DNA of 64,000 nucleotides, taken from assembly GCF_001908275.1 (NCBI RefSeq), contig NZ_CP018620.1, positions 4,836,001 to 4,900,000 of the forward strand, in the 5' to 3' direction. Below the pieces are notes generated by a model. The model did no database searches. It was not told the DNA's origin and worked only from the letters and a program-made list of their open reading frames with translations. Shown piece by piece: positions 1 to 64,000 of the stretch (the first letter of the stretch is position 1; every line of letters starts with the position of its first letter). This stretch comes from Paenibacillus xylanexedens (GTDB taxonomy: Bacteria > Bacillota > Bacilli > Paenibacillales > Paenibacillaceae). The position numbers were made by a program, and so were the translations under genes.

Positions 1-731
1 CCGCTGAATCGATCTCCAAGTGAACTAAGCAGTCCGTCCAGACCGTATCCGTAATAAGATGTTTTCACTTCCTGTGCGTAAGTTGGACTAACGGTTGTTA
101 CATGGTCAGCGTAGACAATTCCAGCCTTCAAGAAATTGACGTTACCGTAATATTCGGCTCCATCCACGGTGAAATATCGATCGTCCAGCTCAAGGATATC
201 ACTGAATAACTCATGCGGGAATACCCCTTGGTACAACAAGTTATGTATGGTGAATACCGTACGAATATCACTGTAGAATGAATCATGTCTGTAATGGGCT
301 TCAAGCACCAAAGGAATCATTCCTGCATGCCAGTCATGACTGTGCAACACGTCAGGCTTGAACTCAATCTGTGGCAATACTTCGAGCACTGCACGGTTGA
401 AGAAGGCGAAACGCTCGCCATCATCCATATAACCGTACACTCCATCACGCCCAAAATAATACTCATTATCCACAAAATAGACTGGAATCCCATCATGAAC
501 CAGCATTTCTATTCCACAATAGGGTCTGCGCCAGCCAAGAGGCACATCCGTTGTAATTACGGGCTGTAACGCGTCTTTATACTCATCGGGAATCCCCTTG
601 TACTTAGGCATAATCACCCGCACATCTGCCCCGCTCTTCTTCAAAGCAAACGGGAGAGCACCGATTACGTCAGCAAGGCCTCCTGTTTTGATAAATGGAT
701 GTACTTCAGCAGCAGCAAATAGAATATTCAT
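1..731 (-). CDS. glgA: Glycogen synthase GlgA (N-terminal part, cut by left edge)
   Basis: ADP-glucose-dependent glycogen synthase of family GT5, which extends alpha-1,4-glucan chains in the cytoplasm. Only the first 243 codons are inside the window. The N-terminus reads MNILFAAAEVHPFIKTGGLA and carries the KTGGLADV motif that binds the ADP-glucose phosphates. A DVLHSHDWHAG stretch and a FTIHNLLYQG stretch follow, both typical of GT5 N-terminal domains. The ATG at 729-731 overlaps the glgB stop by four bases (ATGA), and AGGAGGACAAAGGC stands in front of it, so the two genes are probably translationally coupled. The catalytic C-terminal Rossmann domain lies outside. Confidence 0.95.
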   Translation of the reverse strand, partial: MNILFAAAEVHPFIKTGGLADVIGALPFALKKSGADVRVIMPKYKGIPDEYKDALQPVITTDVPLGWRRPYCGIEMLVHDGIPVYFVDNEYYFGRDGVYGYMDDGERFAFFNRAVLEVLPQIEFKPDVLHSHDWHAGMIPLVLEAHYRHDSFYSDIRTVFTIHNLLYQGVFPHELFSDILELDDRYFTVDGAEYYGNVNFLKAGIVYADHVTTVSPTYAQEVKTSYYGYGLDGLLSSLGDRFS

Positions 732-2734
732 GCCTTTGTCCTCCTCTTCGGTTTGAGCGTGTTGCTTTCATTGTTATTCTTCGTTTTTGAACTGACGGAA
801 GTTATACTCGCAGGTGATTCATCCGTTTTCCGACGTGTGTTCTTTTTTAGAATCACGATGCTAAGCGGAGGCAATACCAATTCGAGACTATGCGGATGCC
901 CATGAAAAGGAATCTTTTCGGTAGGCAGTTGCATATCATTAGTAATGCCTGAACCGCCGTAAACGGAATGGTCACTGTTCAGTACTTCGGTATACATACC
1001 GGGACGCATGACACCAATCCGGTAACGCTCCCGCTTGACCGGCTGAAAGTTAATGAGCACAAGGAGTGTATCCGCAGGTTTTTTTCCTTTGCGTACGTAT
1101 GAAATGACACTCTGGTCCTGATCATCCGGAGTGATCCATTCATAACCGTCTAGGGAATGATCAAGCTCCCACAAAGCTTTTTCACTCAAGTACAGGTTAG
1201 ACAGCTCGCGCTCAAACTTATGCAAATTGCGGTGACTGTCATAATCCAGCAAGAACCAATCCAGTTGATCCTCATCTTTCCATTCAATGAACTGGCCAAA
1301 GTCTCCACCCATAAACAACAGCTTTTTCCCTGGGAAAGTCATAAAATAGCCCAGAAAAGCACGCATGCCGGCAAATTTCTGCTCATAGGTTCCTGGCATC
1401 TTGTCGAGGAGCGACTTTTTGCCATGAACAACCTCGTCATGTGACAGAGGTAGCACATAATTTTCAGCAAAGGAGTATACGACCGGGAAAGTCAGCAAAT
1501 GATGTTTGGAAGGACGCTCATGAAAATCAGATTCCATGTAATCAAGCGTATCGTTCATCCAGCCCATGTTCCATTTGTAGTTGAAACCCAGACCCCCTTC
1601 ATCTACAGGTAAAGTCACCATTGGCCATGCACTGGATTCTTCAGCCATCATCAATGCATAAGGGAAATACTTGAATACTGTCTCATTCAGCTGCTGCAAA
1701 AAGGCTACAGCTTCCTTGTTCTCAAGACCACCTTCATCATTGGTACGATATTGTCCTGGCTGCTTCTCAAAATCAAGCCGAAGCATACTCGTAACCGCAT
1801 CAACACGGAGTCCGTCAAAATGATACATCTCCATCCAATATAATGCATTGGAGATCAGAAATGAACGAATCTCAGGTTTCGAGTAGTCAAAGCTAAGTGT
1901 ACCCCAGCCTGGCTTCTCTGCTAACATCGGATCTGCATACTCATACAAAGGCGTACCATCAAACATACGCAACCCATGAGCGTCTTTGGCAAAATGTGCA
2001 GGTACCCAATCCAGCAATACGCCAATCCCAGCCTGATGTAGTGTATCCACTAGATACATCAGATCTTTTGGATGCCCATAACGACTGGTTGGCGCATAAA
2101 ACCCTGTGTTTTGATAGCCCCACGAAAGGTCATATGGATGCTCACTGAGGGGCATCATTTCAACATGTGTATATTTCATTTCTAATAAGTAAGGAACAAG
2201 CAAATCAGCCATCTCGCGATAACTATAGAGGCTTCCGTCTTCTTTGCGCTTCCAGGTTCCCATGTGCATTTCGTAAATATGTAGAGGTTTGTTATACATG
2301 GCACGTTGTTTGCGTCTCCAGGCTCCATCATTCCATTTGTACCCTTCGATTGAACTGGTGACAGAGGCTGTCTGAGGTCGAACCTCTGCTTGAAACGCAT
2401 ATGGGTCCGCTTTGAGCAATTCTGTTCCATCTTCCGTTAATATACGGAACTTGTATAAAGTTCCTTCGCTAATTTCCGGAAAAAAACGACTCCAAAATCC
2501 TGATTCGGGTATCTTATATAAAGGTTCCTTTTCGCCTTTCCATTCATTGCGGTCCAGAGCCAGTCCTACTTCTACGGCATTTGGTGCCCACACGGTAAAG
2601 CGATACCCCTGAAGGCCATCGCAAGTCTCAGGCTGCGCGCCCAACATTCGATAACTGTGATGAAGATTACCTTCATGAAATAAATAAATATGCTCCGGCA
2701 ATATGTCCGGGTGTGCTAACGGTTGAATGGCCAA
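728..2734 (-). CDS. glgB: 1,4-alpha-glucan branching enzyme GlgB
   Basis: Transfers alpha-1,4 segments to alpha-1,6 positions during glycogen synthesis. The protein has 668 residues, close to the usual Bacillus length. An N-terminal CBM48-type domain (about residues 20-110) is followed by a GH13 catalytic barrel. Seen in the sequence: the nucleophile Asp312 in GLRVDAVTS, the general acid Glu365 or Glu366 in MMAEESS, and the SHDEVVHGK motif around 431-439. The start is a TTG at 2732-2734 behind AGAAGGTGA; no in-frame ATG fits better. The C-terminus (from about 620) is a basic, low-complexity tail rich in Lys, Ser and Asn. It is transcribed with glgA and diverges from glgC. Confidence 0.96.
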   Translation of the reverse strand: MAIQPLAHPDILPEHIYLFHEGNLHHSYRMLGAQPETCDGLQGYRFTVWAPNAVEVGLALDRNEWKGEKEPLYKIPESGFWSRFFPEISEGTLYKFRILTEDGTELLKADPYAFQAEVRPQTASVTSSIEGYKWNDGAWRRKQRAMYNKPLHIYEMHMGTWKRKEDGSLYSYREMADLLVPYLLEMKYTHVEMMPLSEHPYDLSWGYQNTGFYAPTSRYGHPKDLMYLVDTLHQAGIGVLLDWVPAHFAKDAHGLRMFDGTPLYEYADPMLAEKPGWGTLSFDYSKPEIRSFLISNALYWMEMYHFDGLRVDAVTSMLRLDFEKQPGQYRTNDEGGLENKEAVAFLQQLNETVFKYFPYALMMAEESSAWPMVTLPVDEGGLGFNYKWNMGWMNDTLDYMESDFHERPSKHHLLTFPVVYSFAENYVLPLSHDEVVHGKKSLLDKMPGTYEQKFAGMRAFLGYFMTFPGKKLLFMGGDFGQFIEWKDEDQLDWFLLDYDSHRNLHKFERELSNLYLSEKALWELDHSLDGYEWITPDDQDQSVISYVRKGKKPADTLLVLINFQPVKRERYRIGVMRPGMYTEVLNSDHSVYGGSGITNDMQLPTEKIPFHGHPHSLELVLPPLSIVILKKNTRRKTDESPASITSVSSKTKNNNESNTLKPKRRTKA

Positions 2735-2820
2735 GAGATCACCTTCTTCTCAAGAAAATAGATATAACAGTAACCATTACCCCATTCTAGCCAAGTTGAA
2801 AAGAAAAATGCGGTGAATTA

Positions 2821-2839
2821 GAAAATGTTGTACATTTTC
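2821..2839. promoter_or_regulatory. Perfect inverted repeat between glgB and glgC (candidate operator)
   Basis: GAAAATGT-TGT-ACATTTTC is a perfect 8-bp inverted repeat with a 3-base spacer, in the 193-bp region between the divergent glgB and glgC starts. Its position suits an operator serving both directions. No known regulator consensus was recognised. Confidence 0.35.
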
Positions 2840-2927
2840 AGAATTTTTACAGTAACAATCGTTTCATTTGCTCTACTTTGCGTTAATGATGTACTACAAT
2901 GCACAATATTTTGGGAGGGAAACGATT

Positions 2928-4154
2928 ATGTTTAATAAAGATTGCATCGCTATGCTGTTGGCGGGAGGAGAAGGGAAGCGATTAGCCCCTTTAACCTCGA
3001 GTATCGCAAAACCCGCTGTACCGTTTGGCGGGCACTACCGGATCATCGATTTTCCTCTCAGTAACTGCGTAAACTCAGGGATCGATACTGTAGGAGTATT
3101 GACGCAGTACCAAGCGGAATCTTTACACGATCACATCGGTGGAGGAGAACCATGGGGACATGGCAACTCAAGTGAGGCAGGAATCTCCTTGCTTCCATCT
3201 TATCATACAGGAAATGACGAATACTTGGGAACGGCGGATGCTATTTATAAAAATATTGACTATATTGATCAACAAAACCCCGAAAATGTTCTAATTTTGT
3301 CGGGTGACCATATTTATCATATGAACTATCGTGATATGTTGGAGGCTCATCAAGCCAATAATGCCGCAGCAACGATTTCAGTTATGGAAGTCCCTTGGGA
3401 TGAAGCACATCGCTTTGGGATCATGGCTGCCGATGCTGATTTGCGTGTAACCGAGTTTGCCGAGAAACCGGCTGAGCCAAAAAGTAATCTGGCTTCAATG
3501 GGCATTTACATGTTCAAATGGGATTATCTGAAACGCCATCTCTTGCAAGATGCCGCTAACCCTGAATCCAGCCATGACTTCGGTAAAGATGTTATTCCTC
3601 AAATGTTGAACGAAAATAATCCCCTCTTTGTCTATAACTTTAATGGTTATTGGAAAGACGTAGGTACGGTTAAGAGCCTATGGGATGCACATATGGATCT
3701 GTTACACAACGAGGAAGACTGGAGTCTGCAAAAAGAAAACTGGCCGATGTTTACTCGCGACTGGCGCTCCAAACCAAGTGCTTACAAAGCAAGACATACA
3801 AAGATCGAACATGTTACTTCCATGATTCACGACTCTTGTGCAATTGAAGGTCGTTCAGAACGTTCCGTTATCTTCTGCGGTGCTGAAGTGGGTAAAGGCT
3901 CTGAGGTTAAAGACAGTGTCGTTATGCCTAACGCACGCATAGGCCGTGGGGTTCACATCGAACGCGCCATCATCGGTGAAGGTGCAATAATTAAGGATGG
4001 TGCAATCGTTAAAGGTACGGCGGATGAAATTGTGGTCGTTGGACCTAACGAGATCGTATCTGCCAAACCGGCAGTCCGTACGCAACCTGTTCGTATGTTG
4101 AAAGAAGTATATGAGAAAAGTGGGCGCCTGCGCGCTGGTGAACTTTCTTCATAA
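2928..4154 (+). CDS. glgC: Glucose-1-phosphate adenylyltransferase GlgC
   Basis: Makes ADP-glucose from ATP and glucose-1-phosphate, the committed step of bacterial glycogen synthesis. The protein has 408 residues. The nucleotidyltransferase signature is [18 protein letters not shown] near the N-terminus, with the PAVPFGG and SGDHIYHM motifs after it. The last roughly 120 residues show the short isoleucine/valine-rich repeats of a left-handed beta helix. The ATG at 2928 is chosen because GGGAGGGA stands eight bases upstream; the reading frame stays open 60 bases further up without such a site. In Bacillus subtilis glgC sits inside glgBCDAP; here it is divergent from glgBA and no glgD follows. 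Confidence 0.96.
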
Positions 4155-4173
4155 TGAAGTAAACATAATATGT

Positions 4174-4206
4174 AAAAGGCGAGCCTCAGATGGCTCGCCT
4201 TTTTTT
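4174..4206. terminator. Bidirectional intrinsic terminator between glgC and the histidine kinase gene
   Basis: AAAAGGCGAGCC, a six-base loop, then GGCTCGCCTTTT followed by more T. The A-run on the other flank lets it also serve the convergent kinase operon. Confidence 0.9.
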
Positions 4207-4277
4207 GTGTTGATATGGATGTTATAAAGCGTACATGCTCGATCATCAGGTAGAAAAATCTCTTATCTTTTAAAACC

Positions 4278-5777
4278 TTAAGACTTTTCTAGATCCGATT
4301 TAGCATCGCTTGCTGTTCGCTCTTCTGTGACTTCAGCATCACCAGACTGGGTGACAGACTCCTCTGTCCCCATCTCCTCAGCCACAGCCGGTAACGTGAC
4401 CGTAACCAATGTACCCGAACCAAGTTCACTCTGCATTGTGATGGTTCCCTCATGTAGTTCTACCAGTTCTTGCGTAATCGCAAGTCCCAGTCCCGTTCCT
4501 CCATTTTGATGATTTACCTGGAAGAAGCGGTCCCGTACTTTGATTAGGTGTTCTTCACTAATTCCGATACCGGTGTCCTGAACAGCTGCAATAATCTGAC
4601 CATTCTCCTCTTTGACGGACAAGAAGATCCAGGAATTCTCATGTGAAAATTTGATCGCATTATCCACAACATTCAGGAAGACTTGTTTCAGTCTGTTACC
4701 GTCTCCATGGACATTATAAGCACGAGTCTCGTCCGTTTCCAACTTGAGATGGACCTGTTTTTGTTCCGCTTTGGCCCAGACATTCAACATCGTTTCCTGT
4801 ACAATTTCACGAATGTTGACCGTTCCTTTGACCAGCTTCATCTGATTCTGCTGCAATTTGGAGAAATCCAGCATCTCTTCAACAAGTCCAATCAGTCGTT
4901 CGGTTTCCTTGGAGATAATACCCATACCGATACGGGTTTCTTCCGGATCATAACCGCCTGAATCCAGTGTCTCGCTCCAGCCTTTGATACTGGTCAGAGG
5001 TGTTCTTAATTCATGTGAGATCGAAGAGATAAAATCATCCTTGATCTGATTACTCCGCACAATCTCATGTGCCATGAAGTTAAGTGTTGATGCCAATTCG
5101 CCCAGTTCGTGCTTATAATTCCCCTTAACCCTGACATCCAGCCGCCCTCTGGCCATTTGGGCAGATACTGCGGTGATGTTGTTAATTGGACGTACAATGG
5201 AATTCGCCATACCAATACTGATGATCAACACTATAGCAAGCACTCCAACACCGACGGCAGCGGCGAGTAGTCCCATATTCAACAGCTTTGAATTCACATC
5301 TTCAAGTGATGTCAGATATCGAATAACATAAGTATTTTCGCCGCCCAGATCAAACTTGTGTGAAACGGCCATGACGGATTCTCCAGTACCTGGTTGTCTT
5401 CCAATCCAGCGTCCCATATCCCCATTCAGAGCCTGCATAATATCACTGGTTTGCAGCACAGCACGGTCAGATTCGAAAGCAGTTGAACTCGCCAATACGC
5501 GCCCGTTCAGATCCAAAATTTCCAATTCAGTATTGGACAATGCCAAGTTCACAAGGAGTCTGGATAGATTATTGCCATCCTCTGTAGTATTTTCACGGGC
5601 AATCGGCTCGAAAAAATCCTTTGAATTAGAAATGTGGGTACTAATCGTATTGTAGATACTTTCATAATAATACCTTTGTACTGCCAACATAAATACGAAT
5701 TCGACCAACAGCAGAGCGAGAAAAACTACAAAGAAATAATGTAGTACGATCTGCCGTGTAATGCCTTTTTTAATCAT
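4278..5777 (-). CDS. Sensor histidine kinase (membrane, HAMP, HisKA)
   Basis: Membrane sensor kinase of 499 residues, partner of the OmpR-type regulator encoded just upstream. Order: membrane segment about 11-33, extracytoplasmic sensor of about 135 residues, second membrane segment about 168-190, HAMP, HisKA with the phospho-acceptor His255 in SSISHELRTPLTS, then an ATPase domain with NVVDNAIKFS, DTGIGI and GGTGLGL. The start at 5777 is chosen because its ATG overlaps the regulator stop (ATGA) and GGAAGGG precedes it; the frame is open 36 bases further up inside the regulator gene. The last 35 residues are acidic and low in complexity. The signal is unknown; the lipoprotein in the same operon may be part of sensing. 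Confidence 0.9.
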   Translation of the reverse strand: MIKKGITRQIVLHYFFVVFLALLLVEFVFMLAVQRYYYESIYNTISTHISNSKDFFEPIARENTTEDGNNLSRLLVNLALSNTELEILDLNGRVLASSTAFESDRAVLQTSDIMQALNGDMGRWIGRQPGTGESVMAVSHKFDLGGENTYVIRYLTSLEDVNSKLLNMGLLAAAVGVGVLAIVLIISIGMANSIVRPINNITAVSAQMARGRLDVRVKGNYKHELGELASTLNFMAHEIVRSNQIKDDFISSISHELRTPLTSIKGWSETLDSGGYDPEETRIGMGIISKETERLIGLVEEMLDFSKLQQNQMKLVKGTVNIREIVQETMLNVWAKAEQKQVHLKLETDETRAYNVHGDGNRLKQVFLNVVDNAIKFSHENSWIFLSVKEENGQIIAAVQDTGIGISEEHLIKVRDRFFQVNHQNGGTGLGLAITQELVELHEGTITMQSELGSGTLVTVTLPAVAEEMGTEESVTQSGDAEVTEERTASDAKSDLEKS

Positions 5778-6472
5778 TGTTCCCGGCCCTTCCATTTGTA
5801 CCCGTGACCCCATACTGTCTGCAGGTATTCGGGCTCGGAAGGATTGTTCTCAATTTTTTGACGCAGACGACGAATGTTTACATCCACAATTTTTGGATCA
5901 CCCATGTACTCTTTTCCCCATACGTGATCTAACAACACATCGCGACTGAGCGGTGTATTTTCTTTTTCCAGGAAAAACTGAATCAGGGAAAATTCCGTTG
6001 GAGTTAATTCAATCGCTTCATTCTGTTTTTTGAATTGCTTCGAGATCAGGTCCAGTGAAAATGGCCCGGACTGGAACGTAACCTTTGCCGCGGTTTCCCG
6101 ATGCACGTTCACTCGACGTAATAAAGACTGAATACGCGCAATCAACTCGGTAGGGCTGAAAGGCTTGCTGACGTGATCATCTGCACCAACGGAGAGTGCG
6201 TACACTTTATCCTGTTCCTGAACTTTCGCGGTCAAAAAGATAATGCCCAGACGTTCATTGGTTTCACGGATCCGTCGACACACCTCGAATCCATCAATAC
6301 CTGGTACCATGACATCCAGCAGAGCCAGATCAATATCCGGTACTGTCTGCAGTATGCGAAGCGCTTCATGACCGTCACCCGCTTCAAGCACTTCGAACCC
6401 GTTTCTCTTTAAATTAATCACTATAAAACTGCGGATGGATTCTTCATCCTCAAGAATAAGTACTTTACTCAT
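5774..6472 (-). CDS. OmpR/PhoB-family response regulator
   Basis: Two-component transcription regulator of 232 residues. The receiver domain has the acidic pair Glu8/Asp9, the phospho-acceptor Asp53 in LLDVMVPG, Thr81 and Lys103 in SKPF, so it should be phosphorylated normally. The C-terminal winged helix (about 130-230) contains ELTPTEFSLIQFF and the final TVWGHGYKW typical of the family. Its start overlaps the 3' end of the lipoprotein gene by eight bases and its stop overlaps the kinase start, which points to tight co-translation. GGGAG stands seven bases before the ATG. Confidence 0.93.
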   Translation of the reverse strand: MSKVLILEDEESIRSFIVINLKRNGFEVLEAGDGHEALRILQTVPDIDLALLDVMVPGIDGFEVCRRIRETNERLGIIFLTAKVQEQDKVYALSVGADDHVSKPFSPTELIARIQSLLRRVNVHRETAAKVTFQSGPFSLDLISKQFKKQNEAIELTPTEFSLIQFFLEKENTPLSRDVLLDHVWGKEYMGDPKIVDVNIRRLRQKIENNPSEPEYLQTVWGHGYKWKGREQ

Positions 6473-7802
6473 TAAGTTCTCCCTTTCTATTCAGCTGAGA
6501 AGTATTGCTCAGTGCATCTTTACCCGCCTCTGATTGTGCTACTCGTGAAGCAATAACCCGATCTTTGGTACGCGTAATTTCCTTCCAGCTTTTACCCTTC
6601 TCCTGTTCCCACTTGGAAAGGGTGAAATATTTGATCTCTGCCACGGTTTCGTCCGTATCAATCATTTTAAATCGAATATATTTTTCCTTTTCCGATTTGG
6701 TATCAATAGTGATCTTACCGTACCACTCTGGTTTGAGATTTAGATGAAATAAATCAGCATCATCCCGGAATTGGAACGAGACAAATTTCTTGCTGTCTTT
6801 GCCATCCCACTGATAATAGGTGTAAAACCACAACCGAGAGTCAAATACGTAATGCTCCCAACCTTTTGGAGTCTCTTTAAGTCCAAACTCAATAATACCA
6901 TCATTATCAACATCACCGCTTAAAATTTTGTCATCTCTATACGTTTGATCCGGTGATTTGAAAGCATTGACTAACTTGTTATCTTTAACATACATAATTT
7001 GCGAGAAGGAACTCCGATCATCCAGCTCGGCATCCAGTACAATGCCCATCTGTCCTTTGGCGATCTCTCCGCCCAGAGCATTATAAACTTCTTTAACGGT
7101 ATAATCGGTCTGCACCCGATCAACTTCCTTGAAGCTGCCATCTTCGTACTGGTATAACGCAATCGTTGCAAAACCGCTGTTGTTCAGCGAAATGATAACA
7201 AAATCACTTTTACCATCTCCGCTCAAATCCAGCGTGTTCCCCTGCGCATCATCAATGATATATTGATTATACGGAACACCACCCAAGACCTGCTCCAGTG
7301 CCCCGCCCTTGTAGGAATATGCAGTCAGGGCCTTCTGCTCCTGCAGACTCACACCAAGAATAATATCGGGATTTCCGTCATTCGTAATATCCAATACTTT
7401 AAAGGATTGCAGCTCATTTCCCGGCACATCAAATGTAAGTTTTTTAACCCATGTGCCTCCCTGCTCTTCCAAAATCATGCCATGGATTCGCACATTCTCA
7501 TTTGGTGTCTCATAAAAAACAATCGCTTCCCGAGTTCCATCCCCGTTCAGGTCTTCCACCCGAATCATGCTGGTATTATTCATATCCTTGGGACGAATCA
7601 ATGTACTCTCTGGCGGCAGTTTAACCTGAACCACGTTGTACAGTTTCTCCTTATCGGTGGACATCATTGGTTTTCTCATCAAACCCTTGGGGTCACTTAT
7701 GACTGTGCATCCGCTTAGAACAGAACCAAGCATAATCGCCATAGTTCCTGCTGCTACAAAGCGTCCCCACCGTGAATTAAACAATCTCATCACTCTTTTC
7801 AA
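6465..7802 (-). CDS. FG-GAP/VCBS-repeat lipoprotein of the two-component operon
   Basis: Predicted lipoprotein of 445 residues: basic N-terminus, hydrophobic segment and a lipobox LSGC with Cys32. The body shows at least four calcium-loop-like repeats (VEDLNGDGTREAI, LDITNDGNPDII, LDLSGDGKSDFV, DVDNDGIIEFGL) of the FG-GAP/VCBS type found in extracellular beta-propellers. The function is not known. Its position directly before the regulator and kinase genes, with overlap, suggests a surface ligand-binding partner of the sensor (inference). The TTG at 7800-7802 has a poor ribosome site; an in-frame ATG at 7788-7790 is equally possible and gives 441 residues. The lipobox is kept in both cases. 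Confidence 0.82.
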   Translation of the reverse strand: MKRVMRLFNSRWGRFVAAGTMAIMLGSVLSGCTVISDPKGLMRKPMMSTDKEKLYNVVQVKLPPESTLIRPKDMNNTSMIRVEDLNGDGTREAIVFYETPNENVRIHGMILEEQGGTWVKKLTFDVPGNELQSFKVLDITNDGNPDIILGVSLQEQKALTAYSYKGGALEQVLGGVPYNQYIIDDAQGNTLDLSGDGKSDFVIISLNNSGFATIALYQYEDGSFKEVDRVQTDYTVKEVYNALGGEIAKGQMGIVLDAELDDRSSFSQIMYVKDNKLVNAFKSPDQTYRDDKILSGDVDNDGIIEFGLKETPKGWEHYVFDSRLWFYTYYQWDGKDSKKFVSFQFRDDADLFHLNLKPEWYGKITIDTKSEKEKYIRFKMIDTDETVAEIKYFTLSKWEQEKGKSWKEITRTKDRVIASRVAQSEAGKDALSNTSQLNRKGELNE

Positions 7803-7806
7803 TAGT

Positions 7807-8532
7807 TTAAATCTGGTTTTTTTCTTGCTGTGTCAGTCTTCGACCACGAATATCAAAAGCAATCTTGCCTTCTGCCAATCCCCAGATCCGTGTGGCATGT
7901 TTCTCAGCAAGTTCAATAGGCAGTACTGCAATGACTGTTGCACGTTCTTCTTCACATAATTTGCGCAGCGTTTCCAGCACCGAATCTGCTGTGTGAGGGT
8001 CAAGACCAATCACTGGTTCATCAGCCAAAACGACTTTGGCACCATGAGCAAGTGCTCTTGCAATAGCAACACGCTGCTTCTCGCCACCACTGAGCTTCTC
8101 TGCTATTTGATGTGCTTTATCAAGTAATCCCAATCCTTCGAGATAATCCATAGCACCCATATAATCATCGGAACGTACCATACCGGTTACCATTCTCCAT
8201 ACGGGAGTCTGACCCGATCGTCCGATTAATACATTTTTAAGAGCCGTACGTCTAGGAAATAATTCTGGATTTTGTTCCAAGTATGCCCATTCCCGTTTGA
8301 TTTTCCGTTTTCCGGACCAACCTTCTTTCAAAATCTCGGCGCCATCCACCGTAAACCGGCCGGAATCCCATTTTTCCATCATGGCCAAACATTTAAGCAA
8401 CATGCTTTTACCACTACCGCTTGAGCCAACTACAGCTATCATTTCACCCTGTTGCATATCAAATCGAATATCCCGTAGAACGGGAACGCGGTCCACGCCA
8501 ACGGATTTACTCAAGTTCTCTACTCTGATCAT
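7807..8532 (-). CDS. ABC transporter ATP-binding protein (PhnC-like), no permease nearby
   Basis: ATPase subunit of 241 residues. Walker A is GSSGSGKS at 36-43, the signature LSGGEKQRVAIARA starts at 147, and Walker B runs VVLADEP (DEP at 171-173). The overall look is closest to phosphonate-type (PhnC) ATPases, but the sequence alone does not prove that substrate. No permease or binding protein lies next to it. The first gene of the operon, it ends four bases before the lipoprotein gene. GGAGACATCGCG precedes the ATG. It may serve a regulatory role with the two-component system or energise a permease encoded elsewhere. Confidence 0.85.
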   Translation of the reverse strand: MIRVENLSKSVGVDRVPVLRDIRFDMQQGEMIAVVGSSGSGKSMLLKCLAMMEKWDSGRFTVDGAEILKEGWSGKRKIKREWAYLEQNPELFPRRTALKNVLIGRSGQTPVWRMVTGMVRSDDYMGAMDYLEGLGLLDKAHQIAEKLSGGEKQRVAIARALAHGAKVVLADEPVIGLDPHTADSVLETLRKLCEEERATVIAVLPIELAEKHATRIWGLAEGKIAFDIRGRRLTQQEKNQI

Positions 8533-8615
8533 CGCGATGTCTCCTCTTGTCCATGTTTTTCCCTACCACTAGTGTACTCGGAAATGGACATCAATTTCCA
8601 TGCGAACACCAGCTT

Positions 8616-9806
8616 CTATTTTAACACAGATTCGAACTCAGTTTTACGACGAAATAATATACCTGCCAAGCCGAAAAGAAGGTACAGGATTCCGAGCAAG
8701 GTGAACATGCTTCCGGGTGAAATCCAGTTGATCATCTGACCACCCAGATTCGGTCCAATAATACTTCCAATCGTGAAATGAAAGGAAGCCACAACGTTGG
8801 CTGCAGGCAGCAACACTTTAGGTAAAATATCTGCGGCATAGGCCAGGCCCAGTGAGAAAAATGAACCGACCAGACCACCTGCGATTGTTAACAATACAAG
8901 CGTCCACCAAAAATGTGTACCTGCGACTGGAACTAGCATGAAGATGATTCCTCCACTGATGCCCGCAAACATCAATATCTTCTTACGCCCATATCGGTCA
9001 CTTAACATTCCGAGAGGCAATTGAAGGAACAAACCTCCAATCCCGATAAAAGGAAGCAACGACGAAATCTGATTGGTATCGAATCCAATACGCAACCTAT
9101 ACACGGGGAAGTTACTATTCATACCCGCTTCCATATATCCGTATAAGAGTGCTGGTAACAGTGCATACCAGGCCCATGCCAGACTACGACGGAAGCGACG
9201 TTCCGGCAGTAGGCCATGCTCTGCTTTTTCCGGTTTTGTATCCGGAAGCTTCATTAATACCAGTATAAGCACTGCTGCTATACAGATGAACAAGACCCAG
9301 AAAGGGACAGCATCACCAAAGCCAAGCAGCTTAATTCCCAGCGGACCAATACTGAATCCCAGACCGTAGGACATACCATAGAGTGATATGTAGCGTCCAC
9401 GTTTTTCAGGTGCAGTGACAAGTAGCACCCAGAGCTGAGCCGCATAATGAAGTGCGCTGTCTCCTATTCCAACGATCAGACGCAATATGAACCATATTTT
9501 AATATCTGGTAAATACGGAAATAGTATTAAAGGGACCATGACTAATATCAGGCCACCTACAATCAACTTTTTGAACCCGAATGCTCCCAATAACCGTTCC
9601 GCTACGAGAGTCATGGCAAAAGAGCCAATGTACAACGCGGCGGCATTTAATCCGTTTAAACCTGGTGAAACCCCTTTTTGCTCCAAAAAAATCGAAAGCA
9701 CAGGCAGCAAAAGCCCCTGACTTATTCCCGCCACCACAATAACCGTAATCAAAATGAGATAGTTGGCTGTCGAGTGTGATAGTTTGGGACGAATAATCGA
9801 TGACAC
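8616..9806 (-). CDS. Major facilitator superfamily transporter
   Basis: Inner-membrane transporter of 396 residues with about 12 hydrophobic segments. The GMLSDRYGRKKILM loop in the second half matches the MFS loop motif GxxxDRxGRR. The closest general type is a drug or metabolite exporter; the substrate cannot be told. The GTG at 9804-9806 is chosen because AGGAGG stands nine bases upstream. The frame is open for 90 further bases without a ribosome site, and those codons encode an implausible N-terminus. It stands alone between the ABC/lipoprotein operon and a 305-bp non-coding stretch. Confidence 0.85.
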   Translation of the reverse strand: MSSIIRPKLSHSTANYLILITVIVVAGISQGLLLPVLSIFLEQKGVSPGLNGLNAAALYIGSFAMTLVAERLLGAFGFKKLIVGGLILVMVPLILFPYLPDIKIWFILRLIVGIGDSALHYAAQLWVLLVTAPEKRGRYISLYGMSYGLGFSIGPLGIKLLGFGDAVPFWVLFICIAAVLILVLMKLPDTKPEKAEHGLLPERRFRRSLAWAWYALLPALLYGYMEAGMNSNFPVYRLRIGFDTNQISSLLPFIGIGGLFLQLPLGMLSDRYGRKKILMFAGISGGIIFMLVPVAGTHFWWTLVLLTIAGGLVGSFFSLGLAYAADILPKVLLPAANVVASFHFTIGSIIGPNLGGQMINWISPGSMFTLLGILYLLFGLAGILFRRKTEFESVLK

Positions 9807-9967
9807 GAATTCATTCCTCCTGCGAGCACACAAAGAAAAATCGCCATCGCTGACGACTTTTGTATGGTATACATATGGTTTTAAACTGCTATTCAAAGAT
9901 CAGGGCTTTGCCCCGGACTTGAACATTATAGTGGACAACGCCCTGCAAAACAAGCCATAATAGAGGT

Positions 9968-10049
9968 TGTTCAAAAAGTTCACTTTTGATTACGAATCAT
10001 GCCTAGTGGCATCATCAGCTTCGAAGATGGAAACCAGACTTTTTGAACA
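9968..10049. repeat. 82-bp hairpin element with 12-bp terminal inverted repeats
   Basis: TGTTCAAAAAGT at 9968-9979 is matched perfectly by ACTTTTTGAACA at 10038-10049. The interior contains a second small hairpin (ATGCC-TAGT-GGCAT). It has no coding capacity. This looks like a miniature inverted-repeat element or a dispersed intergenic repeat; it could also act as a terminator or spacer. No second copy was seen in the window. Confidence 0.5.
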
Positions 10050-10111
10050 CGCACTAATCGTACTTAAGTCGCTGCGTACATTTAGATGTGACGGGAGGAT
10101 TCTGCAACAAT

Positions 10112-11032
10112 ATGGCTTATCATGTGAAAATTGATGTTTCACCGATATATGAAATGCTCAACAGCTTTCTGGTTTATGTCACGAAAAAATGGATTCAGCA
10201 TCTGGATATTGGTCCTGAATGGATTCTGGAAGTGGAAGGCAAACTAAGTTCCAATGTACGAGCTGCGCTCGCACCTGCTGCCACTTGGCCTTTTGATGAT
10301 TTTGATGTTTTGTTTGCATGGGCAGCCTATCAAAATGATACATCGGAGAATCGTGATTTCCTGGACATGCTTGCCGGAATGACAGCGGAAGACTTGTTTG
10401 CGCGTGTGTCTCCTATTCTGCCCGCTCTTACAATAGAAGAATCTACGCGCATTCGGAACAGTTATGTCCCATTATTGCGACTATGGGATGAACACTACTG
10501 TCAGAATATGAGCGAAGATCAGCGTGTGTGGCTTGAAGAAGATGCCGAAGAAAAACGCATTTTGCTTGATAAAATGGGCTCTGAACTGCTTATTGAATAT
10601 GCTACAGCCGGTGTTCTTGTTGAACCGATGCCTGGACTGAACGAAGTCATCCTCTTCCCAACGGTGCACAATCGTCCTATTAATATGTACTGCTTCTATG
10701 AGGGGATGATGATCATGCAGTATCCCGTAGATGCACCTGAAGAGAACGAAGACCAGCCACCAACATGCCTTTTACGTTTTACCCATGCGCTGGCTGATCC
10801 CGAAAGACTTCGCTTGCTTCGTTACGTATCGGATGAACCCAAATCCCTCGCTGAGATGTGTGAAGAATTGGGTAAAGACGAAGACACGGTCAAAGACCAG
10901 GTTATGGCGCTACGCATCGCAGGTCTGCTACGGACCCATCTGCTCGGAAGTAACCGTAAAGAGAAATACAGCATTCGGCCGGATGGCGTATCTGAATTGA
11001 ATATGTTCCTGGAATCCTATATTCGTATATAA
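10112..11032 (+). CDS. ArsR-like winged-helix transcriptional regulator
   Basis: DNA-binding regulator of about 306 residues. The C-terminal 80 residues form a winged helix-turn-helix: LADPERLRLLRYV, then SLAEMCEELGKDEDTVKDQ and the wing with GSNRKEKYSI, as in ArsR-type proteins. The N-terminal 220 residues (MAYHVKIDVSPIYEMLNSF onward) form a helical domain without a motif I can name, probably the sensing part. The ATG at 10112 is preceded by GGGAGG at 10093-10098, with rather long spacing; a GTG at 10088 would add eight residues. It stands alone, with a HAD phosphatase gene 49 bases downstream on the same strand. Confidence 0.8.
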   Translation: MAYHVKIDVSPIYEMLNSFLVYVTKKWIQHLDIGPEWILEVEGKLSSNVRAALAPAATWPFDDFDVLFAWAAYQNDTSENRDFLDMLAGMTAEDLFARVSPILPALTIEESTRIRNSYVPLLRLWDEHYCQNMSEDQRVWLEEDAEEKRILLDKMGSELLIEYATAGVLVEPMPGLNEVILFPTVHNRPINMYCFYEGMMIMQYPVDAPEENEDQPPTCLLRFTHALADPERLRLLRYVSDEPKSLAEMCEELGKDEDTVKDQVMALRIAGLLRTHLLGSNRKEKYSIRPDGVSELNMFLESYIRI

Positions 11033-11081
11033 TTTAGTTGAACCATTGTGGATTTACTGGCTACAAGGAGTGAGTTAGATC

Positions 11082-11846
11082 ATGAAAATAATGAAACAAC
11101 ATATTTTGTTTGACCTTGATGATACACTCGTATATTGCAACAAATACTTCAACCTGATTTTGGGAGAATTCTTTGAGAATATGCAAGAGTGGTTTGATGG
11201 ACATTCTCTGACAACACAAGAGATTCGGGAAAAACAGCTGGAGATCGATGTAACCGGAGTGAACAAGCTTGGTTTTGCGAGTCATCATTTCCCGCAATCC
11301 CTGATTGATACCTATCGTTATTTCTCCGGCAAGTTCGCCAGATTAACCTCTCCCAGAGAAGAGTCTTATCTGAGTAAATTGGGTATGAGTGTGTACGATC
11401 AGGAGGTTGAACCCTACCCTCATATGGTTGAAACGCTTGAGAACCTCAAAGGTGCCGGACATTCCCTCTACTTATATACCGGCGGCGAAACCGTGATTCA
11501 GCAGCGCAAGATTGATCAGATGAAACTCTCGGCTTATTTTGATGATCGGATCTATATCCGACAACACAAAAACGTCGAGGCACTGGAAGGCATTCTGTCT
11601 AATGGTCCGTTTGATCGTCGTGCAACTTGGATGATTGGCAACTCACTACGCACAGATATTATGCCTGCGGTAAAAGCCGGAATTCACAGCATTTATATCA
11701 AACAACCGAATGAATGGCAATACAACATCGTAGAACTTCAGCCTAATCCGGAAACGTCGATGTATACCATCACTGCACTGGAAGAGGTACCAAAAGTCAT
11801 ACACGAAAATATACAACAGCAGCAACAGAAAAGGACCCTTGGATAA
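11082..11846 (+). CDS. HAD-superfamily hydrolase
   Basis: Probable phosphatase of 254 residues. Motif I is FDLDDTLVY at 11-19, motif II is LYTGGET, and the C-terminal motif is IGNSLRTDI with the acidic pocket. Between motifs I and II lies a helical cap of the C1 type. The substrate is unknown; pyrophosphatase or 5'-nucleotidase-like relatives exist. AAGGAGTGAG stands about nine bases before the ATG. The gene ends in a Gln-rich tail, and the terminator hairpin begins inside its last codons. Confidence 0.85.
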   Translation: MKIMKQHILFDLDDTLVYCNKYFNLILGEFFENMQEWFDGHSLTTQEIREKQLEIDVTGVNKLGFASHHFPQSLIDTYRYFSGKFARLTSPREESYLSKLGMSVYDQEVEPYPHMVETLENLKGAGHSLYLYTGGETVIQQRKIDQMKLSAYFDDRIYIRQHKNVEALEGILSNGPFDRRATWMIGNSLRTDIMPAVKAGIHSIYIKQPNEWQYNIVELQPNPETSMYTITALEEVPKVIHENIQQQQQKRTLG

Positions 11847-11856
11847 GGGTCCTTTT
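11829..11856. terminator. Bidirectional terminator between the HAD gene and topB
   Basis: AAAAGGACCCTT, short loop, AAGGGTCCTTTT. T-runs are present in both orientations, so it can end both convergent transcripts. It overlaps the last codons of the HAD gene. Confidence 0.88.
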
Positions 11857-11881
11857 GCTGTATGTTAACTGTTAACTAAGA

Positions 11882-14221
11882 TCAAGCATCCTGCTTCTCG
11901 CCAGATAATTTGCCTGTTACTACGTCCTGCAAAATAATACGCGCTTTCACCGTACTCCCGTCTTTTCGTTTAAACGATAGTACTTGTGTACTGCCCTTCT
12001 CAATCAGCGATTTTAACATCGTACTGGTGATTTTTTTGCCCGCATACTCTTTCCAGACCACAAATGAACAGCCTTCCTTGAAACGTGAGCATCCATAACC
12101 CTTCTTGCCCTCTATAATCTGACCCGTGCAGCCGGGAGAGGGGCAAGGTGCCAGTAACTCTCTCACTCCAGATGGGCTCGCACTTGAGGACGGCGCCTTG
12201 GTGGTCGTGCTTTTCCCACTGCCAACTCTCGATGAAGATGCCGTAGCCTGACGAGACGTTTTTACAGTTGAACCGCCACTAGCTGTCTTGGTTGATGTCC
12301 TTGTATTGCCTGCCTGGGTTCTGGCTCCCTTGCCTTTCCCCCTGCCTGCCCGTGAATCTTCTCCAAAAGCATCTGCTGGAGCAGGAGCTTGTACACGCAC
12401 TTTCTCAATGATGGACAAGGTGAATTTCTTGACGTTCTCCATGAACTTGTCCTGACCTGCCTCACCTTTGGAAATCTGATATAACCTTCTTTCCCATTGC
12501 CCGGTCATCTCAGGTGAAGTTAACAGATCTACACCCGCGCGACGAATCAACTCAATAGCCGTTCTGCCTTTGAGCGTTAACTGCATTTTCTTCCCTTGCA
12601 GCGTAATGTAACCTACGTTTTTGAGACGCTCAATTGTAGCCGCACGTGTAGCCGGAGTACCCAGACCACTATCTTTCATCGCATCTCGCAGCTCTTCATT
12701 CTCGATCTGCTTGCCTGCACTCTCCATCGCTTTCAGCAATGTTCCCTCGGTATAACTTTTGGGAGGCTGGGTCGCCTTCTCCTTAAACTCACTTTTCGTA
12801 CATTGAACAGGCAATTCAGGTTGCACACTAAAAGCCTTGTCCGTCCACTCTTCAGCTTCCTCTTCCTCATTGCCGTTTTTCTTGGTCTTTTTCTTGCCTG
12901 CAGCCCCCTGTTCCTGATCTCCAGAACCGAGAACCACTTTCCATCCGAGGGACAACAGCTCTTTGACAGATGTCTTAAACTGATGTTTCTCCACTTCGGT
13001 GAGCACGGTATGTTGCTTATACTCCGCCGGAGGATAAAAGTGAGACAAGAAACGTCTTACAATCAAATCATAGATGTTCTGCTCATCCTTGGATAAGGTA
13101 CCTGGTCGCTTCAAAGTAGGTAGGATCGCATGGTGATCCTCAACCCTGCTCGGATTACATACCCCTTTATTATTTTTATGAACAAGCTCTGGCTTGGCCC
13201 CTTGCGCAAGCTCACTATAGGTACCATTTTTAAGCAGGTTTAGCGTTTTGTGCATACCTTCAATATTCTGTTCTGTAACATAGTTGGAGTTTGTCCGCGG
13301 ATACGAAATTACCTTGTGTTTTTCATACAAGGCCTGTGCAATATCCAGTGTTTTTTTGGCTCCATATCCGAACTTGGCATTGGCTTCACGCTGTAAAAGG
13401 GTCAGGTCATACAAACGATACGGATACTCCTTCGTCTGCTTCGCTTCGTATTTGGTAATCTGCCCTGTCTTGCCCTTCACACTGGCTGCAATGGCCTCTG
13501 CTGCCTCCGCATCGGTCAACTTATCTCCCTGACGCAGTCCCCGGTACTCGACACCTTCCTGCCGAAACCAGGCGGCTACTTCATAAAAGGTCTGTGACTG
13601 GAACGCTTCAATCTCTATTTCACGATCGTAGATTAACGCGAGTACCGGCGTCTGCACACGGCCTACAGACAACAATGCATTATGGCGGGTTGTAAACGCC
13701 CGTGAGGCATTCATGCCGATCAGCCAATCGGCTTCACTTCTGGCGCGAGCAGCATGGGTCAAATTTTCAAATTCAGAGGCATCCTTCAGACCATCAAAAC
13801 CACGTCTAATGCTCTCTGCTGTCAAATCCGATATCCATAAACGCTTTACAGGCTGACGCAGCTTTAATTGCTGTTGTATGAGGGCGAAGATGTACTGACC
13901 TTCTCTCCCTGCATCGCAAGCATTAACGATCGCTGAAGCCCGTTTTGCCAGTTCTCCAATCATTTTAAGCTGATCTTTAGTCCTCGGATTGGGTACAATC
14001 TTGAACTGATCGGGTATGATCGGCAGGTCCGCTATATTCCAGCGTTTGTACTTTGTATCATAGGCATCCGGTTCAGCCAGTCCAAGCAAATGCCCTATCG
14101 CCCAAGTGATGATGTAATGTTCACCCTCTAGATACGTGCGATTGTTCTTGGCCTTTGGTTCTATGACGGCGGCAATGGTTCGACCCATGTCGGGTTTTTC
14201 CGCTATAACCAGTGTCTTCAT
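11882..14221 (-). CDS. topB: DNA topoisomerase III (type IA)
   Basis: Relaxes and decatenates DNA by single-strand passage. The protein has 779 residues. The Toprim domain begins MKTLVIAEKPDMGRTIA and includes DAGREGQ at 103-109; the catalytic Tyr307 sits in VISYPRTNS. Bacillus TopB ends soon after the core. Here a Ser/Thr/Lys/Arg/Gly-rich linker (roughly 640-695) is followed by a C-terminal zinc-finger module (CPSPGC, then CSRFKEGC) and a short domain. GGAGGAGAGATGGACGG precedes the ATG. It stands alone, ending at a bidirectional terminator. Confidence 0.95.
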   Translation of the reverse strand: MKTLVIAEKPDMGRTIAAVIEPKAKNNRTYLEGEHYIITWAIGHLLGLAEPDAYDTKYKRWNIADLPIIPDQFKIVPNPRTKDQLKMIGELAKRASAIVNACDAGREGQYIFALIQQQLKLRQPVKRLWISDLTAESIRRGFDGLKDASEFENLTHAARARSEADWLIGMNASRAFTTRHNALLSVGRVQTPVLALIYDREIEIEAFQSQTFYEVAAWFRQEGVEYRGLRQGDKLTDAEAAEAIAASVKGKTGQITKYEAKQTKEYPYRLYDLTLLQREANAKFGYGAKKTLDIAQALYEKHKVISYPRTNSNYVTEQNIEGMHKTLNLLKNGTYSELAQGAKPELVHKNNKGVCNPSRVEDHHAILPTLKRPGTLSKDEQNIYDLIVRRFLSHFYPPAEYKQHTVLTEVEKHQFKTSVKELLSLGWKVVLGSGDQEQGAAGKKKTKKNGNEEEEAEEWTDKAFSVQPELPVQCTKSEFKEKATQPPKSYTEGTLLKAMESAGKQIENEELRDAMKDSGLGTPATRAATIERLKNVGYITLQGKKMQLTLKGRTAIELIRRAGVDLLTSPEMTGQWERRLYQISKGEAGQDKFMENVKKFTLSIIEKVRVQAPAPADAFGEDSRAGRGKGKGARTQAGNTRTSTKTASGGSTVKTSRQATASSSRVGSGKSTTTKAPSSSASPSGVRELLAPCPSPGCTGQIIEGKKGYGCSRFKEGCSFVVWKEYAGKKITSTMLKSLIEKGSTQVLSFKRKDGSTVKARIILQDVVTGKLSGEKQDA

Positions 14222-14256
14222 CCGTCCATCTCTCCTCCTTCACCGTCCGCACGACG

Positions 14257-14291
14257 GCAAAAAGGGGCATTCCGCCGACGGAAGCCCCTTG
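14257..14291 (-). terminator. Terminator downstream of fur
   Basis: Read on the minus strand: AAGGGGCTTCCG, loop, CGGAATGCCCCTT and further T. It lies between the fur stop and the topB start. Confidence 0.8.
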
Positions 14292-14346
14292 CTTCTGAAA
14301 CTCATTATATCAGATTTTGGATTCGGGAGCACCTTCCCGAAATGAA

Positions 14347-14838
14347 TTATCCTGCTGCCTGTTCTTTTAATACATGCTTTTGTCTGCACTCTTTGCATAC
14401 ACCCTGGAAATCCAGACGATGATCTGTCACTGCAAAGCCATACTGACGCTCAATTTGTTGTTCCAAGCGAAGAAGCCCATCTTCCATAATCTCTTCCACT
14501 TTACCACATTCTGTACAGATCAAATGATGGTGGTGATGGGAACCGTCTGTACTTCGAAGATCAAAACGCGCAGCGCCATCACCAAAGTTAATCTTTTCAA
14601 CGACCTGAAGGTCACTTAGCAGTTCGAGAGTGCGGTATACGGTAGCCAATCCAATCTCAGGGAACTGCTCCTTAACCAGGAGAAATACTTCCTCTGCGCT
14701 AAAATGATCCTTTTCATGTTCAAGCAATACACGTACAGTAACTTCCCGTTGTTGTGTTAACTTATATCCTTTTTCAACCAATTGATTTTTAATGTGAAAG
14801 ATCTGTTCTGAAATGGACTTGTCCCGGTTACTTGCCAT
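14347..14838 (-). CDS. fur: Ferric uptake regulator Fur
   Basis: Metal-sensing repressor of iron-uptake genes. The protein has 163 residues. The winged helix includes YKLTQQREVTVRVLLEHEKDH and IGLATVYRTLELL. The dimerisation domain carries a five-His run followed by CTECG and CKEC zinc-site cysteines. The INFGDGAARFDLR stretch and the TVYRTLELL recognition helix match B. subtilis Fur far better than PerR or Zur. The ATG at 14838 with GGAGGTG upstream is chosen. The frame is open to 14925, but that extension would run through the Per-box and predicted transcription start. Regulation is discussed under the promoter entry. Confidence 0.93.
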   Translation of the reverse strand: MASNRDKSISEQIFHIKNQLVEKGYKLTQQREVTVRVLLEHEKDHFSAEEVFLLVKEQFPEIGLATVYRTLELLSDLQVVEKINFGDGAARFDLRSTDGSHHHHHLICTECGKVEEIMEDGLLRLEQQIERQYGFAVTDHRLDFQGVCKECRQKHVLKEQAAG

Positions 14839-14915
14839 AGCAGGTCGCACCTCCGGTTTATATTCATTGAATTTTACTTTTATCGTACGGATTGTTGGTT
14901 TCAGTGAATCCTTAT

Positions 14916-14963
14916 TTATAATCATTATAATATAATAATAAATCTTTATCGCTTAAAAAGCAA
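14916..14963 (-). promoter_or_regulatory. fur promoter with a perfect Per box at the transcription start
   Basis: On the minus strand, TTGCTT (14958-14963), a 17-bp spacer and TATTAT (14935-14940) form a sigma-A-like promoter. Immediately downstream, 14916-14930 reads TTATAATGATTATAA, an exact match to the known PerR consensus TTATAATNATTATAA. In B. subtilis fur is a PerR target, so peroxide-responsive repression of fur is likely here too. Because Fur and Per boxes are related, autoregulation is also possible. Confidence 0.7.
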
Positions 14964-15007
14964 TGATATTGCTCACACTTACATGAAATATGTAGTCAAA
15001 TTGGTTA

Positions 15008-15047
15008 AAATAACAGCAAACAACCCTCGCTGATCGCGAAGGTTGTC
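15008..15047 (-). terminator. Terminator downstream of gltD
   Basis: On the minus strand ACAACCTTCGC, loop, GCGAGGGTTGT followed by TTGCTGTTATTTT. The stem has one mismatch. Confidence 0.7.
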
Positions 15048-15069
15048 ATTGATATCTTGTTCTATACTT

Positions 15070-16557
15070 TTACACCAGAACCGAAGCACCCATCAAGTAT
15101 TTGTCCACTTCACGAGCAGCCTCACGGCCTTCATTAATCGCCCATACAACCAGACTTTGACCACGACGCATGTCACCTGCTGCAAATACTTTATCCACAT
15201 TGGTGTTGTATTTGCCGTAACGTGCCTTAACGTTGGTGCGACGATCTGTTGCAAGTCCCAGTTGCTCTACCAACGTTTGTTCCGGTCCATCAAAACCAAT
15301 GGCAATCATGGCCATCTGAGCCGGGAATACACGCTCTGTACCTGGAATCGGCTGATAAATCTTGCGACCAGTCTCATCCACAATACGCTCGATCTGTACT
15401 GTATGCAATTCTTTGAGGTTCCCCTCATCGTCTCCGACAAATTTCGTTGTCATGATAGAGAACTCACGCGGATCTTGACCAAACAACGCTTTGGCTTCCT
15501 CTTGTGCATAATCAAGTGTGTATACGTTCGGGAATTGCGGCCAAGGATTGTTAATGCGATCACGTTCCATAGGCGCTTGTGTATGCGTACCGAATTGAGT
15601 GATCGTACGACAACCATGGCGCAGCGATGTAGCCACACAGTCAGATCCTGTATCACCGCCACCAATGACGATAATATCTTTATCTTTAGCGGACAGATAT
15701 TGACCATCTTCCAGATTGGAGTCCAGATAACTCTTAATGCTGCCATTCAGGAAATCCATTGCGTAATGAACGCCTTTCAAGTCGCTGCCTTCAATATTGA
15801 ATTCACGCGGCTTCGTTGCACCACCGCACAATACAACAGCGTCATATTCATCCACCAGTTGTTGTGCTGCAATATCTTTACCAATCTCGGTGTTCGTAAT
15901 GAATTGGATACCTTCTGCTTCGAGCAGATCAACACGACGTTGAACTACGTTTTTATCCAATTTCATCGTTGGGATACCGTACATCAGCAATCCGCCGACA
16001 CGGTCCGAACGCTCATATACGGTTACCGAGTGACCTGCTTTATTCAACTGAGCCGCAGTAGCTAATCCCGCTGGACCTGAACCTACCACAGCTACACGTT
16101 TACCCGTACGTTTTTCAGGAGGTTGGGGAACCACCCATCCTTCTTCGAAACCTTTTTCAATAATTGCTTCTTCAATCGTTTTGATGGTTACAGGCTGACC
16201 AATTAAGCCAACTGTACATGATCCTTCGCAAGGAGCTGGACAGACGCGACCTGTAAACTCTGGGAAATTATTCGTTTTGTGAAGGCGCTCAAGTGCTTCT
16301 CTCCACAGTCCGCGATATACAAGATTATTCCATTCTGGAATCAGGTTATGCACGGGGCAACCTGACGTGCCGCCAATCATATCTATACCTGTATGGCAAT
16401 ACGGGGTACCACAATCCATGCATCGTGCACCTTGTGTTCTGAGCTCTTCTTCAGCCATGTGTTTATGAAACTCTTCCCAATCCTTAATCCGCTCCGCTGG
16501 CTCACGATCTGTTGGCAGTTGACGTTTGTATTCCATAAATCCAGTAGGTGTAGACAT
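15070..16557 (-). CDS. gltD: Glutamate synthase small subunit GltD
   Basis: NADPH-dependent beta subunit of glutamate synthase; it delivers electrons to the large subunit for making glutamate from glutamine and 2-oxoglutarate. The protein has 495 residues. The N-terminal iron-sulfur region has CMDCGTPYCH and CPAPCEGSC; the FAD site is VAVVGSGPAGLAT and the NADP site is IVIGGGDTGSDC. GGGGGAAAACGTAAG precedes the ATG. No large-subunit gene (gltA/gltB) is adjacent, so either it lies elsewhere or this subunit serves another partner. Confidence 0.95.
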   Translation of the reverse strand: MSTPTGFMEYKRQLPTDREPAERIKDWEEFHKHMAEEELRTQGARCMDCGTPYCHTGIDMIGGTSGCPVHNLIPEWNNLVYRGLWREALERLHKTNNFPEFTGRVCPAPCEGSCTVGLIGQPVTIKTIEEAIIEKGFEEGWVVPQPPEKRTGKRVAVVGSGPAGLATAAQLNKAGHSVTVYERSDRVGGLLMYGIPTMKLDKNVVQRRVDLLEAEGIQFITNTEIGKDIAAQQLVDEYDAVVLCGGATKPREFNIEGSDLKGVHYAMDFLNGSIKSYLDSNLEDGQYLSAKDKDIIVIGGGDTGSDCVATSLRHGCRTITQFGTHTQAPMERDRINNPWPQFPNVYTLDYAQEEAKALFGQDPREFSIMTTKFVGDDEGNLKELHTVQIERIVDETGRKIYQPIPGTERVFPAQMAMIAIGFDGPEQTLVEQLGLATDRRTNVKARYGKYNTNVDKVFAAGDMRRGQSLVVWAINEGREAAREVDKYLMGASVLV

Positions 16558-17089
16558 CTTACGTTTTCCCCCATCCGTTCTTGTCTTAATCCCTTCATGT
16601 GCATGGTTCTATATGAAATGGATTACTCATTACTTGAGTTTTTGTCTATTGTATCACAAAATCTTCTCGAAGATATTTCAATTATAGTAGCATTTACTGT
16701 GCTGAATATTAAATGGATTATCCGCATAATTATTTGTATTTTATACATCATATCTTTCAGGTCTACCCATGGTCAATACCCTTATTTTGGTGTTAAATGT
16801 GGTTTTGAACTGCGAAATCTGTTGTGTGTTAAAGAAATAAAAAGTCGAAACGTTAAGTGAATGTCAGATAATTTGTCATCAAATTCAACATATTTTGCTA
16901 TAAATCGTTCTCAATTCCGAATATCAGACCCGTTTTAGGGCTTCACAACGTTAAAACCCCAAAATTTTTACACTTTTTTACTGTTTAATGCTTGGCCGTA
17001 TGTATAATATACATAAATACCAATCACTTATGTTATATTAATGTTATATGTATTCCAGTTTAAACAAGTGACTCTTTTTTTTTATAAAG
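16558..17089. other. Non-coding stretch upstream of gltD
   Basis: AT-rich region of about 530 bp without a convincing gene; the open frames here lack ribosome sites and recognisable protein features. At 16862-16878, TGTCAGATAATTTGTCA matches the TnrA/GlnR consensus TGTNAN7TNACA except for one base. ATCTTC-GA-GAAGAT near 16668 is a small inverted repeat in the probable gltD leader. No RNA gene was recognised. Confidence 0.4.
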
Positions 17090-17128
17090 AAAAGACGCTG
17101 TTCACGAATATTTCGCAATCAGCGCCTC
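17090..17128 (-). terminator. Terminator downstream of dfrA
   Basis: On the minus strand AGGCGCTG, an inner CGAA/TTCG stem, then CAGCGTCTTTTC. One G-T pair lies in the outer stem. Confidence 0.75.
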
Positions 17129-17173
17129 TCATCATACAAATACGACCGGAGTCAGGAATTTCTTATGCCATAT

Positions 17174-17662
17174 TTACCGTTTACGTTCGTAAAATTCGAA
17201 TGTATACGCATGAACATTTTTTTCATCCTGTTCGCCTTCAATCTGTTCAATCAGTTCCCATTCGGACCAATCCACTTCAGGGAAAAACGTATCTCCCTCA
17301 AAATTCTCATGAATTTTGGTCACTACAAGACGATCTGCAAGTGGCAGGAACTCACGATACACTTGGGAACCCCCAATTACGCACAGTTCCTCACCTTTGG
17401 TTACACTCAGACCCTCCTCAATCGTATGTACGATTTCAGCCTGTTCCACCTTGTAGTTCAGATCTCTTGTCACCACAATATTACGACGCTGAGGAAGCGG
17501 CTTACCACCAAAAGATTCCCACGTATTACGTCCCATGATAATGGTTTTGTTCAGCGTACGTTGTTTGAAAAAGGCCATATCCTTGGGTAAACGCCATGGA
17601 ATCGAATTATTTAATCCGATCACACCGTTTTCCCCCATTGCCCATACCAATTCAATACTCAA
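17174..17662 (-). CDS. dfrA: Dihydrofolate reductase
   Basis: Reduces dihydrofolate to tetrahydrofolate with NADPH. The protein has 162 residues. Seen: the N-terminal strand ELVWAMGENGVIG, SIPWRLPKDMAFFK with the substrate-binding acid Asp, the cofactor site IIMGRNTWES, LPQRRNIVV and CVIGGSQVYREFLP. The start is a TTG at 17660-17662 behind AAGGAG. The gene follows thyA by 50 bases on the same strand. This is the classic pairing, since thymidylate synthase makes the dihydrofolate that this enzyme recycles. Confidence 0.95.
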   Translation of the reverse strand: MSIELVWAMGENGVIGLNNSIPWRLPKDMAFFKQRTLNKTIIMGRNTWESFGGKPLPQRRNIVVTRDLNYKVEQAEIVHTIEEGLSVTKGEELCVIGGSQVYREFLPLADRLVVTKIHENFEGDTFFPEVDWSEWELIEQIEGEQDEKNVHAYTFEFYERKR

Positions 17663-17712
17663 GGGTAATACACTCCTTCAATCCAAGTCTCTTGTCGAGA
17701 TTGAACACATAA

Positions 17713-18507
17713 TTAGACTGCAATTGGAGCTTTAATGCCCGGATGATGCTGATAGTTCTCAAACTCGAAATCTTCAAACTTATAATCAAAAATAGAATCC
17801 GGCTTACGATTGATTACCAGCTTAGGTAAAGCATAAGGTTCACGCTCCAGCTGAGTTTTAACCTGATCAACATGGTTAGAGTAGATGTGAACATCCCCTC
17901 CAGACCAGATGAAATCACCTACCTCAAGATCACATTGCTGGGCGATCATATGAGTCAAGAGCGCATAACTCGCGATGTTAAACGGCAATCCGAGGAACGT
18001 ATCCACGGAACGCATCGTAAGCATACATGATAATTTACCCTCTGCAACGTAAAACTGAAACGCAAAATGACAAGGTGGAAGCTTCATATTATTGATCTCA
18101 GCCACATTCCATGCACTGACAAGATGACGACGTGAATCCGGATTATTTTTGATCGAATCAATAACTGCGGCGATCTGATCAATTTTTTCTCCGTTTGGTG
18201 CTTCCCATGTGCGCCACTGCGAACCATATACCGGTCCAAGATCTCCATTTTCGTCCGCCCAGTCGTCCCAGATCTTCACACCGTTTTCTTTCAAATAAGA
18301 TATATTCGTATCGCCACTCAAAAACCATAACAGTTCATGAATAACCGATTTGAGATGAATTCGTTTGGTTGTTACCAGCGGAAATCCTTCGGAGAGATCA
18401 TAACGGAGTTGTCTGCCAAATACAGATTGTGTTCCTGTTCCTGTACGGTCTCCTTTATGCACGCCGTTGTTCAGAATATCCTGCAATAAATCGAGATAGT
18501 TTTTCAT
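17713..18507 (-). CDS. thyA: Thymidylate synthase ThyA
   Basis: Methylates dUMP to dTMP with methylene-tetrahydrofolate. The protein has 264 residues, the same length as E. coli ThyA, with the catalytic Cys146 in [12 protein letters not shown]. Folate and dUMP contacts visible include RTGTGT near the N-terminus, [10 protein letters not shown] and the [14 protein letters not shown] stretch. The ATG at 18507 with AGGAG eight bases upstream is preferred over an upstream in-frame codon. The 5' flank is occupied by the hairpin-rich dispersed repeat ending about 34 bases before the ATG, so the repeat may be transcribed as leader. Confidence 0.96.
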
Positions 18508-18540
18508 GTTGCAATCTCCTCGCACTTTTATTCGTACTAA

Positions 18541-18710
18541 ACTAAAGATTATTTACACTTACCACTCCGATGACAGAACAACCTTCCGATCGCTGTTATC
18601 CCCAGATTTTCTTAATCTCCTTTTCCAAAGGTAAAATCCGGGGATAAAGGCGAACGCGTATGCTTCCGATGCAGCTTTCCTTCAGAAAGCTTTTAGCTCC
18701 GCTTCTTCAG
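18541..18710 (-). repeat. Dispersed hairpin-rich repeat, copy A
   Basis: Read on the minus strand this segment matches the plus-strand segment 58741-58914 over about 170 bp, with many substitutions and one gap of about nine bases. Shared blocks include GCTTTCTGAA, GAAAGCTGCATCGGAAGCAT, ATCTGGGGATAACAGCGAT and TTCTGTCATCG. Structures kept in both: AGCTTTC-loop-GAAAGCT, and a long stem in which ATCCCCGGATTTT pairs with AAAATCTGGGGAT around an inner CCTTT/AAAGG hairpin. It has no coding capacity. It is probably a genome-wide intergenic repeat; copy number cannot be judged from this window. Confidence 0.75.
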
Positions 18711-18920
18711 GTTTTTTCTGTCCTCTACGTTCTAGTGTAAAAGGTTAGTTTGACTAAATATATAGACCGTGATTGGCTTGGAGCCACATCATAACTGATC
18801 ATTACTACAGTGTACCACAATTGAGTTGTTGGATAAAATCAATTCACTGAAACTTATGAGCGTGTAAATTTTCATCATATTACATACACGAGTATCTTAA
18901 ATTTCTTGACTCTTGCTCAG
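18711..18920. other. Non-coding stretch between copy A and the pdhD terminator
   Basis: About 210 bp of AT-rich DNA. No gene or RNA was recognised. A weak minus-strand promoter candidate for thyA (TTTATC, 17 bp, TACACT) lies around 18820, but the match is poor. Confidence 0.3.
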
Positions 18921-18960
18921 AAAAAAGAGACGAATAACGCGTTAACGTCATTCGTCTCTT
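18921..18960 (-). terminator. Terminator of the pyruvate dehydrogenase operon
   Basis: On the minus strand AAGAGACGAATGACG, loop, CGTTATTCGTCTCTT with a following T-run. Confidence 0.88.
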
Positions 18961-19004
18961 CTGATATACGTATAATGCCGGACGGATCCGAAGCTTAGAT
19001 GATC

Positions 19005-20420
19005 TTAACGGGAGATGATGTGGATCGGGTGACCCATAACCAATTCCGCAGCTTCCATCACGATTTCGCCCAAAGTTGGGTGAGCGTGAATTGTGAGAGC
19101 CAGATCTTCCAAAGTTGCGCCCATCTCAATTGCCAAACCAAGCTCAGCAATCAAGTTGGAAGCTTCCAGACCTACGATTTGGCAACCCAATACAAGGCCG
19201 CTTTCTTCGTCAGCTACGATTTTCACGAAGCCTTCAGCGTGGTTCAAAGATACAGCACGACCATTACCCGCATAAGGGAATTTGCCTGCTTTTACTTTGT
19301 AACCTTTTTCTTTAGCTTCTTTTTCAGTGTAACCTACGCTGGAACACTCTGGATCTGTGAATACAACAGCTGGCATACATTTGTAGTCAACTACAGATGG
19401 TTGTCCTGCGATTGCTTCAGCAGCCACTTTACCTTCATAAGAAGCTTTGTGTGCCAGAGCCAAGCCAGATACGATGTCACCGATAGCGAAGATGTGCGGA
19501 ATGCTTGTGCGACCTTGGTGGTCAACTTTAACGAAGCCACGCTCGTCAACGTCAACACCAATCATGTCAAGACCCAGTTCTCCATCTGTGTTTGGACGAC
19601 GTCCAACAGTTACCAGCAGGTAATCTGCAGTTACTTCTTTGGACTCACCATTTACAGAGTACTTAACAGTTACATCTTTATCCGTTTGCTCAGCACTTTC
19701 AGCTTTTGCACCCGTTACGATTTCGATGCCTGTTTTCTTCATGTTTTTAGCCACGAGGCTAGTCATGTCTTTATCGAAACCTGGCAGTACTGTATCCAAA
19801 CCTTCGATGATTGTTACTTTTGCACCGAATTTGGAGTACATTTGACCAAGCTCAGCACCGATATATCCGCCACCGATAACGATCATGCTTTTTGGTACTT
19901 CAGGCAAGTTCAGAGCTTCTGTCGAAGACAGAATGCGTCCGCCAAACGGGAAAGGTTTCAGTTCGATTGGACGGGAACCTGTTGCAATAATTGCATTTTT
20001 AAATTTGTAACGTGGAGACTCGTGGTCATTGAATACACGAGCTTCGTTTTCGTTGATGAACATGCACTCACCGTTGAAAACTTCAACTTTGTTGCCTTTG
20101 AGCAAACCAGCTACGCCGCCAGTCATTTTCTTAACAACGCCGTTTTTGAACTCTTGAGTTTTGCTGAAGTCCACTTTTACGTTCTCAGCAGAGATACCAA
20201 AAGCTTCACCGTGAAGTGCAGACTCATATTGGTGTGCAGCAGAGATTAGGGCTTTGGATGGAATACATCCACGGTTCAAACAAACACCGCCCAGTTCGGA
20301 TTTGTCTACGATCAACACGCTTTGGCCCAGTTGAGCAGCGCGGATGGCAGCTACATAGCCGCCAGGACCCGCACCAATTACTAATGTGTCGATATTGAGA
20401 GAAGCGTCGCCTACTACCAT
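19005..20420 (-). CDS. pdhD: Dihydrolipoyl dehydrogenase (E3)
   Basis: Flavoprotein that reoxidises the lipoyl groups of the E2 core and reduces NAD. The protein has 471 residues. It shows the FAD site [13 protein letters not shown], the redox disulfide GGVCLNRGC (Cys47/Cys52), the NAD site [11 protein letters not shown] and the C-terminal catalytic [21 protein letters not shown] precedes the ATG. It is the last gene of the operon, three bases after pdhC, and is followed by a strong terminator. It may also serve other 2-oxoacid dehydrogenases. Confidence 0.97.
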
Positions 20421-20423
20421 ATC

Positions 20424-21746
20424 TTACACCTCCATAACAAGCAGCTCAGGATTAGCGAGCAGCTGTTTAATGTAATTCATAAAGTTTTGTGCTGTTGCGC
20501 CATCGATGATACGGTGGTCAAAGCTCAGGGAAAGAGCCATTACAGGTGCTGCAACTACTTCGCCGTTTTTGATCACTGCTTTTTCGCTGATGCGTCCTGT
20601 TCCGAGAATAGCAACTTCAGGGAAGTTGATGATTGGAGTGAAGAACATACCGCCAGCAGAACCGATGTTACTGATGGAGATTGTGCTTCCTCTCATTTCA
20701 TTTGCGCTCAATTTGCCCTCACGACCACGAGCAGCCAGATCACGGATAGAATCAGCAATCATCCAGATGGATTTACGATCAGCATCTTTGATAACAGGAA
20801 CGATCAAGCCGTTGTCTGTATCTGTAGCGATACCGATGTTGTAGTATTTTTTGTAAACAATTTCGTTAGCTTCTTCATCAATCATAGCGTTCAGAGCCGG
20901 GAATTGGCGGGAAGCCGCAACCAGTGCTTTAACGATGAATGGCAGATAAGTAACTTTTGTTCCTTTTTTCTCTGCAATTGGTTTCATGCGAGTACGGAAA
21001 GCAACCAATTCAGTTACGTCCACTTCGTCCATGATTGTAACGTGAGGTGCTGTGTAAGCCGATTTAACCATTGCATTAGAAATCGCTTTACGGATACCTT
21101 TGAATGGTACGCGCTCTTCTTCAACGTGTTGATCAGCTGCAGCCGCTGCTGGTGCTGCGGATTTTTTCTCTTCTTGAGCCGGAGCTTCGGAAGATGCCGC
21201 TGCGGAAGAACCGCCACCGTTTTTGAAGGATTCAACATCTTCTTTGGTTATTTTACCGTTGTTGCCAGTGCCGTTAACCTGAGCGATGTCTACACCTTGT
21301 TCGCGAGCAAATTTGCGCACGCTTGGTGTTGCCAGAACGTCTTTGGCAGGTACTGCCGGAACGCTGTTATTGCCGCCTTCTTTAGCTGCATCCGTGCTGG
21401 AAGCTGCTGCAGAAGAACCGCTTGTGTCAGCTCCGCCTTGAGCTGCATCTTTCTCTTGCTCGCCTTGATCGCCAGCAGGAGCGTCGTCTTGCTCAGGAAG
21501 TTCGCCTTCTGCATCGATGATCGCTACAACTTCACCAACGTGGCAGACTTGACCGTCTTTAGCGAATACTTCTGTAACTGTTCCGTTAACCGGACAAGGT
21601 ACTTCTACAACCGCTTTGTCATTTTGTACTTCCATGATGATGTCATCGTCAGTTACTTTGTCACCGACTTTGATGTGCATCTTGATGATTTCGCCTTCGT
21701 GTAGGCCTTCGCCCAATTCAGGGAATTTATATTCAAATTTAGCCAA
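20424..21746 (-). CDS. pdhC: Pyruvate dehydrogenase E2 (dihydrolipoyl acetyltransferase)
   Basis: Core of the pyruvate dehydrogenase complex. The protein has 440 residues in this order: one lipoyl domain with Lys44 in QNDKAVVEV, an Ala/Ser/Pro/Gly-rich hinge, a peripheral-subunit-binding domain ([16 protein letters not shown]), a second hinge, and the catalytic domain ending in FDHRIIDGA with the active-site His and Asp. The TTG at 21744-21746 is chosen because GGAGG stands eight bases upstream and the product begins at the lipoyl fold. Additional in-frame codons up to 21800 would add a segment without homology. Confidence 0.95.
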
Positions 21747-21861
21747 CTGAAAAACCTCCTTGATTATGTGCTCAATCCTGAAAACAACCCTTAACTCCAA
21801 GAAACAACTGTTACTGCTAATGCAAATAACTGTTACTCAAGGGGCTAATGGCTGTTTACAG

Positions 21862-21912
21862 TGCAGCTTGCGCTGCGGTGTGAATCACCATACTGCGCCT
21901 TGCGGCATGTCA
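21862..21912 (-). other. Cluster of three small hairpins between pdhB and pdhC
   Basis: On the minus strand the 176-bp gap between pdhB and pdhC contains GCC-GCAA-GGC, GGTG-ATTCA-CACC and CAGC-GCAA-GCTG in a row, two of them with GNRA tetraloops. Further on, AGTAACAGTT occurs twice. This may be an RNA processing or stability element that sets subunit ratios (inference). Confidence 0.4.
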
Positions 21913-21922
21913 GATGATTAAA

Positions 21923-22900
21923 TTAGAAATTTACGACTTTATTAACCGCAGCAACGATACGTGCTGGGTTAGGCAGCCAAGAATCTTCGATTTGTGCAAA
22001 AGGATATACAGTATCCGGACCAGCTACACGCAGAACCGGTGCTTCCAAGTGCAGGATTGCTTTTTCATTGATTTGGGCAATGACTTCAGCTGCAACACCT
22101 GCGCTCTTTTGAGCTTCCTGTACAACAATTGCACGGTTTGTTTTCTTAATGGAAGCAACGATGGTATCGATGTCGATCGGGCTAACCGTACGAAGGTCGA
22201 TAACTTCAACTTTGATTCCTTGTTTTTCGAGTTCTTCTGCTGCTTTCACAGAAGTGTGAACCATCATACCGTAAGTAATGATCGTTACATCGGAACCTTC
22301 ACGAACAACGTTCGCTTTGCCCAATTCAACAACATAATCTTCTTCAGGCACTTCTGCACGGAAAGCATGGTACAAGTTCAAGTGCTCCATGAAGAATACA
22401 GGGTCGTTATCGCGAATAGAAGCGATCATCAGACCTTTTGCATCGTAAGGGTTAGAAGGAACAACGACTTTGATACCTGGTGTTTGCGTGAGCAGACCTT
22501 CCAGGGAATCTGTATGCAATTCTGCCGCTTTTACACCGCCACCGAATGGTGTACGGAATACGATTGGAGAATTGTATTTTCCACCGGAGCGGAAACGCAT
22601 ACGAGCAGCTTGCACTACCATTTGGTCAAGGGCTTCGAAGATAAAACCAACGAATTGGATCTCAGCAACCGGACGGAAGCCTTGTACACCCAGACCTACA
22701 GCCAGACCACCAATAGCGGACTCAGCCAGTGGTGTATCAAATACACGCTCTTCGCCAAACTCTTTTTGCAGACCTTCCGTTACACGGAAAACGCCGCCTA
22801 CATTACCTACGTCTTCACCGAAAAGCAGAACGTTAGGATCACGTTTCAACTCCACGCGAAGCGCATCACGGATTGCTTCTTTCATGTTCATTTGTGCCAT
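21923..22900 (-). CDS. pdhB: Pyruvate dehydrogenase E1 beta subunit
   Basis: Beta chain of the thiamine-diphosphate-dependent decarboxylase. The protein has 325 residues, as in B. subtilis. Characteristic stretches are [20 protein letters not shown] (the Glu that activates the cofactor lies in the GED motif), [15 protein letters not shown] and [12 protein letters not shown]. The start at 22900 (MAQMNMKEA) fits AAGGAGG eleven bases upstream; an ATG nine bases earlier is too close to that site. Confidence 0.96.
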
Positions 22901-23001
22901 TTGCTTCATTTCCTCCTTAAACATTGACAGTTCACATTTGAATTCGTACATGTATACCGGGACATTAAAGTCGCGGATGTTTATGCTTTATCGGAAAAAA
23001 C

Positions 23002-24069
23002 TTATTGGAAATCAGCTTTTTGCTCTTCCAAGTGCTTAGGCGTTTGTTCGAACATGCTGTCGATCAAGCCTGAAATCGTCATTTTCTCGGTTTTTTCCGC
23101 TTTTTTGATCTCTTCATTTACTTTAGCTTTTGCTTCTTCTTTCACACGTGCTGTATCTTCTTCAGTCCAAAGACCTTTTTTCTCCAGATATTTAGCGAAA
23201 CGTGCGATAGGATCTTTAGCAGACCATTCTGCCTCTTCTTCTTTTGTACGATACTTGGAAGCATCATCCGAAAGGGAGTGAGGACGGAAACGGTAAGTTA
23301 CTGCTTCGATCAATGTTGCGCCTTCTCCGTTACGTCCACGCTCAGCAGCTTCCTGAACAGCTTTGATAACAGCGAAGATGTCCATACCGTCAACTTTAAC
23401 ACCTTTGATACCTGCTGCTACCGCTTTGTGAGCGATGGAAAGAGCTGCAGTTTGTTTAGCAAAAGGAGTAGTGATGGCATAACCATTGTTTTGTACAAAG
23501 AAGATAACAGGCAGTTTGTATACACCAGCGTAGTTCAGACCTTCATAGAAGTCACCTTCAGAAGAACCGCCATCACCTGTGTACGTGATGACAACTTGTT
23601 TTTGTTTCTTCAATTTGTAACCCATAGCGATACCCATTGCATGCAGAATTTGTGCACCAATGATGATTTGTGGCATCAAGACATTAACGCCATCTGGAAT
23701 TTGTCCACCATGTTGGTGTCCACGGGAGTACAAGAATGCTTGATAAAGAGGAAGTCCATGCCATACGAGTTGCGGAATGTCACGATAGCCAGGACATACA
23801 AAGTCTTCTTTTTCAATTGCAAATTCACTACCAACCATTGTCGCTTCTTGACCAGATACTGGAGCATAGAAACCAAGACGACCTTGACGGCCCAGGTTTA
23901 CTGCACGGTCATCCCAAGTACGGGTAAATACCATGCGGTACATAATTTCTTTTAATTGATCATCGGAAAGTGTAGGCATCATGTCTTTGTTAACAATTTC
24001 GCCGTCAGGAGACAGCACGGACAGAGCTTCTACATCCTCTGTATACACTTCATAAGGAACCTTGCTCAT
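23002..24069 (-). CDS. pdhA: Pyruvate dehydrogenase E1 alpha subunit
   Basis: Alpha chain of E1; with PdhB it decarboxylates pyruvate and acetylates the lipoyl group. The protein has 355 residues. The thiamine-diphosphate/Mg motif runs from GDGGSSEGDFYEG to FFVQNNGYAI, and the phosphorylation-loop-like RFRPHSLSDD segment follows. The ATG at 24069 with GAGGTG nine bases upstream is preferred to the upstream in-frame codon at 24105. First gene of pdhABCD, about 55 bp behind a near-consensus promoter. Confidence 0.96.
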   Translation of the reverse strand: MSKVPYEVYTEDVEALSVLSPDGEIVNKDMMPTLSDDQLKEIMYRMVFTRTWDDRAVNLGRQGRLGFYAPVSGQEATMVGSEFAIEKEDFVCPGYRDIPQLVWHGLPLYQAFLYSRGHQHGGQIPDGVNVLMPQIIIGAQILHAMGIAMGYKLKKQKQVVITYTGDGGSSEGDFYEGLNYAGVYKLPVIFFVQNNGYAITTPFAKQTAALSIAHKAVAAGIKGVKVDGMDIFAVIKAVQEAAERGRNGEGATLIEAVTYRFRPHSLSDDASKYRTKEEEAEWSAKDPIARFAKYLEKKGLWTEEDTARVKEEAKAKVNEEIKKAEKTEKMTISGLIDSMFEQTPKHLEEQKADFQ

Positions 24070-24124
24070 TTTTTTCTTCACCTCAACAAAAAATTTGAAT
24101 ATCAAGTTCCGCTGTTATAATATT

Positions 24125-24154
24125 ATTATACACCTGTTTCACTCCATACGTCAA
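24125..24154 (-). promoter_or_regulatory. Sigma-A promoter of the pdh operon
   Basis: On the minus strand TTGACG (24149-24154), an 18-bp spacer and a perfect TATAAT (24125-24130). This is the best promoter match in the window. Confidence 0.8.
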
Positions 24155-24325
24155 AGAAATCCGTAATTTTTTTATGTTTCCTGCCGGATTGTATGTATAA
24201 CAGGAGCTTAATATTGGTATAACAGCATAATACATGATTGCGTGTTTGACCTAACCCCGCACAAGGGTAATCTTACCGTATTGCGCGGTCGAATGCAAAA
24301 AATTAACCGAGAAAGGTGACGTTTT

Positions 24326-25060
24326 ATGACGGATTCCCGCTATTTGAAACGCACGATTGTGAAGGAAGAGATTGAAAGTCGCTATCTCGGAGAGAAGCGA
24401 ACACTCCGTATTTACCTTCCTCCGGGCTATAACGAATTACTTAGCTACCCTGTCGTTTATTGTCAGGATGGCGAAGAATTTTTTAATTTCGGACGAATTG
24501 CTACAACAGCTAACCAAATTATTCTGGACGAAGGAGCCGAACCTTTCATTATTGTAGGGGTTCAGGTCGATGTTTCTGTGAGAACGCAGGAATATGCCCC
24601 ATTTGGAGATCGATTCAAGGCATATACCGCTTGCTTCGCTGAAGAGATTATTCCCTATATAGAAGAGAAATATCCTGTGCGTCCATCTCCGCAGGAACGC
24701 ATTCTTGCCGGAGACTCGCTCGGTGGCAGTGTTTCGCTTCATCTTGCTCTGTTATATCCGGATCTGTTCACACGTGTGATCAGCATGTCTGGCGCCTTCT
24801 ACTCTGCTTCTCAGGAAATCTATGCCGCAGCTGAAGATCTATCTTGGCTCTCGATCTGGATGATTGTTGGTTTGCAGGAAACTGATTTTGAGGCAGACAC
24901 GGGTACGTATGATTTTGTTCAATTAAACCGGGATACTCGAGAATTGCTGGAAAAACGTGGTGCCCTCGTCTCCTACCAGGAGAAAGACGGAAAACACCAA
25001 TGGGGTTTTTGGCAGAAGGAATTGCCCGAAGCATTACTTTATTTTCTCCAGGAAAGATAA
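24326..25060 (+). CDS. Alpha/beta-hydrolase of the esterase D/enterochelin esterase type
   Basis: Cytoplasmic serine hydrolase of 244 residues without a signal peptide. LRIYLPPGYNELLSYPVVYCQDG is typical of the esterase D/YuiI/Fes group, and the nucleophile elbow is GDSLGG around residue 132-137. A late acid is not obvious; the catalytic His is probably in DGKHQWGFW near the C-terminus. Substrate unknown; a siderophore or acyl ester is possible. AAAGGTGACG precedes the ATG. It is divergent from the pdh operon. Confidence 0.85.
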   Translation: MTDSRYLKRTIVKEEIESRYLGEKRTLRIYLPPGYNELLSYPVVYCQDGEEFFNFGRIATTANQIILDEGAEPFIIVGVQVDVSVRTQEYAPFGDRFKAYTACFAEEIIPYIEEKYPVRPSPQERILAGDSLGGSVSLHLALLYPDLFTRVISMSGAFYSASQEIYAAAEDLSWLSIWMIVGLQETDFEADTGTYDFVQLNRDTRELLEKRGALVSYQEKDGKHQWGFWQKELPEALLYFLQER

Positions 25061-25135
25061 AAGGATCACTTTAACAGGCGGCTGAAATGCCGCTATTGTT
25101 TTTAATTTTAATGATACCGCTTACAATTATAATCT

Positions 25136-25188
25136 GAAAAAGAAGCAGGATATCCTGCTTGCTTTAAGTGCTCTAATCCTGCTTCTTT
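25136..25188 (-). terminator. Terminator downstream of the phosphatase gene
   Basis: AAAGAAGCAGGAT at 25139-25151 and ATCCTGCTTCTTT at 25176-25188 form a perfect 13-bp stem; on the minus strand a T-run follows. One arm also lies inside a 16-base palindrome (AGCAGGATATCCTGCT), so a competing shorter fold exists. Confidence 0.75.
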
Positions 25189-25223
25189 GTCGAATTACAA
25201 ATTAAGCATGAATTTCGTTTGTT

Positions 25224-25694
25224 TTAGGCTAAGGAATGTTCCGCTTCAATCTTACTCAACAGAACATCGCAGCCTGCGTTAACCAGCTCGTACACCTCTT
25301 CAAAATTGCCTGTGTAATATGGGTCAGGTACTTCTCTAAGTTTTTCCTCGGGAAGCATGTCCATGAACTTGATGATGTCCGCCTCAGCTCCGCCTGGAAC
25401 GTTGCGCACATTATCTGCATTGGAATTATCCATACACACAATGTAATCAAATTGAGTAAAGTCTTCGCTGGCGAACTGTCTTGCTGCCATGTTGGCATAA
25501 GAAATCTGGTACGAATCCAGCAATTTTCGAGTCCCTTCATGCGGAGGTTTACCAACATGCCAGTCCCCTGTACCCGCTGAGTCCACACGAATCTGGTGTT
25601 CAAGCCCCTTCTCCAGGACTTTGAGACGCAAAACGGCTTCAGCCATTGGTGATCTACATATATTACCCAGACATACAAACAAAACATTAATCAT
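25224..25694 (-). CDS. Low-molecular-weight protein tyrosine phosphatase
   Basis: Protein of 156 residues. The catalytic loop is CLGNICRS with Cys8 and Arg14, and the general acid lies in DPYYTG near residue 123. B. subtilis relatives are YfkJ and YwlE; YwlE is an arginine phosphatase. Tyrosine versus arginine specificity cannot be decided by eye. AAGGGGGATTAAT precedes the ATG, and the stop of the upstream channel gene is one base away, so the two are coupled. Confidence 0.92.
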   Translation of the reverse strand: MINVLFVCLGNICRSPMAEAVLRLKVLEKGLEHQIRVDSAGTGDWHVGKPPHEGTRKLLDSYQISYANMAARQFASEDFTQFDYIVCMDNSNADNVRNVPGGAEADIIKFMDMLPEEKLREVPDPYYTGNFEEVYELVNAGCDVLLSKIEAEHSLA

Positions 25695-25695
25695 A

Positions 25696-26397
25696 TTAAT
25701 CCCCCTTGCTTAACGTACCTTGAAGTACCGACGATGTTGGCTGTGTCACAATGCTCTCCGGCTGAGGACTGACGTTGCCCGTCTCAGATGGCACCAACGA
25801 ACGACGTGGCAGTTTCCATTTATAATGTACAGAACACATCCGGAAAAACACAACGGCCGCGAAACCTAGCAATAATCCGGTATTCGTTGTTAACCAGCCC
25901 ATACCTATGACAAAACCGGCTGTCATTGCCCATACAGCATAGATTTCATCACGCAATACAAGCGGTTTACGTCCAGCGAGCACATCACGAATAACGCCTC
26001 CACCAATACCGGTCATTACTGCTGCAACGATAACTGCGCTAATAGGATGTCCCATGTTCGCCGCGTACAGTGCCCCTTGAATTGCAAATGCTGCAAGTCC
26101 GATTGCATCAAATAACGCCTCTGTTCGCTTCCAGTGACTAATCCACTTGAGAGGCAATATAAACGCAACTGCTACAGATACTAAGGCTAACATAATAAGT
26201 GATCCCTGACTCCATAATGTCGTTACAGGTATACCTATAAGTACATTCCGGATAATCCCGCCTCCGAATGCGGTGACAAGTCCAAGCACTAGTACACCCA
26301 GAATGTCATACTCCTCTTCCATTGCCACGAAGGCACCGGACATTGCAAATGCGATAGTCCCTATAATGCTGAATACTTCAAAAATGTGTAAGTCCAA
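25696..26397 (-). CDS. TRIC-type cation channel family membrane protein (UPF0126)
   Basis: Integral membrane protein of about 233 residues with roughly seven hydrophobic segments in two similar halves. Each half has a glycine-rich kink (AFGGGIIRNVLIG and GIGGGVIRDVLAG), diagnostic for the UPF0126/TRIC family. Relatives form monovalent cation channels; the bacterial physiological role is not settled. The TTG at 26395-26397 lies nine bases after GAGGT; another TTG nine bases upstream would overlap that site. The C-terminal 35 residues are polar and probably cytoplasmic. Confidence 0.85.
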   Translation of the reverse strand: MDLHIFEVFSIIGTIAFAMSGAFVAMEEEYDILGVLVLGLVTAFGGGIIRNVLIGIPVTTLWSQGSLIMLALVSVAVAFILPLKWISHWKRTEALFDAIGLAAFAIQGALYAANMGHPISAVIVAAVMTGIGGGVIRDVLAGRKPLVLRDEIYAVWAMTAGFVIGMGWLTTNTGLLLGFAAVVFFRMCSVHYKWKLPRRSLVPSETGNVSPQPESIVTQPTSSVLQGTLSKGD

Positions 26398-26465
26398 CCT
26401 GTTCAAACCTCACTTTTCAAGTCATCTCCATGTCGCTCTACCCATTGTATCCGCGAGCACTTAAA

Positions 26466-26494
26466 TTGTGCAACCACATTTTGTGGATTATACT
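26466..26494 (+). promoter_or_regulatory. Candidate thiN promoter containing an inverted repeat
   Basis: TTGTGC, a 17-bp spacer and TATACT. The spacer holds CCACA-TTT-TGTGG, a perfect inverted repeat that could be an operator. The -35 match is weak. Confidence 0.35.
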
Positions 26495-26579
26495 GGTTTG
26501 GTGAATATATTTGTACAGGTTCCAACATTATGTTTGGACTAGGAACTATTTTTCTCTGAATTAGGAAGGATGAAAGAAA

Positions 26580-27221
26580 ATGACGGCGAAACGGATTGTT
26601 ATTTTTACAGGCGGAAACTTATCTGTAGAATTACTTCAGGAAATACGAGAAGATGATATGATCATCGCGGCCGATCGCGGTGCATTATTTTTAATTGAAC
26701 ACGGCATTCAGCCACACATTGCAGTTGGTGACTTCGACTCCATTAATGAAGAGGAACGTATTATTGTAAGTAACAATAGCATTCGATTCATTACATGTGA
26801 CCCTGTTCATAAAGATCTTACTGATACAGAAATGGCTTTTGAGACAGCGCTAGATTACGAACCTTCTCACATCTTAATGTTAGGTGCTACAGGTACACGT
26901 ATGGATCACACACTCGCCAATGTACATATCATGGTTCGCGCGATGCAGCATCACATCTCCTGTGCCATTCAGGACAAGCACAACTACATGACACTGACCA
27001 CATCTAAAGCTGTGGTTGAGCACCGTGACTATAAATATGTTTCTCTGCTCCCCTTGACTCATGAAGTTACAGGAATAACTCTAGATGGTTTTATGTATCC
27101 GCTAGATCAAGCCACCATACGCATGGGACAATCCTTGGGAGTTAGCAACCAACTCTTAGGCTCCTCCGGTACAGTCACTATCGATAGCGGCTTATTACTG
27201 ATTATTCAGAGCAAAGATTGA
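26580..27221 (+). CDS. thiN: Thiamine diphosphokinase
   Basis: Makes thiamine diphosphate from thiamine and ATP. The protein has 213 residues. Diagnostic stretches are IIAADRGALFLIEHGIQPH, VGDFDSIN, DLTDTEMAFETAL and LGATGTRMDHTLAN. AGGAAGG stands a few bases before the ATG. It is monocistronic, ends in a strong terminator, and supplies the last step that the thiamine operon at 28.9-33 kb lacks. The cofactor it makes is used by PdhAB. Confidence 0.94.
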   Translation: MTAKRIVIFTGGNLSVELLQEIREDDMIIAADRGALFLIEHGIQPHIAVGDFDSINEEERIIVSNNSIRFITCDPVHKDLTDTEMAFETALDYEPSHILMLGATGTRMDHTLANVHIMVRAMQHHISCAIQDKHNYMTLTTSKAVVEHRDYKYVSLLPLTHEVTGITLDGFMYPLDQATIRMGQSLGVSNQLLGSSGTVTIDSGLLLIIQSKD

Positions 27222-27297
27222 ATCTATTCAAATGCTTTATAATTATTTATTACGTTTTTGTAACCAGTGATTCAACGAAGAAAATAGGTTCACACAT

Positions 27298-27334
27298 AAC
27301 AAAGACCCTTGATATTCAAGGGTCTTTGTTGTTT
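27298..27334 (+). terminator. Terminator downstream of thiN
   Basis: ACAAAGACCCTTGA, TAT loop, TCAAGGGTCTTTGT, then TGTTT. A perfect 14-bp stem. Confidence 0.85.
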
Positions 27335-27517
27335 CATCATTATCCTCCATACGTCAATGATTGATTTTTTGACATTTTTAATCATATTTTAATAAACATA
27401 CCCAAACCATTGCGGCGCAAGGGATTACACTTCCCTATCCAATTTCTAGGCTGTTACAAAGCTGTTATACTCGCTCTAGCAACTTAACGAAAACGAATTT
27501 TGGAGGTACTAACTAAC

Positions 27518-28018
27518 ATGAAAAAAAACATCTTTGTCCAAAAGGCCGTAACCGTCGGGTTGTGCGCTACACTAGGTTTTGGAGCTGTATTAATGACTAA
27601 CGCACCTGTTGCACAGGCAGCAACTGCTTCTGTATCCACAGGTCAACAGATTGTTAACTATGGTAAACAATTCACTGGAACTCCATATAAATTTGGTGCT
27701 TCAACCTCAACAACCAAAGTTTTTGACTGCTCTTCTTTTATGAAATATATTTTCAAAAAGTATGGTGTAGACTTGCCGCGCACTTCCGTGAGCCAATCCA
27801 AAGAAGGCACAGCTGTGTCCAAAGCTAATCTGCGTGTCGGAGATCTGGTATTCTTCTCCAGTGGTAGTCGTTCTACCGGTTCCAATGTCACTCACGTAGG
27901 CGTTTATGCGGGAAATGGTAAGATTCTGCATACGTACGGATCTCCAGGCGTAACCCTCTCTGATCTGGACTCTGGTACTTGGAAGAGAACGTATGTTAAA
28001 GCTCGTCGTGTGCTTTAG
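27518..28018 (+). CDS. Secreted NlpC/P60 peptidoglycan hydrolase
   Basis: Small secreted cysteine peptidase of 166 residues. A Sec signal peptide occupies residues 1-34 and should be cut after AQA. The rest is one NlpC/P60 domain with the catalytic Cys71 in VFDCSSF, a His in VTHVGVY around 126 and a third polar residue near His138. No cell-wall-binding (LysM or SH3) domain is attached, so it is a minimal endopeptidase, likely cutting D-Glu/DAP peptides. TGGAGGT at 27501-27507 supports the ATG at 27518. Monocistronic. Confidence 0.92.
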   Translation: MKKNIFVQKAVTVGLCATLGFGAVLMTNAPVAQAATASVSTGQQIVNYGKQFTGTPYKFGASTSTTKVFDCSSFMKYIFKKYGVDLPRTSVSQSKEGTAVSKANLRVGDLVFFSSGSRSTGSNVTHVGVYAGNGKILHTYGSPGVTLSDLDSGTWKRTYVKARRVL

Positions 28019-28041
28019 AATCACATCATAGCTAATCAGTA

Positions 28042-28076
28042 AGGACCGGAGGTTACTATCCGGTCTTTTATTTTTC
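28042..28076 (+). terminator. Terminator downstream of the NlpC/P60 gene
   Basis: GACCGGA, eight-base loop, TCCGGTC and TTTTATTTTT. Confidence 0.85.
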
Positions 28077-28128
28077 ACCCTCTTTTTGCCACACTCTAAA
28101 CTGGTGATTCATGGAATGCGGTGAAAAT

Positions 28129-28833
28129 CTAATTTTTATCATGAAGCATATAACCGATCCCACGCACAGTATGAATCAGTTTCACACTTCTTCCCTTATC
28201 CACCTTTACCCTCAGATGTTTGATATACACATCCACAACGTTGGTATCCATCGCATACTCATATCCCCATACTTCCCGCAAAATATCACTCCGGGTACAT
28301 GCTTCATTCACATGCAGGGCCAGAAATTCCAGCAATTCGTACTCTTTTGGTGTTAATGTCAGGTATTCACCCGCACGACTTACCCTTCTTGAGCGCAAAT
28401 TCACTTTAAGATCATGAACTACAATTACTTCCTCACCCTCTGGTGTTGCATTCGCAAAAACACGCAATAAATTTCGTATTCTGGCAAGCATCACGGTCAT
28501 GTGGATAGGTTCCTCCATCACGTCATTAGCTCCATAATCCAGCCATTCCACGATGAACTGAGGAGATGCATTTGAAGTAATAACCAGTAGAGGTATAACC
28601 TGACCTTTATCTAACCATCGTTTTAATTCTAATTTCTGATCCTGGCCACAATGTTTCGTCCCCTCTTCCCGGTCTACCAGGATGATCAGGTTAATATGCA
28701 GTAACGAAGGCTCTACGGATTGGTTTAGTTCAGACCACTCCATTTGTTGCACCTCATACCCTTCGCTACATAATAAGTCCTGAATAAGGCTGACCTGTTC
28801 TCCTGCTCCAATCAGCAAAATGGCTGTTTTCAC
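28129..28833 (-). CDS. OmpR-type regulator with a degenerate receiver domain
   Basis: Protein of 234 residues with a receiver-like N-terminal half and an intact OmpR/PhoB winged helix (YLTLTPKEYELLEFLALH, VDVYIKHLRVKV, TVRGIGYML). The receiver lacks the usual acidic pair near the N-terminus (LLIGAGEQ instead). The phospho-site strand reads LIILVDREEG with the Asp shifted by one, and the switch Lys is replaced (MEEPIH where KPF is usual). Phosphorylation-independent control is therefore likely. No kinase gene is next to it. It converges on the NlpC/P60 gene. Confidence 0.85.
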   Translation of the reverse strand: MKTAILLIGAGEQVSLIQDLLCSEGYEVQQMEWSELNQSVEPSLLHINLIILVDREEGTKHCGQDQKLELKRWLDKGQVIPLLVITSNASPQFIVEWLDYGANDVMEEPIHMTVMLARIRNLLRVFANATPEGEEVIVVHDLKVNLRSRRVSRAGEYLTLTPKEYELLEFLALHVNEACTRSDILREVWGYEYAMDTNVVDVYIKHLRVKVDKGRSVKLIHTVRGIGYMLHDKN

Positions 28834-28904
28834 TGTTTTTCACCCGGCCTGTCTCTATCCCCGCTGCTCGCAGCAATGGTTGGTACAGTTAGCATGCCGT
28901 AAAA

Positions 28905-28940
28905 TGAAAAAGTCCATTCCCTCAAGGGAACAGACTTTGC
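28905..28940 (-). terminator. Terminator of the thiamine operon
   Basis: On the minus strand AAAGTCTGTTCCC, TTGA, GGGAATGGACTTTTTC. It lies just after the thiF stop. Confidence 0.85.
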
Positions 28941-28952
28941 TTCTTTCTTGCT

Positions 28953-30002
28953 TTAACCAAAGTAACGATGGACGAGCGTACGTGCTTCAGCTGTGTCTTT
29001 TGTTCCGTGTACGAGGACACGTCCATCCTGGAAAATGACCATTCTATGGACTCCTGTTGTAAAAGAAACCAGAAACGGATTGGATTCCACTTTTCCTTCT
29101 TGAAGCCTGTTCAGGCGATCTGCTGTATGTTGAAGATCCAGATTCATGCGCCGTGCAGGTCGGATCTGAACGGTGTCCCTGCCACACAACACATCGGTTT
29201 TCTCCAGATTGGATGCAGAAAGATATGGATACGTTGCCGAAGTACCGCAGGAAGGACAGTCTTGCTTTTTCGCACCATCCACATTGATGGATATGTATTC
29301 ATTCCTCCACACGTCAAATGACAATAACTTACATCTCAATGCATTGGCATTGCCACTAAGTAACTTCATCGCTTCTGCTGTCTGATTCGCCGTTACCATC
29401 TGTACCGCTTGAGGTATGATGCCAGACGTATCACAGGTATCTCCACCCAGAGGGACTTCACCCAGCAAACAATTTAAACATGGCGTATCTCCGGGCATAA
29501 ACGTATAGGTGATGCCGTAACTACCTACGCATCCACCATAAATCCAGGGAATACGGTGTTTCTGTGCCATATCGTTAATGAGTAGTCGGGTATCAAAGTT
29601 ATCCGTTGCATCCATGATCAAGTCTGTATGCTGAACGAGTTCTTCCAACTCATCTACTCTGACGTCCAACACTTTCCCTTCCACATAGACCGTGGAATTA
29701 ATGGCAGATAAACGTTTTTCCGCCGCCATTGCCTTCGGTATCCGCTCAAGCGCGTCCTGTTCTACATATAATTGCTGCCGCTGCAGGTTACTCCACTCCA
29801 CATAATCACGATCCACAATCGTTAAGTGTCCGACTCCTGAACGAACTAACGTTTCTGCAATTCCTGTTCCGAGTGCGCCAGCGCCTACAATTAAAACTCT
29901 GCTGCCCTTTAATCTGGCCTGGCCTTCCTTGCCAAGTGGCGCGTACCGTTCCTGTCTGGAATAACGATCAGCCTGCTCGGAAGATGTTATTTGATCTGTC
30001 AT
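28953..30002 (-). CDS. thiF: ThiF/MoeB-type adenylyltransferase
   Basis: Adenylates the C-terminal Gly-Gly of ThiS so that sulfur can be loaded for thiazole formation. The protein has 349 residues. It shows [12 protein letters not shown], the nucleotide site [28 protein letters not shown], and a zinc site from CLNC and CPSC. About 90 residues follow the catalytic E1 domain and resemble no motif I can name. The ATG overlaps the thiG stop (ATGA). MoeB activity on molybdopterin synthase is an alternative, but the operon argues for ThiF. Confidence 0.92.
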
Positions 30003-30769
30003 GTATGAACCATTCCTTCCACCGGACTACTGGCTGCTGCATAACGCTTTACGGGAATCATGCCTGCCTCATATGCCAATCTACCCGCTTCTACCCCCAA
30101 TCGCATCGCTTTAGCCATGCTCACTGGATCCCCGGATCCGGATACGGCTGTATTTAACAATACGCCATCGGCACCAAGTTCCATCGCATAAGCAGCATCT
30201 TTTGGGGAGCGCAATCCTGCATCCACAATTACAGGTACAACGGCCTGCTCAATGATGATCTCAAGGTTATAGGGATTGATGATGCCTCTGCCCGCTCCGA
30301 TGGGAGAAGCGCCAGGCATTACAGCATGTACACCAAGCAATTGTAGCCTTTTGGCCAGAATGACATCATCCGAAATATAAGGCAATACCGTGAAGCCCTT
30401 TTCAAGCAAAATTTCGCAAGCCTTGTACGTTTCAATCGGATCTGGGAGTAACGTGATTCCATCTCCGATGACTTCGACTTTTATCATATCACAAAGTCCT
30501 GAAGCCCGCGCAAGCTCGGCAATCCGCACCGCCTCTTCCGCAGTGGAAGCCCCTGCCGTATTCGGAAGAAGTGTGTATTTATCCAGATCCAACGTATCCA
30601 GGAAGTGCTTCTGATTACGTTCCTCCAAATTCAGACGACGAACAGCAAAGGTCAAAACTTCCGTTTCAGATGCTTCCACAGCCTGAGTTTGCACTTCCAG
30701 ATCCGAAAACTTGCCTGTTCCGAGCAACAATCTGGACTCAAACGTATATTTACCAATGTTCAACATCAT
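29999..30769 (-). CDS. thiG: Thiazole synthase ThiG
   Basis: Builds the thiazole phosphate from deoxyxylulose-5-phosphate, dehydroglycine and ThiS thiocarboxylate. The protein has 256 residues and matches B. subtilis ThiG almost throughout: [18 protein letters not shown] with the Schiff-base region following, [26 protein letters not shown] and [12 protein letters not shown]. The ATG at 30767-30769 overlaps the thiS stop by one base (TGATG). A second ATG follows directly, and a TTG three bases earlier is too near GGAGG. Confidence 0.97.
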
Positions 30770-30972
30770 CAACCGCCTCCTACAAAATGTACAATCTCAA
30801 TTCGATCGCCTTCTCTTAATACTGTCGTTTCATGATACTCGCGGGTTAAAATATGCTTATTCAGCTCTACAACTACAGTCTTGACTTGCAGATCAAAAGA
30901 TTGAAGCAGTTTATCCACACGATTCAATCTGTCTTCAATCTCCATCCGTTGACCATTAACGATGATATTCAC
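30769..30972 (-). CDS. thiS: Sulfur carrier protein ThiS
   Basis: Ubiquitin-like sulfur carrier of 67 residues that ends in the required Gly-Gly (FVGGG; one extra Gly). The start is a GTG at 30970-30972 that overlaps the thiO stop (GTGA). It is activated by ThiF and donates sulfur to ThiG. The overlaps at both ends keep it stoichiometrically tied to its neighbours. Confidence 0.95.
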
Positions 30973-32135
30973 TGCACCACTCCCTTTCTGTTCAATCGCT
31001 CAGGGCTCAGTGCCTCAATTCCGAGCTCTTCTGAGCTTTTGCCCGCGAGCAATTCAGCGATTAGTCTGCCTGTTATCGCACTGAGCAAAATACCGTTACG
31101 GTAATGTCCAAAGGCGGCAAACAGCCCGGGAACACTTTCGCAAGCACCTATATAAGGCAGACCATCCGGAGTTGCCGGCCTTACGCCTGCCCACGCCCGC
31201 AAAAATTGTGCCTCTTTCATCCCAGGCACCCAGTGGGTAGCCGCTGTTAATAGCTTCTGAACACCCTGTACAGAAACGTTCAAATCCGTTCTGCCTGGCA
31301 GACTGGTTGCCCCGAGCCAAACCTCTCCATTGGCTTTGGGAACAATATAGATATCCTCTGCATACACCGTTCTGTCAGGTCTGTACCCTGCATGTTCATC
31401 TGAGAACTGAACGGCGGCTATTTCACCTTTTACCGACCACACAGGCAAGCTCAGATTCACATGTCTCATCAACTCTTCACTCTGTAATCCAGCCGCTATA
31501 ATGACATGTTTGCATTTCATCTCACCGATCGATGTGGTGATCCCCTGCACGCCGTGTTCGTTTGCTTGCAGACGTATATCCTGTATGTCCTCCATAACCC
31601 GTGCTCCCAATGCTTGAGCGGATTCAGCATATGCCTTCGTTAGATGGACTGGAAGAATCTCACTCTCGTAAGGTCTGTAGTAGGCTCCATACGTATCTCT
31701 GTTAAGCCATGATGCCTCCTGTTGCACAACGGAACGGTCCCACCACACCTCATCAGCAGACAACGCAGACTTCCGATTGTCCTTATAACTACTTAATTCA
31801 CTGTATGAACGAAAAGGAGTTAGGAATCCCTGGCGTTGCAGGCCAGTCTCTACCTCACTGAGTGAAGCCATTAGCACCTGTTGCTCAATAAGTAAATGTC
31901 TACTCTGCCTAGCGAGCTTAGCCATCAAAGGATGAGCAAAATCCTCACTATCTGCCGCCAGCATTCCAGCCGCCGCGCAAGAAGTGCCTCCTGCAATCGC
32001 CGAACGCTCCAGTAACAGCACATCCTGTCCACGGAAAGCAAGCTCATACGCAATGGCACAACCAACAACGCCTCCACCTACAATAATCGTTTCTGCATGA
32101 ATCTTATCCGGTCTATCAGTAATGATCTTTTTCAT
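30969..32135 (-). CDS. thiO: Glycine oxidase ThiO
   Basis: FAD enzyme that oxidises glycine to dehydroglycine for ThiG. The protein has 388 residues. The FAD-binding strand is ETIIVGGGVVGCAIAYELA; GGTSCAAAGMLAADSE follows, and VWLGATSLPG and GHYRNGILLSAITG near the C-terminus are typical of the family. The ATG at 32135 with AAGGAGATGAGAGG is chosen; the frame stays open into tenI without further homology. Confidence 0.95.
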   Translation of the reverse strand: MKKIITDRPDKIHAETIIVGGGVVGCAIAYELAFRGQDVLLLERSAIAGGTSCAAAGMLAADSEDFAHPLMAKLARQSRHLLIEQQVLMASLSEVETGLQRQGFLTPFRSYSELSSYKDNRKSALSADEVWWDRSVVQQEASWLNRDTYGAYYRPYESEILPVHLTKAYAESAQALGARVMEDIQDIRLQANEHGVQGITTSIGEMKCKHVIIAAGLQSEELMRHVNLSLPVWSVKGEIAAVQFSDEHAGYRPDRTVYAEDIYIVPKANGEVWLGATSLPGRTDLNVSVQGVQKLLTAATHWVPGMKEAQFLRAWAGVRPATPDGLPYIGACESVPGLFAAFGHYRNGILLSAITGRLIAELLAGKSSEELGIEALSPERLNRKGVVQ

Positions 32136-32152
32136 CCTCTCATCTCCTTGAT

Positions 32153-32815
32153 TCAGCGACTCAGACTTTCTGTAGCAACGATAGCCTGCCTTAATAATGC
32201 AGCCGCCCGATCCGGGGAATCGCTCGCCCATACATTCGAGATCACAGCGACTCCCTGTGCGCCTGCAAAGCGAATAGCGTGAATGTTTCCCGGTTCGATG
32301 CCCCCAATCGCCATGACAGGAATGGAGACACCAGAGCACACTTCAGCCAGAGCATATAATCCTCTTGGTTCAAGATCCGGCTTACTGTTGGTTGCGTAGA
32401 CATGCCCGAAGAATAGGTAATCGGCTCCCCGTTCTTCAGCGATTTTTGCCTCATCGATTGAATGAACAGATACACCCAGACGAAGTCGCTGCACATTGCT
32501 TATAACAGCAGGGTTGTAGTTACGTATTGCATCTTGCCCCCAATGTACACCGCCATAGATATCATTCTGTGAAGGTAGCTCTGAACCATTGATAACGATA
32601 CGACAAGATGGAACGCCAATACCACGCAGACTTTCAGCCCAACCGATCTTGTCTTGCCATGTGAGTTGTTTTTCTCGTATGTGAATATAGTCCACCCATG
32701 GCCAAACGTCCTTTGCAGCTTTTACAAAAGATGCTTGATCCCCTGCACCCGTAGATACAACATGCAGTTCAAATGATCCGTGTACATGTTCATGAGAAAA
32801 TACCGTACTGTTCAT
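32153..32815 (-). CDS. tenI: Thiazole tautomerase TenI
   Basis: Aromatises the thiazole product of ThiG. The protein has 220 residues with a ThiE-like TIM barrel. DYIHIREK, SVHSIDEAK, FGHVYATNSKPDLEPRG and PVMAIGGIEP match B. subtilis TenI (HIRE, SVHSLEEA, FGHVFET). The thiamine-phosphate-synthase motifs of ThiE are absent. It is the first gene after the TPP riboswitch. The ATG follows GGAAGGAG with no spacing, an unusual arrangement, and no alternative in-frame start with a ribosome site was found. Confidence 0.88.
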   Translation of the reverse strand: MNSTVFSHEHVHGSFELHVVSTGAGDQASFVKAAKDVWPWVDYIHIREKQLTWQDKIGWAESLRGIGVPSCRIVINGSELPSQNDIYGGVHWGQDAIRNYNPAVISNVQRLRLGVSVHSIDEAKIAEERGADYLFFGHVYATNSKPDLEPRGLYALAEVCSGVSIPVMAIGGIEPGNIHAIRFAGAQGVAVISNVWASDSPDRAAALLRQAIVATESLSR

Positions 32816-32842
32816 CTCCTTCCAGGCGTGAATGCTATGAAA

Positions 32843-32874
32843 ACAAAAAAAGCCACTCCCGTAGGGGAGTGGCT
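32843..32874 (-). terminator. Intrinsic terminator of the TPP riboswitch
   Basis: On the minus strand AGCCACTCCC, CTAC, GGGAGTGGCT followed by seven T. It lies between the aptamer and tenI, where ligand-controlled termination would act. Confidence 0.9.
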
Positions 32875-33043
32875 GCGTATTAATTATAGGACCAGATGAC
32901 TGACTGATACATACAGTTCATTTCGTGCAATAAAGCTATAGACCTTATAGCCATAACCTTATACACGCAACTGCATGTTTCAATTTACTAAGCAAGACGG
33001 TTGAATTCTTTCGAATTGCCGTTTGCTCACATCATTCACTGAA

Positions 33044-33146
33044 ACGCGCTCGCCACTTCCCTACGCTGGTATGATCCAGATCAGGTGCAAAGGGTCCGGA
33101 ATCGCATTCTTCCATCTCAGCCACATCGTGCGGCCCCCCTAGTGTT
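33044..33146 (-). ncRNA. TPP riboswitch (THI element)
   Basis: On the minus strand the conserved blocks appear in order: GGGGGGCC at the 5' side, GTGGCTGAGATG (P2/J3-2 core), ACCCTTTGCACCTGATCTGG and ATACCAGCGTAGGGAAGTGG. These are the hallmark TPP-binding motifs. Together with the terminator at 32843-32874 it should switch off tenI-thiO-thiS-thiG-thiF when thiamine diphosphate is plentiful. Confidence 0.97.
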
Positions 33147-33164
33147 CATATGAAGTTGTAGCCT

Positions 33165-33193
33165 ATGTTACCATAGAAGGATTTTTTTGTCAC
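33165..33193 (-). promoter_or_regulatory. Candidate promoter of the thiamine operon
   Basis: On the minus strand GTGACA, a 17-bp spacer and TAACAT. It lies about 20 bp before the riboswitch aptamer. Confidence 0.5.
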
Positions 33194-33225
33194 CGTTCAT
33201 TTCTATTAAGCGTTGCTTGAATTGT

Positions 33226-34776
33226 CTAGTTTTTCTCAGACCATTCTTCAACATTCCATGTTTTGGTAACCCAACCCTCGTAGAAATCAGGTTCATGAGA
33301 TACCAGCAACACCGTTCCCTTGAATTCTTGCAAGGCACGCTGTAACTCAGCTTTAGCTGTGACATCCAAATGGTTCGTCGGCTCATCGAATAGAATCCAG
33401 TTACTTTCACGCATCAAGAGTTTGCATAACCGAACCTTGGCTTGTTCTCCACCACTCAGCATGTTAAGCGGACGGGTAATATGCTCATTTTTCAACCCAC
33501 AGCGAGCGAGATGACCCCGGACTTCATTTTGGGTCAGATGTGAAAACTCATTCCAGACATCCTCAATCGGCGTGATATTCCCAGCACGAACTTCCTGCTC
33601 AAAATAGGCCGTTTCCAGATAATCTCCCAAGAAAGTCTTTCCACTAAGTGGAGATATTTTTCCCAGGATGGTTTTTAACAGCGTCGATTTACCCACACCA
33701 TTACAACCTACGATGGCAATTTTCTCACCACGTTCAATTGTCATTGTCATTTTGGGCAGCAAAGGATACGTATATCCAATTTCAAAATCAATGCCCTCAA
33801 AGACCGTTTTGCTGCTCGCGCGGGCATCCTTGAATTTGAACGTTGGTTTGGCCGCTTCATCTGGACGATCAATACGTTCAATTCTGTCCAGTTGCTTCTC
33901 CCGGCTCTTCGCTCGACCAGAAGTTGAAGCACGTGCCTTGTTACGCTGAATGAAATCTTCCTGTTTCTTGATGTACTCTTGCTGTTTCTCGTACGCATCA
34001 ATATGCTGGGCTTTATTCATATCAGCCATCTCAAGGAACTTGTTATAGTTCGCTGCATATCGCGTTAATTTGGCAAATTCCAAATGATAAATGACATTTA
34101 CGACTTCATTCATGAATTCCGTGTCATGGGAGATTAAGAGGAACGCGTGCGGGTAGTCCTTCAGGTAACGTGACAACCATTCAATGTGCTCTACATCCAG
34201 ATAGTTGGTCGGCTCATCCAGCAAAAGAGCTGTAGGTTTCTCGAGCAGAAGCTTGGCAAGAAGCACCTTGGTACGTTGTCCACCACTTAGAGCTGCGACA
34301 TCCCGATCAAGACCAATTGCGGACAAACCAAGACCATTGGCCATCTCTTCGACTTTTACGTCAATCAGATAAAAATCGCCCTGCTCCAGTTGTTCCTGAA
34401 TATCGCCCATCTCTTCCAGCAACTGCTCCAGCTTATCTGGATCTGCATCTGCCATCTGGTCCGTAATATTCATCATTTCTTTTTCCAATTCAAGCAACGG
34501 AAGGAATGCATCTTTAAGCACGTCACGTATGGTTTTGCCTGGCGTAAGCTTCGTGTGCTGATCCAGATATCCATAACGGACCTTAGGTGTCCATTCCACT
34601 TTTCCACTATCTTTAAGCAATTTACCGGTAAGGATGTTCATTAATGTGGATTTACCCACACCATTGGCACCAACAAGTCCTACGCGCTCTCCGGCAAGTA
34701 AACGAAACGATACATTCTTAAATAACGTGCGATCTCCAAAATTGTGACTTACGTTCTCTACTGACAATAAACTCAT
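33226..34776 (-). CDS. ABC-F family ATPase (YkpA/YbiT-like)
   Basis: Soluble twin-ATPase protein of 516 residues without membrane segments. Walker A appears twice as GANGVGKST and GCNGVGKST, the signatures are LSGGQRTKVLLAKLL and LSGGEQAKVRLCKLL, and both Walker B motifs end in DEPTN. The linker between the halves (roughly 235-325) is Lys/Arg/Gln-rich, the P-site tRNA interaction motif of ABC-F proteins. ABC-F members act on ribosomes; the YkpA/YbiT group is not generally linked to antibiotic resistance. Monocistronic. Confidence 0.92.
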   Translation of the reverse strand: MSLLSVENVSHNFGDRTLFKNVSFRLLAGERVGLVGANGVGKSTLMNILTGKLLKDSGKVEWTPKVRYGYLDQHTKLTPGKTIRDVLKDAFLPLLELEKEMMNITDQMADADPDKLEQLLEEMGDIQEQLEQGDFYLIDVKVEEMANGLGLSAIGLDRDVAALSGGQRTKVLLAKLLLEKPTALLLDEPTNYLDVEHIEWLSRYLKDYPHAFLLISHDTEFMNEVVNVIYHLEFAKLTRYAANYNKFLEMADMNKAQHIDAYEKQQEYIKKQEDFIQRNKARASTSGRAKSREKQLDRIERIDRPDEAAKPTFKFKDARASSKTVFEGIDFEIGYTYPLLPKMTMTIERGEKIAIVGCNGVGKSTLLKTILGKISPLSGKTFLGDYLETAYFEQEVRAGNITPIEDVWNEFSHLTQNEVRGHLARCGLKNEHITRPLNMLSGGEQAKVRLCKLLMRESNWILFDEPTNHLDVTAKAELQRALQEFKGTVLLVSHEPDFYEGWVTKTWNVEEWSEKN

Positions 34777-34914
34777 AAGATGAGGTTGCTCCTATCTATT
34801 AGACATTACTTTTATTATTGTTCCGAAACCCTATTCTAGCACAGGTCCCGTCTTTTCTGAAAGTAATGTAAACAGTTCAGGAACCTCTTACATGATTTTG
34901 TCATACAGGCTACC

Positions 34915-35898
34915 CTAACGATTAGAGCATTTATATTCGAAATAGCCTTGTGCAGCTGCTTCTCTTGCGTCTGTAAACACCTCTTCAGCACGGTAACCAT
35001 TACCACATGTGGAGGGATAGTAGTACTTGATACCCGTTAAAGGATCTACCCCACCTACGATGGCCGTTTTCTTCACAAGTCTGCCTCCACCGATCGCATA
35101 ATTGTTGATCTTTTGGTCACCCACACCTATACCTTGGATAAAGGCCATAATCCCTGTATCGTTAATGGAGTTGTACCAATCTTCCTGCGCAATCAGGGGC
35201 ATCGTAAACGTATAGGAAATACCGTTCTTTCTGGCAAACTCATTATGGCGGTTAATCACATCAGCCAGATCATCCTGCACAGTAGTCACAATCCGGCTTT
35301 GTCTAACTTGCTCAAATACGCTGGTATTCTGAAGTAAAGGAATCTGTGTGCTTGAAGCCAGTTCTTTTTGAAATCCTTCAATCCATTTCCCTGCGTTTGC
35401 GTCATAGGCATATACGTAGTCGTCCAGTGTAAAGTTAATACTGTTACCATTAGAATCTGAATATGTATAAGGTTTCTTGGGGCTCCACACTTGCCTGAAA
35501 GAATCTTCACGGTTACCTGTCATCTCTGTTTCTGTGGACAACATATAATAGCCATCATAATCCAGAATAACCACGGCAGGAATGTAATTAAACATGTTTC
35601 GAATAGCTGCGGGATCATCCTGAATCCCCATATTCAAAGCCATCGTCTGCGTAAATGTCAACAAGGCAAGCTCCTTGTCCGCTCTAACAAACTTGGTTGA
35701 ATCATAACCTGCTTCATCATTTTGTTTCTCATTCTGATGCATCACTGCACCTGCATCCATGACTGCAGTTTGAAGTGCAGATCTGTATCGTTGGCCAAGA
35801 TATTGAGCCTCTTCGGCATCTTGGGTATGGAGTGAGATGATCCAGAAGAGCGGGAAGAAGATCATCACGAATACAATGGATAGCTCAGTAATCTTCAT
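34915..35898 (-). CDS. Single-membrane-segment surface protein of the Tad-like locus
   Basis: Protein of 327 residues, last gene of the Tad-like operon. After MKITELSIV comes one hydrophobic segment (about 6-23), then an exported domain of roughly 300 residues. Glu5 directly before the hydrophobic segment recalls TadE-type pseudopilins, but no leader cleavage site is evident. Only the C-terminus has cysteines (STCGNGY and YKCSNR), which could form a disulfide outside the cell. No known domain was recognised. The ATG overlaps the upstream gene by 14 bases; GGAGGTATGG precedes it. Minor pilin or tip protein is a plausible guess. Confidence 0.75.
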   Translation of the reverse strand: MKITELSIVFVMIFFPLFWIISLHTQDAEEAQYLGQRYRSALQTAVMDAGAVMHQNEKQNDEAGYDSTKFVRADKELALLTFTQTMALNMGIQDDPAAIRNMFNYIPAVVILDYDGYYMLSTETEMTGNREDSFRQVWSPKKPYTYSDSNGNSINFTLDDYVYAYDANAGKWIEGFQKELASSTQIPLLQNTSVFEQVRQSRIVTTVQDDLADVINRHNEFARKNGISYTFTMPLIAQEDWYNSINDTGIMAFIQGIGVGDQKINNYAIGGGRLVKKTAIVGGVDPLTGIKYYYPSTCGNGYRAEEVFTDAREAAAQGYFEYKCSNR

Positions 35899-36436
35899 TG
35901 AGGACCATACCTCCGTATGTTACAAATACTGCTGAAGCCTGAGCCGTACCACTCAACCATTCACGAATGAGCATGGAAGGTGTACGATTGGTATTTTGGA
36001 GCGTCACGGTGAAAAAATCCCCTGTTGTCAACGTATATCTTCGGCCAGGATCATCAACCGGTATCACACCTGAGGATGGGAATAATCTTTCGCGAATCTG
36101 AGCTGAGTAATATCCATCCTGTACAACCTCGTAAGTCCCGGTAAAACTGTTATTGTCCATCGGGTCTGTATAGTGAGGTACATATTTCTTATGTAAATGT
36201 TCCATCGACAACTCATACACATTGCCCGTCTGGGCCAGTTGCTCCTCAAACTCAGCCAACATTCGAGGTGAAATATACCCTTTCGTTCGGACAGCATCAA
36301 CAAAACGTGTAACATTCTGAACAGCCGTCATACGTGCTATATCATCCTGCCGATCGGCTGTTTCAGCAGCTGGGTACACATAGAGCAGAAGGACTGCGAG
36401 CAATACGGCAAGCAGCTTGGATGCGGCATTAATCAA
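35885..36436 (-). CDS. Small exported protein of the Tad-like locus (183 aa)
   Basis: Protein of 183 residues with an N-terminal hydrophobic segment (about 5-24) and a soluble exported domain. Mid-protein it reads VHPHY-like aromatic-rich sequence (KKYVPHYTDP) and later SGVIPVDDPGRRY. No family was recognised. The start is a TTG at 36434-36436 whose bases overlap the stop of the preceding gene (TTGA). Genes this short with one N-terminal membrane helix, following TadB/C-like proteins, often encode pseudopilins or anchors. Confidence 0.7.
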   Translation of the reverse strand: MINAASKLLAVLLAVLLLYVYPAAETADRQDDIARMTAVQNVTRFVDAVRTKGYISPRMLAEFEEQLAQTGNVYELSMEHLHKKYVPHYTDPMDNNSFTGTYEVVQDGYYSAQIRERLFPSSGVIPVDDPGRRYTLTTGDFFTVTLQNTNRTPSMLIREWLSGTAQASAVFVTYGGMVLNEDY

Positions 36437-36831
36437 TTCACACTGGCCCCCTTCCTAAAAGCAATCTTGAGCAGTTCTCCAGTTTCATTTCGTATAAACT
36501 CTGGTCTGTAGGTGGCATCGAGCTGGACAGGAATCGTCGCTGTTTTGCTGACAAGTGGATCGATCACATACGAAGTTCCATCTACCTCCACAGGAATGCC
36601 TGTGCCTGTCATCTGTCTCACGGTATGCAACACTTCGGCACCATTATACTGATACGGATTAGTGGTACGCAGTGTTGTTGTCAGCCGACCTTCCATGCCT
36701 GCTGTTGTCTGTACTCTGTCGGTCAAGGCCGCTGACAAGATCTTAACATTCTGTTGCCCGTACAGGCAGGCTGTCACAAAAAGGACAACCGCCGTACAAA
36801 ACAACATGAGATGCTGGGTATTCCGGGACAT
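36433..36831 (-). CDS. Small exported protein of the Tad-like locus (132 aa)
   Basis: Protein of 132 residues with one hydrophobic segment at about 8-24 and a short exported beta-rich domain. No motif was recognised. A Cys lies within the membrane segment (FVTACLYG), but the lipobox pattern is imperfect (VTAC), so lipidation is possible and uncertain. AGGAG stands ten bases before the ATG. It lies between two other single-helix proteins in an operon with overlapping genes. Confidence 0.7.
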   Translation of the reverse strand: MSRNTQHLMLFCTAVVLFVTACLYGQQNVKILSAALTDRVQTTAGMEGRLTTTLRTTNPYQYNGAEVLHTVRQMTGTGIPVEVDGTSYVIDPLVSKTATIPVQLDATYRPEFIRNETGELLKIAFRKGASVN

Positions 36832-36847
36832 GTTAAACCAACTCCTG

Positions 36848-37333
36848 TCAGGATTGCTGGAAGATCAGCCCTCTTACCACGTTGGAACGGTCTTTTACGA
36901 TAATGGCTTTGAATTTACCACTGGGATTGACATATTGATTGTCTTTTTCACTCATGGTCTGGTTAATAATCCCCACTTTATCGTCAGGAGCAATAACCGA
37001 GCCGTAGTCGGCATTATTGAGATCCTGTGAAATGTTCAATTGATTGCCATACCATTGACCCGCTTTATTTTTACCTGTAATAACTTGAATACCGAACTGA
37101 TCTTTGTCCGCGTATTTACGCAGCGCATTCGTTACCTGTGATCCACTGATGGTTGTTCCGTCATACACCGTAAATGCGGCTTGGGACAACTCGGTTTGGA
37201 TATCAGCAAAATTGTTCTGGGCCGTCTTGGTTGCCTCCTGAGCCGAAATAAACAACAGAACTACAATTGTGATCAAAGCGATTGTTAAAAATATCCCTGC
37301 TGCCACCTTTAAAGCGCTTGATGCATTGTTCAT
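36848..37333 (-). CDS. Pilin-like small membrane protein of the Tad-like locus (161 aa)
   Basis: Protein of 161 residues: MNNASSALKVAAGIFLTIAL leads a long hydrophobic helix (about 8-33) followed by QEATKTAQNNFADIQTELSQ, an amphipathic continuation like that of type IV pilins. The rest is a soluble domain. There is no Gly-x4-Glu prepilin cleavage motif and no long basic leader, so classical prepilin processing is doubtful. It directly follows the TadB/C-like gene, the usual place for pilin genes in compact Tad loci. GGGAGG stands seven bases before the ATG. Confidence 0.72.
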   Translation of the reverse strand: MNNASSALKVAAGIFLTIALITIVVLLFISAQEATKTAQNNFADIQTELSQAAFTVYDGTTISGSQVTNALRKYADKDQFGIQVITGKNKAGQWYGNQLNISQDLNNADYGSVIAPDDKVGIINQTMSEKDNQYVNPSGKFKAIIVKDRSNVVRGLIFQQS

Positions 37334-37395
37334 GATAAATCCTCCCAAGTTATAAGTTATTAAACTATTTCAGGCTGTCACACAGATAAATTGTG

Positions 37396-39462
37396 CTACA
37401 GTTTCTGAATTTGCTCATAATAAATGTTCATCTGCAAGAAGCTCATACCAACCAATGGAATGACCAGATACAGAAAGATAAGGGCGTACATAGGTGTAAA
37501 TCCGATGGTTCTGCCCCATGATGCTTTGACATCAATCATTTTGCTGTACTCCTGCTTGCGTTGTTCAAAATAAAATTCCATCATGCTCTCGAGATCATCG
37601 AAGGCTTCACGTATTGAGATTTTGCCAAGGGCAAGCTGTAATTTATCAACCAGTCGCTGGAACTCGGGCAAACCCGCCTCTTCCTTTAATTGTTCAAGTG
37701 CAAGCTCTGGTCCATGTTCAAAATGCAACAAACATTTTTGCAGCGGGCGTTTGAAAATGACGGCAAATCGATTAAGCCACTCCAATATCTCCTCGACTGA
37801 CATCCGGTCCATCTCACGCAGAATGGATATCACTGTCTGGAATTGATAGATTTCATGTCGCATATCCAACCTTCGCATTTTCCGCTGAAATAACATGAGC
37901 CATACGGGCATGTAGTACCCAGCTCCACCCATAAGAATGGCTATAATCATTTCCCACCAACGTACATATTGCTTGTTATACACCTCAAGTTTCTGCATAA
38001 TGCGCGTGATGGTCTCATTCTGGGTATCAAGGTCCATCTGAACGGGAGATAACTGCTGTAATGCGTTGGCGACTTCTTCGTATGTAGCTCCTCGGTTCAT
38101 TTCTACACTTTTCAGCACGGATTGATCCAACGCTGTTTTTTCCTCAGCTTTCCTGAGATCCGCTTCAGCCATTGCACCAAACATTCGATCATCGCGAATT
38201 GGATCATACAAGATGTGGTTACGTTCAACCTGATGCAACAGCAAGATGCAACCCATTGTAAGGACCAAACAACCTGCGAATAACATCACTCGTCGAATGG
38301 CAAGCCATTCGTATTTCAACTCCGAGCTGCTCTCCCTCATGAGCCGTATCGTTTGACTGTACTGTGCACTGCCAGGTTTCGCTGCAAACAACATCGCCAA
38401 TTTCCGTATGAAGGTCTGCCTGTAAAGAAACTGATCCAACCATGAATGCTTATGCCCTGACCGGTAACGGGTCTCATCGTATTGCTGGAGCCTTTGCAGA
38501 AGCAAATAGGCAAGGATAATGATGACATAGATCGATATTTTGGTAACAAAACCGATTTTGCTGCGATAAAATTCATCCATCGTTGGGAAACTGACTCTGG
38601 CCCAACGTTCGATTGGAGCGGTGAACAATACCGGAGCAAGAGCGATAATATTAAGCCCTTTGAGCAGGTAATCCAATTTATCACGCCGCAAAATCTCCAA
38701 ATGAATCTCCTGAGTTAGGTTACCAAGTCCTTTGAGATAAATAGAACCTTGTGCCCTGTCCTTATCCCCGAACTCCATGACCATATAGGAAACGCCGGCG
38801 AATCCTTTGAGAAAACGGTTGGGAGCCACCTCATAATAACGCTCAAGTGCTTCATTCGGATCTGGAGAAGTTAGAGCTTCGTAGATCAGTCTTACTTGTT
38901 CTGCTGCTTCTCCTGTACCTGCTTCAGCAGCTTCATAGAGCGCTTCCTCAACCATGCCATGTTGATGATACCTATGCCGTACATCCGCAAAGAGATCCAA
39001 CATCTGAACCAGCAACCTTTTCTCCATACGACTGAGGCACATATCCAATACCAGACTGTTTAACACCACAGCACAGAGAATGGATAGTATTACAAAAGCG
39101 ATACCGGGCTGCAGAAAAAACAGAATGACACTAATGCCTCCATAACCTCCAAGAATAATCAGAACCACTATCATCGTTAGTCTGCGAAGTGAAGGTTCAT
39201 CCCCAACATGGCGGAATGAAATACGTTTCTGCACCTGTAGAATATAAGCTGATAGCAGTGGCACTTTCATTCCAAGACGGTAGAACTGCAACAAAATTGA
39301 TCCCAGTCCCTTGAATCCCTTCCCGCTAGGAGCAAAAATCACGCCGGATTGACTTGTTGAACCACCTCCTCTGTGACGTAACATACTTAAAACCAGAAGT
39401 GTGATCAGCAAACCTCCTGCACAAATACTTAATACGAGGAGCAAAAACCATTTAATTGTCAT
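37396..39462 (-). CDS. Double-length TadB/TadC-like inner-membrane platform protein
   Basis: Protein of 688 residues with about eight hydrophobic segments (1-25, about 90-135, 260-280, 305-325, 390-412, 505-530, 657-680). Two halves each contain a cytoplasmic helical region before a membrane segment, as in type II secretion F (GspF/TadB/TadC) proteins. The C-terminal half has the stretch LQLALGKISIREAFDDLESM, which resembles TadC. The length fits a fusion of TadB and TadC, normally two genes. The ATG at 39462 is chosen (GGGGTGAT seven bases upstream); it overlaps the ATPase gene by 11 bases. It should form the assembly platform for the ATPase. Confidence 0.82.
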   Translation of the reverse strand: MTIKWFLLLVLSICAGGLLITLLVLSMLRHRGGGSTSQSGVIFAPSGKGFKGLGSILLQFYRLGMKVPLLSAYILQVQKRISFRHVGDEPSLRRLTMIVVLIILGGYGGISVILFFLQPGIAFVILSILCAVVLNSLVLDMCLSRMEKRLLVQMLDLFADVRHRYHQHGMVEEALYEAAEAGTGEAAEQVRLIYEALTSPDPNEALERYYEVAPNRFLKGFAGVSYMVMEFGDKDRAQGSIYLKGLGNLTQEIHLEILRRDKLDYLLKGLNIIALAPVLFTAPIERWARVSFPTMDEFYRSKIGFVTKISIYVIIILAYLLLQRLQQYDETRYRSGHKHSWLDQFLYRQTFIRKLAMLFAAKPGSAQYSQTIRLMRESSSELKYEWLAIRRVMLFAGCLVLTMGCILLLHQVERNHILYDPIRDDRMFGAMAEADLRKAEEKTALDQSVLKSVEMNRGATYEEVANALQQLSPVQMDLDTQNETITRIMQKLEVYNKQYVRWWEMIIAILMGGAGYYMPVWLMLFQRKMRRLDMRHEIYQFQTVISILREMDRMSVEEILEWLNRFAVIFKRPLQKCLLHFEHGPELALEQLKEEAGLPEFQRLVDKLQLALGKISIREAFDDLESMMEFYFEQRKQEYSKMIDVKASWGRTIGFTPMYALIFLYLVIPLVGMSFLQMNIYYEQIQKL

Positions 39463-41278
39463 GCTGATCACCCCAGTGTTGCTTCATAAACTGTTCAAAT
39501 CTCTCAGCATCCTGTAATGTCATCTGTTCTCGCATATCTATCATGCTTCCAGAGGAGATTGGAGCTGTTGCAACATACACTCCATCTCTGTACTCCACAA
39601 CATTATGAAATGTAAAACCTGCCCTCTCTTCCACGCTATCACCTTGATTCGCACGAGGAAGACATTCCGTAATTCGTTCGATATATCTTCGTCCCTCAGC
39701 ATCTTTCTTCATATGGACATCGAAGTTGATTACACTCACAACCTGCTCCTCAGCAATATGCTCATGCTGGAACATACCTGTCTTGAGCAAGGAATTTCGG
39801 AGGGAGAAGACCAGATCACGAAACGTTTTAGCATGGTGGGTAAACAGGGTGAACAGACTGGCAACCTGAGACATTTGAATCATCCATGCGGCCACCTCAT
39901 CACTCGCAACCTCACCGAGAATATTGACGGTACCATCCGTTTTTTTCTGCAAATCAAGCCCTTGTTGACCTGAAATGTGTTCAGTCTCTCGGAAACTCAA
40001 AATATTACGTCGGCTATAGATCCGTCTTAATTGAAGTTCAAACGCCATCTCCTGTACCCGAAGGGTGTACGATGCATAGATGTGTTTGACCATAGCCATA
40101 AGCAACGTTGTTTTACCAGAACCTTGTGCCCCGGTTACAGCTGTGATCCGGCTTCCTTTCATCAGGTATTGAAGCAGTGTTATTGGCAGATCTGCGTTGT
40201 TACCCGTAATCAACTGTTCAAGTGAAGCATTCGGAATATCGAACTTCCGGACGAAGAACGCCCATGATTCTGCAAAAGGAGGACGAACAACAACGACACG
40301 GGAGCCGTCTTTCATCTCGTTCACCTTGTATCCACTTGCTTCCGACAACTGTCCGGGATAATTGTATTTGTATATATTCTGGCATACCCTTTTCAGTTCA
40401 CGGATGCTTCCGAATGACAGAAAGGATAGATGAATGGACTTACCTTTATAGAAAATCCAGACACTTTCCATGCCGCTAAGCGGTTCTTCATGTGCATCAT
40501 CCTCCAGTCCTTGATCCAGCAAATCATTCCATGAAGCCGGTTTTCGAAGTCCCATATTATGAACATCATCAAGCATACCGCTAACACCACCACTAACGCC
40601 GTCAATACGCTGGTCCCTTATCTCATCAACAACCGAGAATCCTTTATAATGCTGGTAGATACGTTGCACGATAATATCCGTCTTTTCTCTGAATCCAAGC
40701 TCTCGATATTCGCACTCGAACACATACTGAATATCCTCCTCAGAGATATAATAACTTCCTCCATCGTCCGTACCTTCTTCCATTCTCAGCCTTCCCAGAT
40801 CGTAGGTATCAATCATACGGGAGAGTGCATCTACACCGAATTGCTGTCGGTACAGATAAAACACAATCTCGAATCGGTCCTGGATCGTCAGCAAATCTGG
40901 TTCTGTAAACAAAATAACTTCATCTACATTTGATTTGTTCAGCCCTATGCTTCGGGTCAGGAGATCCCCTATCAGATTTTTAACATACGTTTTGTCGCTG
41001 ATACTGCCTGAGACACAGCCCTTCAGCGCTTTTCTCATCTCGGCACGCTGATTAATTCTTCGACGATATTCTTCTTCATGCAGACCCGCATCCGCGAGCT
41101 GACTATGACTAAGCTCATGAAGTGAGTTCTTCACCTTCTCAATCAACATGTCAATCGTGAATGATTCCTGTTCAGGCACACGAGCATTCTTTTCACGAAG
41201 AAACGTTCTATACTTGAACCAGATATAAGTCAGGCACAGAATCAAAATCAAACTTATCCATATGGTATTCCAGAGCAT
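39452..41278 (-). CDS. TadA/CpaF-type secretion ATPase with N-terminal membrane anchor
   Basis: Hexameric pilus/secretion motor of 608 residues. The ATPase core starts near 270: Walker A GAQGSGKT at 383-390, a divergent Asp box (RVQEMAFELQLRR), Walker B-like NILGEVASDE at 452-461 and a His box region FTLFTHHAKT at 476-485. Unlike most CpaF proteins it begins with a hydrophobic helix (residues 6-22), so it is probably membrane-anchored, and it has a 250-residue N-terminal domain rich in charged residues. The ribosome site AGGGGAG lies inside the end of the preceding gene, seven bases from it to this ATG's gene boundary. Confidence 0.88.
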   Translation of the reverse strand: MLWNTIWISLILILCLTYIWFKYRTFLREKNARVPEQESFTIDMLIEKVKNSLHELSHSQLADAGLHEEEYRRRINQRAEMRKALKGCVSGSISDKTYVKNLIGDLLTRSIGLNKSNVDEVILFTEPDLLTIQDRFEIVFYLYRQQFGVDALSRMIDTYDLGRLRMEEGTDDGGSYYISEEDIQYVFECEYRELGFREKTDIIVQRIYQHYKGFSVVDEIRDQRIDGVSGGVSGMLDDVHNMGLRKPASWNDLLDQGLEDDAHEEPLSGMESVWIFYKGKSIHLSFLSFGSIRELKRVCQNIYKYNYPGQLSEASGYKVNEMKDGSRVVVVRPPFAESWAFFVRKFDIPNASLEQLITGNNADLPITLLQYLMKGSRITAVTGAQGSGKTTLLMAMVKHIYASYTLRVQEMAFELQLRRIYSRRNILSFRETEHISGQQGLDLQKKTDGTVNILGEVASDEVAAWMIQMSQVASLFTLFTHHAKTFRDLVFSLRNSLLKTGMFQHEHIAEEQVVSVINFDVHMKKDAEGRRYIERITECLPRANQGDSVEERAGFTFHNVVEYRDGVYVATAPISSGSMIDMREQMTLQDAERFEQFMKQHWGDQHDN

Positions 41279-41285
41279 CGGAGGT

Positions 41286-42116
41286 TCAGGCTCCCCTTTC
41301 CAGCCTCTTCAGAACTGTGCGCATACCTGCACCGTCCATAATCAGGCGAGCGAGTTCGCTCATGCTTGCAGCAAAACTCCCTTTACGAATATCCTTATCC
41401 TCAGTCAAACTTTCCAACTGCAAGTATCTAGCGACATCTCGCCGATTCATTGCATCCAGGTATCCGGTTGTGTACGGTATCGCAGATATCGTGCCTTTAT
41501 ATCTGAACTGGCGCCGAATATTGGAAAGCGTTGCACGGGAATGCAAATCGTATTTGTTAATGACGACATGTATATTCTTATTGTTCATTCGTTCTGGCAG
41601 GATCTCTTCAAAGAACAACTCCAGATTTCGCATATTTTGATCGAGATTAATGACAACATAGTCCGCCTGTTGCAGCTTGAGCTGTGAATCAACACCAGCA
41701 TGATCCGCATCCAGAAGAACCAGATCATAATACTCGTTAGCTACATTTAGCAGCTTTTTCACTGTCTCACCATGTTCCTGCGGGGAACGTTCCATCTCAT
41801 CAATTCTTCCGGTTAGGAAATCAAGTCTTTCCTTCAGAAGTGGCTTGGTATAATCCCTGAGATTGTGCTTATTCAGACTGCCGCTCGAATGCAGCCGTTC
41901 AATCGCATCCCAGCCACCCTCTTCGAAGGAGAACATAAAATCCGCTGAATCCGTATCTTTGGATGGTAGAGCAGCTTCTGTGCCAGTTCCGGCAAGGCCT
42001 GCATTAACAAGTAACACTCTTGTTCTGTAGTGAAGTGCCATCGCATAAGCACTAATTAATGTATTTGATGTGCAACCTGTTCCTGCAAAAGGACTCCAAA
42101 AGGTAATGGTGCTCAT
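41286..42116 (-). CDS. CpaE/TadZ-like atypical P-loop protein, second copy
   Basis: Protein of 276 residues with a MinD/ParA-like fold: N-terminal strand TITFWSPFAGTGCTSNT, a Walker B-like YYDLVLLDADHAG, and VHVVINKYD near 187. The Walker A lysine is replaced (Cys15 in GTGCTS) and the signature lysine is also missing, as in many TadZ proteins that localise pilus machines rather than hydrolyse ATP quickly. It overlaps the preceding gene by four bases (ATGA). Confidence 0.8.
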   Translation of the reverse strand: MSTITFWSPFAGTGCTSNTLISAYAMALHYRTRVLLVNAGLAGTGTEAALPSKDTDSADFMFSFEEGGWDAIERLHSSGSLNKHNLRDYTKPLLKERLDFLTGRIDEMERSPQEHGETVKKLLNVANEYYDLVLLDADHAGVDSQLKLQQADYVVINLDQNMRNLELFFEEILPERMNNKNIHVVINKYDLHSRATLSNIRRQFRYKGTISAIPYTTGYLDAMNRRDVARYLQLESLTEDKDIRKGSFAASMSELARLIMDGAGMRTVLKRLERGA

Positions 42117-42826
42117 GCTCTCATCCTCTCTGCTTCTTTCATCGCACGGCGACTACGAACACTTTCCCAACCTGTTAACTGCTCGACCACGCGACACAAC
42201 GATTTTTTGTAATTTCGTGACAAAGGTCCAAGATGAACTCGGCGATGATGCTCATTCTCAAGCTTAACCGCCGCTGTTAACTCATCCCATGGAAGCACTA
42301 AGGATTCTCCTGTCCACACAAACGGACTGCCGTCCAGATACGCCCACAGATAACGAGCTTCAAGCTTGCAGTCAACCCCGTTAATTAAGAGCCGCTGAAA
42401 TGACAGCTCACCCGGCAATGACTGTTCTTCAAGCAACCGCTTCAACCAGCCCTTGCCACGTTCCAGATTGTAACGCTCATAATCACTCACCCAGACTCTT
42501 ACATCAGCGGTTAGCCAGAGATTACGTGAAGCAAAATGTGAAGTCTCCATGTCATATAACACATAATCATAACTGTCCAATCGCTCTCCATTTACTTCAA
42601 GATGATTCTCTACAGCTGCCGAAGTGACAAAATGACAAGCGATATCAAATCCTTCAAATTCCGTAATTCGCAAAGACTGCTGACCGTCACCTACACCGTA
42701 CCCATACTTCTGTTGTAAGGTTCCATCTACGAGCAAGACCTTGTTGCCTGTCGAAGCCAATATCTTGCAAAGATATAACATCAGATCATTCTTCTCACAT
42801 AAACCCGCAAAGATCCATGTATACAT
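42113..42826 (-). CDS. CpaE/TadZ-like atypical P-loop protein, first copy
   Basis: Protein of 237 residues of MinD/ParA-like layout: TWIFAGLCEKNDLMLYLCKI in place of the P-loop, KVLLVDGT, then YDYVLYDMET as the Walker B strand. Of the P-loop only one lysine (Lys12) is retained; the flanking Gly and Thr are lost, so nucleotide binding is doubtful. It probably forms a pair with the following CpaE-like protein. GGGAG stands about eleven bases before the ATG. No wider family could be named. Confidence 0.72.
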   Translation of the reverse strand: MYTWIFAGLCEKNDLMLYLCKILASTGNKVLLVDGTLQQKYGYGVGDGQQSLRITEFEGFDIACHFVTSAAVENHLEVNGERLDSYDYVLYDMETSHFASRNLWLTADVRVWVSDYERYNLERGKGWLKRLLEEQSLPGELSFQRLLINGVDCKLEARYLWAYLDGSPFVWTGESLVLPWDELTAAVKLENEHHRRVHLGPLSRNYKKSLCRVVEQLTGWESVRSRRAMKEAERMRA

Positions 42827-42903
42827 AGATGTTACAACTCCCTTCTATTTCTTTAAACCTTTGTTATTTGAATTATCTTAATGTGAAAACCTTAGATTAA
42901 TCT

Positions 42904-43923
42904 CTACTCTCCACCCGTTAGCAAGCTCTGCTGTTCTGTTTGTGAAGCTTCAGCAGGATCATTTACGCTTCCAGAATTAGCTCCTGCCCCGTTTCCTGAA
43001 CCATCATTCCACATCACTCCATCCGATGTTACCGGATTATTTGCAGATGGACGACTGTTATAAGTAACTGAGGATTGGGCCACATCCTGTTCCACTCCTT
43101 TTGATGGTGCTGTCACGGAGGCGGCCAGTGAACTTTCAAGCGAACTTCGCACTTGTCTGGATAACTCCTGTTCGGCTCGTCGAACAATATTCGGATCACT
43201 CTCCAGCAGTTTCAACACTTCTGAATTGGCAGGATACGTCGGGATTGCAGGTGTCTGAAACTGTGGTTCTACATAGGTTAAGGCATAGATTGAAGCTTTA
43301 TGTAAATAGGCATCTACAATTGCACTTGAGAGTGACAGAATCTCTTCCTCCGTCATCGTAATCCATAAGGTAGCTGCATTGAGTCGTTCCACTTTCTTCT
43401 TCGATAAAAGAACATAGTCTTGTCCGGTAGGGAATTGGATACGAACATCAATAATATCTCCCTTAACAAGTGAGGACGGCAGTAATACAACTTGCAGCTC
43501 TCGATTTCTTAAATCGGGCGGAGCCGGTGTATCCTCATATACCATCTCGGTGGTAATGGCTGTTCCTTTTTTTAACTCTATTTTGGCCACTTGGCCTTCC
43601 ATTTGCTTGGTACTGGACCAGAGATTTCGTGGTGCTTGTGCATCCGGAACAGCAATGAGCTTCAGATCCTCCGGTAATATCGGTTCACCTGCTTCAATAT
43701 CCCGAATCGTAACCCATCCTTGTGCGCCCGAATCCCATTGTTGCTTTAACTCAGCTTCCCTTTCCTCATATGCCGATAAATACCGGGCTTCTACGGCTGA
43801 CCTGACATCCCCCATCGTTTTGACATTGTAAATAACATATCCTCCGAACACCAACCCTACAGCTCCTGCTCCGATAAGTCCGGCATAGATCAGTTGACGG
43901 CTTTGTTTTCTTAATTTAGACAA
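42904..43923 (-). CDS. SAF-domain membrane protein (CpaB/RcpC-like)
   Basis: Protein of 339 residues: membrane segment at about 12-32, then a coiled charged stretch and a SAF domain (WVTIRDIEAGEPILPEDLKL, GTAITTEMVYED) like that of CpaB/RcpC of Tad pilus systems. The Ser/Asn/Gly-rich C-terminal 70 residues are low in complexity. In Gram-negative bacteria CpaB works with the secretin; with one membrane here it may sit in the wall or act as an envelope stalk (inference). It lies directly downstream of the kinase-fusion gene. Confidence 0.83.
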   Translation of the reverse strand: MSKLRKQSRQLIYAGLIGAGAVGLVFGGYVIYNVKTMGDVRSAVEARYLSAYEEREAELKQQWDSGAQGWVTIRDIEAGEPILPEDLKLIAVPDAQAPRNLWSSTKQMEGQVAKIELKKGTAITTEMVYEDTPAPPDLRNRELQVVLLPSSLVKGDIIDVRIQFPTGQDYVLLSKKKVERLNAATLWITMTEEEILSLSSAIVDAYLHKASIYALTYVEPQFQTPAIPTYPANSEVLKLLESDPNIVRRAEQELSRQVRSSLESSLAASVTAPSKGVEQDVAQSSVTYNSRPSANNPVTSDGVMWNDGSGNGAGANSGSVNDPAEASQTEQQSLLTGGE

Positions 43924-43947
43924 AAGAGGCTCTCCTTTCGTAATCTT

Positions 43948-45426
43948 CTAATCATGTACTTTCCTTCTTGAAAAGAATGAACGTTTCTTGGGCTGCTGTG
44001 CCATCATATGCGTTAAAATATGAGAAAACACTTTATCCATCTGTGCGTCCTTGTCAAAAGGATCAATATGTAACGGCAGACCATATACACTCGATGTATC
44101 CAGAGCTTTACGAATGCGCTGAACAGCCTCACTTGCTGCCAAGGGCAGACAATATATCCATTTCTCTTGTGGATACCGATGATGTGATCGAACAAAAGCA
44201 CCAATCTCCGCTTGTCTCCATTCGGCACCTGAGCCTATAACAATTGGCAGATCTGCACGCAGGAATTCTTCCAGCCGGTTCTGGTCCTGACCACTACCGA
44301 GATCCATCACGATGAACTGATAACTCCCCCCAAGCAAGGACAAAATATCCGCTCGCCCGGATTGTTTCCAATAATGCACACCATCCACTGCAAACTGTCT
44401 GCCTGCTGGCACCGGTTTACCCGCTTGAGCGATTTGTTGAATTCTTGCAAAGGATTGAGAGCGAGGTGACATTTCAATCACAGCTACTTTGAAGTTTTGC
44501 CTTTCGAGATAATGACTGATAGCTATAGCCGTGTGGGTAACCCCTACACCAGATGAAGCACCAGTCAGGGCAATAACTCTTGTTCCCCCATTCAAGGTCA
44601 TGGTTGTATCTCCACCGGGCGTTGTTCCGCCGGGTATGCGGAGCAGTTCTTTCCGAACCTCATCGGCAGATTGGAATCGCTCTTCGGCATTATACCTTAA
44701 CAGTCTTCTCGCCACAGGGATGTATGTCCGCGGAACATCACTCCGGATAGAGCTTTCCACACCCTGAATCCATTCCGTATACGCACCACTTGTCATAAGA
44801 TAAAGGAGCAATGCTCCGAGCCCATATAGATCTGAACGCGCATCGGTCTGACCCGCGCCATACTGTTCTGGAGCGGCAAAACCAGCGGTTCCCAACTTAA
44901 CGGTATCTTCAGCACTTTGCGGTTTGTAACTTCTGGCGATGCCAAAATCAATTAATCTTACTTCATGTTCCGGCGTGATCATGATGTTTGATGGTTTCAG
45001 ATCCCTATAGATAACAGGTGGATTCAGATTATGCAAATAACTCAACACATCGAGCAATTGAAGTACAAGCTCCGTCAACTGCTCCATCGGGATCTTCCCA
45101 CGACACTGTTTGAAATACTCACTGAGCGTTAACCCGTCGATGTATTCCATCACCAAGTATGTGTATCCGTCTTCATCCGGGACAAAAAAATCAACAATTT
45201 GCGGCAATCTTGGATGGCGAAGTGATGTCAGAAGAGCGGCTTCCGTCTCCATACTGCCTTCATATGGCATAATCGTTACACTTTCTTTAATTGCCCATAT
45301 CTTGCCCGGCAACTTCAGATCCTCCGCCTCGTATACATGGCTCATTCCGCCTGTTCCCAGAATGGATACGATACGATATCTACCTCCCAGCAGGCTTCCG
45401 CGTTCCAGCCTGGCCGGATGTCTCAT
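43948..45426 (-). CDS. Ser/Thr protein kinase fused to a CpaE/MinD-like domain
   Basis: Protein of 492 residues. Residues 15-265 are a eukaryotic-type kinase domain with all key residues: GTGGMSHV (24-31), Lys47 in WAIKE, the YRDLKPSN loop (140-147), DFG (160-162) and APE in GFAAPEQYG. A short Gly/Thr linker leads to a MinD/CpaE-like domain (about 282-480): IALTGASSGVGVTHTA with the Walker lysine replaced by Val296, KVAVIEMS, and FIVMDLGSG as the Walker B strand. The C-terminus is basic (KKRSFFSRRKVHD). No extracellular sensor or PASTA domain. The ATG at 45426 follows AAGGAGG. It heads the Tad-like operon, so it probably regulates pilus assembly by phosphorylation. Confidence 0.87.
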   Translation of the reverse strand: MRHPARLERGSLLGGRYRIVSILGTGGMSHVYEAEDLKLPGKIWAIKESVTIMPYEGSMETEAALLTSLRHPRLPQIVDFFVPDEDGYTYLVMEYIDGLTLSEYFKQCRGKIPMEQLTELVLQLLDVLSYLHNLNPPVIYRDLKPSNIMITPEHEVRLIDFGIARSYKPQSAEDTVKLGTAGFAAPEQYGAGQTDARSDLYGLGALLLYLMTSGAYTEWIQGVESSIRSDVPRTYIPVARRLLRYNAEERFQSADEVRKELLRIPGGTTPGGDTTMTLNGGTRVIALTGASSGVGVTHTAIAISHYLERQNFKVAVIEMSPRSQSFARIQQIAQAGKPVPAGRQFAVDGVHYWKQSGRADILSLLGGSYQFIVMDLGSGQDQNRLEEFLRADLPIVIGSGAEWRQAEIGAFVRSHHRYPQEKWIYCLPLAASEAVQRIRKALDTSSVYGLPLHIDPFDKDAQMDKVFSHILTHMMAQQPKKRSFFSRRKVHD

Positions 45427-45451
45427 ACCAATTCCTCCTTCAATACACAAC

Positions 45452-45522
45452 AAAAAAGGGAAAGCTTCACCGAAGAAGAACAGACCGGATATCCGGTTTC
45501 GTTCACTTCGGGATGCTTTCCC
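45452..45522 (-). terminator. Long terminator-like leader hairpin before the kinase gene
   Basis: On the minus strand GGGAAAGC (45515-45522) pairs with GCTTTCCC (45458-45465), with inner stems CCGAAG/CTTCGG, GAAC/GUUC and ACCGG/CCGGU, followed by six T. Because a promoter lies upstream and the ribosome site 15-20 bases downstream, it could be an attenuator in the kinase leader. It could also simply end transcription from the methyltransferase gene whose stop is 130 bp upstream. Confidence 0.65.
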
Positions 45523-45551
45523 TCAGGTTTGTTATGGTTAATATTGGTATC

Positions 45552-45581
45552 ATTATAGTACAGGCAGGAATAGATTGTAAA
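45552..45581 (-). promoter_or_regulatory. Sigma-A-type promoter of the Tad-like operon
   Basis: On the minus strand TTTACA (45576-45581), an 18-bp spacer and TATAAT (45552-45557). The predicted start lies about 120 bases upstream of the kinase ATG, with the leader hairpin in between. Confidence 0.65.
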
Positions 45582-45653
45582 GCACAAAATTTAATGAGCT
45601 TAATCGAATCAATTTCATAATACCTTTAACAGCTTTAATCAAGGCTAGATCTC

Positions 45654-46703
45654 TTAATATTTGACCATATAGAGTGTAATCTCTTCCCGGTTATGGAACA
45701 ACTGCTTGGAACGTTGAATCTGCATCCGCGAACGCTCAAACGTATCGATCACATCCTTAATGAGTGCAAGCGGTTTTTTATGCAATAACTTCACGGTAAC
45801 AATCGCTGTTCCCCCAGGCTGAAGGCTGTATAGAAGATCCGACACAAGTCGGCTCATCAGCTTCGGACTCCAACTCATATCACATACGAGCAGATCAAAT
45901 TCTCCTTCGCGGAAACGAACATCCCCTGCATTCTTTTTCAAGAAAGTCAGTTTGGGTGATGCCAGCAGCGTTGCATCCATCTTCGCCGGATCTACCGCCG
46001 TTACTTCAAGCCCACGTTCAAGCAGGAACGAGGTCCATCCACCTGGTGCTGCACCGATATCAAGTGCTTTATGAAATGAAGTAAAGTCAATGCCAAACGT
46101 TTGCTCGGCTTCAAGCAATTTGAACTTAGCACGCGAGATCTGCCCATCTTCTTTTTGAAAACGTACGGCTCCCCCGCTCCAGTCTGACAGGTTCTGTTCA
46201 GGTCTGGATACGCCAGCATACAACATATCATTCGCAGCAAATACGGAAATGACATATTCAGCATCACGTACAACCCATTCACAGCCTAGCTCATCCAGCT
46301 TTTCAGTTAGCAATTGCTTCAATGAGGCTGCATTTTCTTGCCAAAAGGCCCCTTCTGTCTTCCGTACCTGCAGCACGACAGGGGTACCGGTCAGTTCCTT
46401 ATGATTCAACACAAATGCAATCAATTTCTCAATAGACTGCTCCGAATCTTCAGTATTCTCCTGAAACTGAACAGGTTGAATATGACGTAAAAACGTTGGA
46501 TACTCTGCCCACAGCTTATCTGCAACTTCTTCCTCCGCTACAGGCAGACCCGCAAGCAATATTTCTCCTGGTACGAGTACCGTGCTCTTCACCGCACCAA
46601 ACGTACGGCGCAACTCTTCCTGAGCATAAGGGGCAAAGCCATGATTGGCCGTGCAGATAAAACGGGAGAAGTTGCCTTCTTCCCAAGACGATTGTGTACT
46701 CAA
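45654..46703 (-). CDS. RlmM-like SAM-dependent RNA methyltransferase
   Basis: Protein of 349 residues. The C-terminal domain (about 200-349) is an FtsJ/RrmJ-type methyltransferase: KALDIGAAPGGWTSFLLERG binds SAM, DLLVCDMSWSP carries the catalytic Asp, VTVKLL the catalytic Lys. The first 180 residues resemble the N-terminal domain of E. coli RlmM (23S rRNA C2498 2'-O-methyltransferase), though homology there is weak by eye. The start is a TTG at 46701-46703 after GGAGGG. It follows the ABC ATPase gene after six bases, and is the last gene of a minus-strand cluster. Confidence 0.82.
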   Translation of the reverse strand: MSTQSSWEEGNFSRFICTANHGFAPYAQEELRRTFGAVKSTVLVPGEILLAGLPVAEEEVADKLWAEYPTFLRHIQPVQFQENTEDSEQSIEKLIAFVLNHKELTGTPVVLQVRKTEGAFWQENAASLKQLLTEKLDELGCEWVVRDAEYVISVFAANDMLYAGVSRPEQNLSDWSGGAVRFQKEDGQISRAKFKLLEAEQTFGIDFTSFHKALDIGAAPGGWTSFLLERGLEVTAVDPAKMDATLLASPKLTFLKKNAGDVRFREGEFDLLVCDMSWSPKLMSRLVSDLLYSLQPGGTAIVTVKLLHKKPLALIKDVIDTFERSRMQIQRSKQLFHNREEITLYMVKY

Positions 46704-46709
46704 ATTGTG

Positions 46710-47489
46710 TTACCCTCCAGAACGTACGCGTATCCACGGACGACCATTATCCCACTGGATATCGACCGGAACATCGTACGTATGCTTAATTGTATCTTGT
46801 GTCAAAACTTCATGTTTGGGGCCTGCTGCCGCAATACGTCCATCGCGGATCAAGGCCACATGTGTAAATAAAGGTACGATCTCTTCAACATGATGTGTTA
46901 CATACACAACTGTAATGTTACGCTGGCGCAGACGATCAATCTCAGCCAGCATTTTCTCACGTTCATATAAGTCTAGTCCGGCACAAGGCTCGTCCATAAT
47001 CAACAATTTTGGCTCAGCCATTAATGAACGAGCAAGCATGACTTTTTTGCGCTCCCCTTGGGATAACGTTCCAAGCGGGTTGTTGGCCAAGTTGGCAAAG
47101 CCCATGTCATCCAGCAAACTCATTGCCTTTGCTTTTACTTCATCAGGAATTGTCTGATAAAAACGCAAAAAAGCATAAGCTCCTGTAGCGACGACCTCCC
47201 ATACCGGATCTCTTGGCGTGAGTTTCTCAATTAACGTTTGGCTGATATAACCGATTTCCTTACGAACTTCCCTGACGTCACATTGTCCATACAGATTACC
47301 GAGCACTTCAATGCGCCCCTGGCTTGGAAACATATATCCATTCATCATTTCCAGTAACGTTGTTTTGCCAGAACCATTCCGGCCCAGAATAACCCAATGT
47401 TCGCCTTGTTCAATGCGCAAATGCACGTTATCCAAGATTTGATTCTCTTCTCGTCTAAGTGAGACATGTTCCATCGAGATTATACTCAT
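46710..47489 (-). CDS. ABC transporter ATP-binding protein, YlmA-like
   Basis: ATPase of 259 residues with GRNGSGKTT, LSQGERKKVMLARSL and LLIMDEPCAGLD. The signature's first Gly is replaced (LSQGE), as in YlmA/ModF-type proteins. No permease is adjacent, so its partner is unknown or it does not transport at all. Its ATG overlaps the stop of the thioredoxin-like gene (ATGA). Confidence 0.85.
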   Translation of the reverse strand: MSIISMEHVSLRREENQILDNVHLRIEQGEHWVILGRNGSGKTTLLEMMNGYMFPSQGRIEVLGNLYGQCDVREVRKEIGYISQTLIEKLTPRDPVWEVVATGAYAFLRFYQTIPDEVKAKAMSLLDDMGFANLANNPLGTLSQGERKKVMLARSLMAEPKLLIMDEPCAGLDLYEREKMLAEIDRLRQRNITVVYVTHHVEEIVPLFTHVALIRDGRIAAAGPKHEVLTQDTIKHTYDVPVDIQWDNGRPWIRVRSGG

Positions 47490-47803
47490 TTCAGCACCGC
47501 CTTCCGGATCTCCGAGAGCAAATGCTCCACAGAGCTCATCCGATAAACCATTTTTGGAACATCTAACTGGCCATCAAAGAGCATCACTGCTGGAACGCTT
47601 GAAATTTTAAATTGTTGTACAAGTTCAGGAATGTCATGAATGTTCATTTCGAATAAAATACCTTCTGGCAGCATGTGCTCAACGACCTCTAACATACGCC
47701 GTGCTGCCGCACATGTCCCACATAAAGGGGTATATATAAATACAGCCTGTGGCATGCCTTCCCATACACTGCGCATTAACATTTTGGATGTAATTGGCTT
47801 CAT
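47486..47803 (-). CDS. Thioredoxin-like protein
   Basis: Cytoplasmic thioredoxin-fold protein of 105 residues with a CGTC active site (PLCGTCAAAR) at about 28-31 and the cis-proline loop SSVPAVMLF. The usual WCGPC is replaced, so its redox potential will differ. It overlaps its neighbours on both sides, being encoded between the cyclic-phosphate receiver protein and the ABC ATPase. Confidence 0.85.
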   Translation of the reverse strand: MKPITSKMLMRSVWEGMPQAVFIYTPLCGTCAAARRMLEVVEHMLPEGILFEMNIHDIPELVQQFKISSVPAVMLFDGQLDVPKMVYRMSSVEHLLSEIRKAVLK

Positions 47804-48141
47804 TAACTTTCATCTCCCGCGGCAACACGCAGCATGACCTCACCCGTCATTGGTCCATTATGAATGGTTACCGAATCCGGTTTATTGCTATATAACATCT
47901 CGTACATCTGGCGTTTCCCAAACATACTGGACGTATGCAAATAGATCTCGCGCGGAAATAAACCTTCTCGTACAATGGATGCCGCGACCTCACCGCCATT
48001 GGGCGAATCTGGACCAAGCTCATAATCCAGAGACAAAATGTCCACGTCACCTTCTCTTAGCAGCATCAGGCACTCTTCAGCATTCGTTGCCAGAACAAAT
48101 CCTTTCGGACATGCCCGATAGTCATCCAAAAAAACATGCAT
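47803..48141 (-). CDS. Cyclic-phosphate-processing receiver-domain protein
   Basis: Stand-alone protein of 112 residues: MHVFLDDYRACPKGF and ILSLDYELGPD, then NGGEVAASIV and YLHTSSMFGKRQM. This is the cyclic-phosphate-processing receiver (cREC) family, which is related to response-regulator receivers but is expected to act on cyclic phosphate ends rather than take part in phosphotransfer. The start follows GGGGAGAGGAG. Exact substrate unknown; its neighbours include RNA- and DNA-modifying enzymes. Confidence 0.8.
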   Translation of the reverse strand: MHVFLDDYRACPKGFVLATNAEECLMLLREGDVDILSLDYELGPDSPNGGEVAASIVREGLFPREIYLHTSSMFGKRQMYEMLYSNKPDSVTIHNGPMTGEVMLRVAAGDES

Positions 48142-48160
48142 ACAATCGCTCCTCTCCCCA

Positions 48161-49009
48161 TTATAACCAGGAACGCATGAGCGCTATATCATCACGGTGC
48201 GTTCCATCTTCGCCCGTTTCTGTCTCGAGCACAACAACCGCATTTCGGAACTCAGGCGCCTTTAACAATGCTTTCATTGATTCATTTCCTATATATCCCT
48301 GTCCGATCCTTGCATGTCTATCCTTACACAAACCAGACGCATATTTGGAATCATTAAAATGGACAGCAGCAACATTATCCCAATATCCGAGCATCCTGCC
48401 CTTATCGAGCATCGCCGCTTCGTTGCCTGACGACCACAAACCTGAAGCAAAAGCATGGCATGTGTCAAAACAAAAAGCAATATGCTCCGGATATCGGCTT
48501 AATTTGCGAATCTGTATCATTTCTTCCATTGTCGTGCCCATCGGGCCATGATCACCTGCCTGATTTTCAATCAGTACCTTTGAATGTCCATTCCAATTCT
48601 CCAAGGCGGTATCCAGACAATGAATGAGGTTCTGATAACCCTCCAGCGGATTGTTTGTTTTGATATGTCCAAAATGGACCACCGTCCCAACAGAACCGCA
48701 AGCATTCGAAATTTCAAGATCATTGCGAATAGAAGCTATTGTAGCATGAAACCCCGCCTCTCCACGGGTCATGCCCAACGCCGGATTCGTGGGATAGGGT
48801 GAATGGGCTATCGAAGCAAGTCCCTGCTGTTCACACCAATCCCTGCACTGCTCAGCATCCTTGAGGTCCAGACTTTTCAGGCTGAGACTACGCGGGTTCT
48901 TCGGAAAATACTGAAACGCCGTTGCCCCCATCGCATGTGCTCTCTTGGCTGCCAGAAGAAATCCACCTCTGGTGCTGACATGTGCCCCGATTCCGGTTTT
49001 AGGCTTCAT
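48161..49009 (-). CDS. nfo: Endonuclease IV (apurinic/apyrimidinic)
   Basis: Zinc enzyme that cuts DNA at abasic sites in base-excision repair. The protein has 282 residues. Visible: IGAHVSTRGGF, FPKNPRS, HSPYPTNPA, VHFGHIK, LIENQAGD, CFDTCHAFASG, VHFNDSK and the His-rich ligands. The start is set at 49009 from homology; it lies inside the Fpg/Nei-type gene with an 11-base overlap and no clear ribosome site, so coupling is likely. An in-frame extension upstream exists but has no homology. Confidence 0.92.
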   Translation of the reverse strand: MKPKTGIGAHVSTRGGFLLAAKRAHAMGATAFQYFPKNPRSLSLKSLDLKDAEQCRDWCEQQGLASIAHSPYPTNPALGMTRGEAGFHATIASIRNDLEISNACGSVGTVVHFGHIKTNNPLEGYQNLIHCLDTALENWNGHSKVLIENQAGDHGPMGTTMEEMIQIRKLSRYPEHIAFCFDTCHAFASGLWSSGNEAAMLDKGRMLGYWDNVAAVHFNDSKYASGLCKDRHARIGQGYIGNESMKALLKAPEFRNAVVVLETETGEDGTHRDDIALMRSWL

Positions 49010-49820
49010 GCTGGCATTTCGGACAGAAGAATGCCTTCTTGCCCGTAATTTCCACTCGTTCAATCGTTCCCCCGCAGCGCGGACAAGTCTCGCCTTCCCG
49101 ATCGTACACGCGACATTGCTCGTCAAAACTTCCTGTCTTCGTATCCCCTTGCATCAGTGGCATTTCCATATAACCGCCCTCAGAAGCTGCTTCACGCAAC
49201 ACGGACTGCATCGAATGGAACAAACGCTCCGTCAGCTCAGGTGAATTCGCGATGTTCTGCGTTTTGGAGCTTGGTCTCAGACCAGCAGCAAAGGCAATCT
49301 CATCCGAATAACAATTGCCGATCCCCGCAATAATATGTTGGTTTACCAATGTTGTCTTGAGCGTACCCCGGCGACCTTTTAACAGGGAAGCAAAACGTTC
49401 CACATTCATCCGTCGATCCAAAGGTTCAGGTCCAAGATCAGACATCGCCTCTTCGGTTTCTTTCGAAGTAAGCAGATGTAAATAACCCAAGCGCAGTCCG
49501 ATAAAGAATAAAATGTGATCGCCAAACTGAATTTCCACTTGCGTGGAACGATCAGGACGTTCTTCTTCCGTGCCCCAGAAAATCATACCACCCAACATGA
49601 GGTGCAGCACCAGGCGTTTACCATTAGCCAAGTGGAAAATCAGATGCTTCGCTCGGCGCTCAACAAATATGATGCGATTACCTGTAAGTTCATTGATAAA
49701 CAGATCAGGCTCCGTATTTATCGTTTTATCGCGGTTAATTACAACACCTGTAATCAGTAGATCAAGTATTTCCTCGGACAGCAAGGTCCGGTAATTTTCC
49801 ATTTCCGGCAGTTCCGGCAT
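48999..49820 (-). CDS. Formamidopyrimidine/endonuclease VIII-type DNA glycosylase
   Basis: Base-excision repair glycosylase-lyase of 273 residues. It begins MPELPEMENYRTLL with the catalytic Pro2 and Glu3, and ends in a CPRC/CPKC zinc finger. The middle has the QHIIAGIGNCYSDEI helix-two-turn-helix. The beginning differs from MutM (PELPEVETVRR), so this is probably a paralog of the Fpg/Nei family rather than the main MutM. It is followed by nfo, which acts on the product. GGGGTAATGTACG precedes the ATG. Confidence 0.9.
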   Translation of the reverse strand: MPELPEMENYRTLLSEEILDLLITGVVINRDKTINTEPDLFINELTGNRIIFVERRAKHLIFHLANGKRLVLHLMLGGMIFWGTEEERPDRSTQVEIQFGDHILFFIGLRLGYLHLLTSKETEEAMSDLGPEPLDRRMNVERFASLLKGRRGTLKTTLVNQHIIAGIGNCYSDEIAFAAGLRPSSKTQNIANSPELTERLFHSMQSVLREAASEGGYMEMPLMQGDTKTGSFDEQCRVYDREGETCPRCGGTIERVEITGKKAFFCPKCQHEA

Positions 49821-49826
49821 CGTACA

Positions 49827-50636
49827 TTACCCCTTTTTGGAAGCTTGGTCTGCCTCTTGCGACAGCCACTCCATCAATTTATGCAAATCTTCAAACACAT
49901 GATCAGGTCGAGCCTTCGCTGCTTGAATGTGTCCATCCATATTATCCCGTGTTGTCACACCGGTAAGTACCAACAGCGTCTCACACCCTGCTGCCACTCC
50001 AGCTGCAATATCGGTTCGCATATTATCTCCGATCACTGCCACTTCATGAGACGCCAGGTTTAGCCGGCTAATGGCTGACTTCATTATAACACTCGATGGC
50101 TTGCCAATAACGGTAGGATGAACTCCGGTTGCTGCTTCAATTGCTGCTCCAATAGTTCCCGCCCCAGGTGTCAGTCCATCATCGGAAGGAAGCTGCAGAT
50201 CCGGGTTGGTCATGATGAATTTTGATCCCGCATTAATCCACCTTAGCGCCTTGGTCAGTTTATGATAGGAAAATTCACGATCAATCCCCTGTATCACGTA
50301 ATCTGGTAAATCTTCCGTCAGCTGTAGTCCTGCTTCTTCTATGGCTTCCAGCAGTCCTGCTTCTCCAATACATGCCACTTTTGCACCCGGGGACTCTTCA
50401 GCAACATATTCAGCAGCCGCCACAGCAGAAGTACATACTTGAGACGCGTCGGCAGGTATGCCCATCCCGTTCAGATGATCTGCCACACCTTGTGGTGTAC
50501 GGGAAGAATTATTTGTTACGAATAAATACGGCTTTCCTAGCTCTTGCAGTGTTCGAATAAGCTGATCGGCTCCTTCGATACGATGTCTGCCATGATAGAG
50601 CGTACCATCCAAGTCAATCAGATAGGCCTTAATCAC
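49827..50636 (-). CDS. HAD-IIA family phosphatase (YutF/NagD-like)
   Basis: Protein of 269 residues. DxD motif I is YLIDLDGTLY, then VTNNSSRTPQGVADHL, the GKPSSVIMK Lys motif and the final VIGDNMRTDIAAG. This matches NagD/p-nitrophenylphosphatase-type proteins such as B. subtilis YutF, with a C2 cap. The GTG at 50634-50636 follows AAAGGAA at suitable distance; another GTG nine bases upstream directly abuts the ribosome site. It heads the cluster with the two repair genes. Confidence 0.88.
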   Translation of the reverse strand: MIKAYLIDLDGTLYHGRHRIEGADQLIRTLQELGKPYLFVTNNSSRTPQGVADHLNGMGIPADASQVCTSAVAAAEYVAEESPGAKVACIGEAGLLEAIEEAGLQLTEDLPDYVIQGIDREFSYHKLTKALRWINAGSKFIMTNPDLQLPSDDGLTPGAGTIGAAIEAATGVHPTVIGKPSSVIMKSAISRLNLASHEVAVIGDNMRTDIAAGVAAGCETLLVLTGVTTRDNMDGHIQAAKARPDHVFEDLHKLMEWLSQEADQASKKG

Positions 50637-50717
50637 ACACAGCACTTCCTTTCTTCATTCCATTAACGTTTCATGTCCTTAATCAATTACCTCGAACTTG
50701 ACCGCGAACCTATGTAT

Positions 50718-50864
50718 TCAGGCAAAAAATAATGGCTTGCTGGCATATGCACGCAACAAGTCGAACCGGATCGAACACCGACGGTTTAACTCGCGCGTCT
50801 TCTGTACAAGCTTGTCATTTCCTGCGCTTTCCCGGAAAATAATTTGAATCATTTCCCTCTTCAT
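50718..50864 (-). CDS. Possible small hypothetical protein (48 aa)
   Basis: Open frame of 48 codons beginning MKREMIQIIFRESAGNDKL with GTAGGATGG five to six bases before the ATG. The product is basic, with no membrane segment or known motif (HRR/RFDLLRAY-like end). It lies just downstream of the rnz terminator. Coding is not certain; an in-frame ATG nine bases further upstream also exists. Confidence 0.4.
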   Translation of the reverse strand: MKREMIQIIFRESAGNDKLVQKTRELNRRCSIRFDLLRAYASKPLFFA

Positions 50865-50897
50865 ATTGCCCATCCTACACGCTTTCTGACCAGATTG

Positions 50898-50934
50898 CAA
50901 AAGGGACCGCGGGAGTTCCTCTCCCTCAGTCCCG
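50898..50934 (-). terminator. Terminator downstream of rnz
   Basis: On the minus strand GGGACTGAGGGAG, AGGAA, CTCCCGCGGTCCC followed by TTTT. Confidence 0.75.
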
Positions 50935-50992
50935 TGCAATTACCCGGATCTTTATATGACGTGTTTAACCGTGCACTGGTTCGCAATCAGGG

Positions 50993-51931
50993 TTAAGATT
51001 CTTGCTTGCGATGCACGACAGGAATAAGCTGGTGTTCGTTTGCAAGTCTGGTATTTGGGAATACGGACTGCGCCTCTTCCAAAAGTGGCTGAAGTTGATC
51101 CTCATCCTTATAGCGTGAACTGAAGTGAGTCATGATTAGTTGCCCTACATTGGCTGCTCTAGCCGCTTCTGCCGCTTGTTTAGAAGTACTATGATAGTAC
51201 TCATGCGCTGTATCGGCCAGATCATGCATGAATGTAGCTTCATGTACAAGTACATCTGCATTGATGGAAAGTGGCTGTACATTGTCACATGGACGTGTAT
51301 CACCCAATATGGTGATCACCATGCCTCGTTTTGGCGCTCCCAATACATCTTCTGGACGAAGCGAATCACCGTTATCCAGCGTAATAGTTTCTCCACGTTT
51401 CAGCCGGCCGAACAATGGGCCTGGTTTCAAACCGTATTCCGCCAGTTTGGCTGGGTCCAGGCTTCCTGGACGATCTTTTTCCGTGATCCGGTATCCATAG
51501 CTATCAATCCGATGCTCAAGCAAAGCAGCTTCCACAATAAAACTGTCATCCTCGAACAGGACACCGCCCGTATGTTCCACGATATTCAGATCATAGTTAA
51601 CCCGCGATTGGCTCAGCTCCATTGTTGTACTGATCATTCGTTCCGTACCTGGCGGACCATATACCGTTAATGGTGTGGTGCCACCTTGATAGGCTCTGCT
51701 AGATAGCAGTCCAGGAAGTCCAAATACATGATCACCATGCAGGTGAGTAATGAATATTTTCTCCAATTTGCTTAGTTTAAGCGGAGAACTTAAAATCTGG
51801 TGCTGCGTTCCTTCCCCGCAGTCAAACAACCACAAAGCTCTGCGCTCATCCAACATGCGTAGCCCAATGGAAGTTACATTCCGTTGAAGCGTAGGTACAC
51901 CAGCATTAGTTCCCAGGAAATATAGTTCCAT
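50993..51931 (-). CDS. rnz: Ribonuclease Z
   Basis: tRNA 3'-processing metallo-beta-lactamase enzyme of 312 residues. The zinc motif is THLHGDHVFGLPG. The exosite arm is around GYRITEKDRPGSLDPAKLAE, and ILGDTRPC, VHEATF and MTHFSSRY complete the site. The ATG at 51931 with AGAGGTG nine bases upstream is chosen; the open frame to 51976 would run through the metH terminator. Confidence 0.95.
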   Translation of the reverse strand: MELYFLGTNAGVPTLQRNVTSIGLRMLDERRALWLFDCGEGTQHQILSSPLKLSKLEKIFITHLHGDHVFGLPGLLSSRAYQGGTTPLTVYGPPGTERMISTTMELSQSRVNYDLNIVEHTGGVLFEDDSFIVEAALLEHRIDSYGYRITEKDRPGSLDPAKLAEYGLKPGPLFGRLKRGETITLDNGDSLRPEDVLGAPKRGMVITILGDTRPCDNVQPLSINADVLVHEATFMHDLADTAHEYYHSTSKQAAEAARAANVGQLIMTHFSSRYKDEDQLQPLLEEAQSVFPNTRLANEHQLIPVVHRKQES

Positions 51932-51960
51932 TCTGGATCGCACCTCTTTCTGTTGCCAGC

Positions 51961-51985
51961 AAAAAACCTCCGACAATGCGGAGGG
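51961..51985 (-). terminator. Terminator downstream of metH
   Basis: On the minus strand CCTCCG, CATTGT, CGGAGG followed by six T. Confidence 0.88.
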
Positions 51986-52008
51986 CTTTGCCTGACACTC
52001 TACTGAAT

Positions 52009-55000
52009 TTATGCCTTCTCTACATTAAAATACTTAGCTTGCGGATGGCTGAATACCATCGCTGATACGGAAGCTTCAGGTTCCATCATGAAACCTTCCG
52101 TCAATTCCACACCGATATCCTCAGGCTGCAGCAACTTGAACAACGGCCCTTGGTCTTCCAGATCCGGACAAGCCGGATATCCAAAAGATACCCTGATCCC
52201 TTGATAACGTGCACCGTGACGTTGCTTCATGGTCATCTGGGCAGAATCCGGGAATCCCCATATATCTCTCATCATATGATGCACACGTTCAGCTAATCCC
52301 TCTGCTACTTCAAGCGCTACGGATTGCAGAGCATGCGAGCGAAGGTAATCCCCTTGATCTTTCCACGCCGTGGATAGTTCACGCACACCGTGTCCGGCCG
52401 TAACAACCATGAAACCAACGTAATCCATCTGACCGGATTCAACAGGTTTCAGGAAGTCGGACAGGCACAGGAACGGCTCGACTTTTTGACGTGGGAACGT
52501 AAATGTATGCAAAATATTACTGGTGTCCTTTGGATCATAGATAATGACGCTGTTACCACTGGACTGAGCCGGGAAGAAACGATACATGGCATGCGCCTGA
52601 ATAATCCCGTCACGAACAGCCTCTTGCATGATATCATCCACGACTGCTTTCAGGTCGGTAGCCTTCTTATCACCTGAAGCAAGCAGTTGTTCTACTGAAC
52701 CGCGCAACCCCAGATGATGTCCAAGCAACATCTGCATGTTCACGTATGGCAGGATATGTGATAAAGGATAGTTACGCATCGTATGCCGCTCCAGATCAGG
52801 CGGTACAAGAACCGGATGATCTACAGCAATATCCGAACGTTCTACCCGGGTAAGCTCTGGAAGAGCCTGAACAGCTACAGCACCTGAAGCATCAGCTTCT
52901 TTTTCTGCTTCCATCTCCAGTTGCATCACTTCACGTGAAACGGGATTCATCAATTTGTTCGCCAGATCCAGACCATCCATCGCATCTTTCGCATATACAA
53001 CCATTCCGTTATATTCAGGACGGATACGATTTTTGGTGAATTTACGTGTTAGCGCCGCTCCGCCAACCATAATAGGAACATCAATACCTGCTGTTCGCAA
53101 ATCCTGAGCGGTAAGAATCATCTGTTGCGCTGATTTTACCAATAGACCCGAGAGACCGATCGCATCGACTTTTTCTTCTCGGTATGCCTCAATGATACGT
53201 TCTGGTGGTACTTTTATACCCAAATTAATGATTCGGTAACCGTTATTGGACAGGATGATCTCAACCAGGTTCTTCCCGATGTCATGCACATCACCCTTGA
53301 CAGTGGCGAGAATGATCTTGCCTTTAACCGAAGTTTCGTTCTTCTCCATAAATTGCTCCAGATATGCTACAGAAGCCTTCATAACCTCCGCACTCTGCAA
53401 CACCTCAGCTACAATCAACTCATTGTTGTTAAAGAGACGACCTACTTCCTCCATCCCCCGCATCAGTGGACCGTTAATCACTTGAAGTGCTGTATATTTG
53501 GCAAGTGCCTGTTCGAGATCTGGCAGCAATCCTTCTTTACTTCCTTCGACTACATATGAAGCGAGACGCTCTTCTAATGAAAGGTTCGAGATTTTTTCCT
53601 TCTTCTCAACCTTCTTGTTACGGAACGCCGCTACGAACGCCGCCAGTGTTTCATCATTCGTGTTATATAAAAGTTCTTCCGAGAGTCTGCGTTCTTCTTC
53701 CGGAATAGACGCATAACGCTCCAGTTTCTCTGTGTTCACAATCGCATAGTCGAGACCTGCTTTGGTACATTCATACAAAAATACAGAGTTCAGGACCTCA
53801 CGGCCTGCTTCAGGCAGTCCGAATGAAATGTTACTAATCCCGAGGATCGTATGACATTCTGGCATCGCTTCTTTAATCACTCTTATACCTTCAATAGTTT
53901 CTTTGGCTGAACCAATGTACTGTTCATCTCCCGTACCTACCGGGAACACCAACGTATCGAAAATGAGGTCTTCTGGTTTAAGTCCATATTTGTTCACCAG
54001 CAGATCGTAAGAGCGCTTGGCTACGTCCAGCTTGTCCTCCCGACTAATCGCCTGACCCCGTTCATCGATCGTTCCGACAACAACCGCACCACCATATTTA
54101 TGAAGCAACGGCGTAATCACTTCAAATTTCTCTTCGCCATCCTCAAGGTTAATGGAGTTAATTATCGCTTTACCTTGACAGTACTGGAGGGCCAGATCAA
54201 TTACGGAAGCATCTGTCGTATCAATCATGAGTGGTACTTTTACTTTTTTCACAACCAATTCAAGGAACTTCACCATGTCTTCAGACTCTTCGCGGTCCGG
54301 ATCTTGTACACACACGTCAACAATGTGCGCTCCATTTTTCACTTGAGCACGTGCAATTTCCGAGGCTTCTTCATATTTACCTTCTACGATGAGGCGTTTG
54401 AATTTCCGTGATCCTAGCACATTCGTACGCTCACCAACCATATATGGACGATTGTCCTGTTCAATATAAATTGGCTCTATACCAGACAATGCCGGTGGAT
54501 GTGTTCCGTTCATTTCTCTTGGGGGGTACTGGGCAAGTGTGTCGCGCATCGCCCGAATATGTGCAGGGGTTGTCCCGCAACATCCACCAGCGATATTCAA
54601 CCAGCCCTGCTCGGCAAAAGCACCAATCTTCTGAGCAAGCGAGTCTGGTGACTCATGGTAATTACCATTCTCATCTGGAAGACCCGCGTTCGGGTAACAA
54701 CTAACGGCAACCGATGCCATTCCGGAAAGTGAACGAATGTGATCACGCATGAACTCTGGACCCGTAGCACAGTTTAGTCCTACTGAAATTGGGTTAAGGT
54801 GTTCTAAGGATATATAAAAGGATTCGATGTTCTGACCCGCAAGGGTCGTTCCCATCGGTTCTATCGTTCCTGATATCATCAGGGGCAGTGTAACGCCACT
54901 CTGTTCGAAGGCCTGCTGAATTCCAATGCTGCCTGCTTTTACATTGAGGGTATCCTGTGAGGTTTCGAGTAGTAGCGCATCAACGCCTCCCTCTATTAAA

Positions 55001-55449
55001 GCAAGCGCTTGCTCCAAATAACTTTCGATAAGTTCCTGGAACGTCACGCCCCCAGTTACAGACAGTGTTTTGGTTGTTGGTCCCATCGCACCTACCACAT
55101 AACGTGGAGATTCAGGTGTAGAGAAACGATCAACCGCAGCTTTCGCAATTCTGGCTGCTTCCAGGTTGATCTCGCGTGCCCGATCCTGAATATCGTACTC
55201 AGCAAGCACAACGGATGTGGCACCAAATGTATTGGTTTCAATTAAATCGGCGCCCGCCTCCAGATATTCTTCATGAATGCGCTGGATCAGTTCTGGACGA
55301 GTAAGCACTAACATTTCATTACATCCATCCAGATCTTCGCCGCCAAAATCTTCGCCAGTCAGATCAACTTGTTGAATCATGGTCCCCATTGCACCGTCGA
55401 GGATTAATATTCGTTGTTTTAATGCATCGTGTAGACTAATCTTATCCAA
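52009..55449 (-). CDS. metH: Cobalamin-dependent methionine synthase
   Basis: Transfers the methyl group of methyl-tetrahydrofolate to homocysteine. The protein has 1146 residues in the usual order: homocysteine-binding domain (zinc Cys in GGCCGTTPAHI around 295), pterin-binding domain (from about 345), cobalamin-binding domain with the ligand His in VHDIGKNLVEIILS, and the C-terminal activation domain that binds SAM. The TTG at 55447-55449 with GGGGGTGA upstream is preferred; a GTG three codons earlier is possible. No S-box, T-box or cobalamin riboswitch was seen in the short upstream gap. Confidence 0.95.
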   Translation of the reverse strand: MDKISLHDALKQRILILDGAMGTMIQQVDLTGEDFGGEDLDGCNEMLVLTRPELIQRIHEEYLEAGADLIETNTFGATSVVLAEYDIQDRAREINLEAARIAKAAVDRFSTPESPRYVVGAMGPTTKTLSVTGGVTFQELIESYLEQALALIEGGVDALLLETSQDTLNVKAGSIGIQQAFEQSGVTLPLMISGTIEPMGTTLAGQNIESFYISLEHLNPISVGLNCATGPEFMRDHIRSLSGMASVAVSCYPNAGLPDENGNYHESPDSLAQKIGAFAEQGWLNIAGGCCGTTPAHIRAMRDTLAQYPPREMNGTHPPALSGIEPIYIEQDNRPYMVGERTNVLGSRKFKRLIVEGKYEEASEIARAQVKNGAHIVDVCVQDPDREESEDMVKFLELVVKKVKVPLMIDTTDASVIDLALQYCQGKAIINSINLEDGEEKFEVITPLLHKYGGAVVVGTIDERGQAISREDKLDVAKRSYDLLVNKYGLKPEDLIFDTLVFPVGTGDEQYIGSAKETIEGIRVIKEAMPECHTILGISNISFGLPEAGREVLNSVFLYECTKAGLDYAIVNTEKLERYASIPEEERRLSEELLYNTNDETLAAFVAAFRNKKVEKKEKISNLSLEERLASYVVEGSKEGLLPDLEQALAKYTALQVINGPLMRGMEEVGRLFNNNELIVAEVLQSAEVMKASVAYLEQFMEKNETSVKGKIILATVKGDVHDIGKNLVEIILSNNGYRIINLGIKVPPERIIEAYREEKVDAIGLSGLLVKSAQQMILTAQDLRTAGIDVPIMVGGAALTRKFTKNRIRPEYNGMVVYAKDAMDGLDLANKLMNPVSREVMQLEMEAEKEADASGAVAVQALPELTRVERSDIAVDHPVLVPPDLERHTMRNYPLSHILPYVNMQMLLGHHLGLRGSVEQLLASGDKKATDLKAVVDDIMQEAVRDGIIQAHAMYRFFPAQSSGNSVIIYDPKDTSNILHTFTFPRQKVEPFLCLSDFLKPVESGQMDYVGFMVVTAGHGVRELSTAWKDQGDYLRSHALQSVALEVAEGLAERVHHMMRDIWGFPDSAQMTMKQRHGARYQGIRVSFGYPACPDLEDQGPLFKLLQPEDIGVELTEGFMMEPEASVSAMVFSHPQAKYFNVEKA

Positions 55450-55566
55450 TATCTTCACCCCCGCAAAACGTTAGATCTTAGTTTAACAGAAACTAACTTA
55501 ATGTGAAAGATCGGGTTTGGTCCCGAAAGATGGCGGGTTTGCACGAATATGAACGGAATTTGAGAA

Positions 55567-55595
55567 TCGACAAAAACAAAGCAATCCGATATAAT
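55567..55595 (+). promoter_or_regulatory. Promoter of mtnD
   Basis: TCGACA, a 17-bp spacer and TATAAT. It lies about 35 bp before the ATG. Confidence 0.65.
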
Positions 55596-55628
55596 TCAAT
55601 TAAACCAAGTGGAAAAGAGGGAAAGAAA

Positions 55629-56174
55629 ATGGCTGAAATTGTTATCCGAAATACGAACGAACGCATCACTGGTGACGAAAATGTTCGAAATTTCTTAAAC
55701 AAATACGAAGTATTATATGAGAAGTGGGACGCTTCCAAACTGAACACTGATCTGCAAAATAACTTTGGATTAACGGATGAACAGAAAACCGAGGTTTTGG
55801 AAACTTACGATTATGAAATCAGAGATTTGGCTGCACGTCGCGGATATCAGATCTGGGATGTCATCACGTTGTCCGAACAAACACCAGATATCGAAGAAAA
55901 GCTGGCTAAGTTCGAAGAGATCCACACCCACGCTGAAGATGAGATCCGTGCAATTGTCGCTGGTAAAGGAATCTTTGTTATCAAAGCTACAGATGATGTG
56001 GGCTACTTTAATGTAGAACTGTCTCCTGGAGACGTTATCTCTGTACCTGAGAATACACCGCACTTCTTCACCTTAATGGAGAACAAACAAATTATTGCTG
56101 TACGTCTGTTCATCGAAAAAGATGGCTGGATTGCAGATCCATACCCTGATCCTACTTTTATCAAACAAGCCTAA
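55629..56174 (+). CDS. mtnD: Acireductone dioxygenase MtnD
   Basis: Methionine-salvage enzyme of 181 residues. The metal motif is HTHAEDEIR (two His, one Glu) and the second His lies in PHFFTL; VPENTPHFF matches B. subtilis MtnD. It oxidises acireductone to the 2-oxo acid precursor of methionine. The start after GAGGGAAAG is clear; the frame is open upstream to 55503. The rest of the salvage pathway is not adjacent. It diverges from metH, which makes methionine by the other route. Confidence 0.93.
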   Translation: MAEIVIRNTNERITGDENVRNFLNKYEVLYEKWDASKLNTDLQNNFGLTDEQKTEVLETYDYEIRDLAARRGYQIWDVITLSEQTPDIEEKLAKFEEIHTHAEDEIRAIVAGKGIFVIKATDDVGYFNVELSPGDVISVPENTPHFFTLMENKQIIAVRLFIEKDGWIADPYPDPTFIKQA

Positions 56175-56200
56175 CACTCTCGTGTTACAACTTGCTTAAC

Positions 56201-56234
56201 CAAAACCCCTGTTCAATTGAACAGGGGTTTTGGC
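56201..56234 (+). terminator. Terminator downstream of mtnD
   Basis: AAAACCCCTGTTC, AATT, GAACAGGGGTTTT. It is a perfect stem and can act in both directions. Confidence 0.88.
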
Positions 56235-56270
56235 ATATGCATATGGAAAGTATTACACAACATCGATGCA

Positions 56271-56945
56271 TTATATAAAATAATGCGGGTATTTCGCCTT
56301 TATCGATTCCTGTTCAATAACAACGAGTCTAAGATGAGCTTCCATCACCTGAACAGCTTGCTCGGTCTTACGCTCTGTGATAAGACGATAAATCTCTTTG
56401 TGCTGGGAGATAATGACCTCCAGGTTGGAGTCCTCCGCTAGACGTAATAAACGCAACCGATTAAACGGAATATTCAGTTGCTGCAACATTCTCCATGTTC
56501 TTAGCTTACCCGTGCCCTGGAACAAAATCTGATGAAACTCTTCATCCAGTTCAAATAGACGATAGAAATTGTTTTTCCCTATACAGACTTCCTGCATTGC
56601 AATGTTGGTTTCAAGTCGAAATCTGTACTCTTCAGGAAAAGAAACACAAGCCAAAGTCACGATTTCCTTCTCCATCTTCTCCCGCATAAACCTGCCTTCT
56701 TCCACATGCTCCAGATTAATATGAGAGACGATCGTTCCACTCTGGGGAATAATGTCCAGCAGTTCTTCTTCAGCAAGCTTCATGAATGCTTCTCGCACGG
56801 GTGTTCTGCTCACCTGCAGTTCATCTGCAATCTCTTTCTCTGAAATCTTGGTACCCGGCTTAAGTTCCAGATGAAGAATTCGTTCTTTTAACAGGTTATA
56901 TGAATATGCCCGGGTCGAGCCTCTAATTTTTTGATTAAGTGACAT
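56271..56945 (-). CDS. GntR-family regulator (FadR/FCD type)
   Basis: Transcription factor of 224 residues. The N-terminal winged helix is GTKISEKEIADELQVSRTPVREAFMKL, and the helical C-terminal effector domain (about 90-215) has the FCD layout with conserved His and Arg ligands (ELDEEFHQILFQ, HKEIYRLI, HLRLV). It follows the importer genes on the same strand and likely senses a product of the imported sugar. GAGGTCTAGGC precedes the ATG. Confidence 0.9.
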   Translation of the reverse strand: MSLNQKIRGSTRAYSYNLLKERILHLELKPGTKISEKEIADELQVSRTPVREAFMKLAEEELLDIIPQSGTIVSHINLEHVEEGRFMREKMEKEIVTLACVSFPEEYRFRLETNIAMQEVCIGKNNFYRLFELDEEFHQILFQGTGKLRTWRMLQQLNIPFNRLRLLRLAEDSNLEVIISQHKEIYRLITERKTEQAVQVMEAHLRLVVIEQESIKAKYPHYFI

Positions 56946-56988
56946 GCCTAGACCTCTTTCTATCAGCCGTATTCATTCATCTTAGCAC

Positions 56989-57027
56989 AAATTACCGTTC
57001 CACTTATATCGGTGTGAAACGGTAATC
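56989..57027 (-). terminator. Possible terminator after the binding-protein gene
   Basis: ATTACCGTT and AACGGTAAT frame an imperfect stem, followed on the minus strand by a short TTTG only. It may attenuate between the binding protein and the regulator gene. Confidence 0.4.
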
Positions 57028-57045
57028 TGGCCAGCATCAACTATA

Positions 57046-58680
57046 TTATTGCTTGTTTTCTTTGTAGGCTTTGTACGTGTCATTTGCCAGCTTCAGATAA
57101 TTAGATAATCCTTGGCTATCCAGCTCTTTGGCAAACGTATCGAATTCAGACAAGTCTCGCTCACCCAAGATAAATTTAAGTGTATTCTGATCCGAATAAT
57201 CTTTCAATGGTGTACTCAGAAGTGTCACCCGTTCACGGTCCTCTGAAGAGTAAGGAATTGGTGGTTCTGCCGGGATCACTTCCTTGGTATCCTTCATGTC
57301 TTGTTGGAATTTCAACTCTTCTTCACTAAACATCGATTGCAGCAGATCTGTGGTACCACCGTAGGCAAATACTCCACCAGAGAAACCAAAGTCAATACGC
57401 AGATCCTTCGTGCCTTTAGGATTCAAACCATTGTAGTTCACATCTTCTACCAATTTACGTTTTCCGCCCTCTTTGGTAAATGTTTCGCCTTCAACGCCCC
57501 ATTTGGCAAACTCTTGACCCTCATCACTGTAGTATAACCAATCCACAAATTGCATAATGGCTTTGAAGTTTTCGCTTTTTTGAATTTTCCCGGATATCAT
57601 GACACCGTTTTCAAGTCTGGAGCCAGACATTAATTGCCCTTTTGGCCCACCAGGAACTGTAATCTTCGCAACAGAGTATTTACCTTCTCCCAGCGTTTTG
57701 TTCATATCATTTCGGTGCAGCACTACCGTTTGGGAATTACCATTAATCATGAATGATTTGCCGGATACAAATTTCTGTACAGCCTGATCATCATCCTGTG
57801 TAAAACTTTCTTTGTCCAGCAATCCTTCGGATACCAACTTGTTAAAATACGTCAGCAGCTCTTTGTATTCTGGTGTTGTAGCCGTGTATACGAATTCATC
57901 CTGATCTTCCTTATACGTCAATCCATTACCAAAACCCCATCCTGCCTTGGTACCAAAGCCAGTAGCAGCGATGTTCAATGTACTATTGAATTTAAATCCA
58001 TCTGAAAATGGAATGGAATCCGGGTAGATTTCTTTCAGCTTTTTGGCTGCATCATACAATTGGTCCCATGTCGTCGGGATGGGGATGTTATTTTCTTCAA
58101 AAACATCCGTTCTTACCAGTAATGTATAATCCGGCCATACTTCTTCATGCAGACCCGGGAGCACATAGTACTTTCCATCTTCTTGCCGAAGTCCTTCGAG
58201 TTCTTCTTCCAATCCCCATTTTTCCACTTTATCCTTGAAGTTCGGCATCAAATCAATGTAATCACTAATGGGCAAGACCGCACCGGAAGATACAAATGCA
58301 GATTCTTCACCAGGATAGGTTTTGGGAATAACCAGCGGTGCATCGCCTGAACTGATTAGAAGAGATCTCTTCTGAGAGTAGTCACTCATGGGAACAATCG
58401 TTGGTTCAAGCGTAACACCCGTCAGTTCGGTAATTTTGTCAAAAAACAACCAGTCTTTTTTATACGGATAGATCGGATGGTCGCTATATAGTATCGATAG
58501 ATTAAACGGCTCAGTTGCCTTGAATGTGTCACCTACATTGTACGTTTCCATCGCTGCCTTGGTTTGAACTTCCGTGACGTCCCCACCAGTTCCAGCACCG
58601 CTACTACATGCTGCCAGTACGAAAGTCATCATTGTTGCCAACACCATTTTACCAACAAACTTACGTGGCTTTTGATTCAT
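57046..58680 (-). CDS. Extracellular sugar-binding lipoprotein (LplA/YtcQ-like)
   Basis: Solute-binding lipoprotein of 544 residues with lipobox LAAC and Cys25. After a Ser/Gly-rich linker the binding protein starts; YYVLPGLHEEVWPDYTLLVRTDVF and PIPTTWDQLYDAAKKLKE are typical of family 1 solute-binding proteins of the LplA type, used for oligosaccharides. It is encoded with two permeases but no ATPase; such systems share the MsmX-type ATPase encoded elsewhere. The ligand cannot be told. Confidence 0.9.
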   Translation of the reverse strand: MNQKPRKFVGKMVLATMMTFVLAACSSGAGTGGDVTEVQTKAAMETYNVGDTFKATEPFNLSILYSDHPIYPYKKDWLFFDKITELTGVTLEPTIVPMSDYSQKRSLLISSGDAPLVIPKTYPGEESAFVSSGAVLPISDYIDLMPNFKDKVEKWGLEEELEGLRQEDGKYYVLPGLHEEVWPDYTLLVRTDVFEENNIPIPTTWDQLYDAAKKLKEIYPDSIPFSDGFKFNSTLNIAATGFGTKAGWGFGNGLTYKEDQDEFVYTATTPEYKELLTYFNKLVSEGLLDKESFTQDDDQAVQKFVSGKSFMINGNSQTVVLHRNDMNKTLGEGKYSVAKITVPGGPKGQLMSGSRLENGVMISGKIQKSENFKAIMQFVDWLYYSDEGQEFAKWGVEGETFTKEGGKRKLVEDVNYNGLNPKGTKDLRIDFGFSGGVFAYGGTTDLLQSMFSEEELKFQQDMKDTKEVIPAEPPIPYSSEDRERVTLLSTPLKDYSDQNTLKFILGERDLSEFDTFAKELDSQGLSNYLKLANDTYKAYKENKQ

Positions 58681-58726
58681 TTAGGTTATCCCCCTGAATT
58701 TGGTTTAGGTTGACCTTGACTTAAAA

Positions 58727-58745
58727 CTTTTTATTCAATAAAAAG
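58727..58745. repeat. Perfect AT-rich inverted repeat next to copy B
   Basis: CTTTTTATT-C-AATAAAAAG, 9-bp arms around one base. It borders dispersed repeat copy B, is in the gap after permease 2 and may act as a weak terminator. Confidence 0.35.
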
Positions 58746-58914
58746 CGAAGCGCTCGCCTAGAGCTTTCTGAAAGAAAGCTGCATCGGAAGCATATGCTAT
58801 CACCGGATTTTTCCTTTAAAAAAGGGAATCGAAAAAATCTGGGGATAACAGCGATTGAAAGGTTATTCTGTCATCGAAGTGTTCCGTGTAAATCATCTTT
58901 AGTTCAATTTATAT
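58741..58914 (+). repeat. Dispersed hairpin-rich repeat, copy B
   Basis: Plus-strand copy of the element described at 18541-18710. AGCTTTC-TGAAA-GAAAGCT keeps the copy A stem, and ATCACCGGATTTTT/AAAAATCTGGGGAT keeps the long stem with one mismatch and a G-T pair. It sits in the gap between the binding-protein gene and a permease gene, antisense to that operon. Confidence 0.75.
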
Positions 58915-58926
58915 AGCTGCTGCGTA

Positions 58927-59799
58927 TTACTGTTTAACAGACCCTAACATGATACCGGTTACAAAGTATCTTTGGACAAATGGATAGATGGTGAGTATCG
59001 GCAAGATGGTTAATACCATCGTTACTGACTTAATATTGGCAGCAATCTGTGTCAGGTTATCAGCTGAGGTTGCACCGGCAGATGCCCCACTTGTCGCTCC
59101 TGCAATCATATTGCGCAAATAAATGGTGACAGGGAACAGTTCTTTTTTGTCCAGATACAGAAAGGCTGGGAACCAGGAATTCCAATGACCTACTGCGTAG
59201 AACAGCACCATGGTTGCCATAACTGCTTTACTAAGCGGCAATATAATGCGTAACAAGATCCCGTATGTGTTCAAACCGTCAATGGAGGCAGCTTCCTCCA
59301 GTTCTTCAGGCATATTTTCAAAAAATGACTTCATGATCAGCATGTTGTATATGCTAATTGCGCCAGGAACAACAAGTGCCCACATGGTGTTGTTGAACCC
59401 AAGGGAATTAATCAACACATAGTTTGGAATCAATCCACCACTGAAGAACATGGTAAATACGGCGAACATCGTCAGAAACTTGCGACCCATCAACCTCTTT
59501 TTGGACAGGGCATATGCGAAAATAGTCGTCATAAACATGGAGATTAACGTACCTACTACAGTGTAGATAATCGTATTTTTATAATTTGTCCAGAACATGC
59601 TGTCACGTGAGATGGTCTTGTATGTCTCCACATTAAATCCTCTTGGGAACAAACTAACCTTACCCGAATTAATATAGGACTCACTACTGAAGGATTGTGC
59701 CACGACATTTAAGAATGGATAGAGCGTTATAAATACCACGAACAGCAGAAAGATGACATTGAATACTTTAAATACTTTGTAAGATCTGGATTCCTGCAT
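58927..59799 (-). CDS. Sugar ABC permease (LplC/YtcP-like)
   Basis: Membrane component of 290 residues with six membrane segments. The EAA loop reads EAASIDGLNTYGILLRIILPL, needed to contact the ATPase. The last residues (PFVQRYFVTGIMLGSVKQ) are the family signature. GGAGGAGCACC precedes the ATG. It follows the first permease after 12 bases, as usual for YtcP/LplBC pairs. Confidence 0.92.
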   Translation of the reverse strand: MQESRSYKVFKVFNVIFLLFVVFITLYPFLNVVAQSFSSESYINSGKVSLFPRGFNVETYKTISRDSMFWTNYKNTIIYTVVGTLISMFMTTIFAYALSKKRLMGRKFLTMFAVFTMFFSGGLIPNYVLINSLGFNNTMWALVVPGAISIYNMLIMKSFFENMPEELEEAASIDGLNTYGILLRIILPLSKAVMATMVLFYAVGHWNSWFPAFLYLDKKELFPVTIYLRNMIAGATSGASAGATSADNLTQIAANIKSVTMVLTILPILTIYPFVQRYFVTGIMLGSVKQ

Positions 59800-59811
59800 G
59801 GTGCTCCTCCT

Positions 59812-60774
59812 TTACCATAAGCTTCTTTGTGTCAGTCTGCGTGAAATGGCATTTACGGAGAATACCAGAATCAGACCGATCAGCGATTCGAACAAGCCAA
59901 TTGCGGTAGCATAACTGAAGTTACTGGATTCCAGTCCAACCCGATACAGGTAAGTGGAGATCACATCAGATGTCTCGTAGATCAGCGGATTGTACAAGAG
60001 TAAGATTTTTTCAAATCCAACTGCCAGGAAATTACCCATGTTCAAAATCAATAACGTCACAATCGTTGGCAAGATCCCTGGTAACGTTACATGAATCGTT
60101 TGCTTCCACCGATTGGCACCATCGATACGCGCAGCTTCATACAAAGAATCATCAATGGTTGTCAGTGCAGCCAGATACAGAATCGCTCCCCAACCCATAC
60201 CCTGCCATACCTCGGAAGTGATATAGATTGTTCTGAACCACTCAGCCCGCTGCATAAAAGGAATATTGTCTCCGGTGAAGAAAGCCACCAGTCCATTAAT
60301 GGAACCATTCACTGCTGTCAGCTGCAGGATCATACCCGCAACGATAACGATGGACAGAAAATGAGGCAGATATGACGCGGTCTGTACAAACTTCTTGAAT
60401 CGTTTACTCTTCACTTCGTTAAGCATCAAGGCAAAAATGATTGGAACCGGGAATGTAAAGAGCAATGCAAGTCCGCCCAACATCAGCGTATTACCGAATA
60501 CTCTCCAGAAGGTAGGGTCCTCAATGAACATTTTGAAGTATCTTAATCCAACCCACGTTTCTCCAAATATACTTCCCCCGGGAACAAAACGTCTGAACGC
60601 AATCACATTACCAATCATCGGTCCATATTTGAAAATAAGGAGATAAATGATGGGAAGGATTAATAGTGAATACAGCTGCCAGTCTTTGCGGAACAAAGTT
60701 GCTGCCGTTCGTAATCTGCTCTCTTTACGTAAAGATGTCATGGTTAACGTTGTTTTAGCGGTTTCCGACTCCAT
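59812..60774 (-). CDS. Sugar ABC permease (LplB/YteP-like)
   Basis: First gene of the importer operon, 320 residues, with a cytoplasmic N-terminus of about 35 residues and six membrane segments. The EAA loop reads EAARIDGANRWKQTIHVTLPG. CGGAGTG stands about eight bases before the ATG. A short open frame (60755-60832) with a better ribosome site overlaps its start in another frame. Confidence 0.92.
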   Translation of the reverse strand: MESETAKTTLTMTSLRKESRLRTAATLFRKDWQLYSLLILPIIYLLIFKYGPMIGNVIAFRRFVPGGSIFGETWVGLRYFKMFIEDPTFWRVFGNTLMLGGLALLFTFPVPIIFALMLNEVKSKRFKKFVQTASYLPHFLSIVIVAGMILQLTAVNGSINGLVAFFTGDNIPFMQRAEWFRTIYITSEVWQGMGWGAILYLAALTTIDDSLYEAARIDGANRWKQTIHVTLPGILPTIVTLLILNMGNFLAVGFEKILLLYNPLIYETSDVISTYLYRVGLESSNFSYATAIGLFESLIGLILVFSVNAISRRLTQRSLW

Positions 60775-60832
60775 GTGTTTTCACTCCGATCCAGGACTTG
60801 ATAAGTAAGAGTAATTCATGTACAGTTCCCAT
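60755..60832 (-). CDS. Possible 25-residue leader peptide overlapping the permease start
   Basis: ATG at 60830-60832 behind AGAGGAGAAACG, reading MGTVHELLLLIKSW and ending in a stop 20 bases inside the permease gene. It could be a leader that couples translation, but might also be chance. Confidence 0.3.
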   Translation of the reverse strand: MGTVHELLLLIKSWIGVKTHGVGNR

Positions 60833-61236
60833 CGTTTCTCCTCTTGTAGAAGACAACAACTCCTTTAACTTCACCCCCACTACCAAATAGATAATTTCTA
60901 AATGTAAGCGATATCAATTTGATGTATTATGTAGAATCACACAATCCAAGGTGCTTCACATCATTCATTAGCACTTACTAAGTGGTGTGATTGCCAAAAC
61001 GGAAGAAGATACTCTAAAATATTAAGCGCTTACAATTAATCGAAAATAATAAGCAATAACTCCCTGCTTCCATTTAATGAAGTAAGTCAAAAAGAAATTG
61101 CTTTATGACAATCTAAATACTAGTCATACTAGTATGTTAGTTATATTCTAATCCAGCTTCCCCCTAATTTCAATAACTTTTAGCAAAAAAAAGTGGAGAT
61201 CTCTTTTAACAAGGTAATTTACTCAACAAGCTCAAA
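60833..61236. other. Non-coding region upstream of the sugar importer
   Basis: About 400 bp with no convincing gene. It contains the two cre-like sites described at 60902 and 61021. TTGATA in this region overlaps the first site and may be a -35 box, with a poor -10. Confidence 0.5.
60902..60916 (-). promoter_or_regulatory. cre-like site upstream of the sugar importer
   Basis: ATGTAAGCGATATCA matches the CcpA consensus WTGNAANCGNWNNCW in full. A second site at 61021-61035 (read on the minus strand TTGTAAGCGCTTAAT) matches all but one position. CcpA carbon-catabolite repression of the importer is likely; orientation is not important. Confidence 0.5.
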
Positions 61237-61291
61237 TAAAAAACATTGGTAACTTCAAGAACGACATCATCGTTCATTGAAGCTTCCAATG
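61237..61291 (-). terminator. Long-stem terminator downstream of the HAD gene
   Basis: On the minus strand CATTGG, CTTCA, GAACGA paired with TCGTTC, TGAAG, CCAATG (with small bulges), then TTTTTT. A rod-like hairpin, similar in style to the one before the kinase gene. Confidence 0.75.
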
Positions 61292-61330
61292 TTTCAGGGT
61301 GCTGAGGAAAGATGTTATAACTGATTCCGC

Positions 61331-62122
61331 TTAGAAATTAGCAATAAGCTGATTTAATTCCGATAAATGTGTTATTTCATGGTCTGGCGCATACGCTTCA
61401 TTGTTGGTCTTATGCTCACGGTTAATCCATACGGATTGGATGCCAGATGATAAAGCACCACGAATATCAGTCGTTAACTTGTCTCCAACCATCATGCTCT
61501 CTTCGGGTTTAACATCCAGTTTACTCAAAGCATGTTCAAATATCGACGGATCTGGTTTTCCTTTTCCGAAGTTACCCGAGATAATAATCTCATCAAAGAA
61601 AGGCGTCAATTCAGGTACACCATCCAACTTCTCTTGTTGCAAAGCAGGACAACCGTTCGTTAACAACAACAGTTTGTACTTGCCTTGTAACTGACGCAAG
61701 GTATCCATCGTTTCTTCGTATACATGTGGTCTGGATCTCCGTTCTACTCCAAACTGCGCAGCCAGTTGTTCAGCAAGATCTTCCCGATCTATACCCAACT
61801 TCAACAAGCCACGACGCCAGGATTCTTTACGGTATACTGGAGCAAGCTGTTCCAACTGACGGAACTCAGGTTGATCCCCACCAGTAAAGTTAGCCCATAG
61901 GCCTTCAAACGGATTGATTCCAATCATTTTGGTAAAAGGAAAGGTTTCATATGATTCATACAGTCCACGTGCCTCATTACGAACAGCTTCTTCAAGTTCT
62001 TCTGGTTTGACCCCAGTCTCTTGCGCTGCGATTAGACAAGTCTCATGAAAAGCTTCTCGAACACTACGCTCATCCCATAATAAAGTATCATCTAGGTCGA
62101 ACAAAATCGCTTTTAACGCCAT
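61331..62122 (-). CDS. HAD-superfamily hydrolase (YsaA-like)
   Basis: Phosphatase of about 263 residues. Motif I is ILFDLDDTLLWDE, motif II LLLLTNGCPALQQEK, Lys motif GNFGKGKPDPSIF and motif IV MMVGDKLTTDIRGAL. The cap is helical (C1 type). The substrate is unknown. The ATG at 62122 is chosen by family resemblance; another ATG nine bases upstream is possible. Confidence 0.85.
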   Translation of the reverse strand: MALKAILFDLDDTLLWDERSVREAFHETCLIAAQETGVKPEELEEAVRNEARGLYESYETFPFTKMIGINPFEGLWANFTGGDQPEFRQLEQLAPVYRKESWRRGLLKLGIDREDLAEQLAAQFGVERRSRPHVYEETMDTLRQLQGKYKLLLLTNGCPALQQEKLDGVPELTPFFDEIIISGNFGKGKPDPSIFEHALSKLDVKPEESMMVGDKLTTDIRGALSSGIQSVWINREHKTNNEAYAPDHEITHLSELNQLIANF

Positions 62123-62150
62123 TCCGATCATCTACCCCTTTATGCAATAA

Positions 62151-62660
62151 TTACTTTTCGACGGTTTCCACGGTGATCTGGTGTGCTTTTGCAAACTTCA
62201 GCAAACGTTCTGCAATCGCATCTGTATCGTAACGGTTCAATAACTTGGTGAACACCCATCTTTTCCCGCGACTGTTATGTTCGATAACAACTGTACCTGG
62301 TTCAATTCTGAATTTGACGATATCGTCAACCCCAATTGAACGTTCACGATTACCCTTCGTCGTTATAATCCGATTACTGCTAATCTTGATGTATGGACGG
62401 CGAAGCATGAAGATGACTGCCAAAAATACGTAAAGCAGCATGGTCACCCAGTCCCAAGTTGTCATTGGAGCTTGCACAAGGAATGTGCTCATAAACAGAT
62501 ACAAAAAGGCGAGACCGATCAAAAATATTGGGAACAACAAGCTGCGTCCCTTAAAGACTTCTTCACCTGGTGTACCCGTGATTGGTTGACCACTTTTTTT
62601 GCGTTGCTGATTTAACTGCTTGGAATTTTTCTTAACCGTTCTCTCGAACGAACGCGACAT
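62151..62660 (-). CDS. Small membrane protein, two membrane segments
   Basis: Protein of 169 residues. A basic N-terminus (KKNSKQLNQQRKK) is followed by two hydrophobic segments (about 45-66 and 75-92) and a C-terminal cytoplasmic domain (IKISSNRIITTKGNRERSIG) of PH-like, beta-rich look. No function is known. GGGGGATTCTC precedes the ATG; an upstream in-frame start gives an implausible extension. Confidence 0.75.
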   Translation of the reverse strand: MSRSFERTVKKNSKQLNQQRKKSGQPITGTPGEEVFKGRSLLFPIFLIGLAFLYLFMSTFLVQAPMTTWDWVTMLLYVFLAVIFMLRRPYIKISSNRIITTKGNRERSIGVDDIVKFRIEPGTVVIEHNSRGKRWVFTKLLNRYDTDAIAERLLKFAKAHQITVETVEK

Positions 62661-62747
62661 GAGAATCCCCCTTATGTGTCTTTGTATCGGCTTACATAAT
62701 TGCAAACCAACATTTCCCCCTATAAATTGCACACTCAAAATAACAGG

Positions 62748-62784
62748 AAAAAACCTAAATATCATATATGATATCATTAGGTTT
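62748..62784 (-). terminator. Terminator after the YnzC-family gene
   Basis: On the minus strand AACCTA, ATGATATCATATATGATAT, TAGGTT then TTTT. Confidence 0.7.
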
Positions 62785-62786
62785 CG

Positions 62787-62996
62787 TTAGTGTTTGAGTT
62801 TGCCTTGGTGGCCTTTGTCATTCTCATCATCAACAATCTCAATGGTATCCAGTTGTTGTCTGAAATTACTGCGAATATTGCTCAAATAAATCTCTCTTAG
62901 CTCGGCACGTTCAGCAAGTTCTTCCTCCGACAATCCAGTGGACTTTTGCTTACGAGCCAATTCGTTAATGCGTGCTACCAGACTATCTATATCCAA
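62787..62996 (-). CDS. DUF896 / YnzC-family small protein
   Basis: Protein of 69 residues whose N-terminal half matches the YnzC family (LVARINELARKQKSTGLSEE, AERAELREIYLSNIRSNFR). In B. subtilis ynzC is the third gene of the SOS-controlled yneA-yneB-ynzC operon next to lexA; here yneB is missing in between. The start is a TTG at 62994-62996 after GGAGGGG; the frame is also open for 15 further bases. Function is unknown. Confidence 0.85.
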   Translation of the reverse strand: MDIDSLVARINELARKQKSTGLSEEELAERAELREIYLSNIRSNFRQQLDTIEIVDDENDKGHQGKLKH

Positions 62997-63091
62997 GCTT
63001 GTCCCCTCCAAAAATACAAAGTCATATTAACTTTGCCATTATAAAGGCTGCTTGTCAAGCTGACACGCGCTAACACTCATTGATGTGCATT

Positions 63092-63469
63092 TTATTTTGC
63101 AAATTGCGGCAGAGCTAGTACTTGTCCCACTTGGATGGAAGTTGTATGAAGTTGATTCACTTTCTTAATTGCTTCTATATAAATACGTGTATCCATATTC
63201 GTCGGTTTATGTTCCAAAGAAATACTCCATAATGTTTCCCCTTGTGAAACAGCTATCTTTCCTCCAGGCAGAACATCATTCTCATTGCCGGCAAATACAG
63301 TTAAAACGGTGCTGCATCCAATAAATATAATCATAGAGGTAATGGCTACCTTTAACATCCATGAAGAAATCTTGAAACGCGCTAAAACCTTCTTGTAGTT
63401 CCCTATGTTAGACTTCACCAGTTCCGAATTCATTGGTTCATAAATGCTTTGATAAGTAGAATATCTCAT
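63092..63469 (-). CDS. yneA: YneA-like cell-division inhibitor with LysM domain
   Basis: Protein of 125 residues: cytoplasmic N-terminus, one membrane segment (about 37-60) and an exported LysM domain (about 72-122: GKIAVSQGETLWSISLEHKP, QVGQVLALP). This is the layout of YneA, which blocks division during the SOS response. The sequence conservation is low, as usual for YneA. GGAGGCGGG stands eight bases before the ATG, and a LexA-box-like site lies within 30 bases of the start, fitting the SOS role. Confidence 0.85.
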   Translation of the reverse strand: MRYSTYQSIYEPMNSELVKSNIGNYKKVLARFKISSWMLKVAITSMIIFIGCSTVLTVFAGNENDVLPGGKIAVSQGETLWSISLEHKPTNMDTRIYIEAIKKVNQLHTTSIQVGQVLALPQFAK

Positions 63470-63483
63470 TAAATACCCGCCTC

Positions 63484-63721
63484 CAAACGTTTGTTCCTAT
63501 CTGTTGAAATCAATATAACACGAACACTTGTTTTGTTCAATAGATTTTTTAGAACAATTGTTCGCTTTTTTTTAGAAGGAGCAATATCTTATTTCAAGTA
63601 CTTTTGCAAAACATTTGCAGTATTATGCTCTGACTTTTGGACAATTTCTATTCTATAAGTTAAAAAACACTGATTTAATGCTATTTTATTTAGAACTTAT
63701 GTTTGTACGAACGGAGGTTCT
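63484..63721. promoter_or_regulatory. Cluster of LexA-box-like sites between yneA and lexA
   Basis: Candidate matches to the Bacillus SOS box CGAACNNNNGTTCG: CAAACGTTTGTTCC (63484-63497), CGAACACTTGTTTT (63521-63534), AGAACAATTGTTCG (63551-63564), AGAACTTATGTTTG (63692-63705) and CGAACGGAGGTTCT (63708-63721). The third and the last are the best. The first three serve yneA, the last two lexA. Confidence 0.65.
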
Positions 63722-63766
63722 ATGTTATAATTTTCCCAAACGTTACTAAAATGGGGTTGATACGGT

Positions 63767-64000
63767 ATGTCGAAGATATCCAGCAGGCAGCAGGCTATTC
63801 TGGAGTTTATACGAAATGAAGTCCGGTTGAAGGGGTATCCTCCTTCCGTACGGGAAATTGGTGAAGCGGTTGGACTGGCTTCCAGCTCAACAGTACATGG
63901 ACATTTGGATCGTTTGGAGAAAAAAGGTTTGATCCGACGCGACCCTACCAAGCCAAGAGCCATTGAGCTTTTGAGCCAGGAAGAGTCTGAGCATTCTCAT
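63767..64000 (+). CDS. lexA: SOS repressor LexA (N-terminal part, cut by right edge)
   Basis: Transcription repressor of the DNA damage response. Seventy-eight codons are inside the window: [63 protein letters not shown], a winged helix with the LexA signature. The autocleavage domain lies outside. GGGGTTG stands about eight bases before the ATG at 63767. It diverges from yneA with shared LexA boxes, as in B. subtilis. Confidence 0.96.

Follow-up and report, generated by a model that had tools for sequence, protein, structure and literature searches.

A kinase-headed ten-gene locus related to Tad systems in Paenibacillus xylanexedens and its co-occurrence with DUF5704 proteins

Relation to Tad/Flp and type VII-associated loci

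Many Tad loci carry the gene for their prepilin peptidase within the locus itself. The ten-gene locus described here lies in a 64,000-nucleotide stretch (the window) of the genome of P. xylanexedens, a soil bacterium. It shares with Tad/Flp systems a CpaF-type ATPase, a SAF protein, ParA/CpaE-type proteins, a polytopic platform candidate, small single-helix proteins and a compact operon but, unlike many of them, has no prepilin peptidase of its own. It also differs from them in the hydrophobic helix at the N-terminus of its ATPase, a single and very divergent platform candidate, a kinase head, ParA-like proteins devoid of a P-loop, the lack of a prepilin motif and an SLH/DUF5704 partner. As initially annotated, no secretin is recognised: none of the ten proteins matches a secretin family in profile searches, and the locus bears no sign of a second membrane.

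The same genome possesses a separate, canonical Tad locus (contig C1, about 2.508-2.517 Mb; L086), in which CpaE, TadA, TadB and TadC are consecutive, an arrangement matched in the window locus by its CpaE- and TadA-like proteins and its platform candidate. Unlike the latter, its CpaE has an intact P-loop, its TadB and TadC are separate proteins with T2SSF matches, two of its ORFs carry a prepilin-type pattern, and it encodes its own prepilin peptidase. The Tad relationship proposed earlier is supported, but this is not a plain Tad/Flp locus, given the separate canonical locus, the lost motifs, the single, very divergent platform candidate and the hydrophobic helix of the ATPase. These comparisons support a Tad-family motor set on a branch apart from the canonical one, and the machine looks differently built from known Tad systems.

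Garrett, Higginson and Palmer 2024 (PMC11217815) describe Tad-type genes beside T7SSg/T7SSh, a link that they consider may be coincidental. In the EssC-linked relatives retrieved here, the Tad-type genes belong to the family of the window locus, and a relative of g1 that has a hydrophobic stretch at its C-terminus may correspond to TshM, which it resembles by position and layout. Unlike T7SSg/T7SSh, the window locus lacks type VII genes, and its head is a kinase that retains its motifs. This head shares with PknB-type kinases the Pkinase domain with its RDxKxxN and DFG motifs but, unlike them, has no recognised PASTA part and is fused to a degenerate TadZ-like domain.

Gene order and family assignments

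The locus comprises ten tightly packed ORFs on the minus strand (34915-45426 of the window; Table 1), with intergenic spacings, from g1/g2 through g9/g10, of 24, 77, -4, 7, -20, 62, 16, -4 and -14 bases. The initial annotation had placed a compact Tad-like locus of nine genes here; its position and nature agree with the ORFs, the profile matches and the conserved synteny, and the gene count is corrected to ten. The genes travel together, as synteny comparison was expected to reveal: g5, g6, g7 and g9 are found by tblastn in 80/80 named relatives, in an order that is constant save for an extra g7 copy downstream of g9 in L064 and L074, so the conservation of the locus is not due to chance. The distribution of g6 is patchy, with matches in 29/299 class genomes, one of the 29 being judged chance. 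A sigma-70-like promoter candidate precedes g1, promoter-like sites overall being no commoner than in shuffles (20 observed, 25.9 shuffled).

Table 1. Features of the locus (window positions).
Feature	Position	Strand	Description	Basis
g1	43948..45426	-	Ser/Thr protein kinase joined to a ParA/TadZ-like domain that lacks the P-loop lysine	Pkinase 2.4e-36
g2	42904..43923	-	CpaB/RcpC-like SAF-domain protein, one hydrophobic segment (12-30)	SAF 2.4e-8
g3	42113..42826	-	degenerate ParA/CpaE-like protein	HHalign to canonical CpaE 2.7e-7
g4	41286..42116	-	degenerate ParA/CpaE-like protein	HHalign to canonical CpaE 3.1e-7
g5	39452..41278	-	TadA/CpaF-family ATPase, N-terminal hydrophobic helix (segment 1-19)	CpaF E 2.5e-52
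g6	37396..39471	-	polytopic membrane protein (691 aa), probably a TadB/TadC-like fusion platform	HHalign, segment spacing
g7	36848..37333	-	pilin-like, one long N-terminal helix, no prepilin motif	AlphaFold model, conservation
g8	36433..36831	-	single-helix, fast-evolving protein	mean identity 26.7% in the 34/55 loci with a match
g9	35885..36436	-	exported single-helix protein	present in 80/80 named loci
g10	34915..35898	-	exported single-helix protein, largest of g7-g10	present in 78/80 named loci; the two without a match (L042, L083) are short stretches
promoter candidate	45552..45581	-	sigma-70-like, upstream of g1	TTTACA-18-TATAAT, 11/12

CpaF is the best relative of g5 among PDB sequences (E 2.5e-52), and HHalign relates g5 to canonical TadA at 9.9e-18, in line with the TadA-like ATPase proposed earlier. 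The Walker A pattern is kept in 178/178 g5 sequences, and the protein is probably anchored in the membrane via its N-terminal hydrophobic helix. Its T2SSE match reaches 24.4 bits, or 24.9 in the genome search, at a cut-off of 24.9. The SAF match of g2 exceeds the profile cut-off, while its match to the CpaB model TIGR03177 (4.5e-10, 39.2 bits) lies under the cut-off of 71. Profile searches for the Tad families named in the initial annotation thus place SAF above its cut-off, CpaB below its cut-off and T2SSE at or just below its own, with T2SSF absent among the families listed.

The kinase fusion, the SAF/CpaB-like protein and the two CpaE/TadZ-like proteins annotated previously hold as families, except that there are three ParA-like domains, from which the P-loop lysine has been lost. 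In g1, whose alternative start is a TTG at 45453, the P domain is related by HHalign to canonical CpaE (4.3e-6) and to its equivalents with different heads (1.2e-38), and its CbiA match is weak (19.3 bits, cut-off 25.4). The RDxKxxN and DFG motifs are intact in 129/129 kinase heads, and GxGKT occurs in a single one of 148 g1-type P domains. Both g3 and g4 match AAA_31/CbiA profiles weakly and nothing else; a P-loop motif is not found in the g3 of the window, the P-loop lysine is missing from the aligned rows of g4, and no TadZ/CpaE with an intact ParA-type P-loop is found in the window locus. The likenesses support a relationship of g1, g3 and g4 to CpaE/TadZ, and the missing lysine makes them candidate pseudo-ATPases, though a few relatives hold GK[TS] within their first 70 residues (13/170 g3, 4/177 g4).

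Other branches carry a different domain in place of the kinase head, and there the operon lies next to genes for type VII secretion. Alternative heads are called 'receiver-like' by look; those of L092, L122 and L117 have no Pfam match, and the HHalign likeness of proteins with alternative heads to canonical CpaE (0.0017, 35 matched columns) concerns the P domain only. Kinase heads number 75 in the named set, a count that includes L083, which has an alternative head; L083 also entered the kinase HMM, but in the tree it is labelled as having an alternative head. 'No head' means that none is recognised, L072 and L259 giving weak matches and L046 being a cut locus. Several relatives (e.g., L092, L117) have genes for an EssC-like FtsK ATPase and WXG100 proteins beside the operon or interspersed with it, and these relatives sit at separate places in a tree that is quick, built without a mixture model and subject to a long-branch warning. 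Labels such as espG and yuk in these relatives derive from position and mutual likeness, and two tested proteins so labelled have no Pfam match.

The probable one-piece TadB/TadC-like platform is the weakest family call of the locus. The N half of g6 is related by HHalign to canonical TadB (1.9e-4) and TadC (4.6e-4), the best decoy reaching 3.4e-3, and its hydrophobic-segment spacing resembles that of TadC. The C half remains at decoy level (TadB 0.0061, TadC 0.28), as does the comparison of the two halves with each other (0.2). Two-row TadB/TadC alignments give no HHalign signal with g6, and larger sets give a weak one. A cleaned PilC set gives none (0.092), but the comparison is unhelpful because canonical TadC and TadB themselves match this set weakly (0.0028 and 0.022). 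T2SSF (PF00482) is absent from the best 25 of the 34 Pfam families matched by 27 g6 members, those outside the best 25 being single-member matches with E > about 0.19, and the genome-wide search finds no PF00482 match at g6. The TadB/TadC-like platform annotated initially thus retains a weak likeness in the N half and lacks T2SSF among the families listed.

Small single-helix proteins and the prepilin peptidase

As first described, the four small proteins g7-g10 are single-helix proteins; the only hydrophobic segment of each lies at the N-terminus. The best conserved of all ten proteins is g7, with a mean identity of 72.8% in 54/55 loci. Its AlphaFold model (pLDDT 82.7) predicts a long helix (2-51) followed by a small mixed alpha/beta head, with no pilin among the matches listed. 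A prepilin-like pattern (peptidase site, Glu+5) is found in 0/178 g7, 1/167 g8, 0/176 g9 and 0/175 g10 sequences; two of three ORFs downstream of canonical TadC pass the same test.

The window contains no prepilin peptidase, as had been noted, and the genome search places the sole A24 match at the canonical Tad locus (C1:2515980-2516285). A match is present in all 106 g6-positive genomes of the family and in all six g6-positive genomes outside it; a prepilin peptidase may therefore still play a role. Only two of 197 family genomes (G017, G088) have no A24 match. An argument for an uncleaved pilin from peptidase absence was dropped, these two genomes being also without g6.

DUF5704 and the proposed machine

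Within the family, g6 is found in 106/197 genomes and DUF5704 in 101/197, all 101 having both and none having DUF5704 without g6; across the class, the two occur in an identical 28/299, kindred genomes not being independent data points in either count. This co-occurrence is new here, and no paper on DUF5704 was found in the open PubMed Central literature. DUF5704 relatives among the matches listed, outside this count, include Metabacillus, Priestia and Bacillus. DUF5704 proteins, of roughly 1,100 aa, are predicted to be secreted, with a signal-like N-terminus and Ig-like domains; their N-terminal part is variable, their C-terminal half conserved and their final residues, [TP]H, nearly invariant (118/120 among the relatives listed). 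Positive genomes have 1 to 8 matches. The gene adjoins one for an SLH- or copper-amine-oxidase-domain protein and lies far from the machine genes in 16/20 hand-picked genomes, including that of the window, whose two SLH/DUF5704 pairs are both >1.2 Mb from the locus.

Altogether, we favour, with a probability of about 0.6, a wall-associated Tad-like assembly machine on its own branch, known from sequence alone, with DUF5704 as partner or cargo. The CpaF-like g5 would power the one-piece platform g6 in the cytoplasmic membrane, and g6, aided by g8-g10, would raise or polymerise the long-helix g7 without prepilin cleavage. The candidate pseudo-ATPases g1, g3 and g4 could have a scaffolding or positioning function, and the kinase part of g1 could be an on/off switch. 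Outside, the CpaB-like g2 may contact a wall module made of the SLH- or copper-amine-oxidase-domain protein and DUF5704, which the machine would display, or pull or push through the wall, possibly in an adhesive or competitive role at the surface. Physical contact between machine and DUF5704 is presumed in this scheme, co-occurrence alone being compatible with its absence.

A pseudopilus piston akin to type II secretion, in which DUF5704 is exported by Sec and then pushed through or onto the wall with no long filament being made, is a possible but doubtful alternative. Both DUF5704 copies of the window genome begin with a hydrophobic stretch resembling a signal sequence, the near-invariant C-terminus could be a recognition tag, and the tight co-occurrence and a g7 without the prepilin motif would suit such a device, but the varying number of DUF5704 matches per genome and their occasional distance from the machine do not. 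It is unlikely that the locus encodes an ordinary, if diverged, Tad/Flp pilus that relies in trans on the canonical locus for its prepilin peptidase: the TadA, CpaB and TadZ relatives and the encoded peptidase fit, whereas the near-absence of the prepilin pattern in g7-g10, set against the ORFs after canonical TadC, the degenerate P-loops and the one-piece platform candidate argue otherwise.

That the locus is part of a type VII secretion system like those of T7SSg/T7SSh loci is still less probable. The EssC-like and WXG100 genes beside the operon in separate parts of the tree point that way, but an EssC-like gene lies within the fetched stretch in 0/80 named and 4/80 further loci. No EssC-type ATPase or WXG100 protein is encoded among the ten genes of the window; the WXG100 matches of the genome lie elsewhere, and its type VII-like cluster is about 1.4 Mb away. 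We give very little credence to a DNA-uptake or sporulation-related device: Flp pili of Micrococcus luteus have been proposed as competence pili (in work cited in PMC8370563), but profile searches recognise no competence or sporulation gene among the ten, and the patchy distribution in the class speaks against it.

Returning to the wall-associated machine, one may tentatively envisage a class of single-membrane, uncleaved-pilin machines in spore-forming Gram-positives, with pseudo-ATPase scaffolds, swappable heads (the kinase or a different domain that is perhaps receiver-like) and SLH/DUF5704 in place of the secretin, which in some lineages would have merged with type VII secretion into a single apparatus. 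The findings touch on the question of coincidence raised in PMC11217815, since the same machine also occurs by itself and its association with type VII genes turns up in separate parts of the tree. They suggest a possible way for a pilus-type motor to work across a thick wall without a secretin, and they give DUF5704 its first genetic partner and thereby a first handle on the role of the machine.

A ten-gene locus related to Tad machines

The strain's 7.1-Mb genome carries ten genes (g1 to g10) with intergenic gaps of -20 to 77 bases, headed by g1, a Ser/Thr kinase joined to a ParA/TadZ-like P domain. The nearest named loci, from Paenibacillus xylanexedens and Paenibacillus sp. PAMC 26794, show 99% identity in g5. 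Among the best 80 of 147 confirmed loci, taken as named relatives, tblastn finds g5, g6, g7 and g9 in 80/80, g2 and g3 in 79, g10 in 78 and g4 in 77. Gene order is kept except in L064 and L074, which hold an additional g7 copy after g9, and most of the 80 are flanked by an ABC-F gene and a 2'-O-methyltransferase-like gene (named by look). Across more distant loci, g7 is the best conserved of the ten (mean identity 72.8%, 54/55 loci), with g5 at 61.0% and g8, present in 34 of 55, at 26.7%. Two or three tandem g7 copies occur in L083, L092-L094, L099 and L117, mostly other-headed or type VII-linked relatives.

Coordinates of the features discussed (genome G000, contig C1; the window is 4836001-4900000)
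Feature	Locus	Position	Strand
Ten-gene locus (ORF calls)		34915-45426 (window)	minus
Canonical Tad locus	L086	~2.508-2.517 Mb	
Type VII-like cluster	L258:1397-10290	3473397-3482290	
DUF5704 pair	L112	~1.06 Mb	
DUF5704 pair	L113	~6.13 Mb	

A second, canonical Tad locus lies elsewhere in the genome and contains its sole A24 prepilin peptidase match; this canonical locus has its own peptidase, along with two ORFs showing a prepilin-type pattern. The g5 protein is a CpaF/TadA ATPase, matching CpaF in the PDB (E 2.5e-52) and canonical TadA (HHalign 9.9e-18), with a Walker A pattern in 178/178 relatives. It begins with an N-terminal hydrophobic segment, none being seen in the canonical TadA sequence of the same genome. 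A SAF domain is found in g2, together with a CpaB match below the model cut-off, and canonical CpaE is matched by g3 (2.7e-7), g4 (3.1e-7) and the C-terminal domain of g1 (4.3e-6) in HHalign. The platform candidate g6 has eight hydrophobic segments, whose spacing in the N half (10, 101, 124, 269) resembles that of canonical TadC (1, 90, 111, 264). In HHalign, this half matches TadB at 1.9e-4 over 232 columns and TadC at 4.6e-4 over 190 columns, the best decoy reaching 3.4e-3; T2SSF is not among the 25 Pfam families listed, out of 34 matched, for 27 g6 members. In L078 and L195, canonical-type CpaE and TadA genes directly follow the divergent machine, joined in L078 by TadB and TadC.

The ParA-like domain of g1 lacks the P-loop lysine (GxGKT in 1/148), as do most g3 and g4 proteins (GK[TS] in 13/170 and 4/177). 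RDxKxxN and DFG are retained in 129/129 g1 kinase heads. The prepilin-type pattern occurs in 0/178 g7, 1/167 g8, 0/176 g9 and 0/175 g10 proteins; the same test is passed by 2/3 ORFs after canonical TadC in this genome. The AlphaFold model of g7 (pLDDT 82.7, pTM 0.57) comprises one helix (residues 2-51) and a small mixed alpha/beta head; the PDB matches listed for it include no pilin and were uninformative. Many relatives of g7 (window 36848-37333) bear the database name 'ABC transporter permease', which looks wrong for one-helix proteins.

Variable heads and links to type VII systems

Heads, the N-terminal parts of g1 relatives, were compared in 80 further loci, hand-picked from g6-positive family genomes and mostly outside the genus. 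They are kinases in 51, other ('receiver-like') in 7, absent with the P domain alone in 3 and none recognised in 19. Within the fetched stretches, an EssC-like gene occurs in 4 of these loci and an SLH-type or DUF5704 gene in 29; no EssC-like gene was found in the fetched stretches of the 80 named loci. In L092, L093 and L091/L122 (a single locus in two overlapping stretches), an EssC-like gene, two small genes and an other-headed g1 relative precede g2 onwards. Alignment of the P domains from g1 proteins with kinase heads and with other heads gives E 1.2e-38. A quick tree (108 of 174 usable rows) requires 5 changes for the kinase label, 4 for the receiver label and 5 for the type VII label, and 9 for head states with two P-only rows left out. 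In the strain itself, a type VII-like cluster stands alone, with an EssC-like ATPase, WXG100 and, by look, a von Willebrand-like ORF.

According to PMC11217815, T7SSg and T7SSh always adjoin Tad genes, whether by coincidence or not being left open, and TshM is a protein whose family is unclear, which resembles kinases to some extent and has a C-terminal helix. By this description, TshM would fit the other-headed g1 relative. PMC5072692 describes two pilus-like loci in another Paenibacillus, where gene deletion left motility unaffected; in PMC3012674 and PMC8370563, the passages on Flp pilus genes in Paenibacillus are general only. In the open PubMed Central papers searched, we found neither an account of a Tad locus headed by a kinase nor a paper naming DUF5704.

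DUF5704 proteins as candidate wall partners

Downstream of g10, several relatives encode two exported proteins: one whose N-terminal domain is of the SLH or copper-amine-oxidase type, and a large DUF5704 protein. Among 197 family genomes, 106 match the g6 profile and 101 match DUF5704, all 101 lying within the 106 (Fisher p 9e-51, relatedness ignored). Of the five g6-only genomes, four carry the most distant g6 proteins (E 5e-77 to 5e-74); in the fifth, G117, a 335-aa ORF just behind an SLH-type gene matches the DUF5704-protein profile (1.5e-26). Six genera (genus handles g2, g3, g5, g12, g13 and g17, not genes) mix both-positive and both-negative genomes. Among 299 class genomes, g6 matches 29 and DUF5704 28, all shared with g6; 22 of these 28 overlap the family sample and six come from three other families. 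One of the 29 g6 matches, in G291 (E 4e-4, 18.6 bits), was judged chance. The comparison with g6 covers these two samples; DUF5704 relatives are also listed under Metabacillus, Priestia and Bacillus. The far-off machine branch L087-L090 comes from genomes without a DUF5704 match, and in two of the four the edge of the fetched stretch shows an EssC-like match.

The DUF5704 genes can lie far from g6: among the DUF5704 matches listed, the distance to g6 exceeds 500 kb in 16/20 genomes, hand-picked for both matches on one large contig (G050 and G140 have further DUF5704 matches). The strain has two SLH/DUF5704 pairs, L112 and L113. Such pairs form arrays in L114-L117 and L119, next to an EssC-like gene and to long proteins that look RHS-like; DUF5704 matches number 7 or 8 in these genomes.

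Both DUF5704 copies of the strain contain Big_2 Ig-like domains, and their identity per 100 residues is 14-47% in the first 600 and 74-88% beyond. The last two residues are [TP]H in 118 of 120 relatives listed (220 found) and in 21/27 complete ORFs of fetched loci; the nearest to a uniform C-terminus among the other locus proteins is DY in g9 (128/170). A variable N-terminal part with a conserved remainder and [TP]H end would fit a display protein that combines a variable outer part with a fixed docking part.
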